Shown here one piece after another: positions 1 to 36,685 of a stretch of 36,685 bases of DNA. This DNA comes from an uncultured Flavonifractor sp. GTDB lineage: Bacteria; Bacillota; Clostridia; Oscillospirales; Oscillospiraceae. Below the pieces are notes generated by a model, which saw only the letters and a program-made list of their open reading frames with translations, was not told the DNA's origin and searched no databases. The position numbers and the translations under genes were made by a program. The DNA lies in contig NZ_CALWXV010000025.1 in the NCBI RefSeq assembly GCF_944385615.1, positions 1 to 36,685 on the forward strand. The letters are read 5' to 3'. Each line of letters opens with the position of its first letter. Position 1 is the stretch's first letter.

Positions 1-6
1 GCTTTC

Positions 7-285
7 TTTTTGGCATAATAAAGCACCCCACTTGTTATTCAGTATATCATACTGTCTAACAAATGGGGTGCAGTTCAGTGCTCAGGTGGTTTTTTATGGT
101 CAAAAAAGCCTCGCAGAGTTTGCGCCCGCAGGCGCAAATAAAGTAAGATCCGTTTTCCCCGGCGACATGCGCGTCGGGGAAAACACTTCTCAGCCCGCAA
201 GTGTAGCATTGCTGCGCCAATGGCGGAGCAATGATGCGCGCGGCGGGCTGCATCCTGCTCAAAAAGTGGCTATGCCACTTTTTTG
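7..285 (+). repeat. Structured RNA-like repeat, copy C
   Basis: No gene lies in the first 290 bases. The stretch opens with CATAATAA and a long hairpin: GCACCCCA 23-30 pairs with 64-71, TTGTTA 32-37 with 57-62, and CAGTAT 40-45 with 49-54. Next come GTCAAAAAA, the block GCCTCGCAGAGTT (108-120), a stem TTTGCGCC/GGCGCAAA (119-138, loop CGCA), a stem 152-160/176-184 with a 15-base cap containing ACATGCG, the block CACTTCTCA (184-192), and a branched stem CAGCCCG/CGGGCTG (191-250). Two other places in the window share the blocks and the architecture: 22684-22920 on the minus strand and 31960-32221 on the plus strand. This copy lacks the small hairpin before GCCTCGCAG and has a different last stem. 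Function is unknown; it could be an independent RNA or a non-autonomous mobile element. Confidence 0.7.
260..285. terminator. Bidirectional terminator-like hairpin after jag and repeat copy C
   Basis: The ten-base stem AAAAAGTGGC (261-270) pairs with 274-283 around the loop TAT, and the 3' arm runs into six Ts. It starts 8 bases past the jag stop on the minus strand and closes repeat copy C on the plus strand, so it could stop transcripts from both sides. Confidence 0.6.
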
Positions 286-290
286 ATGGC

Positions 291-1064
291 TTACCGGTGC
301 TCCCCCCGGCTATAGGCCACCACGGTGCGGCGGTTGGGCTCGGTGCCGATGGAGTAGGTGGTCACGTCGGCGGTATCCTGAAGGGCGGTGTGGATCACAT
401 GGCGCTCGTAGGCGTTCATGGGCTCCAGGGTCACGTTGCGGCGGTACTTGACCACCTTGCCCGCCACCTTGTGGGCCAGCCGGATAAGGGATTCCTCCCG
501 CTTGGCCCGGTAGCCCTCGGCGTCCACATGGATGCGCACCCGCTTGGGCTGGCCGTGGTTGACGGCGTAGCCGGTGAGCTGCTGGATGGCGTCCAGGGTC
601 TCTCCCCGGCGGCCAATGAGGCCGCCCAGGTTCTGGCCCACCAGCTCCACCTGATAGGTGCCGTTCTCATCCATTTTAATGACCGGCTGGGCGTCCGCCC
701 CCATGTGGGACAGCAGGCCGGTGAGAAAGTCGTTGATCTGCTGGGCCTTCTCCCCCTGAGCAGGGGCGGCGGCAGGTGCTGCGGGGGCCTGGGCCTCTAC
801 AGCAGGGGCGGGGGTCTCTGCCTGGACGGGCTTGGCCGCGGGCGCGGCGGGCGCCTCCGCCACAGGGGCGGGGGCGGCGGGCTCGTTGGCGGCCTCATAG
901 GTCACTTTTACCTTGGCGGGGCAGCTGCCGATCCCCAGGAAGCCGGACTTGGCCCGCTCCAGGACCTCCACAGATACCTCGTCCCGATCCATGCCCAGCT
1001 TTTGCAGGGCGGCCTCAATGGCTGCCTCTTCGCTCTTGCCGGTGCTCTCGATCCATTTCAGCAT
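291..1064 (-). CDS. jag: Jag/KhpB RNA-binding protein (SpoIIIJ-associated)
   Basis: This 257-residue protein has the Jag layout. A Jag_N domain (about 1-52) starts MLKWIESTGKSEEAAIEAAL. An Ala/Pro-rich linker follows (about 60-107), then a KH domain around GLIGRRGETLDAIQQL and a C-terminal R3H domain with NRRTVVAYSRG near the end. The family binds RNA and works with YidC/SpoIIIJ and the KhpA partner in envelope and cell-division control. It lies 36 bases after yidC and a Shine-Dalgarno sequence (AAGGAGAG) precedes the ATG, so it is the last visible gene of the rpmH operon. The linker is unusually rich in Ala and Pro, but the domains look intact. Confidence 0.93.
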   Translation of the reverse strand: MLKWIESTGKSEEAAIEAALQKLGMDRDEVSVEVLERAKSGFLGIGSCPAKVKVTYEAANEPAAPAPVAEAPAAPAAKPVQAETPAPAVEAQAPAAPAAAPAQGEKAQQINDFLTGLLSHMGADAQPVIKMDENGTYQVELVGQNLGGLIGRRGETLDAIQQLTGYAVNHGQPKRVRIHVDAEGYRAKREESLIRLAHKVAGKVVKYRRNVTLEPMNAYERHVIHTALQDTADVTTYSIGTEPNRRTVVAYSRGEHR

Positions 1065-1100
1065 TGGGTATCTCTCCTTATGAATCCACGGCAGACGCCG

Positions 1101-2420
1101 TTATTCCTTGGTCTCCCCGTTGTCGTCGGGGGTTTGGGCGGCGGGGGATTCCTCCACAGGGGCGCTCTCCAGAGGGGCGTCCAGCGCGGGAGTGTCCTCC
1201 ATCTGGTCCCCGCCGGCGGCCTGGTCGGCTTTTCTGGCAAAGATGGGCTCCTCACCGGGATAGCAGGTGGGACCCTCCTCGCTGTAGCGGTAGGGATCGT
1301 AGGCCCGGCCCCGGGCGTACTGCCGGATGCCCACCCGGCTGTACTCCTTCACAATGCCGGGGACCTTCTCCTCGTCCTCCCGCTTCTTCTCGGCCTTTTT
1401 CTTCTTGCCCCGGTTGAGCTTCTCCTCCTCGATGCGGCGGGCCCGCTCCTCAGCTTTTCGGCGGCGCTCCTCCTTCTCCTCTTCCTTCTCCTGGAGCTCC
1501 CGCTCGGCCTGCTTGCGGGCGGCCTCCTCGTAGTCCTTCTTCAGGATGATGCTGCACAAAAACTCCTGAACCATGGACAGCAGGTTGTTGGCCACCCAGT
1601 ACACACACAAAGCGGCGGGCATGGTGAAGCCGATCCACAGGGAAATGAGGGGGGAAATAATCATCATGGACTTGGCGGAGCTGCTGTTGGTCTGGGCGCT
1701 CTGCTTGTTGATGGCGTTGGTCTTCATGGAGATGAGGGAGAAGACCACGCCGGTGAGGGCGGAGATCACGGGCAGCAGGAACAGACCGAAGCCGCCCTGA
1801 ATGGTCCAGAATTGCAGCTGGGGCACCTGAGACAGGTCCACCAGGCCAAACAGGTCAAAGTTGATGGCAATGATGCCGCTGCCGGCCTGACCCACGGCGG
1901 CCTTCACCGCCTCCAGATTCTCGGGGGTGATGAGGGAGGCCAGATACAGCTGGTTATAGCCGCTGTTGGCGAAGGTGTCGGTGGCCTCCTTGATCCAGCC
2001 CATGTTCACGGCCTGGGTGCTCCAGCCCACGGTCTGGGCAATGGTGTTCAGGGTCTCGGCGTCGTTGATGCCCATCATGTAGTGGATGGGCTCCCGGATG
2101 ATGGGGTAGAGGATCATCAGGATGATCAGGGGGATGAAGGACCACAGGCAGCCGCCCATGGGGTTGATCTTCTCCTTCTCATAGAGCTTCTGCACTTCCA
2201 GATTGTATCTCTGCCGGTCCTTGCCGTACTGCTTTTGCAGCTTCTGCATCTGACCGGACAGGATGTTCATCTGGATCATGCTGCGCTTGCCCTTCAGGGA
2301 GAGGGGGAAGAGCACCACCTTGACCACCACGGCAAAGAGGATCAGAGCCAGTCCATAGCTGCCGCAGAAGTTATAAAACAGCTGAAGCAGCCAGGCAAAG
2401 GGGGTGAGGATAATTTCCAT
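1101..2420 (-). CDS. yidC: YidC/Oxa1-type membrane protein insertase (SpoIIIJ)
   Basis: This 439-residue protein inserts membrane proteins with or without SecYEG and, in spore formers, is needed in the forespore. It starts directly with a hydrophobic helix (MEIILTPFAWLLQLFYNF) and has no lipobox cysteine. Positive residues at the end of the next helix (SLKGKRSMIQMN) sit where YidC carries its groove arginine. A long extracytoplasmic stretch of about 75 residues (around 115-190) precedes the last three membrane segments. From about residue 300 the tail is a highly charged Glu/Arg/Lys coil followed by an acidic Pro-rich end, longer than in Bacillus YidC and probably ribosome-contacting. It sits between yidD and jag in the usual order. 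Confidence 0.95.
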   Translation of the reverse strand: MEIILTPFAWLLQLFYNFCGSYGLALILFAVVVKVVLFPLSLKGKRSMIQMNILSGQMQKLQKQYGKDRQRYNLEVQKLYEKEKINPMGGCLWSFIPLIILMILYPIIREPIHYMMGINDAETLNTIAQTVGWSTQAVNMGWIKEATDTFANSGYNQLYLASLITPENLEAVKAAVGQAGSGIIAINFDLFGLVDLSQVPQLQFWTIQGGFGLFLLPVISALTGVVFSLISMKTNAINKQSAQTNSSSAKSMMIISPLISLWIGFTMPAALCVYWVANNLLSMVQEFLCSIILKKDYEEAARKQAERELQEKEEEKEERRRKAEERARRIEEEKLNRGKKKKAEKKREDEEKVPGIVKEYSRVGIRQYARGRAYDPYRYSEEGPTCYPGEEPIFARKADQAAGGDQMEDTPALDAPLESAPVEESPAAQTPDDNGETKE

Positions 2421-2464
2421 TTGCGCGCCTCCAAGCGTTCATTGTCTTGCCGTTTCGCGTGAAC

Positions 2465-2683
2465 TTACGGCACGGGGTCGTACTCGATGGATTTCTGCTT
2501 ATGGAAGGGCTGACATTTCAGAATACGGCGTAAGGCCAAAAAGCCCCCCTTGAGCGCACCGTATTTCTCCACCGCCTCCAGCGCGTACTGGGAGCAGGTG
2601 GGGATAAAACGGCAGCAGGGGGGACGGGCAGGGGAGATATACCGGCGGTAAAACCGGATGAGAAAGAGCAGCAGGCCCTTCAA
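2465..2683 (-). CDS. yidD: YidD membrane protein insertion efficiency factor
   Basis: This 72-residue protein belongs to the YidD family, a small membrane-surface protein that helps YidC-dependent insertion. The family signature is clear: RFYRRYISP near the N-terminus, three Cys in [17 protein letters not shown], then a basic [13 protein letters not shown] stretch. The start is a TTG at 2683-2681, one base after the rnpA stop codon (2687-2685). The rnpA end supplies a Shine-Dalgarno stretch (GGAGGGG), so the two genes are probably translationally coupled. A longer open frame extends upstream within rnpA but is not family-like. Confidence 0.92.
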
Positions 2684-2684
2684 C

Positions 2685-3032
2685 TCAGGCCCCCTCCTTT
2701 CGGAGCAGGCCCAGCTTGTCCGCCAGGGAGAGCAGGCTGCGCTCCACCTCCCGGTACCGGCAGTGGCCGGCCCGCACCCGGGCCACCACCACCAGGTCAT
2801 AGCCCGGCAGGAAGCGGTCCTCATGGATGCGGTAGGCCTCCTTGATGCGGCGGCGGGTGCGGTTGCGGATCACCGCCTTGCCCACCTTCACCCCCACGGT
2901 GATGCCCAGACGGCTGCGGGGGGAGTTGTTCTTCCGGCAGTAGAGGGCCAGGCAGGGATTGACCGCGCTTTTGCCCTTGTTGTACAGGCGGCGGAACACA
3001 TGGTTCTGCTTCAGGGATACGGTGTGCTCCAC
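2685..3032 (-). CDS. rnpA: Ribonuclease P protein component
   Basis: This 115-residue protein is the protein subunit of RNase P, which matures tRNA 5' ends. The basic signature [14 protein letters not shown] (the RNR motif) is present, preceded by the [14 protein letters not shown] strand region and the N-terminal [10 protein letters not shown] segment. I place the start at the GTG 3032-3030, because AGGAGG lies seven bases upstream. An in-frame ATG at 3056 would add eight residues, but that reading puts the ribosome-binding site inside the gene. It sits between rpmH and yidD in the conserved order. Confidence 0.93.
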
Positions 3033-3133
3033 GGCGGTCCTCCTTTCCCGATCCAAAGTTCCGTATGCTGCGCAGGGGCGGTGGGAAAAGCTCCCCCGCC
3101 CCTATGAAATGCCCTATTCCATTTGCGGACCCA

Positions 3134-3268
3134 TCAGTGGGTCAGACGGGCGCGGCCCTTCGCGCGGCGGCGGGCCAGGACCTTGCGGCCGTTGGCGGTA
3201 CGCATACGCTTACGGAACCCGTGCTCCTTGGAGCGCTGGCGCTTCTTGGGCTGATAGGTACGAACCAT
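3134..3268 (-). CDS. rpmH: 50S ribosomal protein L34
   Basis: A 44-codon frame encodes a classic L34: [20 protein letters not shown], then [20 protein letters not shown], ending in RLTH. Length and sequence match the family along its whole length. An AGGAGGTG Shine-Dalgarno sequence lies just upstream of the ATG. It is the first gene of the operon that continues to rnpA, yidD, yidC and jag, and a perfect-consensus promoter lies about 120 bases upstream. Confidence 0.97.
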
Positions 3269-3387
3269 GTTGGGACACCTCCTGTACAAAAATCAAGCGG
3301 GTCGCCCCGCCCACCACAACAGCCTTTCGGCTGCGGTCGTCAAGAAAAACTGCTTTACACCGTATGGCTTTCCACGATGCACATGGT

Positions 3388-3417
3388 ATTATAGCCTATT
3401 TTAAAATGGCCTGTCAA
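3388..3417 (-). promoter_or_regulatory. Sigma-A promoter of the rpmH operon
   Basis: On the minus strand, TTGACA (3417-3412) and TATAAT (3393-3388) are both perfect and separated by 18 bases. The predicted start leaves a leader of about 110 bases before rpmH. Confidence 0.85.
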
Positions 3418-3541
3418 CCACTATTTTGGTTTCTTTTTTGGTTTTTTTCTGTCCTTAACCGGGGAATACCATATCTTGTGGCCGGAGGAGGAGGCGGGGA
3501 CAGGCGTAGGGGCGGAGCGGGGCCGCCAAACCGTTCCAAAC

Positions 3542-3642
3542 TGTGGACGGCAAAACTGGGCGGGCGGCCTGCCGGGGCTGTTCCTGTGGAAAACACGGTG
3601 GAAAAGTGGTTTCTTTTTATTATTGTATCGTTGCTTTCCACC
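3542..3642. promoter_or_regulatory. DnaA-type boxes upstream of dnaA
   Basis: Four DnaA-box-like 9-mers lie here: TGTGGACGG (3542-3550), TGTGGAAAA (3585-3593), GGTGGAAAA (3597-3605) and CTTTCCACC (3634-3642). Only the second matches exactly the TTTTCCACA form that dominates between dnaA and dnaN. The last one overlaps the dnaA -35 element, which would fit DnaA autoregulation. The rest of the 571-base rpmH-dnaA gap holds the two promoters, a leader hairpin and nothing else I can support. Confidence 0.55.
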
Positions 3643-3659
3643 GGCGGATTTGCTATAAT
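3631..3659 (+). promoter_or_regulatory. dnaA promoter with extended -10
   Basis: TGCTATAAT (3651-3659) is a perfect extended -10 element. TTGCTT (3631-3636) lies 17 bases upstream as a weak -35. A DnaA-type box at 3634-3642 overlaps this -35. The transcript would have a leader of about 170 bases. Confidence 0.75.
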
Positions 3660-3759
3660 GATATGCGTTAAATTATCTGCAATCCTTCCGGCGGTCGGAC
3701 CAATTCCGGCGGCCGGTACCTGCCGTTGGCGGGCGCAGTCCAGACAGAGACCTTCAGGT

Positions 3760-3781
3760 CTTGAAAGCCCAGGCTTTCAAG
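3760..3781 (+). other. Hairpin in the dnaA leader
   Basis: CTTGAAAGCC (3760-3769) is followed two bases later by its exact complement GGCTTTCAAG (3772-3781). It lies inside the dnaA 5' leader, 58 bases before the start codon. There is no clean T-tract after it (GTCTTGTTTTG), so it is more likely a stability or regulatory stem than a terminator. Confidence 0.5.
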
Positions 3782-3839
3782 GTCTTGTTTTGCTGCGCCG
3801 TCTCCGGCCATCCATTTTGACGAAAGAGGTGGTCTTTCC

Positions 3840-5156
3840 GTGAATCTGCCGGCCGATCTCTGGGCCAAGGTCCTCTCCCTGATGGAGCAGGATATGACAG
3901 CCACCACCATCAACACCTGGTTTGACGACGCCACCCCCGTGGCCCTGGAGTCCAACCGGTTTGTGCTCCACACCCCCTCCAACTTCAAGCGGGATATCAT
4001 CAACTCCCGCTATCTGCCCACCATTCAAAAGGCCCTTCATGAGCTGTTCTCCTCTGATTTTGAGGTGGTGGTACTGGGCGAAGGGGAGCTGGAGGGCTAC
4101 GGCCAACAGAAAAACGACGATCTGTTCCTCCCAGGCACCGAGGAGTATACCTTTGAGCGCTTTGTGGTGGGCTCCTCCAACAAGTTCGCCCACGCCGCCG
4201 CCCTGGCGGTGGCCGAGCAGCCCGCCCAGACCTACAACCCCCTGTTCATCTACGGCGAGTCCGGCCTGGGCAAGACCCACCTGCTCTACGCCATCGCCCA
4301 CAAGATCCATCAAAACCACCCGGAATTCCGCATCGTCTATATCAAGGGCGATTCCTTCACCAATGAGCTGATCCAGGCCATCCGGGAGGGCCGCAACCCG
4401 GAATTCCGGGAAAAATACCGCTCCGCCGACGTGTTCCTCATGGACGACGTGCAGTTTATCGCCGGCCGGGAATCCACCCAGGAGGAGATGTTCCACACCT
4501 TCAACACCCTGTACGAGGCCAAACGGCAGATCGTGTTCACCGCCGACCGCCCCCCCAAGGAGATGCTGCGGCTGGACGACCGGCTGCGCACCCGGTTTGA
4601 GTGGGGCCTGCCTGTGGACATCCAGCCCCCCGACTACGAGACCCGGGTGGCCATCATCAAAAACAAGGCCATCCGCCGGGGCATGAACCTGCCCGACCCG
4701 GTGCTGCAATATATCGCGGAAAACATCACCTCCAACGTGCGGCAGATCGAGGGCACCGTCAACAAGATCCTGGCCTTCCAGGAGCTGATGGGGGAGAGCG
4801 TGGACGTAGACACCGTCACCCGGGCGGTGCGGGACATGTTCAAGGACAAGGCCGACTTTCTCCCCTCCCCCGAGGTCATCATTGACGAGGTGGGCAAGTT
4901 CTACAACATCGAGCCGGAGGCCCTCCGGGGACAGAGCCGCACCAAGGACACCGCCCTGGCCCGGCAGATCGCCATGTACCAGATCCGCCGCATGACCAAC
5001 CTGTCCCTGAAGGAGATCGGCAAGGAATTTGACAACCGGGACCACGCCACCGTCATGCACTCCATCGACCGCATCGAGAAATTGACCAAGCAAAGCCCGG
5101 AAATTGCAGAGGTCATCAAGGACATCAACGCCAACATCAACGCCCGCTATGAATAG
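3840..5156 (+). CDS. dnaA: Chromosomal replication initiator DnaA
   Basis: This 438-residue AAA+ initiator binds DnaA boxes and opens the origin. Domain I is at about 1-80 (LWAKVLSLMEQDM). A short linker leads to the AAA+ core, with Walker A GESGLGKT (139-146), Walker B VFLMDD (198-203) and an arginine-rich sensor region (RLRTRFEWG). Domain IV has a helix-turn-helix with the recognition motif DNRDHATVMHS near 398-408. The usual motif is GGRDHTTV, so Ala403 replaces the common Thr. The start is GTG at 3840, after AAGAGGTGG. It is divergent from rpmH and followed by the box cluster. Confidence 0.98.
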   Translation: MNLPADLWAKVLSLMEQDMTATTINTWFDDATPVALESNRFVLHTPSNFKRDIINSRYLPTIQKALHELFSSDFEVVVLGEGELEGYGQQKNDDLFLPGTEEYTFERFVVGSSNKFAHAAALAVAEQPAQTYNPLFIYGESGLGKTHLLYAIAHKIHQNHPEFRIVYIKGDSFTNELIQAIREGRNPEFREKYRSADVFLMDDVQFIAGRESTQEEMFHTFNTLYEAKRQIVFTADRPPKEMLRLDDRLRTRFEWGLPVDIQPPDYETRVAIIKNKAIRRGMNLPDPVLQYIAENITSNVRQIEGTVNKILAFQELMGESVDVDTVTRAVRDMFKDKADFLPSPEVIIDEVGKFYNIEPEALRGQSRTKDTALARQIAMYQIRRMTNLSLKEIGKEFDNRDHATVMHSIDRIEKLTKQSPEIAEVIKDINANINARYE

Positions 5157-5168
5157 GGCTGGATGAGG

Positions 5169-5206
5169 CTTGCATATCAGTGAATATTTATTGAATTTTA
5201 TGCAAG
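5169..5206. other. AT-rich core bracketed by an inverted repeat (candidate unwinding element)
   Basis: CTTGCATA (5169-5176) and its exact complement TATGCAAG (5199-5206) enclose 22 bases of which only four are G or C. It starts 13 bases after the dnaA stop and 28 bases before the first DnaA-type box. This is the most AT-rich stretch of the dnaA-dnaN gap, so a DNA-unwinding element is plausible. A weak dnaA terminator is the alternative, but it lacks a T-tract and has a large loop. Confidence 0.45.
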
Positions 5207-5233
5207 AAAACGGATCCCTTCTCCATGGGCCGG

Positions 5234-5390
5234 TTTTCCACATTTCCACACAGTTTTGCGGATATGTGGAAAGGGGAATGTGGAAAACTTTTTTCGCCTT
5301 CTTTTTCTGTGGAAAGACCCCGATTTTTTTCCACACCCCCTGTGGACAGATTTTTCTTAGCGGTTCAACGGGTTTTTCCACTTTTCCACA
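5234..5390. other. Origin of replication: DnaA-box cluster (oriC)
   Basis: Nine DnaA-type 9-mers lie in 157 bases. TTTTCCACA occurs at 5234-5242, 5327-5335 and 5382-5390, and as its complement at 5279-5287. Near matches are ATTTCCACA (5242-5250), TGTGGAAAG (5265-5273 and 5308-5316), TGTGGACAG (5341-5349) and TTTTCCACT (5374-5382). None is the textbook TTATCCACA. The position between dnaA and dnaN and the switch of gene orientation around this region both support the origin call. The 5391-5502 remainder holds only the dnaN leader and its ribosome-binding site (GGAGG). Confidence 0.88.
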
Positions 5391-5502
5391 ATGTTTTCCC
5401 CTACGGCTTACTATTACGACATTTATCCCTCCTCTCTCCTGAGGAGCGGGAGAAATCCAGCGGAGCGTCTCCGCTCCCGATGAAACGGAGGATGCAAGTT
5501 TT

Positions 5503-6615
5503 ATGAAATTTTCCTGTGAAAAGGCCCTGCTGCAATCGGCCATTTCCACCGCCTCCCGTGCCGTATCCCCCAAAAGCTCCATTTCCGCTCTGGAGGGTAT
5601 TCTGGTAGAGGCCGGACAGGAGCTGCGGCTCACCGGTTACAACCTGGACACCGGCATCCGTACCATTGTCCCTGCTGAGATCAGCGAACCGGGTACCCTG
5701 GTGCTGGCTGCCCGGCTGTTCGGCGAGATCATCCGAAAGCTGCCCGACGACGTCATTACCTTTGAGACCAACCAATATATGGTACACATCACCTGCGGTC
5801 CCAGTGAATTCAACATTTTGGGCACCGATCCCGAGGAATTCCCCGAACTGCCCACGGTGGAGTACCAAAATTCCCTGCTCCTGTCCCAGTCCAAGCTGAA
5901 ATCCATGATTTCCCAGACCATTTTTGCCGTCAGCGACAACGAAAGCCGGCCGGTCCACACCGGCTCCCTCTTTGAGGCCGACGACAACGGCCTTACCATC
6001 GTTTCGGTGGACGGTTTCCGGCTGGCCCTCCGCCATGAGGCCATTGACCGGAAGGACGGAGCACCAGAATTTTCCTTTGTGGTGCCCGGCTCCGCTTTGT
6101 CCGAGGTGGAAAAGATCTGTTCCGACTGCGACGAGCCGGTGTCAGTCACCCAGGGCGCCCGGCACGTCATGTTCAAGGCGGGCACCACCATGCTGGTGAC
6201 CCGGCGGCTGGAGGGAGAATTTTTGGCCTACCGTCAGGCCATCCCCCGGAACAACGGTATCTGTCTGGAGGGGGAGACCAGGACCCTGCTGTCCTCCATC
6301 GAGCGGGTGTCCCTCATCATCACTGAGAAGCTGAAATGCCCCCTGCGGTGCGTCTTTGAGGACGGATTGATGAAAATTTCCACCAAAACCGCCATTGGAG
6401 ACGCCTATGATCAGTGCCCTGTCACCGGCGATGGCCAGGGGTTGGAGATCGGCTTCAACAACAAATATTTGATGGATGCCCTGAAGGCTGCCCCCGCCGA
6501 CAAGGTGCGGCTGGAGCTGTCTACCAGCGTGTCCCCCTGTGTCATCCTGCCCGCCGAAGGGGAGGAGCGTTTCCTCTATATGGTGCTGCCCGTCCGTTTG
6601 AAGGCAGGAGAGTAA
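5503..6615 (+). CDS. dnaN: DNA polymerase III beta subunit (sliding clamp)
   Basis: This 370-residue protein is the ring clamp that tethers polymerase III to DNA. It opens MKFSCEKALLQSAISTASRA, typical of the family, and shows three similar clamp domains of about 120 residues each. The conserved ending LPVR (YMVLPVRLKAGE) forms part of the partner-binding cleft. Length fits Firmicute DnaN. It follows oriC directly and GGAGG lies upstream of the ATG. A short GC-rich hairpin (6621-6639) follows the stop without a T-tract, so transcription may continue into the next gene. Confidence 0.97.
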   Translation: MKFSCEKALLQSAISTASRAVSPKSSISALEGILVEAGQELRLTGYNLDTGIRTIVPAEISEPGTLVLAARLFGEIIRKLPDDVITFETNQYMVHITCGPSEFNILGTDPEEFPELPTVEYQNSLLLSQSKLKSMISQTIFAVSDNESRPVHTGSLFEADDNGLTIVSVDGFRLALRHEAIDRKDGAPEFSFVVPGSALSEVEKICSDCDEPVSVTQGARHVMFKAGTTMLVTRRLEGEFLAYRQAIPRNNGICLEGETRTLLSSIERVSLIITEKLKCPLRCVFEDGLMKISTKTAIGDAYDQCPVTGDGQGLEIGFNNKYLMDALKAAPADKVRLELSTSVSPCVILPAEGEERFLYMVLPVRLKAGE

Positions 6616-6667
6616 AAGCAGGCGGCCTTTACGGCCGCCCATCCCCCCATGGAAAGGAAGAATCCGT

Positions 6668-7108
6668 TTGGAACTGCATCCTTACCTGCACAAGGTTCAA
6701 TTTTACGAGACAGACGGCATGAGCATCGTCCACCATGGAAATTATATCCTATGGATGGAGGAGGCCCGTACCGATTTTATGAACCAGATCGGCTGGAGCT
6801 ACCACCGGGCGGTGGACGCGGGCATCGACTTTGCCGTCACCGACGTCAGCTGTGCCTACCGCTCCATGACCCGGTTTGGGGAAACGGTGGCCATTACCAT
6901 GGCGGTCCAGGCCCTGTCCCCGGCCAAATTGCAGCTATCTTACAAAATGGTGAACGCGGGCACCGGGGAACTGCGGGCGGAGGGCACCTCCGGCCACTTC
7001 TTTTACGACCGGGCCAAGGCCCGGCCGGTGGCCCTGAAAAAAGCCCTGCCGGAGCTGTGGCAGCTGCTGGAATCCCTGTACCATAAAGGGGGAAAAACCG
7101 AGAAATGA
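6668..7108 (+). CDS. Acyl-CoA thioesterase, 4HBT/YbgC-type hotdog fold
   Basis: This 146-residue protein is a single hotdog domain. The 4-hydroxybenzoyl-CoA-thioesterase signature is seen at [17 protein letters not shown], with Asp16 in the catalytic position and His22/His23/Asn25/Tyr26 following as in YbgC. Such enzymes hydrolyse acyl-CoA thioesters; the substrate cannot be read from sequence. The start is a TTG (6668-6670) with AAAGGAAG upstream; no better ATG fits the fold. Its stop overlaps the next start (ATGA), so it is co-translated with the S4 protein. Its place between dnaN and yaaA is not the textbook order. Confidence 0.88.
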
Positions 7109-7317
7109 AGACCATTCAGTCGAAAATCAACACGGAATTTATCAAACTGGAATCCCTGCTGAAATTTGAGGGCCTGGTGGAGACCGGCGGGGAGGCCAAG
7201 GAGCGTATCCAGGCCGGTGAGGTAACGGTCAACGGGGAAGTGTGCACCATGCGGGGCAAAAAGCTGCGCCCCGGCGACGTGGTGGCCCTGGATGACCTGC
7301 GCGTGGAAGTGGTATGA
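7105..7317 (+). CDS. yaaA: S4-domain RNA-binding protein YaaA
   Basis: This 70-residue protein is an S4-type RNA-binding domain of the YaaA family found between dnaN and recF in Firmicutes. The fold signature is visible as [22 protein letters not shown], split by me into its helix pair, then [22 protein letters not shown]. It overlaps the thioesterase stop upstream and the recF start downstream by four bases each (ATGA), so the three are translationally coupled. Its molecular role is poorly known; ribosome-related RNA binding is inferred from the domain. Confidence 0.9.
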
Positions 7318-8423
7318 TCGTTTCCTCCATTTCCCTGGACTTTTTCCGCAATTATGTCCATTTTGAGGACCATTTTTCCCCCCATGTCAATGTGATCTGG
7401 GGGGAAAACGCCCAGGGCAAGACCAATCTGCTGGAGGGCATCTCCTATCTGTCCACCGCCTCCTCCCACCGGGCCCGGTATGACCGGGAGCTGATCCAGA
7501 TGGGACAGACCCACGCCGCGGTCAAGGCGGGGGTCTTTTCCCGGGGGCGGGACTTTACCCTGGAGGCCAGGCTCCAAAAGGGGGCCCGGCGGCAGCTTTT
7601 TGCCAACGGGGTAAAGTTAAAAACCGCCGGGGAGCTGGCGGGGGTGCTGAACACCGTCCTGTTTTGCCCGGAGGATCTGTATCTCATCCGGGAGGGGGCG
7701 GCGGTGCGCCGCCGGTTTCTGGACAACTGCATCTGTCAGCTGCGGCCCCGGTATGCCGAGGCCCTGGCGGAATACCGCCGTCTGTACGAGCACAAAACCC
7801 GGATTTTGCGGGATTGGGAGGAACATCCCTCTTTGCTGGACACCCTGGAGGAGTTCAATCTGCGCATGGCCCAGACCGGGGCCCTGCTGATCCACTACCG
7901 GGCCCACTTTATCAAGCGGCTGCGGGAGGTGACCCCCCCCATCCACCGGGATTTTTCCGGCGGACGGGAGGAATTGGGGCTGCGGTATACCACGGTGAGC
8001 ACCATTTCCGACCCTTTGGCTCCCACCCGCACCCTGCTGGAACAGCTGGTGGAGCACCAAACATCCCACCGAAAGGCGGAGCTGGAGGCCCGGCAGTGTC
8101 TGTCGGGACTCCATAAGGACGATCTGGTGGTGGAGCTGGACGGGGTGAGCGCCAAAGCCTTCGCCTCCCAGGGCCAGACCCGGACGGCGGCCCTATCTTT
8201 GAAGCTGGCTTCCCGGGAAATTTTCTTTCAGGAGACGGGGGAGTGGCCGGTGCTGCTGCTGGACGACGTGCTCAGCGAGCTGGACCACCGGCGGCAGGAG
8301 TTTGTGCTCAAACGCATCAACGGGGGACAAGTATTTATTACTTGTTGTGAGGAGATGAGCCTGGACCGGCTGGGGGAGGGGAAAACCTTCCACATCCGGG
8401 AGGGGGCCCTGGTGGAATTGTGA
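7314..8423 (+). CDS. recF: DNA replication and repair protein RecF
   Basis: This 369-residue SMC-like ATPase loads RecA at gaps with RecO and RecR. Walker A is GENAQGKT (30-37), preceded by the typical opening ISLDFFRNY. The ABC signature region ([12 protein letters not shown]) lies near 285-297 and Walker B/D-loop [11 protein letters not shown] near 313-324. Length is normal. The ATG overlaps the yaaA stop. The 158 bases after the stop contain a DnaA-type box cluster rather than a clear terminator. Confidence 0.97.
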
Positions 8424-8430
8424 ACAACCC

Positions 8431-8565
8431 GGTGGAAAAAGGCTGTTTTTGTTTTTCCACAGCAGATATATTACAAATAGTTATCAAATATCTGTGAAAA
8501 CAGACCTGTGAGAGGGGAACCATCTTCACCGAGTTTTCCACAATCCCGGCCCAAATTGTGGACAG
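8431..8565. promoter_or_regulatory. Second DnaA-type box cluster with AT-rich centre
   Basis: In the gap after recF, TTTTCCACA occurs at 8453-8461 and 8534-8542, with GGTGGAAAA at 8431-8439 and TGTGGACAG at 8557-8565. Between them, 8465-8494 is very AT-rich and bracketed by AGATAT/ATATCT. The boxes match the oriC form, 3 kb away. This could be an origin sub-site, a DnaA reservoir or a DnaA-controlled promoter for the next genes. Confidence 0.55.
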
Positions 8566-8581
8566 TATGTAGGAGACGCCT

Positions 8582-8893
8582 ATGATTCTTTTGATTTTGG
8601 CCCTCATTCCCCTGGTGGGGGGCCTTGTGCTGGAATTTCTGGTGTGCCAGTTTACCCGCAAGGGCAGCCGCCTGTGGAAGCTGCTGCCCCCCATAGGGGC
8701 CGCTCTGGTCACCGTTTTGCTGGTGTACTACCGGCTCGGCCTGTGGGAGTCGGAGGACTCCCCGGTGACCCAGCTGCTCTTTATCCCCGGCCTGCCCGCC
8801 CTGGGCTTTTTTGTGGGGCTGTTTGCCGGCTGGCGGCTGTACCGGCGGCTGTGGCGGCCCAGAATCATTCAGGACCCGGGGGAGGGGCGGTAA
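8582..8893 (+). CDS. Small membrane protein of unknown function
   Basis: This 103-residue protein has three likely membrane segments: about 2-22 (LILALIPLVGGLVLEFLV), 35-50 (LLPPIGAALVTVLLVYY) and 66-85 (LLFIPGLPALGFFVGLFAG), then a basic tail RLYRRLWRPR. I recognise no family. GGAG lies before the ATG, and its TAA is immediately followed by the remB ATG, so the two are one transcription unit. The position between recF and remB suggests an envelope role, but that is only a guess. Confidence 0.75.
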   Translation: MILLILALIPLVGGLVLEFLVCQFTRKGSRLWKLLPPIGAALVTVLLVYYRLGLWESEDSPVTQLLFIPGLPALGFFVGLFAGWRLYRRLWRPRIIQDPGEGR

Positions 8894-9157
8894 ATGTATC
8901 TGCATATCGGTCAGAACGTCATCATCCCCTTTCGGGATGTGGTGGGGCTCTTCGATCTGGACAATACCAGCGCCTCCCGCCTGACCCGGTCTTTTCTGGA
9001 GCGGGCCGAAAAGGAGGGGCGGCTGGTCAACGTGTCCGACGATCTGCCCCGGTCCTTTGTGCTGTGCAGCGGGCAGGAGGGGCCCCCTGTGGTCTATCTC
9101 TGCCAGCTCTCCACCGCCGCCCTGCTGCGGCGGGCGGAAAACAACAGCTTTGAGTGA
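8894..9157 (+). CDS. remB: RemB/YaaB-like DUF370 regulator
   Basis: This 87-residue protein matches the RemB (YaaB, DUF370-like) family: it opens MYLHIGQNVIIPFRDVVGLF and has the DNTSASRLTRSFLE segment. In Bacillus subtilis remB (yaaB) occupies the same place between recF and gyrB and takes part in activating biofilm matrix genes. It begins directly after the preceding stop codon. A similar role here is inferred from family and synteny; the targets are unknown. Confidence 0.87.
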   Translation: MYLHIGQNVIIPFRDVVGLFDLDNTSASRLTRSFLERAEKEGRLVNVSDDLPRSFVLCSGQEGPPVVYLCQLSTAALLRRAENNSFE

Positions 9158-9169
9158 ACGATCCTTCGG

Positions 9170-11189
<2,020 letters not shown>

Positions 11190-11250
11190 GGCTTCGGGCG
11201 TCTCCGACGCCCCGCCTTTGACCTTATCATGAAGATTGAGAGGCAACAGC

Positions 11251-13758
11251 ATGAGCAAAAAGCCACAGTACGACCCGGAGGAAATCCGGTACCCGGACCA
11301 GACCATCGTCACCTCGCCCTTGGTGAAGGAGATGGAACAGTCCTATATCGAGTACGCCATGAGCGTCATCAAGGGCCGGGCCCTGCCCGACGTGCGGGAC
11401 GGTTTGAAGCCGGTCCACCGGCGCATCCTGTACGCCATGTATGAGGACAACCTCACCGCCGACAAGCCCTTCAAAAAGTCCGCCACCTGCGTGGGCGACG
11501 TGCTGGGCCGGTATCACCCCCACGGCGACGCCAGCGTGTACGACGCCCTGGTCCGGCTGGCCCAGGACTTCTCCATGCGCTACCCCCTGGTGGACGGCCA
11601 CGGCAACTTCGGCTCCATCGACGGCGACCCCGCCGCCGCCTACCGGTACACCGAGGCCCGTATGTCCAAGATCTCCGACGAGATGCTGCGGGACATCGAA
11701 AAGGACACGGTGAACTGGGACCCCAACTTCGACGAGTCCCGGAAGGAGCCCCGGGTGCTCCCCTCCCGGTTCCCCAACCTGCTGGTCAACGGTTCGGCGG
11801 GTATTGCCGTGGGCATGGCCACCAACATCCCGCCCCACAACCTGCGGGAGGTCATTGACGCCACCATCTGCGTGCTGGACAACCCGGAGGCCACCCTGAC
11901 CGACCTGATGGAGCACGTCAAGGGCCCCGATTTCCCCACCAAGGGTATCATCATGGGCCGCTCCGGCATCCGGGCGGCCTACGCCACCGGCCGGGGCCGG
12001 GTGTGCGTCCGGGCCCGCACCGAGTTTGAGGAGTTCGGCCAGAACCGCACCCGCATCATCGTCACCGAGATTCCCTACCAGGTCAACAAGCGGATGCTCA
12101 TCAAAAACATGGCCGACCAGGTGGAGGACAAGCGCCTGGAGGGCATCTCCGACATCCGGGACGAGTCCGACCGCAACGGTATGCGGGTGGTCATCGAGCT
12201 CAAGCGGGACGCCAACCCCCAGGTGGTCTTGAACCGCCTGTTCGCCCAGACCCAGCTCCAGACCACCTTTGCCATCAATATGCTGGCCCTGGTGGACGAC
12301 CAGTCCCAGCCCAAGATCCTCTCCCTGCGGCACATCTTGGACGAGTACATCGCCTTCCAGGAGGAGATCATCGTCCGCCGCACCAAGTACGACCTGAAAA
12401 AGGCCCAGGAGCGGGCCCACCTGCTGGAGGGCCTGCTCATCGCTCAGGACAACATCGACGAAGTCATCCACATCATCCGCTCCAGCTACGACAACGCCAA
12501 GGAAAACCTGATGAGCCGCTTTGCCCTGGACGAGGTCCAGGCCCAGGCCATTCTGGATATGCGTCTCAAGGCGCTCCAGGGCCTGGACCGGGAGAAGCTG
12601 GAGGCCGAGTACAAGGAGCTGGAGGCGCGCATTGCCTACTTCAATGAGCTGCTGGCCAGCGAGGAGAAGATCCGGGGGGTGCTGAAGGAGGAGCTGTCCG
12701 CCATCCGGGACAAGTACGGCGACGAGCGGGTCACCGAGATCCAGGACGTGGAGGACGAGATCGACATTGAGGACCTGATCGAGGAGGAGGAGTGTGTCTT
12801 TACCCTCACCGCCGGGGGTTACATTAAGCGCACCCCCGCCTCCACCTACCGGACCCAGCGCCGGGGCGGCAAGGGCATCACCGCCATGTCCACCAAGGAA
12901 GAGGACTATGTGGACACGGTGTTTACCGCCTCCACCCACGACTATATCCTCTTCTTCACCAATAAGGGCCGGGTCCACCGGAAGAAGGGCTACCAGATCC
13001 CCGAGGCGGGCCGCACCGCCAAGGGCACCAATCTGGTGAACGTGCTGCCCATCGAGCAGGACGAGAAGGTCACCGCCATGATCCATCTGCGGGAGTTCCC
13101 CGAGGATCGGTATCTGGTGATGGTCACCCGCAGCGGCACCGTCAAGCGTATCCAGCTCTCCTCCATCCACACCGCCCGGAAGGCGGGCATCCGCTGTATC
13201 ACCCTGGACGAGGGGGACGAGCTGATCTGCGTCCGGGAAACCGACGGGGAGCAGGCCATTTTGATCGTCACCCACGACGGCATGGCCATCTGCTTCAAGG
13301 AGACCGACGTGCGGTGCATGGGCCGGGACGCCTGCGGCGTCCGGGGCATCAGCCTGCGGGCGGGCGACTTTGTAGTGGGCGCTGCCCGGGCCAAATATGA
13401 CCATCAGGTGCTGATGATTACCGAAAACGGCTACGGCAAGCGCACCGAAATGGACGAGTATATCCGTGCAGACGGCCCCCAGAAGCGGGGCGGCTTCGGC
13501 CTGAAGGGCTACAACGTCACCGACAAGACCGGCCCCGTGGTGGGGGTCAAGGTGGTGAACGACAACGACGACGTGCTGGTCATCAACGACGCGGGCGTCA
13601 TCATCCGCATGGCTGTGTCCGGCATCTCCACCTACGGCCGCACCGCCCAGGGGGTCAAGATCATGAATCTGGAGGATGGTGTAAAGGTTATTTCCTTTGC
13701 ACGTACAGACCATGAGGAGGAAGAGGAGGACACCGGCGCTTCGGAAGGGGAGGAATAA
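11251..13758 (+). CDS. gyrA: DNA gyrase subunit A
   Basis: This 835-residue protein is the breakage-reunion subunit. The catalytic tyrosine is Tyr133 in [12 protein letters not shown], and the GyrA-specific box appears as QRRGGKGI. The C-terminal beta-pinwheel repeats fill the last 300 residues and the tail is acidic ([15 protein letters not shown]). In the quinolone-determining loop the protein reads [10 protein letters not shown], so Ala94 stands where Escherichia coli has Ser83. The ATG at 11251 is chosen because GAGAGG precedes it; a TTG five codons upstream overlaps that site. Three bases separate it from the next gene. Confidence 0.98.
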
Positions 13759-13761
13759 CGG

Positions 13762-14136
13762 ATGTCCAGAAGAAAGGTGACCTACCGGCCCAGCAAGGCC
13801 GGGTCGGTGATGGGCGGCGTGGTGGGCTGCGTGTTCGTGCTCATCGGCCTGTTTGTCATCATTCCCCAGTTTTCCATGGCGGGGGGCTTTGCCCTGCTGT
13901 TCGGCATCGCCTGGACAGCCATCGCCGCCATCATGACCGTTGTTAATTTTTATCAGGGCTTTGGAAAGAAGTATATGGGCCCCGAGATCCACATTGAGGA
14001 GGACGGGGTGTCGGCCGACCAGTCCAAGGGCACCCCGCAGCAGCGGCTGGAACAGCTCCAGTCCCTCTATGACCGCCGGCTCATCACCCAGGAGGAGTAC
14101 GAGCAGAAGCGGCGGGAGATTTTGAAGGAGCTGTAA
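13762..14136 (+). CDS. Membrane protein with C-terminal SHOCT domain
   Basis: This 124-residue protein has two membrane segments (about 14-36 and 40-62) and a hydrophilic stretch ending in a SHOCT motif, RLEQLQSLYDRRLITQEEYE followed by QKRREILKEL. SHOCT is a short C-terminal domain often found on membrane or surface proteins; its function is not established. The start lies three bases after the gyrA stop, so it is likely co-transcribed with gyrA. A second SHOCT-like protein follows directly. Confidence 0.8.
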   Translation: MSRRKVTYRPSKAGSVMGGVVGCVFVLIGLFVIIPQFSMAGGFALLFGIAWTAIAAIMTVVNFYQGFGKKYMGPEIHIEEDGVSADQSKGTPQQRLEQLQSLYDRRLITQEEYEQKRREILKEL

Positions 14137-14175
14137 CGGCAAAGGCCTTGTTTGGAAGGGGGGAGAGAAGACAGG

Positions 14176-14481
14176 ATGGTACTGGATTTTTTCTCTCTCT
14201 TCACGATCTTTTCCTCTCCCAGCCAGTCCATGTGGATCTTGCTCATCTTCTGCGTTTTGTGCTATGTGATCTGGGTTCCCTGGCAGGAGTACAAAGAAAA
14301 GAGGCAGGACCGCAAAAAGCGCCCTGCCAAGCCCAAATCCAAGGACTTGGACGAAAAGCCCGGCCCGCCGCCCTCTGATTCCCGCCAGAAATTGAAACAG
14401 CTCAAGCAGCTGTGGAAAGCGGGGCTTTACACCGACGAGGAATACCGGCAGAAGCGCAAGAAAATACAAAGGGGCCGTTAA
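14176..14481 (+). CDS. Single-pass membrane protein with SHOCT-like tail
   Basis: The 101-residue protein has one membrane segment near the N-terminus (about 12-34, SMWILLIFCVLCYVIWVPW), a very basic linker (KEKRQDRKKRPAKPKSK) and a SHOCT-like end, QLKQLWKAGLYTDEEYRQKR. I use ATG 14176 because AAGGGGGGAG lies about ten bases upstream; an in-frame TTG at 14152 is possible. It is paired with the preceding SHOCT protein and probably part of the gyrA transcript. Function unknown. Confidence 0.72.
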   Translation: MVLDFFSLFTIFSSPSQSMWILLIFCVLCYVIWVPWQEYKEKRQDRKKRPAKPKSKDLDEKPGPPPSDSRQKLKQLKQLWKAGLYTDEEYRQKRKKIQRGR

Positions 14482-14493
14482 ACAAGGAGGCAC

Positions 14494-14931
14494 ATGAAAA
14501 CAGTTACCATTTATACCGACGGGGCCTGCTCGGGCAACCCGGGCCCCGGGGGCTGGGGGGCTATCCTGCAATACGGCGCGCACAAAAAGGAGCTCTCCGG
14601 CGGCGAGGCCCACACCACCAACAACCGCATGGAGCTGACCGGCGTTATCACCGCCCTGAAGGCCCTGAAAGAGCCCTGCACTGTGGAGCTGTACTCCGAC
14701 TCCAAGTATGTCATTGACGCCCTCCAAAAGGGCTGGGCCAGGGGCTGGAAGGCCAAGGGCTGGGTGAAGTCGGACAAAAAGCCCGCCTTGAACCCGGATT
14801 TGTGGGAAACCCTGCTGGAGCTGTGCGATTACCACACCGTCCACCTCCACTGGGTCAAGGGCCACGCCGACAACCCGTTTAACAACCGATGCGACGAGTT
14901 GGCGGTGGCGGAGAGCCGGAAGTATAAGTAA
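14494..14931 (+). CDS. rnhA: Ribonuclease HI
   Basis: This 145-residue enzyme cuts the RNA of RNA-DNA hybrids, such as Okazaki primers and R-loops. The DEDD metal site is complete: Asp9 ([14 protein letters not shown]), Glu47 (NNRMELTG), Asp69 (LYSDSKYV) and Asp134 (NRCDELA), with His124 in WVKGHADNP. The basic handle region ([11 protein letters not shown]) is present, so it is a full RNase HI of bacterial type. It starts 12 bases after the SHOCT gene, with AGGAGG upstream. Confidence 0.96.
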
Positions 14932-14970
14932 GGGCCCGCATGGGCCCGCCCATGGTCCAAAGGAGGACGT

Positions 14971-15477
14971 ATGAAAATCGCCATTGTATTCGACAGTCAG
15001 ACCGGCAACACTGCCCAGGTGGCCAAGGCCATCCAGGCCGCCTGTGAGGGCCAGGAGATCGTCTCCTTTGGCCCGCCGCCCCAGAATGTGGACCAGGCCG
15101 AGCTGGTTTTTGCCGGGTCCTGGACCGATAAGGGGAGCTGTACCCCCGCCATGCAGGAATTTTTACATACCCTGTACGGCAAGCGGGTGGCCTTGTTCGG
15201 TACCGCCGGGTTCGGCATTTCCCAGCTGTATTTTGCCTCCCTGGCCGACCGCTTCAAAGGGGAGGTGCCCAAGGGAAACCAGGTAGTGAGCACCTTTTTC
15301 TGCACCGGCAAGATGCCCCAGGCGGTGCGGGACCGGTACGAGGCCCAGCTGAAGGCCGACCCGGAGAATGCCAAGCTGAAATCCATGATCCAGGCTTATG
15401 ACCTGGCCCTGACCCACCCGGACCAGAGCGACCTGGAGCAGGCCGCCGACTTTGCCCGGGAGGCCATGCAGGCGTAA
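14971..15477 (+). CDS. Flavodoxin-like protein
   Basis: This 168-residue protein has a flavodoxin fold. The N-terminal FMN phosphate loop is FDSQTGNTAQVAK (8-20), followed by the beta-3/aromatic loop segment LVFAGSWTDKGSCTP and the strand KRVALFGTAGFG. Such proteins carry electrons with bound FMN or act as flavodoxin-type reductases; the partner is unknown. AAAGGAGG precedes the ATG and a strong terminator follows 10 bases after the stop, so it ends the gyrase-region transcript. The C-terminal helix extension (about 130-168) is longer than in small flavodoxins. Confidence 0.85.
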   Translation: MKIAIVFDSQTGNTAQVAKAIQAACEGQEIVSFGPPPQNVDQAELVFAGSWTDKGSCTPAMQEFLHTLYGKRVALFGTAGFGISQLYFASLADRFKGEVPKGNQVVSTFFCTGKMPQAVRDRYEAQLKADPENAKLKSMIQAYDLALTHPDQSDLEQAADFAREAMQA

Positions 15478-15486
15478 AAGTACAGA

Positions 15487-15522
15487 AAAACGCCCTGTCG
15501 CTTATGCGACAGGGCGTTTTTT
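15487..15522. terminator. Bidirectional Rho-independent terminator
   Basis: CGCCCTGTCGC (15491-15501) pairs with GCGACAGGGCG (15506-15516) around TTAT. A-tract and T-tract flank both sides, so it serves the flavodoxin gene (+) and glyS (-). Confidence 0.92.
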
Positions 15523-15528
15523 GGTTTT

Positions 15529-16965
15529 TTAGAACTTGATGCGCTCAGCAATATAGGCTTTTACCTGATCCATGGGGATACGCACCTGCTCCATGGTGTC
15601 CCGCTCGCGGACGGTGACGCAGTGGTCGGCGGGGGTGTTCTCGTCGCCCACGGTCTGGAAGTCCAGGGTGACGCAGAAGGGGGTGCCGATCTCGTCCTGG
15701 CGGCGGTAACGCTTGCCGATGGAGCCGGCGTCGTCGTAGTCCACCATGAACTCACGGGCCAGCTCGTCCCGCAGCTGCTGGGCGGGGCCGGAGAGCACTT
15801 CTTTCTTGCTCAGAGGCAGCACGGCACACTTGAAGGGGGCCAGAGCGGGGTGGAAACGCAGCACGGTGCGCACATCGTCGTTGCCCTTCTTGTCCTGGCC
15901 CACCACCTCCTGGTCGTAGGCGTCCACCAGGAAGGCCAGGGTGACACGGTCGGCGCCCAGAGAGGGCTCCACCACATAGGGGATATAGTGCTCGCCGGTC
16001 TCCTGGTCGAAGTAGGTCATATCCTTGCCGGAGGTGTTCTGGTGCTGGGTCAGGTCGTAGTCGGTGCGGTCGGCCACGCCCCACAGCTCGCCCCAGCCGA
16101 AGGGGAAGAGGAACTCAAAGTCGGTGGTACCCTTGGAGTAGAAGCACAGCTCCTCGGGGCTGTGGTCCCGCAGCCGCAGGTGGTCCTCCTTCATGCCCAG
16201 GCTCAGCAGCCAGTCCTTGCAGAAGGAGCGCCAGTACTGGAACCACTCCAGATCGGTGCCCGGCTTGCAGAAGAACTCCAGCTCCATCTGCTCAAATTCC
16301 CGGGTACGGAAGGTGAAGTTGCCGGGGGTGATCTCGTTGCGGAAGGACTTGCCGATCTGGCACACGCCGAAGGGCAGCTTCTTGCGGGTGGTGCGCTGGA
16401 CGTTGGGGAAGTTGACAAAAATGCCCTGGGCGGTCTCGGGCCGCAGGTACACCGTGTTCTTGGCGTCCTCGGTGACCCCCTGGAAGGTCTTGAACATCAG
16501 GTTGAACTGGCGGATGTCGGTAAAGTTGTGCTTGCCGCAGGAGGGGCAGGGGATGTTCTTCTCCTCGATAAAGGCTTTCATCTCCTCCTGGGAGAAGGCG
16601 TCGATGGGCTTCTCCAGCTCCACGCCGTTCTCGGCGCACCAGTCCTCAATGAGCTTGTCGGCCCGGAAACGCTCCTTACACTCCTTACAGTCCATCAGAG
16701 GGTCGGAGAAGCCGCCCAGATGGCCGGAGGCCACCCAGGTCTGGGGGTTCATCAGGATGGCGGCGTCCAGACCCACGTTGTAGGGGTTCTCCTGGACGAA
16801 CTTCTTCCACCAGGCCTTTTTCACATTGTTCTTCAGCTCCACGCCCAGAGGGCCGTAGTCCCAGGTATTGGCCAGGCCGCCGTAGATCTCGGAGCCGGAG
16901 AAAATGAAGCCCCGGCCCTTGCACAGGGTAACGATCTGCTCCATGGTCTTGTCGGTGTTTTTCAT
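15529..16965 (-). CDS. glyS: Glycyl-tRNA synthetase (single-chain, class II)
   Basis: The 478-residue enzyme charges tRNA-Gly with glycine. It is the homodimeric eukaryote/archaeon-like type, not the alpha2-beta2 form. Class II motifs are visible: [18 protein letters not shown] near the N-terminus, motif 2 [20 protein letters not shown] and motif 3 with [10 protein letters not shown]. Cys pairs CKECKERF and CPSCGKHNF sit in the insertion between motifs 1 and 2. I choose ATG 16965 because AAAGGAG precedes it by 12 bases; an in-frame ATG at 17001 would add 12 residues. A T-box leader and promoter lie upstream. Confidence 0.96.
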
Positions 16966-17063
16966 GGTACAATCAAACTCCTTTTGTTTGTAATTTTGCA
17001 TATATGGTACCGTTTCCCCTATCCATCTGGCCTTTGGCCAGCCACCTTACACCGGGGGAAGGC

Positions 17064-17292
17064 TAAGAAAAAACCGCCCTGAGCCTACGCTCAGGGCGGA
17101 AAAAATCCGTGGTACCACCTGAATTCGGACGATTTGTCCGCACTCAAACCCGGTAACGGTGGGGGACCGGCGGGGCATTGCCTCCCCGCGGCTCACGGGC
17201 GCCTTCTCGCCAGCTCCGCCAAAGCCTTGCACCGTCCGGCTTCTCTCTGGGGCGGAAATTTGGGGGTACTGTTCCCGGTCACTGCCTTATCG
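17064..17292 (-). promoter_or_regulatory. T-box riboswitch leader of glyS
   Basis: On the minus strand the T-box core AGGTGGTACCACGG lies at 17120-17107. It is followed by an 11-bp terminator stem CCGCCCTGAGC/GCTCAGGGCGG (17099-17074) and a T-tract (17073-17065). An AGAGAG motif and a GGTG-containing hairpin lie in the upstream part, as in stem I. Uncharged tRNA-Gly should favour the antiterminator and so glyS expression. I could not fix the specifier triplet; GGC triplets are present. Confidence 0.88.
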
Positions 17293-17298
17293 CGGGCT

Positions 17299-17327
17299 AT
17301 TCTATCATGCTTTCCCCCACCCGTCAA
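17299..17327 (-). promoter_or_regulatory. glyS promoter
   Basis: On the minus strand TTGACG (17327-17322) and TAGAAT (17304-17299) are separated by 17 bases, so transcription begins about 8 bases on, at the 5' end of the T-box leader. It starts 20 bases beyond the coaBC stop. Confidence 0.82.
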
Positions 17328-17346
17328 GGAAAAAAGGGGCGAAGCC

Positions 17347-18546
17347 TCACCGGCGGCGGAGAATTTCGTCCAGCAGAGCGTGGGCGGCCTCCTCCTTGCT
17401 CATAAGGGGCAGCTCTTTGGCCCCGTCGGGGGAGATGAGGGTGAGCAGGTTGGTGTCCACCCCAAAGCCTGCCCCCGCCTGCTTCAGGTTATTGGCGGCG
17501 ATCAGGTCCAGGTGCTTTTTCTCCAGCTTCTGTTTGGAGTTTTCCACCATGTCCCTGGTCTCCATGGAAAACCCGCACAAAAACTGTCCCGGACGGCGGT
17601 GCTGGCCCAGCCAGGCCAGAATATCCTGGGTGCGGGTCAGGGGGAGGGAGAGGTCGGCGTCGCCGCCGCTCTTTTTGATCTTGTCCTCTGCCAGATGGGC
17701 GGGGCGGTAGTCGGCCACGGCGGCGGCCTTGATGATGATATCCTGCTCGGCTGACCGGCTGGTCACCGCCTCAAACATATCCTGGGCGGAGACAATGTCC
17801 ACCACCTCCATGTAAGGGGGCTTTTTCAGGTGTACCGGCCCGGACACCAGGGTGACCGCCGCCCCACGGGCGGCGGCGGCTCTGGCGATGGCATAGCCCA
17901 TCTTGCCGGTGGAGTGGTTGGTTACATAGCGCACCGGGTCCAGGGCCTCCTGGGTGGGCCCGGCGGTGACCAGCACTTTAAGCCCCTCCATGTCCTTCTC
18001 GTGGCTCAGGGCGTGGAGGACACACTCCAGCAGGTCCTCCGGCTCGGGCATCTTGCCCTTGCCTACCGCCCCGCAGGCCAGGCGGCCGCTGGCGGGCTCC
18101 ACGATCTCCCAGCCGTACCGGCGCAGGGTGTTTAAATTGTCCTGAGTCACCGGGTTTTCGTACATCTTGGTGTTCATGGCCGGGGCGGCAATTTTGGGAC
18201 AGGTACAGGCCAGAATGGTGGTGGTGAGCATATCGTCGGCTAACCCGTGGGCCAGCTTGGCCAGCACGTTGGCGGTGGCGGGGGCCACCAGCACCAGGTC
18301 GGCCTGGTCGGCCAGGGCGATGTGCTCCACCTGGAACTGATAGTTGCGGTCGAAGGTGTCCACGCTAACCCGGTTGCCGGTGAGGGACTCGAAGGTGTGG
18401 GGGCCGATGAACTCGGTGGCGTTTTTGGTCATGACCACCTGGACGTTGGCCCCCTGTTTCACCAGGGCGGAGGCCAGATTGGCGGATTTATAGCAGGCAA
18501 TGCCGCCGGTGACCCCCAGCAGCACAGTTTTCCCCTTTAATTGCAT
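17347..18546 (-). CDS. coaBC: Bifunctional phosphopantothenoylcysteine decarboxylase / synthase
   Basis: This 399-residue protein joins cysteine to 4'-phosphopantothenate and decarboxylates the product, two steps of CoA synthesis. The N-terminal CoaC flavoprotein domain has GVTGGIACYKSA, the active His75 (VEHIALAD), the PAMNTKMY motif (122-129) and the active Cys158 (GRLACGAVGKGKMPEP). The CoaB domain starts near residue 190 (KVLVTAGPTQEALDPVR) and contains NHSTGKMG and the KAAAVADYRP loop. It is transcribed divergently from the panT-like and coaX genes of the same pathway. Confidence 0.96.
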   Translation of the reverse strand: MQLKGKTVLLGVTGGIACYKSANLASALVKQGANVQVVMTKNATEFIGPHTFESLTGNRVSVDTFDRNYQFQVEHIALADQADLVLVAPATANVLAKLAHGLADDMLTTTILACTCPKIAAPAMNTKMYENPVTQDNLNTLRRYGWEIVEPASGRLACGAVGKGKMPEPEDLLECVLHALSHEKDMEGLKVLVTAGPTQEALDPVRYVTNHSTGKMGYAIARAAAARGAAVTLVSGPVHLKKPPYMEVVDIVSAQDMFEAVTSRSAEQDIIIKAAAVADYRPAHLAEDKIKKSGGDADLSLPLTRTQDILAWLGQHRRPGQFLCGFSMETRDMVENSKQKLEKKHLDLIAANNLKQAGAGFGVDTNLLTLISPDGAKELPLMSKEEAAHALLDEILRRR

Positions 18547-18612
18547 GGCGTGTGTCTCCTTTCTGGGCTGGGACGGCGGAAAACTGCCGCCGTTTTGCCC
18601 ATTGGCCCCGCC

Positions 18613-18697
18613 ATTATATCAGACCGGGCCGGACTTTTCCACATTCCCATTGCAATTTGTGGACAAAGCAAGTATAATGGCTCCGGTTGTTTCCACA
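18613..18697. promoter_or_regulatory. Divergent coaBC / panT-coaX promoters with three DnaA-type boxes
   Basis: Plus strand: TTGCAA (18650-18655), 17 bases, TATAAT (18673-18678) reads toward panT-coaX. Minus strand: extended -10 TGATATAAT (18621-18613) reads toward coaBC. DnaA-type boxes are TTTTCCACA (18635-18643), TGTGGACAA (18658-18666) and GTTTCCACA (18689-18697). They cover the coaBC -35 position, the panT spacer and the region just past its start site. Control of CoA genes by DnaA is an inference. Confidence 0.6.
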
Positions 18698-18700
18698 TCC

Positions 18701-18798
18701 GGGACCGCTGTACTCCCAAGAGACGGCAGGTCCCAACCCATGGGAAACAGCCGTCCAAAATACGCGCTGTATCCCCAAGGGGGAACGGCAGCTGGAGG
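18701..18798 (+). promoter_or_regulatory. Structured leader of panT with competing stems
   Basis: GACGGC (18722-18727) pairs with GCCGTC (18750-18755), enclosing TCCCA/TGGGA (18731-18745). Alternatively GGGACC (18701-18706) pairs with GGTCCC (18729-18734), and GCCGT pairs with ACGGC (18785-18789) just before the ribosome-binding site GGAGG (18794-18798). These options exclude one another, as in a translational switch. I do not match it to a known riboswitch class. Confidence 0.4.
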
Positions 18799-18807
18799 TA
18801 ATTGCAT

Positions 18808-19494
18808 ATGAAACAAGCGCTCACCCGGTCCCAACGGAGCAAACAGGTGCAGGGCATGGCCATTCTGGCCATGTTTACCGGCATTATTTTTCTGCTCACC
18901 TTTACGCCCATCGGCATGATTGACCTGCCTGTCATCAAGGCCACCATTCTCCACGTACCGGTCATCATCGGCTCCATTCTGCTGGGACCCAAGAAGGGCG
19001 CTTTTCTGGGCGCTATGTTTGGTCTGTCCAGCCTCATCAAAAACACGCTGGTGCCCGGTCTGTCCTCCTTTGTCTTTTCTCCCTTTATCCCCGTCCCCGG
19101 CCTGGACCGGGGCAGCCCCTGGGCGCTGTTTATTTGCTTTGTGCCCCGTATCCTGGTGGGCGTCACCCCCTGGCTGGTGTACACCCTGATTAAGTTCCTG
19201 TTCCGGAAGTCCAACGCCGGTGTTCAGACTGTGGGCATGGTGATCGCCGGCATCGTGGGCGCCCTCACCAACACCGCCCTGGTGATGGGCTCCATCGGCG
19301 TGATCTTTACGGAGGCCTACGCCGCCGCCCAGGGCATCCCCGCCGACGCGGTGATGGGCTTTATTCTGGGCATCGTGGCCGCCAACGGCATCCCCGAGGC
19401 CATTGTGGCCGCCGTCATCACCCCCGCCGTGTGCGTCCCCATGGTGCGGGCCCTCAAGCTGGAGAAGGCCCCTGCCGCCGCCCAGCCCGCCTGA
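18808..19494 (+). CDS. ECF transporter S component, probably for pantothenate
   Basis: This 228-residue integral membrane protein looks like the substrate-binding subunit of an energy-coupling-factor importer. It has about six hydrophobic segments and the typical S-component run LHVPVIIGSILLGPKKGAFL, followed by GAMFGLSSLIKNTL. Pantothenate (PanT-type) is inferred because coaX, the pantothenate kinase, begins one base after its stop and coaBC is divergent. The ATPase and T subunits are not in this window. Start ATG 18808 has GGAGG nine bases upstream; a TTG at 18802 is less likely. Confidence 0.82.
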   Translation: MKQALTRSQRSKQVQGMAILAMFTGIIFLLTFTPIGMIDLPVIKATILHVPVIIGSILLGPKKGAFLGAMFGLSSLIKNTLVPGLSSFVFSPFIPVPGLDRGSPWALFICFVPRILVGVTPWLVYTLIKFLFRKSNAGVQTVGMVIAGIVGALTNTALVMGSIGVIFTEAYAAAQGIPADAVMGFILGIVAANGIPEAIVAAVITPAVCVPMVRALKLEKAPAAAQPA

Positions 19495-19495
19495 T

Positions 19496-20260
19496 ATGCT
19501 GCTGGCTGTCGATATTGGCAACACCACCGTGGCTCTGGCGGGGCTGCGGGGGGATGTGCCCGCTTTTGTGATCCGCCTGCCCAGCGATTGCGGCAGAGAT
19601 GCAGCCGCCTGGACGAATACCCTCCGGCAGCGGCTGGAAGGGGAGGGCGTGGACCCGAGAGAGGCGGATGGGGCCGTTCTTTCCTCGGTGGTGCCCGCCC
19701 TTACCCGCCCGGTGACCGCCGCCCTGGCGTCCCTTACCGGCCGCACCCCGTTGGTGGTGGGCAGGACCACCCCCACCGGTCTGGATCTGGGGGGGTATGA
19801 TGCCTTTCATCTGGGCATGGACCGGGTGGTGGACTGTGTGGCCGCCCTGGCCCGGTACGGCGGCCCGGTGGCGGTCTTTGACATGGGTACCGCCACCACC
19901 CTGTCGGCAGCGGACAAAAACGGCGTTTTCCTGGGTGGGATGATCCTGCCCGGGCTGGCCCTCTCTCTGGAGGCCCTCAGCGCCAAGGCCGCCCAGCTGC
20001 CCCCCATCACCCTGACCCCGCCGGAGGGCCTCATGGGTACCGATACGGTGTCCTGTATGAAGCACGGCGCCCTCTACGGCGCCGCCGGTGCCATTGAGGG
20101 CATTGTCCGGAGGCTGGAGAGAACATATGGCCCGCTGACGGTGGTGCTCACCGGGGGCAACAGTACCCTGGTGCGGCCCCTGCTGGAGATCTCCACCGCC
20201 TGGGAGCCCAACCTGACCTTTTTGGGGCTGGCGGAGATTTGGAGACGCAATCAATGCTAA
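19496..20260 (+). CDS. coaX: Type III pantothenate kinase
   Basis: This 254-residue enzyme phosphorylates pantothenate, the first step of CoA synthesis. Family motifs are the N-terminal phosphate loop AVDIGNTTVALAGL, GMDRVVDCVAA, the acidic DMGTATTL loop and a late VVLTGGNSTLV. It is the CoaX type, usually feedback-insensitive to CoA. ATG 19496 begins one base after the upstream stop (TGATATG), so translation is coupled to the transporter gene. The open frame continues further upstream but that part overlaps panT and is not CoaX-like. Confidence 0.95.
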   Translation: MLLAVDIGNTTVALAGLRGDVPAFVIRLPSDCGRDAAAWTNTLRQRLEGEGVDPREADGAVLSSVVPALTRPVTAALASLTGRTPLVVGRTTPTGLDLGGYDAFHLGMDRVVDCVAALARYGGPVAVFDMGTATTLSAADKNGVFLGGMILPGLALSLEALSAKAAQLPPITLTPPEGLMGTDTVSCMKHGALYGAAGAIEGIVRRLERTYGPLTVVLTGGNSTLVRPLLEISTAWEPNLTFLGLAEIWRRNQC

Positions 20261-20297
20261 AAAACGGCACGCCGCTTGATGCAGCGTGCCGTTTTTT
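20261..20297. terminator. Bidirectional terminator between coaX and the BrkB-like gene
   Basis: ACGGCACGC (20264-20272) pairs with GCGTGCCGT (20284-20292). An A-tract precedes and a T-tract follows, so it can end both convergent transcripts. Confidence 0.9.
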
Positions 20298-21165
20298 ATC
20301 GGTCTTCTTGCTTGGATTCCCGAAGCAACTTGAGTTTTTTGTGCTTGTACCACACGCAGTTAAAGACATTGCCCAAAATTAAAATATTGCCGCACAGGTA
20401 GAGCCACACCAGCATGATGATGATGGAGGCCAGGGACCCGTACACCAGGGAGTACCGGGAGGACAGGCCGATAAACCAGGAAAAGAGGATGGAGAAGGCG
20501 GACAGGGCCACCGAGGCCAGAAATGCGCCGGTGAGAACGGGGGGCCGGGGCCTGCCGGCCGGGGCGGCCACCCGGTAGACCAGCAGCACAAAGAGAAAGA
20601 CCAGCAAAAAGAGCAGCAGAAAGCGAAACCACTGCCAGTCCCAGGGCAGGGTATGGGTATCCAGCTGGAGCAGCCGCTCCACCGTCTGAAAGAGCCATCC
20701 GCCGGTGAGCAGCACCACAAGGGACAGGCAGATGGTGACCAGCAGCAGCACCGCAAAGAGCACGCTGGCCAGAATCTGCCGGAAACCCCGGTAACCCTTG
20801 CGGCTATAGATCTCCTCCATAATGTTCATCAAAGCCCGGAAGGCCGCCGAGGCGGAGAACAGGGTCATAAAAAGGCCTGCGATCAGCAGTCCGGTGGACT
20901 GATTGGAGGTGATGTACCAGACGTATTCCTTTAAAATGCTCAGGATGGCAGGGGGCAGCAGGGGGGCGGAGGCCTCCAGCACCGCGTCCAGGTCCACCGG
21001 CAGCAGGCTGATGAAGGCGTTGACGCAGATGAGCAGAGGAAAGAAGGAGAGAATGAGGAAATAGGCAAGCTCAGCGGCGGAACGGGAAATGTGCTTGGAA
21101 AAATAGAGCTCAGCCATCTCCAGCACAAATCTGACCGGCTTTTTTTGCAGCAGCCCTTTGGGCAT
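20296..21165 (-). CDS. YihY/BrkB family inner-membrane protein
   Basis: This 289-residue protein belongs to the YihY/BrkB family (once misnamed RNase BN). It shows six hydrophobic segments, the typical SRSAAELAYFLILSFFPLLI opening after a short amphipathic start, a central FSASAAFRALMNIMEEIY and a late IIIMLVWLYLCGNILILGN. Members are thought to be transporters or envelope proteins; substrate unknown. I use ATG 21165 because GGGAGGTG lies five bases upstream; the frame stays open for 46 codons more but without family similarity. It ends in the terminator shared with coaX. Confidence 0.88.
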   Translation of the reverse strand: MPKGLLQKKPVRFVLEMAELYFSKHISRSAAELAYFLILSFFPLLICVNAFISLLPVDLDAVLEASAPLLPPAILSILKEYVWYITSNQSTGLLIAGLFMTLFSASAAFRALMNIMEEIYSRKGYRGFRQILASVLFAVLLLVTICLSLVVLLTGGWLFQTVERLLQLDTHTLPWDWQWFRFLLLFLLVFLFVLLVYRVAAPAGRPRPPVLTGAFLASVALSAFSILFSWFIGLSSRYSLVYGSLASIIIMLVWLYLCGNILILGNVFNCVWYKHKKLKLLRESKQEDR

Positions 21166-21272
21166 GGGCACACCTCCCACCATACAGGTTCCTCTTGAAT
21201 ATACCATAAAATGGAATCCAATGCAAGGACAAGGAAGGGCGTCTTCCTGGTCCTTGCTGGTTTTTGGGCAGC

Positions 21273-21300
21273 AAAAAACCGCCTGCGCGGCAGGCGGTTT
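21273..21300 (-). terminator. Rho-independent terminator of rpsT
   Basis: On the minus strand AAACCGCCTGC pairs with GCAGGCGGTTT around CGC (21300-21276), followed by a run of six Ts. It lies 17 bases after the rpsT stop. Confidence 0.9.
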
Positions 21301-21316
21301 CATGTTTGACCACAGA

Positions 21317-21580
21317 TCAGGCCAGCTTGTTCAGCTTGATGGTCATGGCGCTCTTCTTGTGCGCAGCGTTGTTCCGGTGCAGCAGACCATGAACCACGGC
21401 CTTGTCGACCGCCTTAACGGCCACCTTGTAAGCGCCCTCGGCCTCGCTGCGGTTGCCTTCGACCACCGCGGCCTCAAACTTCTTGATGTCGGTCTTGAGG
21501 GCGGACTTCGCGGCCTTGTTCTGCATGGCCTTGGTCTTATTCACCAGGACACGCTTCTTGGCAGACTTAATATTCGGCAA
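21317..21580 (-). CDS. rpsT: 30S ribosomal protein S20
   Basis: This 87-residue protein is S20: it opens LPNIKSAKKRVLVNKTKAMQ (Met in the protein), followed by the helical LKTDIKKFEAAV region, and ends in the conserved HRNNAAHKKSAMTIKLNKL. The start codon is TTG (21580-21578), with GAGGAGG seven bases upstream. S20 genes often use rare starts linked to autoregulation. It has its own promoter and terminator, so it is a single-gene unit, divergent from gpr. Confidence 0.96.
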   Translation of the reverse strand: MPNIKSAKKRVLVNKTKAMQNKAAKSALKTDIKKFEAAVVEGNRSEAEGAYKVAVKAVDKAVVHGLLHRNNAAHKKSAMTIKLNKLA

Positions 21581-21639
21581 ACCAAACACCTCCTCCGATG
21601 ACGATAGTAATACACATAGTTTGCCCTGTGCATTTTTAC

Positions 21640-21668
21640 ATTCTAGCAGGAAGGCATGAAAATTGCAA
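21640..21668 (-). promoter_or_regulatory. rpsT promoter
   Basis: Minus strand: TTGCAA (21668-21663), 17 bases, then TAGAAT (21645-21640) preceded by TGC, an extended -10. The leader before the TTG start is about 55 bases. Confidence 0.78.
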
Positions 21669-21779
21669 CTGTTTTTTTCAAATTTTTTCACCTTTTTTGA
21701 ATATGGGGCCGCTCTGCGCAAAAAATAGAGGAAAGCGGCACACAAAACACCATATCTTGGGGTATTTAGGAGGACGGTT

Positions 21780-22682
21780 ATGGAAAAACGACGGACGGAC
21801 CTGGCGGTGGAGGCCGCCCAGCTGTGGCGGGAAGGGGGCAATGAGGGGGAGCTGCCCGGCGTGGAGCAAACGGAATCCGTCCGGGAGGGTTACCCGGTGA
21901 CCACAGTGCGTATCTTCAACGACCAGGGGGCCAAGGCCCTGGGCAAGCCGGTGGGCACCTATGTGACCCTCACCCTGGAGGGGCTGGCCCGCCGGGAGCA
22001 GGACGCCTTCGGCCGGGCGGCCCGAGCGGTGGCGGCGGAGCTGTCCGCCCTGCTGAAGCTGCCCCAAAAGGCCCCCGTTCTGGTGGTGGGGCTGGGCAAC
22101 CGGGCCATTACCCCCGACAACATCGGCCCCGCCGCCGCCGACCACACCATGGTTACCCGCCATCTGGTGGAACAGGTGCCAGAGCATTTTGGCTGTTTCC
22201 GGCCGGTGGCGGCGCTGGCGGCGGGGGTGCTGGGCACTACCGGCGTGGAGAGCGGGGAGCTGGTGAAGGCGGTGACCGAGAAGATCCGGCCCTCCAGCGT
22301 CATTGCGGTGGACGCCCTGGCCTCCCGCAGCCTGAGCCGGGTGTGCAACACCATCCAGCTGGCCGACACCGGCATTACCCCCGGCTCCGGGGTAGGCAAC
22401 GCCCGGGCGGCCCTGGACCAGCGGAGCCTGGGAGTGCCTGTCATCGCCGTGGGGGTGCCCACAGTGGTGGACGGGGCCACCCTGGCCGCCGATCTGCTGG
22501 CCGAGGCGGGGCAGGGAGACCTGGACTCCCAGACCCTCCAGGGAGCGGGGGAGGGGGTGCTGGTCACCCCACGAGACATCGACGCCAAGGTTACCGATCT
22601 GGCCAAGGTGGTGGGGTTTGGCATCAACCTGGCCCTTCAGGAGGGACTGACAGTGGAGGATGTGGAGCTGTATTTAAGCTGA
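21780..22682 (+). CDS. gpr: GPR germination endopeptidase
   Basis: This 300-residue protease degrades small acid-soluble spore proteins at germination and shows the organism forms endospores. Family landmarks: RTDLAVEA at the N-terminus around the self-processing site, VLVVGLGNRAITPDNIGP, VTRHL, GVLGTTGVES, IAVDALASRSLSRV and GSGVGNARAAL. The segment before RTDLA is only four residues, shorter than the Bacillus propeptide. AGGAGG precedes the ATG. A sigma-F/G promoter is expected, but I see only a weak -35-like GAATA near 21700, so I do not annotate one. A palindromic terminator follows. Confidence 0.95.
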   Translation: MEKRRTDLAVEAAQLWREGGNEGELPGVEQTESVREGYPVTTVRIFNDQGAKALGKPVGTYVTLTLEGLARREQDAFGRAARAVAAELSALLKLPQKAPVLVVGLGNRAITPDNIGPAAADHTMVTRHLVEQVPEHFGCFRPVAALAAGVLGTTGVESGELVKAVTEKIRPSSVIAVDALASRSLSRVCNTIQLADTGITPGSGVGNARAALDQRSLGVPVIAVGVPTVVDGATLAADLLAEAGQGDLDSQTLQGAGEGVLVTPRDIDAKVTDLAKVVGFGINLALQEGLTVEDVELYLS

Positions 22683-22685
22683 ACC

Positions 22686-22717
22686 TGTCAAAAAAGACCT
22701 GTAGGTCTTTTTTGACA
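22686..22717. terminator. Palindromic terminator after gpr and repeat copy B
   Basis: TGTCAAAAAAGACCT (22686-22700) pairs perfectly over 15 bases with 22703-22717. It sits three bases past the gpr stop and also closes repeat copy B on the minus strand. Confidence 0.8.
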
Positions 22718-22920
22718 AAGAGCAGCATGACGGATGGGGTTCGATTTCTTGCGAAATTGTCACCCCATCCGCCATGAGAAGCGTCCTTTCCGAGGCACAT
22801 GTCCCCGGAAAGGACAGATTTTGATTTGATTCCGCGCCTATGGGCGGCGGAACTCTGCGAGGCTTCCTTGTTGGGAAGTCTTTTGACAAGCTGAGATCTG
22901 CTGCAACGTACAGCAGGTCT
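22718..22920 (-). repeat. Structured RNA-like repeat, copy B
   Basis: Read on the minus strand after lepA: a first hairpin (22920-22894), GTCAAAAGA (22887-22879), a small hairpin GAAGG-type (22878-22863), GCCTCGCAGAGTT (22863-22851), a GC stem (22852-22830), the linker AATCAAAATC, a stem GTCCTTTCC/GGAAAGGAC (22815-22783) capped by 15 bases with ACATGTG, and a 15-bp stem (22776-22726) with inner ATTTC GCAA GAAAT. The same order and blocks occur in copy A. This fills the 244-base gap between the convergent gpr and lepA genes. Confidence 0.75.
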
Positions 22921-22926
22921 TTTTGG

Positions 22927-24735
22927 TTATTCTTCGTCCAGCTTCAATACTGCCATGAACGCCTCGGTGGGAATCTGTACAGTACCCAGAGAGCGCATCT
23001 TCTTTTTGCCCTCTTTCTGCTTTTCCAGCAGCTTTTTCTTTCGGGTGATATCGCCGCCGTAGCACTTGGCCAGCACGTCCTTCCGCATGGCCTTGACGGT
23101 TTCCCGGGCAATGACCTTGCCGCCGATGGCGGCCTGCACCGGCACCTCGAAGAGCTGGCGGGGGATGTTCTCCTTCAGCTTTTCGCACAGCCGCCGGGCC
23201 CGGGGATAAGCTTTATCCTTGTGAGCGATAAAGCTCAAAGCGTCCACCTGGTCGCCGTTGAGCAGCATATCCACCTTCACCAGCTCGGAGGGCTCGTACC
23301 GGTCCATCTCGTAGTCTAGGGAGGCGTACCCCTTGGTGCGGGCCTTTAGAGTGTCAAAGAAATCATAGATGATCTCGCCCAACGGCATGGAGTAGTGCAG
23401 CTCCACCAGATTGGTGTCCAGATACTGCATATCCTTGTACTCGCCCCGCCGGTCCTGACACATGGGCATGATGTTGCCCACATAGTCCGGGGGTGTGACG
23501 ATGGACACCTTGGCGTAGGGCTCCTCCGCCAGCTCGATATTGGCGGGGTCGGGGTAGTTGTGGGGGTTATCCACCATGACCACCGTGCCGTCGGTCTTGG
23601 TGATGCGGTAGATCACCGAGGGCAGGGTGGTGATGAGGTCCAGGTCAAACTCCCGTTCCAGCCGCTCCTGGATGATCTCCATATGGAGCATCCCCAAAAA
23701 GCCGCACCGGAAGCCAAAGCCCAGAGCGGCGGAGGACTCAGGCTCGAAGGACAGGGAGGCGTCGTTGAGCTGGAGCTTCTCCAGCGCGTCCCGCAGATCG
23801 GGGTATTTGCTGCCGTCCTCGGTGTAGATGCCACAGTACACCATGGCCCGGGCGGGGCGGTAGCCGGGCAGAGGCTCCGCCGCCGGGGTCTCCGCCCCGG
23901 TGACGGTGTCGCCCACCTGGGTATCCTTCACGTTCTTGATGGAGGCGGTGAAGTAGCCCACCTCGCCGGCGATCAGCTCCTGGCAGGGCTCCATGCCCAG
24001 GGGGAGCAGGTGGCCGCACTCGATGACCTGATAGGAGGCCCCGGAGGCCATCATCTTGACCGTCATGCCGGTTTTGATGGTGCCCTCCATCACCCGGAAG
24101 TACACGATGACACCCCGGTAGGCGTCATACTGGCTATCGAAGATCAGGGCCTTGAGAGGGGCATTGGGGTCTCCCTTGGGGGCGGGGACGTTTTTCACAA
24201 TGTCCTCCAGCACCGCCGGGATGTTGATGCCCACCTTGGCGGAGATTTCGGGGGCGTCCTGGGCGGGGATGCCGATGATGTTTTCAATTTCATCCTTCAC
24301 CCGCTGGGGATCGGCGGCGGGCAGGTCGATCTTATTCACCACCGGCAAAATCTCCAGGTCGTGCTCCATGGCCAGGAAGGTGTTGGCCAGGGTCTGGGCC
24401 TCGATACCCTGGGCGGCGTCCACCACCAGCACCGCGCCCTCGCAGGCCGCCAGGGAACGGGAGACCTCATAGTTGAAGTCCACGTGGCCGGGGGTGTCGA
24501 TGAGGTTGAGCTCGTAAATGTTGCCGTCCTCCGCCTGATAGTTGAGCTTGACGGCCCGGGCCTTGATGGTGATGCCCCGCTCCTTCTCCAGGTCCATGTT
24601 GTCCAGCAGCTGGGACTCCATCTCCCGGGCGGTGACGGCGTTGCACTGCTCGATCAGCCGGTCGGAAAGGGTGGATTTGCCGTGGTCGATGTGGGCAATG
24701 ATCGAGAAATTACGGATTTTAGATTGGTCGGTCAA
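22927..24735 (-). CDS. lepA: Elongation factor 4 (LepA)
   Basis: This 602-residue translational GTPase acts on the ribosome and is linked to back-translocation or initiation. G motifs: AHIDHGKST (14-22), the RGITI switch, DTPGHVDF and NKIDLP. The EF4-specific C-terminal domain is present, with the late LYDRY-like region and [20 protein letters not shown] near the end. The length is standard. It lies 39 bases after the XRE regulator gene on the same strand and may be co-transcribed with it. The gene is head-on to replication from the origin. Confidence 0.97.
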
Positions 24736-24774
24736 GTGGATACCTCCCGTTTTGATCAGATTTTATTGGATCTT

Positions 24775-25470
24775 TTATTTTTCCCTGCGCTCGGCAGAGC
24801 GGCGGTTGATGCGCTCGCCGGTGTTGTGGATGATCTGGAGCAGGGATTGGTACAGCCCCGGATAGTTCTCCATCAGGGCGTCGTTGTTCATGGGGGGGAA
24901 GCTGCCCTTGTCCTTGACGTGGGCGGCCAGGGCCTCGGTATATTCCGCCTCGGCGCAGATCATATCGGCAAAGGGCATCCCTGCCACAAACTGCTGGGGA
25001 GACACCGAGAAGAAGTCCTCGTTCTGGGTGCCGTCCGCCCGGTACAGGTGGCGGAACAGCTTATAGATGGCCGTGCCCAGGTAGTCGGCGGCGGCGTTGA
25101 TGGCCTCCTTTTTGCCGGTCTTGCCCAGCAGGTCGAACAGCACCCCGGTGGAGTTCACCAGCAGCTTTTTATTCAGGGTGGCCAGGATGGAGCCGTGGAG
25201 CACGTTGTCCTTTTCGGTGGAGTAGTCGTACAGCTCCTCGGCGGCGATGGTGGTGCCGTCCCGGCTCAGGGTACGGCCCAGCAAAAAGTCAGCCGACACA
25301 TTATAATAATTACAGGCCTTGATGACAAAGGCAAGGCCCGGTTCCCGAACGCCGTTTTCATAGTGGGACAGCAGAGCCTGGCTGATCCCCAGCTCTTTGG
25401 CTACCGCCCGCTGGGATACCCCCTTCTCCTGCCGCAGAAGAGACAGACAGCGGGAAAAATCAGACGTCAT
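24775..25470 (-). CDS. XRE-family transcriptional regulator
   Basis: The 231-residue protein has an N-terminal XRE/Cro helix-turn-helix (about 5-65): LSLLRQEKGVSQRAVAKELG, then ISQALLSHYENGVREPGL with the usual Tyr-Glu-Asn-Gly. The remaining 165 residues are helical with no domain I recognise; a ligand-sensing or oligomerising role is possible. The gene is divergent from pta, so pta is the first candidate target. GGAGAGG precedes the ATG. Confidence 0.85.
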   Translation of the reverse strand: MTSDFSRCLSLLRQEKGVSQRAVAKELGISQALLSHYENGVREPGLAFVIKACNYYNVSADFLLGRTLSRDGTTIAAEELYDYSTEKDNVLHGSILATLNKKLLVNSTGVLFDLLGKTGKKEAINAAADYLGTAIYKLFRHLYRADGTQNEDFFSVSPQQFVAGMPFADMICAEAEYTEALAAHVKDKGSFPPMNNDALMENYPGLYQSLLQIIHNTGERINRRSAERREK

Positions 25471-25500
25471 AATACACCTCTCCTAAAAAACAGTGTGTAT

Positions 25501-25529
25501 AGTATAAATGCAAAAATACCAAAAGTAAA
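25501..25529 (-). promoter_or_regulatory. Promoter of the XRE regulator gene
   Basis: Minus strand TTTACT (25529-25524), 17 bases, TATACT (25506-25501). The leader is about 25 bases. Confidence 0.65.
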
Positions 25530-25564
25530 GAGCGTTTTTTCACAATATTTTTTCGCTCAGGTCC

Positions 25565-25594
25565 TTGTGATTGTTCTAAGGATGGGTGTATAAT
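25565..25594 (+). promoter_or_regulatory. pta promoter
   Basis: TTGTGA (25565-25570), 18 bases, then a perfect TATAAT (25589-25594). The leader before the GTG start is about 50 bases. Confidence 0.7.
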
Positions 25595-25651
25595 ACTTAT
25601 ACCGCCGAGTATGTGGCAAAAGTACGGATCATTGAAATGGAGGAGATTCCC

Positions 25652-26635
25652 GTGGCTATTCATATGTTTCAGCAACTGATCGACACGTTGAAGAAGAGTC
25701 CCAAGAAGATCGTGTTCACCGAGGGCACCGATCCCCGTATCCTGGAGGCCAGCGCCCGCCTGCTGGCCGGTACCTGGCTGACCCCTCTGCTCATCGGCAA
25801 CGTGGATGAGATCCACGCCGCCGCCGAGGAGGCCGGCTACAACATCCGGGGCGCCGAGATCATCGACCCCGCCACCTATCCCGACATGGACAAAATGGTG
25901 GAGGAGATGGTGGCCCTGCGTAAGGGCAAGATGACCGTGGAGGAGTGCAAGGCTGCCCTGCAGCACGGCAACTACTTCGGCACCATGCTGGTGAAGATGG
26001 GCGTGGCCCACTGCCTGCTGGGCGGCGCCACCTACTCCACCGCCAACACCGTCCGTCCTGCCCTGCAGCTCATCAAGACCAAGCCGGGCAACAAGATCGT
26101 GTCCTCCTGCTTCATTCTGGTGCGGGAAGGCGTGGGCGAGAATACCGTGCTGGCCATGGGCGACTGCGCCATCAACATTGACCCCAACGAGGACGAGCTG
26201 GTGGAAATCACCACCGAGGTGGCCCACTGTGCCCGTACCTTCGGCATCGACCCCAAGGTGGCCATGCTGAGCTACTCCACCAAGGGCTCCGGCAAGGGCG
26301 ACACCGTGGACAAGATGCGTCACGCCTATGAGAAGGTAGTGGCCTCCAACCCCGACTTCGCCGTGGACGGCGAGCTGCAGTTCGATGCTGCCGTGTCCCC
26401 CAAGGTGGGTCAGCTCAAGTGCCCCGGCTCTCCTGTGGCCGGCTACGCCAATACCTTTATCTTCCCCAACATCAACGCCGGCAACATTGGCTATAAGATC
26501 GCCCAGCGTCTGGGCGGCTTTGACGCCTACGGCCCCGTGTTGCTGGGCCTCAACGCCCCCATCAACGACCTGTCCCGTGGCTGCAACGCCCAGGAGGTCT
26601 ACTCCATGGCTATTATTACCGCGGCTCTGGCGTAA
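25652..26635 (+). CDS. pta: Phosphate acetyltransferase
   Basis: This 327-residue enzyme interconverts acetyl-CoA and acetyl-phosphate and feeds acetate/ATP formation with acetate kinase. Family features: KKIVFTEGTDPRILEASARL at the start, GGATYSTANTVRPALQLI, LSYSTKGSGKGDTVDKM and the C-terminal NIGYKIAQRLGGFDAYGPVL region. It is the short catalytic-only form without the regulatory N-terminal domain. The start is GTG 25652, six bases after AGGAG; the frame is open 22 codons further but that part covers the promoter leader. Codons are strongly biased, typical of high expression. Confidence 0.95.
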   Translation: MAIHMFQQLIDTLKKSPKKIVFTEGTDPRILEASARLLAGTWLTPLLIGNVDEIHAAAEEAGYNIRGAEIIDPATYPDMDKMVEEMVALRKGKMTVEECKAALQHGNYFGTMLVKMGVAHCLLGGATYSTANTVRPALQLIKTKPGNKIVSSCFILVREGVGENTVLAMGDCAINIDPNEDELVEITTEVAHCARTFGIDPKVAMLSYSTKGSGKGDTVDKMRHAYEKVVASNPDFAVDGELQFDAAVSPKVGQLKCPGSPVAGYANTFIFPNINAGNIGYKIAQRLGGFDAYGPVLLGLNAPINDLSRGCNAQEVYSMAIITAALA

Positions 26636-26640
26636 GTAAG

Positions 26641-26770
26641 AAGTGCGGAGCCGTCGAGAGCAGCGGGCTAAGCCGCGGAACGCAGGAAACAAACCGACAG
26701 GGCCACAGGCCCGGTGGTTTGTTTTCGGAGTTGGAGCGGCTTAGAACCGCATCGCGAACAGGCGGAGTAT
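26641..26770 (+). ncRNA. Unidentified structured RNA after pta
   Basis: A long nested stem is evident: GCGG (26663-26666) with CCGC (26747-26750), CTAAGCCGC (26668-26676) with GCGGCTTAG (26736-26744), AAACAAACC (26687-26695) with GGTTTGTTT (26716-26724), and GGGCC (26700-26704) with GGCCC (26708-26712). A nearly symmetric 10/11-base internal loop lies in the middle. A terminator follows at 26793. It starts just after the pta stop, so it is a 3' UTR element or a separate small RNA. It matches no class I can name; the outline recalls 6S RNA only loosely. 26826-26952 holds nothing I can support. Confidence 0.5.
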
Positions 26771-26792
26771 GACAACAAAAAGGTACATCAAG

Positions 26793-26825
26793 CCGGAGCG
26801 CCCGCAAGGGGCGCTCCGGTTTTTT
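26793..26825 (+). terminator. Rho-independent terminator of pta and its 3' RNA
   Basis: CCGGAGCGCCC (26793-26803) pairs with GGGCGCTCCGG (26809-26819), followed by six Ts. Confidence 0.93.
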
Positions 26826-26952
26826 GCGGCTGTGGGGGAGACAAGATTATAAATAGGATAAAAGCGGGCGCTGTTCCCACCTGCTATGACCTGTCGGAAT
26901 GAAAATTTCTTTCGTCATTTGGATGAATCCGGTCGATTTTTCCCGGAAAGAC

Positions 26953-27003
26953 TTGACTTTTTCAAAAGACGCGTGTATGATTACGGCTGTAACCATTTGT
27001 AAC
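26953..27003 (+). promoter_or_regulatory. Promoter of the M23 peptidase gene with TGTAAC direct repeat
   Basis: TTGACT (26953-26958), 17 bases, TATGAT (26976-26981). At the predicted start site lies TGTAAC (26988-26993), four bases, TGTAAC (26998-27003). This resembles the WalR box TGTWAH-N5-TGTWAH, but the spacer is one base short. Confidence 0.65.
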
Positions 27004-27086
27004 TCTTTCGTTTCTACCTGTTACCATTCAGATACAGACCGGCTACAGGCGGACGTTTATTCCAAAAACAGGAGGGAATTTCCCCC

Positions 27087-28577
27087 ATGGATGAAATTCT
27101 TCATCTTCCACAGCAGGAGGAGGGCGGCGAACGGCTGACCGCCCGGCTCCGTGCCAGAGCGGAGACCGCCGGTGCGGCTCTGCGGACCGGCGCGGAGCGG
27201 TTCCGCCGCTGGACCGACACCGCTACCGCGGGCGGCCGCCGGATCATCAGCCCCCTGCACTTCCTGGCCGCCGCCGCCGTGCTGGGCGTGGCCGCAGTGG
27301 TCACCACCGTGTACACCCCCGCCTATGTGGTGGAGCTCAACGGTGTGGCCCTGGGCACCGTGACCTCGCCCCAGGTCTTTGAGGAGGCCCTTGACCGGGT
27401 GGAGGCCCGGGCCACCAGCATCCTGGGCTATGACTACACCCTGGACGGAGACATCAGTTATTCCCTGGCCCTCATTGAGCCGGAGAACCTCACTCCCACC
27501 GCCAGCTTTGAGACCTATCTCTTTGACCAGATCGGCGATGTGATGAAAAACTATGTGCTCACCGTCAACGGCCAGTTTATCGGTGCTTCCCAGGACCGGG
27601 ACACCCTCACCGCTGTGCTGGATCAGATCAAGGCGGCCTATATCAATGAGAACACCATCTCCGCCGAGTTCACTTCCGGGGTGTACATCACCCATGAGTA
27701 CACCGCCGCCAATGTGAACCAGGACGCCGACGTGATGCTGGCCACCCTCACCTCCAACACCAACGGCAAGACCACCTACGAGGTCAAGCAGGGCGACACC
27801 TTTGTGGGCATCGCCGCCGCCAACGATATGACCCTGTCCGAGCTGGAGGCTCTCAACCCCGATGTGGACAGCAGCGTCATCTATATCGGCCAGATCCTCA
27901 ACGTGAAAGAGGAGATCCCCTTCCTGTCGGTCAAGACCGTGGACCACGTGACCTACACCGAGTCCATTGCCTGCCCGGTGGTGGAGGTGGAGGACGATAC
28001 CATGTACCAGGGTGAGTCCAAGGTGCTGGACGCCGGTACTCCCGGCGAGCAGGTGGTCACCGCCGATGTGGCCTACCTCAACGGCGTGGAGCAGGAGCGG
28101 GAAGTGCTCTCCACCGAGGTCACCCGGGAGGCCACCAATAAGGTCATCGCCGTGGGTACCAAGGTACGGCCCTCCTGGCTGCCCACCGGCAGCTATATCT
28201 GGCCGGTGTACGGCAACATCACCTCCTCCTTCGGCTACCGCTCCATCTTCGGCTCCTACAGCTATCACAGCGGCCTGGACATCGCCACCGCTTACGGCAC
28301 CACCATCAAGGCTTCTGACGGCGGTACCGTGGTTTGGTCCGGCACCGGCACCGGCAGCTATTGGAGCTACGGCAACTATGTGGTCATCGACCACGGCAAC
28401 GGCGTGCAGACCTACTACGCCCACTGCTCCAGCCTGCTGGTCTCCACCGGCGACAAGGTCTACCAGGGTCAGCCCATCGCCCGTGTGGGTTCCACCGGAC
28501 GGTCCACCGGCAACCACTGCCACTTTGAGGTGAAGATCAACGGCACCTCGGTCAACCCCCTGGCCTACCTCAACTGA
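27087..28577 (+). CDS. Membrane-anchored LysM-G5-M23 peptidoglycan endopeptidase
   Basis: This 496-residue protein has a basic cytoplasmic head (1-52), one membrane segment (about 53-75), an extracytoplasmic linker, a LysM domain (230-273, VKQGDTFVGIAAANDMTLSE), a G5 domain (about 278-358) and a C-terminal M23/LytM domain (372-494). The zinc site is complete: His394 and Asp398 in HSGLDIA, His477 and His479 in HCHFE, plus His446. It should cleave peptide cross-links in the wall while anchored to the membrane. GGAGGGAATT lies before the ATG, and the gene has its own promoter and terminator. Confidence 0.93.
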   Translation: MDEILHLPQQEEGGERLTARLRARAETAGAALRTGAERFRRWTDTATAGGRRIISPLHFLAAAAVLGVAAVVTTVYTPAYVVELNGVALGTVTSPQVFEEALDRVEARATSILGYDYTLDGDISYSLALIEPENLTPTASFETYLFDQIGDVMKNYVLTVNGQFIGASQDRDTLTAVLDQIKAAYINENTISAEFTSGVYITHEYTAANVNQDADVMLATLTSNTNGKTTYEVKQGDTFVGIAAANDMTLSELEALNPDVDSSVIYIGQILNVKEEIPFLSVKTVDHVTYTESIACPVVEVEDDTMYQGESKVLDAGTPGEQVVTADVAYLNGVEQEREVLSTEVTREATNKVIAVGTKVRPSWLPTGSYIWPVYGNITSSFGYRSIFGSYSYHSGLDIATAYGTTIKASDGGTVVWSGTGTGSYWSYGNYVVIDHGNGVQTYYAHCSSLLVSTGDKVYQGQPIARVGSTGRSTGNHCHFEVKINGTSVNPLAYLN

Positions 28578-28591
28578 AGAAACGGATCAAA

Positions 28592-28628
28592 ATATCCGGC
28601 ACACCAACCGTGTGCCGGATATTTTTTT
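28592..28628 (+). terminator. Rho-independent terminator of the M23 peptidase gene
   Basis: ATATCCGGCACAC (28592-28604) pairs perfectly with 28610-28622 around CAACC, followed by seven Ts. Confidence 0.95.
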
Positions 28629-28656
28629 GCGCTCTCCCGCCTGCGGTCCCAGGCCG

Positions 28657-28685
28657 TTGCTTTTGGGGAGAGCGGGATTTATAAT
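28657..28685 (+). promoter_or_regulatory. Promoter of the moeA pair
   Basis: TTGCTT (28657-28662), 17 bases, TATAAT (28680-28685). The leader of about 55 bases is too short for a molybdenum-cofactor riboswitch. Confidence 0.7.
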
Positions 28686-28747
28686 AATACCGATCAAAAC
28701 CGCCCTGATTGCAGGGAATTTCAGATGGGAACAGGAGGGAAGAGGCT

Positions 28748-29968
28748 ATGCTGACCGTCATGACCCCCGCCCAGCTGCTGGAGCTGCTGGAGCGGCGGTT
28801 TTCTCCCCTGGACCGGCCGCCGGAGGAGGTGGAGCTGGACAGGGCCCTGGGTCGGGTGCTGGCCCGGGACCTTACGGCCTCGGAGTTTGTGCCCAACTTT
28901 GCCCGCTCCACCGTGGACGGCTACGCCCTCCGGGGAGCGGATACCTTTGGATGCAGCGAGGCGCTGCCCGCCCTGCTCACCTGCGTGGGGGCGGTGGAGA
29001 TGGGAAAGGCCCCCGGCTTTGCCATCGGCCCCGGCCAGTGCGCCGCCATCCCCACCGGGGGCGCCCTGCCGGAAGGGGCGGACAGCGTACAGATGGTGGA
29101 GTACAGCGAGAATTACGGCGGCGGGGAGATCGGCATTGTCAAAAGCGTGGCCCCGGGGGCCAACCTGATCTTTCGGGGGGACGATGTAAAGCCGGGGGAC
29201 CGGGTGCTGCGCCGGGGCCGTCGGCTGGAACCCCAGGATATCGGGGCACTGGCGGCCCTGGGGGTGACCCAGGTACCGGTGGTCCCCCGGCTGAAGGTGG
29301 GCCTATTGTCCACTGGGGACGAACTGGTGCTCCCAAACCAGATCCCCGGCCCCGGACAGGTCCGGGACGTAAACGGTCCTCTGGTGGCCGCTCTGCTGGC
29401 TCAGGCGGGGGCGGAGACCATCCATTACGGCATTGTCCCAGACCGGGAGGAGCTGCTGCATAAGACAATGAAGAAGGCCCTGGGGGAGTGCGACGTGGCG
29501 GTGCTGTCCGGGGGCAGCTCGGTGGGGGAAAAGGACGCGGCCTGCCGGGTGATGGAGCAGCTGGGGGAGGTGCTGTGCCACGGGGTGGCCATGAAACCGG
29601 GCAAGCCCACCCTGGTGGGTCAGTCAGAAGGCAAGCCCATTTTGGGCCTGCCGGGCCATCCGGTGGCCGCCCTGTTTACCGCAAAGTTGTTTTTGCTCCC
29701 CCTGCTGGCCCAACTGGAGGGGAGAAACTTGGAGCGACGGACGGTGTCCGCCCGGCTGAGCCAGACCGTCCCCGCCAACCACAGCCGGGCCCAGTACACC
29801 GGCGTAATGCTGGAGGACAAGCCCGACGGGCTGTGGGCCGTCCCCATCTGGGGCAAGTCGGGGCTTATCACCACCCTGGCGGGGGCCAGCGGGTTTTTCT
29901 GCGTCCCCCGGAACCGGGAGGGCATCCCGGCGGGGGAGTGGGTGGAGGTGTCCCTTTTTGACCGGTAG
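28748..29968 (+). CDS. moeA: Molybdopterin molybdenumtransferase MoeA
   Basis: This 406-residue enzyme inserts molybdate (or tungstate) into adenylated molybdopterin. MoeA landmarks are STVDGYALRGADTF (family MDGYA loop), PTGGALPEGADSVQMVE, the MPT-binding LSGGSSVGEKDA and GLPGHPVAALF. The start ATG 28748 follows AGGAGGGAAG; a longer frame begins at 28709. A second MoeA gene follows after 46 bases, so the two form an operon. Only this copy has the standard length. Confidence 0.93.
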   Translation: MLTVMTPAQLLELLERRFSPLDRPPEEVELDRALGRVLARDLTASEFVPNFARSTVDGYALRGADTFGCSEALPALLTCVGAVEMGKAPGFAIGPGQCAAIPTGGALPEGADSVQMVEYSENYGGGEIGIVKSVAPGANLIFRGDDVKPGDRVLRRGRRLEPQDIGALAALGVTQVPVVPRLKVGLLSTGDELVLPNQIPGPGQVRDVNGPLVAALLAQAGAETIHYGIVPDREELLHKTMKKALGECDVAVLSGGSSVGEKDAACRVMEQLGEVLCHGVAMKPGKPTLVGQSEGKPILGLPGHPVAALFTAKLFLLPLLAQLEGRNLERRTVSARLSQTVPANHSRAQYTGVMLEDKPDGLWAVPIWGKSGLITTLAGASGFFCVPRNREGIPAGEWVEVSLFDR

Positions 29969-30014
29969 GGCGGAGCGCGCTTGACACGCCCTAAAATCTC
30001 AGGAGGTGTATCCC

Positions 30015-31922
30015 ATGTCCTTTACCTATCTGACCAATCTGCCTTTGGAGCAGGCTCAGCGGGACTATCCCCTCTGGCTGGCGGAGGGGGGCTTTGCCCC
30101 CAAGACGGAACGCCTGCCTACGGCCCGGGCGGCGGGCCGGGTGACCGTCCAGGCGGTCTACGCCAGCCTGTGCGCCCCCCATTATCCCGCCTGCGCCATG
30201 GACGGCATCGCGGTACAGGCGGCGGACACCTTCGGGGCCACCGAGACCACTCCGGTCACCCTGGCCCCCGGCCGGTTTACCGTGGTGGACACCGGCGACC
30301 CGCTGCCCCATGAGACCGACTGTGTGGTGATGATCGAGGATGTGCTGTGGGAGGGGGAGAGCGCCGTCCTCCATGAGGCCGCCGCCCCCTGGCAGCACGT
30401 GCGGCAGATCGGGGAGGACGTATGCGCCGGGGAGATGCTCCTGCCCGCCCGCACCCCCATCACCCCCGCCGCCATCGGGGCCATGCTGGCCGGCGGCGTG
30501 CTGGAGGTGGAGGTCTTTACCCGTCCGGTGGTGGGCATCCTCCCTACCGGGGATGAGGTGGTGCCCCCCACAGACCACCCCCAGCCGGGAGACGTGCTGG
30601 AATTCAACTCCGCTATCTTTTCCGCCATGCTGGAGGAATGGGGCGGACAGGCCAGAGTTTACCCCATTGTGAAGGACGACAGACACGCCCTTACCGCCGC
30701 CCTCACCCGAGCGGTCAAGGAGTGTGACCTGGTGGTGGTCAACGCCGGGTCGTCAGCGGGCCGGGAGGACTATTCCGCCGCCGTCATGGAGCAGGTGGGG
30801 GAGGTGCTGTGTCACGGGCTGGCCATCCGCCCCGGCAAGCCTGCCATTCTGGGCCGGTGCGGTCCGGTGCCGGTGCTGGGGGTGCCCGGCTATCCGGTCA
30901 GCGGTATCCTGGTGCTGGAGCACCTGCTCCGCCCTCTGGTGGAGGGCTGGACCGGCAGAAAAGCCCCCAGGCGGGAAGAGGCCCAGGCGGTGCTGTCCCG
31001 GCGGGTGGTGTCGGGTCTGAAATACCGGGAGTTTGTCCGGGTGCGGCTGGGCAAGGTGGGGGAAAAGCTGGTGGCCTCCCCCCTGGCCCGGGGAGCCGGG
31101 ATGGTGACCTCCTTTTTGAAGGCCGACGGCATCCTGGACATTCCCCAGGGCAAGGAAGGCGTGGAGGCGGGGGAGAAGGTCACCGTCTCCCTGCTGCGGC
31201 CCCGGCAGGATCTGGACCACACCCTGGTGATGATGGGCAGCCACGACCCCCTGCTGGACGAGGTGGCCGATCTGCTCCACCAGCAATATCCCCAGCTGTA
31301 TATGAGCTCCACCCATGTGGGCTCCATGGGGGGCATCATGGCCCTGCGCCGGGGAGAGGCCCACGGGGCGGGGTGCCACCTGCTGGACGAGACCGACGGC
31401 AGCTATAACACCGCTTATCTGGAAAAATACTTTCCCAACGGCGGGGTATATCAGGTGGAGTGCGTGGGCCGTACCCAGGGCCTGATGGCGGCCCCCGGCA
31501 ACCCTCTGGGGCTGAACGGTTTTGGGGACATTGCCCGGCCCGGCCTGCGGTATGTCAACCGGCAGAAGGGCTCGGGTACCCGCATCCTGGCCGACTACCT
31601 GTGCCGGAAGGAGGGGGTGGACCCGTCGGCGGTGTACGGCTACGAGCGGGAGGAGCTGACCCACACCTCGGTGGCCGCCCAGATCGCTGCCGGTACCGCC
31701 GACGCCGGTATGGGCATCCTGTCCGCCGCCCGGCTGTACGGGCTGGACTTTCTGCCGGTGTGCGTGGAGCAGTATGACCTGCTCATCCCCGACTATGCCT
31801 GGGACACCCCGCCGGTACAGGCTTTGCTGGCGGTGCTGGCCAGTCCGGCCTTCCGGACCCGGCTGGAACAGATGGGGGGCTATACCCTGGACCGGCCGGG
31901 ACGGGTACGGCGGCATTTTTAA
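30015..31922 (+). CDS. MoeA fused to a periplasmic-binding-protein-like domain
   Basis: This 635-residue protein has a MoeA part (about 1-390) with CAMDGIAVQAADTF, PTGDEVVPP, NAGSSAGREDY and GVPGYPVSGIL. A C-terminal PBP-like domain (about 395-635) follows, with MMGSHDPLLDEVADLL, STHVGSMGGIMAL, RQKGSGTRILADYL and AGTADAGMGI. That domain resembles molybdate/tungstate-type binding proteins but has no signal peptide, so it should act in the cytoplasm. It may sense or select the oxyanion. ATG 30015 follows AGGAGG by eight bases. The end of the gene adjoins repeat copy A. Confidence 0.9.
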   Translation: MSFTYLTNLPLEQAQRDYPLWLAEGGFAPKTERLPTARAAGRVTVQAVYASLCAPHYPACAMDGIAVQAADTFGATETTPVTLAPGRFTVVDTGDPLPHETDCVVMIEDVLWEGESAVLHEAAAPWQHVRQIGEDVCAGEMLLPARTPITPAAIGAMLAGGVLEVEVFTRPVVGILPTGDEVVPPTDHPQPGDVLEFNSAIFSAMLEEWGGQARVYPIVKDDRHALTAALTRAVKECDLVVVNAGSSAGREDYSAAVMEQVGEVLCHGLAIRPGKPAILGRCGPVPVLGVPGYPVSGILVLEHLLRPLVEGWTGRKAPRREEAQAVLSRRVVSGLKYREFVRVRLGKVGEKLVASPLARGAGMVTSFLKADGILDIPQGKEGVEAGEKVTVSLLRPRQDLDHTLVMMGSHDPLLDEVADLLHQQYPQLYMSSTHVGSMGGIMALRRGEAHGAGCHLLDETDGSYNTAYLEKYFPNGGVYQVECVGRTQGLMAAPGNPLGLNGFGDIARPGLRYVNRQKGSGTRILADYLCRKEGVDPSAVYGYEREELTHTSVAAQIAAGTADAGMGILSAARLYGLDFLPVCVEQYDLLIPDYAWDTPPVQALLAVLASPAFRTRLEQMGGYTLDRPGRVRRHF

Positions 31923-31940
31923 GCGGGAGAAGGGCGGCGT

Positions 31941-32181
31941 GCCCAAAAGACCAACAGCCTTTTTGCATAATAATCCCCCGGCGGAACTTCCGCCGGGGGT
32001 AACTTGTGTCAAAAGAAATGCCCTTGTTAGGGGAGCCTCGCAGAGTTCCACCGCCCGCAGGCGGTGGAATGAAATCAAAATCCGTCCTTTCCGGGGACAT
32101 GCGCCTCGGAAAGGACACTTCTCATGACGAATGGGGTGACAATTTCACAAGAAATCGAACCCCATTTGTCATGCAATCTCT
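31941..32181 (+). repeat. Structured RNA-like repeat, copy A
   Basis: After the MoeA fusion: TTTTTGCATAATAA (31960-31973), hairpin CCCCCGGCGG/CCGCCGGGGG (31975-31999), GTCAAAAGA (32008-32016), small hairpin CCCT/AGGG (32021-32032), GCCTCGCAGAGTT (32035-32047), stem TTCCACCGCC/GGCGGTGGAA with loop CGCA (32046-32069), linker with AATCAAAATCC, stem GTCCTTTCC/GGAAAGGAC (32084-32116) with a 15-base cap GGGGACATGCGCCTC, CACTTCTCA, then a 15-bp stem (32123-32173) with inner ATTTC ACAA GAAAT. Copies B and C share the order and blocks. It fills the 296-base gap before aspS. Confidence 0.75.
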
Positions 32182-32220
32182 GCTCCAAAAAGACCATTGG
32201 TCTTTTTGGAGCATTTTTTT
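32182..32220. terminator. Terminator closing repeat copy A, next to the aspS stop
   Basis: GCTCCAAAAAGACC (32182-32195) pairs with 32199-32212 around ATT, and seven Ts follow on the plus strand (32214-32220), overlapping the aspS stop codon. On the minus strand the same stem lies directly after aspS. Confidence 0.8.
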
Positions 32221-34012
32221 ATTCCTCGTCCTCTTTCTTGGTGCAGACGATGTTCAGCTCATCCAGCTGGGCCTGGGTGACGAAGGAAGGGGCCCCCATC
32301 ATCAGGTCCTGGGCGTTCTTGTTCATGGGGAAGGGGATGATCTCCCGGATGGACTCCTCGCCAGCCAGCAGCATGACCATCCGGTCCACGCCGGGGGCGA
32401 TACCGGCGTGGGGGGGCGCGCCGTAGGTGAAGGCGTTGTACATGGCGGGGAACTTGGCCTTCACGTCGTCCTCGCCCAGCCGCACCAGCTGGAAGGCCTC
32501 GATCATGATCTCCGGGTCATGGTTCCGCACTGCGCCGGAGGACAGCTCCACGCCGTTGCACACCAGGTCGTACTGATAGGCGGTGATGCTCAGGGGGTCC
32601 ACCTGGCCCTCCGCCGCTTTCTTCAGGATCTCCAGGCCGCCGTTGGGCATGGAGAAGGGGTTGTGGCAGAACTCCAGCTGGCCGGATTCCTCCCCGATCT
32701 CGTACATGGGGAAGTCCACGATCCAGCAGAACTCATACCGCTCCTTGTCCATGTGGTTGGGGCAGAAGGCGCCCAGCTTGGAGCGCAGCACACCGGCGGT
32801 CTTTTGGGCGGCCAGCAGCTTGCCGGCAGTGAGGCCCACGAAACAGCCGGGCTCCAGACCCAGGGCGGCCACCACCTGGTCCTTGATGGGCTGGACGAAC
32901 TTGGCGATGCCGCCTACCACCTCGCCCTTCTCGTCCAGGCGGAACCAATAGGCCTTGTTGCCAGACTGGACCTCCACCTCATTGCAGATGCCGTCGATCT
33001 GCTTGCGGGTGCCCTCAAAGCCGGTGACCACCACAGCCTTGACGGTGTTGCCCTCAAAGGGCCCGAAGCCGCAGGAGCCCAGTACCTCGGTGGCGTCGGT
33101 GACGGTCAGGTCAATGCGCAGGTCGGGCTTGTCCGAGCCGTACTTGTCCATGGCCTCCAGATAGGAGATGCGGCGGAAGGGAGCCTCGGAGGCCACGTTA
33201 TAGGCGCCGTACTTGGCAAAAATGGGGGGCAGCACGTCCTCCAGCACGGCGAACACGTCCTCCTGACCGGCAAAGGCCATCTCCATGTCCAGCTGATAGA
33301 ACTCGCCGGGGGAGCGGTCGCCCCGGGCGTCCTCGTCCCGGAAGCAGGGGGCGATCTGGAAATACTTATCAAAGCCGGAGGCCATCAGCAGCTGCTTGAA
33401 CTGCTGGGGAGCCTGGGGCAGGGCGTAAAACTTGCCGGGATGTTTTCTGCTGGGTACCAGATAGTCCCGGGCGCCCTCGGGGGAGGAGGCGGTCAGGATG
33501 GGGGTGGTGATCTCCATAAAACCGTGGTCGATCATGGCGGCCCGGAGGGCGGCCACCACCTGGCAGCGGAGGATGATGTTGTTCTTGACCTCCGGGTTGC
33601 GGAGATCCAGGTAGCGGTAACGTAGCCGCTGGGTCTCGTCGGCCTCCCGGCTGCGGTTGACCTGGAAGGGCAGCTCATTGTGGCGGCAGCGGCCCAGCAC
33701 CTCGATTTTCTCGGGCACCACCTCAATCTCGCCGGTGGGCAGCTTGGGGTTTTTGGAATCCCGCTCCCGCACCACGCCGGTGACGGCAATGGTGGACTCC
33801 TTGTTCAGGGCCTTGATGGTCTTGACCATCTCCTCGGTCTCGGCCACCACCTGGGTGGTGCCGTAGAAGTCCCGGAGCACCACAAAGCCCAGGCTGGCCC
33901 CTACCTCACGGAAGTTTTCCAGAAAGCCGGCCAGGGTGACGGTCTGGCCCACATGCTCCATCCGCAGCTCCCCACAGGTGTGGGTGCGGTAGGCGGTTTT
34001 GACATTTGCCAT
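32219..34012 (-). CDS. aspS: Aspartyl-tRNA synthetase
   Basis: This 597-residue class II enzyme charges tRNA-Asp and has the bacterial layout. An OB-fold anticodon domain (about 1-105) is followed by the catalytic core with RLRYRYLDLR, SPEGARDYLVPSR, KFYALPQAPQQFKQLLM and FRDEDARGDRSPGEFYQLD, then the GAD insertion (about 290-410), and motif 3 PHAGIAPGVDRMVMLL near the end. Whether it also charges tRNA-Asn cannot be decided from these residues. It lies 37 bases after the S-layer-homology gene, downstream of hisS. Confidence 0.96.
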   Translation of the reverse strand: MANVKTAYRTHTCGELRMEHVGQTVTLAGFLENFREVGASLGFVVLRDFYGTTQVVAETEEMVKTIKALNKESTIAVTGVVRERDSKNPKLPTGEIEVVPEKIEVLGRCRHNELPFQVNRSREADETQRLRYRYLDLRNPEVKNNIILRCQVVAALRAAMIDHGFMEITTPILTASSPEGARDYLVPSRKHPGKFYALPQAPQQFKQLLMASGFDKYFQIAPCFRDEDARGDRSPGEFYQLDMEMAFAGQEDVFAVLEDVLPPIFAKYGAYNVASEAPFRRISYLEAMDKYGSDKPDLRIDLTVTDATEVLGSCGFGPFEGNTVKAVVVTGFEGTRKQIDGICNEVEVQSGNKAYWFRLDEKGEVVGGIAKFVQPIKDQVVAALGLEPGCFVGLTAGKLLAAQKTAGVLRSKLGAFCPNHMDKERYEFCWIVDFPMYEIGEESGQLEFCHNPFSMPNGGLEILKKAAEGQVDPLSITAYQYDLVCNGVELSSGAVRNHDPEIMIEAFQLVRLGEDDVKAKFPAMYNAFTYGAPPHAGIAPGVDRMVMLLAGEESIREIIPFPMNKNAQDLMMGAPSFVTQAQLDELNIVCTKKEDEE

Positions 34013-34049
34013 GTTGTATCAACTCCAAATTGAAATATAAATGCTGCGA

Positions 34050-35027
34050 TTATCCCTGGGTTTCAGGTTTGTCCAGGTCATACTTGTCTTCCAAATGGGC
34101 GGTATACAGGTCCATGTATTTGCAGTAGTACACCTGAACGTCAAAGTTCTTGTACAGATCGGTGCCCTCCTTGGCGGTCACGCCAAAGTGGGACAGGGCG
34201 GTATTTTTCACATAGTCCAGAAAGGTAACGCCATCCACCGTGTTGAACCAGTTGAACTCCATGCCCTGGGCGGCACAGTCGGTCTCCAGGCCGTCGATCA
34301 GCTCCTGCACATAGGGCAGCCAGGCCCCGGCGGTGGTGCCGTTGGTGAACAGCACGTCAGAGGGAGTCAGCCCGGCGGCGGTGAAGGGGGTGTAGTCGGC
34401 GGGGGTGAAGGACTGGCGCAGGGCGGGCCGGGCCACGCGGGCCACCATGGCGGCGGTCTCCGCCCGGGTCAGGGTCTTGTCGGCGGCAAAGGTGCCCCAG
34501 GTGTCCACGCCGGTGAGGATACCGGCGTTATAGAAGGCCAGCACGTCAGGGTCGGTGCTGTCGGGCAGGGTAGTGATGGTGTTGATGGGGGAGAGCATAT
34601 CCTGTGGTACCACAGCGGCCAGCAAGGTAACAAACTCCTGCCGGGTGGCCTGCTTGGTGGGGTTGGGCACATCGATGCCCAGATGCTCCAGGTAGTCCAC
34701 ATAGATGAAGTACCAGGGCATGGTCTCACCGGGCTTGGGGGTGGCCATGATGATAGGCTCCCCGGTGATGGCCTCGTTCATCCGGGCGGCGATGGCGGCC
34801 ACCTCGCCCACGGTGAGCAGTTGGTCGGGGGCAAACGCCTGGCCGGTACCCTGCATCAGACCCACCTCGGCACAGATGCGGGCGGGGTCGGCGTACCAGG
34901 AGCCGGCTTCCACGTCAATGAAGCCGGGGTACTCGTTGACCTTGGGGAAGGCCTCTTCGGGAGAGATGGCGGCGGCAGAGCCGGCCAACAGCGCGGCGGA
35001 TAGGACCAGTGCGGCAAGCTTTTTCAT
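34050..35027 (-). CDS. Secreted S-layer-homology (SLH) domain protein
   Basis: The 325-residue protein starts with a signal peptide (MKKLAALVLSAALLAGSAAA). Three SLH-like units follow (about 36-85, 98-145 and 155-200): FIDVEAGSWYADPARICAEV, the middle WYFIYVDYLEHLGI with KQATRQEFVTLLA, and the third LTRAETAAMVARVA. SLH domains hold proteins on the cell wall. The rest (about 205-325) resembles the N-terminal chaperone part of SurA/PrsA-type foldases (TVDGVTFLDYVKNTAL), but no parvulin domain follows. ATG 35027 follows AGGAGG; it sits between hisS and aspS, an unusual place. Confidence 0.82.
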   Translation of the reverse strand: MKKLAALVLSAALLAGSAAAISPEEAFPKVNEYPGFIDVEAGSWYADPARICAEVGLMQGTGQAFAPDQLLTVGEVAAIAARMNEAITGEPIIMATPKPGETMPWYFIYVDYLEHLGIDVPNPTKQATRQEFVTLLAAVVPQDMLSPINTITTLPDSTDPDVLAFYNAGILTGVDTWGTFAADKTLTRAETAAMVARVARPALRQSFTPADYTPFTAAGLTPSDVLFTNGTTAGAWLPYVQELIDGLETDCAAQGMEFNWFNTVDGVTFLDYVKNTALSHFGVTAKEGTDLYKNFDVQVYYCKYMDLYTAHLEDKYDLDKPETQG

Positions 35028-35098
35028 AAAAGGGTTCCTCCTTGTCAAATCTCGTTGGGTTGCCTTTTATAGACGGCTTGAAAGGGGGAAAGTTCCAT

Positions 35099-36448
35099 TC
35101 AGGGCTGATCCACGATGGGCACGCTGCCGGACAGACCGGCCAGAGACGCCTGCACCAGAGCCACCGCCTCCGCCGGGGTGACGGTCTGCTGCTCTCCGGT
35201 GGTCAGGTTCTTCATGGTCACCTTGCCCTGGGCGATCTCGTCCTCGCCCAGGAAGGCGGCAAAGGGAATGGACAGCTTGTCGGCGTAGGACAGCTTCTGC
35301 TTGAACTTTTTCTTCTCGCAGTGGAGCTGGGCCCGGACGCCCGCCTCCCGCAGGGCGGTGGCGAAGGAGATGGCGGGGGACAGGTCCTCGGTCATGGGCA
35401 GGATGAGCACGTCGGCTGGGGCGGTGTTCATCTGGTCGTTCAGATAGCCCTGGGCCTCCAGCACCGAGAACAGCCGGGTCAGGCCGATGGAGATGCCCAC
35501 GCCGGGCAGCTGCTTGTCGGTGTAATACTCCGCCAGGTTGTCATACCGGCCGCCGGAGCAGATGGAGCCGATTTCCGGGTGGTCCAGCATCACCGTCTCA
35601 TACACGGTGCCGGTGTAGTAGTCCAGCCCCCGGGCGATGGTGAGATCCACCATGAAGTGGTCCTCCGGCACACCGTAGGCCGACATATACTTCACCACGG
35701 TGGACAGCTCGGACACGCCCTGGTCAAAGAGCTGGTTTTTGCCCTGGTAGGGCTCCAGGGCGGCCATGGGGTCCTCCGCCGCCAGCAGGGCCAGCAGAGC
35801 GTCGGCAGCCTCGCCGGGGACGGCAAAGTCATCCACCAGGATGGCCCGCACCTTCTCCGAGCCAATCTTCTCCAGCTTGTCGATGGTGCGCATCACGTCC
35901 CCGGCCTGTGCCTCCAGCCCCAGCAGGGCGAAAAGGCCGTTTAAGACCTTGCGGTTATTCACCCGGATCTTGAAGCGGTGCAGGCCCAGGGCGGTAAAGG
36001 TCTTGTAGATGATGGAGGGGATCTCGGCCTCGTTGGTGATGTCCAGGGCGCCGTCGCCGATGACGTCGATATCGGCCTGATAGAACTCCCGGTAACGGCC
36101 CTTCTGGGCCCGCTCTCCCCGATAGACCTTGGCGATCTGGAACCGGCGGAAGGGGAAGGTGAGCTCGTTCTGGTGGAGGGCTACATACTTGGCCAGAGGG
36201 ACGGTCAAATCAAAGCGGAGGGACAGGTCGGTGTCCCCCTTGGTGAAGCGGTAGATCTGCTTCTCGGTCTCGCCGCCGCCCTTGGCCAGCAGCACCTCGC
36301 TGGCCTCGATGGCCGGGGTGTCCAGGGGGGTGAAGCCGTAGAGGGAATAGCTTTTGCGCAGAATGTCCACCATCCGGTCAAACTGCACCTGACGGGCAGG
36401 CAGCAGCTCCATAAAACCGGAGAGGGTACGGGGTTTGATCTGGGCCAT
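35099..36448 (-). CDS. hisS: Histidyl-tRNA synthetase
   Basis: This 449-residue class II enzyme charges tRNA-His. Landmarks are MAQIKPRTLSGFMELLPARQ at the start, motif 2 FQIAKVYRGERAQKGRYREF, the HisA signature ARGLDYYTGTVYE (about 271-283) and GGRYDNLAEYY. The C-terminal anticodon domain ends after GEQQTVTPAEAV. ATG 36448 has AAAGGAG seven bases upstream. No T-box is visible; instead the first codons and ribosome-binding site are duplicated 208 bases upstream. The gene is the first visible of hisS-SLH-aspS. Confidence 0.96.
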   Translation of the reverse strand: MAQIKPRTLSGFMELLPARQVQFDRMVDILRKSYSLYGFTPLDTPAIEASEVLLAKGGGETEKQIYRFTKGDTDLSLRFDLTVPLAKYVALHQNELTFPFRRFQIAKVYRGERAQKGRYREFYQADIDVIGDGALDITNEAEIPSIIYKTFTALGLHRFKIRVNNRKVLNGLFALLGLEAQAGDVMRTIDKLEKIGSEKVRAILVDDFAVPGEAADALLALLAAEDPMAALEPYQGKNQLFDQGVSELSTVVKYMSAYGVPEDHFMVDLTIARGLDYYTGTVYETVMLDHPEIGSICSGGRYDNLAEYYTDKQLPGVGISIGLTRLFSVLEAQGYLNDQMNTAPADVLILPMTEDLSPAISFATALREAGVRAQLHCEKKKFKQKLSYADKLSIPFAAFLGEDEIAQGKVTMKNLTTGEQQTVTPAEAVALVQASLAGLSGSVPIVDQP

Positions 36449-36490
36449 AGTGATGCTCCTTTGTCGAGTAATAGAGGCTGCTGCCTGCCA

Positions 36491-36607
36491 ACGCCGCAAG
36501 TGCGGCGTCAAGCGTTTTGCGCAGCAAAACCTTGAAATAGGCCGAATTCACTTCGGCCTATTTGAATCAAATCCAGGGGACCCCGGCGGGTCACAGACCC
36601 GCTGGGG
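36491..36607. other. Array of four hairpins between the hisS repeats
   Basis: ACGCCGC/GCGGCGT (36491-36508), GTTTTGC/GCAAAAC (36514-36530, extended by TCAAG/CTTGA), AAATAGGCCGAA/TTCGGCCTATTT (36535-36563) and CCCCGGCGGGT/ACCCGCTGGGG (36581-36607). The linker TGAATCAAATCC between the last two resembles TGAAATCAAAATCC of repeat copy A at the same place in the order of stems, so it may be a distant family member. None has a T-tract. Confidence 0.6.
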
Positions 36608-36656
36608 ACAGCAGCTCCATAAAACCGGAGAGGGTACGGGGTTTGATCTGGGCCAT
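36591..36656 (-). pseudogene. Duplicated hisS start: 21-codon truncated frame
   Basis: The upstream repeat copy keeps the ribosome-binding site and ATG (36656) of hisS and encodes MAQIKPRTLSGFMELL, then five unrelated codons (SPAGL) and a TGA inside the last hairpin of the array. It is either a relic of the event that split the gene start or a translated leader peptide upstream of the true hisS. It has no histidine codons, so classical histidine attenuation is unlikely. Confidence 0.6.
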
Positions 36657-36685
36657 AGTGATGCTCCTTTGTATCGTAACATTGG

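Follow-up and report, generated by a model that had tools for sequence, protein, structure and literature searches.

Introduction

IS1272 and TnSha1, two members of the IS1182 family, transpose into hairpins, often those of terminators, without preference for a primary sequence; the two reports describe the hairpin as partly deleted or replaced, with no duplication of the target (PMC4923244, PMC5678879). The pneumococcal repeats BOX, RUP and SPRITE are characterized as small, dispersed, structured and probably parasitic, and some BOX copies are transcribed (PMC3049150). Bacterial MITEs, according to a further account, have terminal inverted repeats, target duplications and stem-loop transcripts, and insertion sequences are their likely source (PMC10969869).

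Here we describe a family of non-autonomous mobile elements (MITEs) that is large, occurs in gut bacteria, is apparently undescribed, and targets hairpins such as transcription terminators. Its choice of hairpins is like that of IS1272 and TnSha1; unlike there, the hairpin is duplicated here, both by insertion sequences and by the small element. BOX, RUP and SPRITE, which we compared by description and not by sequence, belong to other hosts, and the abstract of their description reports no duplication of a hairpin target for them (PMC3049150). The features that set the element apart from MITEs in general, as outlined in the account already cited (PMC10969869), are the spread of its core through one bacterial family, where 77 of the 106 genera sampled have it, RNA-type covariation, and hairpin targets. 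No published description of the element was found in the literature searched, namely that in PMC.

Layout of the three copies

The window, a stretch of 36,685 nucleotides from an uncultured Flavonifractor sp., holds copies of the element at 31960-32221 (+; copy A), 22684-22920 (-; copy B) and 7-285 (+; copy C). The initial annotation had proposed that these three share one order of parts, and on reading all three copies and the common order were present: a left hairpin, a GTCAAAA-like block, an optional small hairpin, GCCTCGCAGAGTT, a GC-rich stem (P1), an A-rich linker, a capped 13-bp stem (P2, whose length counts one G-U pair), CACTTCTCA, a long stem (P3) and a terminator-like hairpin. The long stem and tail had also been taken as common to all; they are so in copies A and B, but copy C carries an unrelated version. 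Because there are at least two unrelated versions of P3 and tail among the copies of the element, what every copy shares is GCCTCGCAGAGTT-P1-linker-P2-CACTTCTCA, hereafter the core. It lies at 32035-32124 (+) in copy A, 22775-22863 (-) in copy B and 108-192 (+) in copy C.

Copy A is flanked on its left by the hairpin CCCCCGGCGGAACTTCCGCCGGGGG (31975-31999), which is terminator-like on the minus strand. The block that follows on the plus strand, TTGTGTCAAAAG (32004-32015), appears by eye to be a decayed relative of the terminal repeat CAGNCTGTCGAAAAA. The core then opens with the conserved single-stranded block GCCTCGCAGAG (32035-32045, +) and continues with the P1 stem-loop (32046-32069, +; assigned by covariation), the linker, which is its least conserved unpaired part (32070-32083, +), P2 with the cap GACATGYGC and a third pair from the loop that is usually G-U (32084-32116, +; again by covariation), and the conserved block ACTTCTCA (32117-32124, +). 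P3 is here of type 1, with a GAC..TCGA internal loop (32124-32172, +), and the right end is a terminator-like hairpin (32181-32213) with a T-tail (32181-32220 in all, +). Folded as RNA, positions 32001-32221 give a z of -10.0 against shuffled sequences. The fold prediction also closed with a helix GCAGAG/CTCTGC, which by eye looked inconsistent among copies and was dropped, as was a CACTT/AAGTG pairing in P3.

Copy B has the core GCCTCGCAGAG-P1-linker-P2-GCTTCTCA (22775-22863, -), a left terminal repeat CAGCTTGTCAAAAGAC (22878-22893, -), which was read against other ends, and a right-end hairpin TGTCAAAAAAGACC..GGTCTTTTTTGACA (22686-22717, -) that contains the right terminal repeat. In copy C the core, GCCTCGCAGAG-P1-linker-P2-CACTTCTCA (108-192, +), is of type 2, with the cap GCGACATGCGCGT; it is followed by a P3 of type 2 (GCCCGCAAGTGT..GCGGGC; 193-248, +) and the right-end hairpin GCTCAAAAAGTGGC..GCCACTTTTTTGA (256-287, +).

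Judged by gene names read from translations, copies A and B both sit between convergent genes: a molybdopterin-type gene and aspS border copy A, and lepA and a protease-like gene border copy B. Copy C begins at the contig edge and faces the end of jag. Copy A showed no promoter-like site. Elsewhere in the window, a T-box leader (RF00230, 112.6 bits) lies at 17089-17291 (-) before a gene that reads as a glycyl-tRNA synthetase, and 2685-13758 carries, also by reading, rnpA-, dnaA-, dnaN-, recF-, gyrB- and gyrA-like genes in that order, probably a replication origin region.

Copy number and distribution

The three copies are real but far from the total. A DNA search of the source genome with the annotated stretch returned 35 matches at E 0.001 or better, some of them short or self-complementary, and a pattern search allowing up to three mismatches gave 37 hits, against 8 for a reversed control. 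In all, 28 distinct core sequences were extracted; further copies were truncated or had no P2 and P3. We built a covariance model, R1, from 25 of the 28 aligned cores. The search with such a model, which the initial annotation had suggested, uncovered many further homologs in genome, genus and family. R1 finds 35 matches in the source genome, which is one of 17 of 20 genomes of the genus with a match at E 0.001 or better; the number per genome runs from 0 to 88, and three of nine near-complete genomes have 0-3 copies.

In the family Oscillospiraceae, where the filters were stricter and no more than 14 candidates were scored per genome, R1 matched 171 of the 300 genomes sampled and 77 of the 106 genera. 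When 28 of these positive genomes were searched more fully, they held 2-114 matches each. At the level of the class, 6 of 391 genomes matched, in a sample for which the number of host-family members is not stated. The matches were strong in three genomes, all of this family; the three weak ones outside it (E 1.1e-4 to 8.6e-4) were treated as chance. Since R1 was made from source-genome copies, divergent relatives are probably under-counted.

A pattern scan of contigs, with many chance matches among those listed, yielded 80 loci for examination, of which 32 match R1 at E 0.01 or better. The R1-positive records among the matches listed belong to Flavonifractor, Pseudoflavonifractor sp. An85, Sporobacter termitidis, Candidatus Evtepia, Intestinimonas, Avoscillospira, Enterenecus and Ruminiclostridium, and to Oscillospiraceae, Ruminococcaceae, Clostridiales, Clostridia and Eubacteriales bacteria. 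Plasmid and phage collections searched with copy A gave no match.

Shortened and enlarged copies also occur. Five loci (L014, L017, L018, L033 and L043) are without P2 and P3 or more, and three of them (L017, L018 and L033) retain P1 and the right-end hairpin; copies of this kind look like deletions of a palindromic middle. At L079, P3 is enlarged by a long internal insertion.

The initial annotation recognized no known class in the element, and no Rfam family covers it. With E up to 1 on the window, no credible family fell on the element, and with E up to 10 on copy A alone, none reached its gathering score. Among five further loci, the sole match at gathering score was to Collinsella-1 (RF01700), at L042 2007-2197 (+), with 36.9 bits against a gathering score of 35. 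This match runs antisense to the element, across P1, the neighboring terminator and an IS1182-type end.

Ends and duplicated hairpins

In many copies the same hairpin occurs twice, once in each flank. A direct repeat scoring 12 or more was present in the flanks of 33 of 108 usable copies, compared with 1 of 535 control pairs in which left and right flanks were taken from different copies. A second set comprised 130 usable copies, of which 27 had a direct repeat scoring 20 or more. These 27 repeats are 23-41 bp long (median 29) and are nearly all hairpins, mostly terminator-like; 16 are without mismatch and the others have 1-4. In 25 of the 27, the hairpin reaches to within one base of one or both ends of the repeat, and in 16 it comes within two bases of both. 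One repeated hairpin, at L149, is an element-type right-end hairpin and not a host hairpin.

Most copies (103 of 130) score below 20 and so have no detectable hairpin duplication. The proportion with a score of 20 or more was 2 of 26 usable copies in the source genome and 9 of 37 in the genus genome G002. Neither copy A nor copy B has a hairpin duplication, their flanks sharing at most 9 and 10 bases, respectively, and the flanks of copy C, which is cut by the contig edge, share none. The mobility of the window copies is thus inferred from the element family.

The clearest cases have the left end CAGGCTGTCGAAAAA and the right end CGACACGCTG or CGACAGTCT. On reading, terminal inverted repeats like CAGNCTGTCGAAAAA are found in many copies; they are decayed in copy A and absent in L053, L065, L070, L094 and L210. 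In these five loci the usual left end is missing and the core directly follows a terminator-like hairpin and a T-run; they may be older copies, or may have arrived by another insertion route. Six loci (L039, L040, L056, L085, L090 and L095) have a second right-end module, resembling GTGTCGA..TCGACACGCT, after the usual hairpin, and L127 has the related IS end CAGCGTGTCGAGAAA.

The element is short, and its core lengths, 84-90 nt, differ by non-multiples of three, in keeping with a lack of conserved coding capacity. It thus combines the hallmarks of a MITE: no coding, terminal inverted repeats, target duplication, variable copy number and ends in common with an autonomous element. Group IIC introns also insert beside terminator stem-loops; the terminal inverted repeats and the hairpin duplication of the element point instead to a DDE transposase.

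The aspS locus was compared with its counterparts in 16 other genomes of the genus, where gene order beyond aspS differs and where, in one case (L185), the aspS end was not located. None had a strong R1 match, the best reaching 26.5 bits (L174) against 112.3 for copy A itself, and the comparison yielded no exact empty site for copy A. In four genomes of the genus (L173, L174, L177 and L182) a different short insertion adjoins the 3' end of aspS; behind it the last part of the gene recurs, stop codon included, so that the end of the protein is kept. The second copies match over 77, 77, 77 and 47 bases, respectively, and the insertion resembles a further mobile element, one that makes a long target duplication.

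A probable IS1182-family partner

The ends of the element recur in insertion sequences. In 20 genomes of the genus, 10 match the IS1182 transposase model NF033551 at E 0.001 or better and 4 exceed its curated cut-off of 270 bits; L100 scores 401, L101 370 and L355, from another genus, 385. Two complete IS1182-family elements, L100 (1571 bp, genome G005) and L101 (1568 bp, G002), start CAGCCTGTCGAGAAA, finish TTTTTCGACAG(G/C)CTG, and have duplicated hairpins on both flanks. L355, in the element-rich genome G084, likewise has element-type ends and a hairpin duplication. L375, of the same genome, has both element-type ends, which in L355 and L375 take the form CAG(A/C)CTGTCGAAAAA; L370, from the element-rich G068, has one such end. 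L102 has related ends, with two mismatches, and no hairpin duplication was seen there. In the source genome, an IS1182-type end adjoins a copy of the element at the edge of contig C40 and is 86.6% identical to L100 over 164 bases.

Presence of the IS family was compared in 40 further genomes, 20 element-rich and 20 without a match in the family survey. IS1182 matches occurred in 10 of the former and 9 of the latter, so there is no genome-level association of the element with IS1182 presence, and presence of the family alone is uninformative. Two genomes of the genus with 46 and 36 element copies (G017 and G018, drafts 79% and 85% complete) have no IS1182 match. The type of end is more telling, in small numbers. 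Two IS1182 loci from element-free genomes (L356 and L358) have repeats of the type GGGGCTGTTG(C/A), each also with one lone site two mismatches off the pattern; at two loci from element-rich genomes (L357 and L359), a matching pair of ends was not found. We searched 30 IS1182 loci for the core and none carried it.

Orientation toward neighboring genes

Crude gene calls identified both neighbors for 97 of 115 copies; the caller errs, the right neighbor of copy C being a shadow frame. The genes are convergent at 31 of the 97 copies, tandem with the element in sense at 32, tandem with it antisense at 24, and divergent at 10, figures for which there is no control. Of the 27 hairpin duplications, 13 have an A-tract ahead of the left copy and 4 a T-tract after the right one, with both present in 1 (a tract being five or more of eight bases). 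Many of the duplicated hairpins look like intrinsic terminators, more often pointing against the sense strand of the element, which speaks against sense read-through as a rule and slightly lowers its odds. The imbalance of 13 to 4 would fit an element that favors one orientation with respect to the terminator. The idea of a dedicated 3' UTR element, which the initial annotation had entertained, thus finds no support in the form in which it was put, given 32 sense against 24 antisense tandem contexts and a T-tract side that more often opposes the sense strand.

RNA-type evolution of the core

The initial annotation had also noted that loops and linkers are conserved while stems vary. This holds for the single-stranded blocks of the GCCTCGCAGAG type, which are kept while P1 and P2 covary; the linker is the least conserved of the unpaired parts. 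In 25 copies from the source genome, 98.6% of P1/P2 pair cells are paired, against 45-55% in controls with slid partners, and double changes occur at 16 of the 23 pairs. A wider set of 79 copies spans many genera; in its alignment, which was fitted to the model and so leans toward structure, 99.2% are paired (slid controls, 44-56%) and all 23 pairs show double changes; because copies are phylogenetically non-independent, these double-change counts, like the mismatch counts below, are not counts of independent events. The 15 pairs of columns with the highest mutual information in the 79 copies are all stem pairs. The best pair of unpaired columns is an exchange of A..G for G..A across the P2 loop, in 7 of the 79 copies and again in 7 of a 221-copy set; these swaps possibly represent few events.

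The 221 copies were admitted on Watson-Crick pairs only, so that neither G-U nor A-C was favored. At the third P2 pair from the loop, 152 of them have G-U, 49 A-U, 8 G-C or C-G and 1 U-A, and 11 are unpaired. Elsewhere in P1 and P2, G-U mismatches number 40 and A-C mismatches 8, from 40 and 8 distinct hairpins and of 20 and 7 distinct position/pair types. Read from the opposite strand, a G-T mismatch becomes an A-C, so a DNA palindrome should give both about equally. P3 does: G-U and A-C number 18 and 19 in one set and 23 and 17 in the 221 copies. Without a clear G-U excess, P3 may be a DNA-level palindrome or simply less constrained.

Nearest copies were compared within the genomes G000 and G002 (17 and 31 comparisons, leaving out cores of other length and copies with few P1/P2 pairs). 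Per site, differences run at 0.10 in the linker and at 0.03-0.04 in the single-stranded blocks, while pair-breaking changes stand at 0.005 and 0.003. These patterns suggest that selection acts on the P1-P2 core as sense-strand RNA, with a G-U bias as expected for that; the evolution of P1 and P2 thus suggests that the RNA has a function.

Discussion

Overall, we favor the view that the element is a MITE family of roughly 240-280 bp, mobilized in trans into hairpins by IS1182-family transposases and carrying a core selected as RNA, and we give this a probability of roughly 0.7. Shared ends, hairpin duplications, swings in copy number and a conserved core are what the sequences themselves display. 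The IS1182-type ends, the hairpin target duplications and the RNA-type evolution of P1 and P2 favor the last of the three possibilities raised by the initial annotation, a mobile element that is non-autonomous and whose RNA matters.

We infer the following scheme of trans-mobilization and strand transfer. An IS1182-family transposase would act in trans on the ends of the element, CAGNCTGTCGAAAAA and its inverse, and join them, on opposite strands, to the two bases of a hairpin, which would typically be terminator-like. Repair by filling in the gaps would then duplicate the hairpin. The insertion would separate one copy of the hairpin from its old T-tract, and the other copy would retain it; because one copy keeps its T-tract, neighboring genes should still terminate and the element should be read in a 3' UTR, in either orientation. 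A protein of the host or of the transposon could dock on the P1-P2 RNA, so that insertions are tolerated or spread is favored, although this role is a guess and a doubtful one. A wider reading, which we hold tentatively, is that of an undescribed, SINE-like class of RNA with hundreds of copies in one gut family, lodged between IS1182-type ends, harmless as 3' UTR at terminators, and with a fold kept by a host or transposon protein that reads the P2 cap.

The element could instead be a plain MITE of the DNA level, its stems being palindromes kept by template switching or cruciform biology and its RNA irrelevant. Mobility, targets that are themselves palindromes, the near equality of G-U and A-C in P3 (18 and 19; 23 and 17) and the want of a clear orientation bias toward sense transcription all sit well with this. 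Palindrome repair would not, however, be expected to produce the 40 to 8 excess of G-U in P1 and P2, to keep G-U at one place in P2 in 152 of 221 copies, or to leave conserved single-stranded blocks and an A..G/G..A swap across the P2 loop, and we regard the explanation as unlikely, if a serious one. The core could also work for the transposon itself, for instance as RNA bound by the transposase that raises its activity on carriers: copies retain the pairing even as their linkers drift, and copies without P2 and P3 exist as apparent decay products. Against such a role, none of 30 IS1182 loci carries the core and presence of the element does not follow that of IS1182, which makes it improbable to our minds.

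A regulatory RNA of the host, or a 3' UTR element, that had a fixed role in the cell and lay near terminators by circumstance would also be expected to evolve as RNA; it could account for occurrence in 171 of 300 family genomes and for the few divergent-promoter contexts (10 of 97, a figure without a control). It is nonetheless very hard to reconcile with copy numbers from 0 to 114, hairpin duplications, ends held in common with insertion sequences, 0-3 copies in three of nine near-complete genomes of the genus and no strong orientation bias, and we consider it highly improbable. The suggestion of a stand-alone RNA with a fixed place is likewise not supported, with 0-88 copies in 20 genomes of the genus and no strong match at 16 other aspS loci.

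The element would add to this gut-bacterial family an abundant, RNA-like family that has no Rfam entry. Its recognition would correct annotations of 3' UTRs and terminators in the host family and would reveal a second outcome of IS1182 targeting, in which the hairpin is duplicated rather than lost. It would also offer a direct test case for selection on RNA within a mini-transposon.
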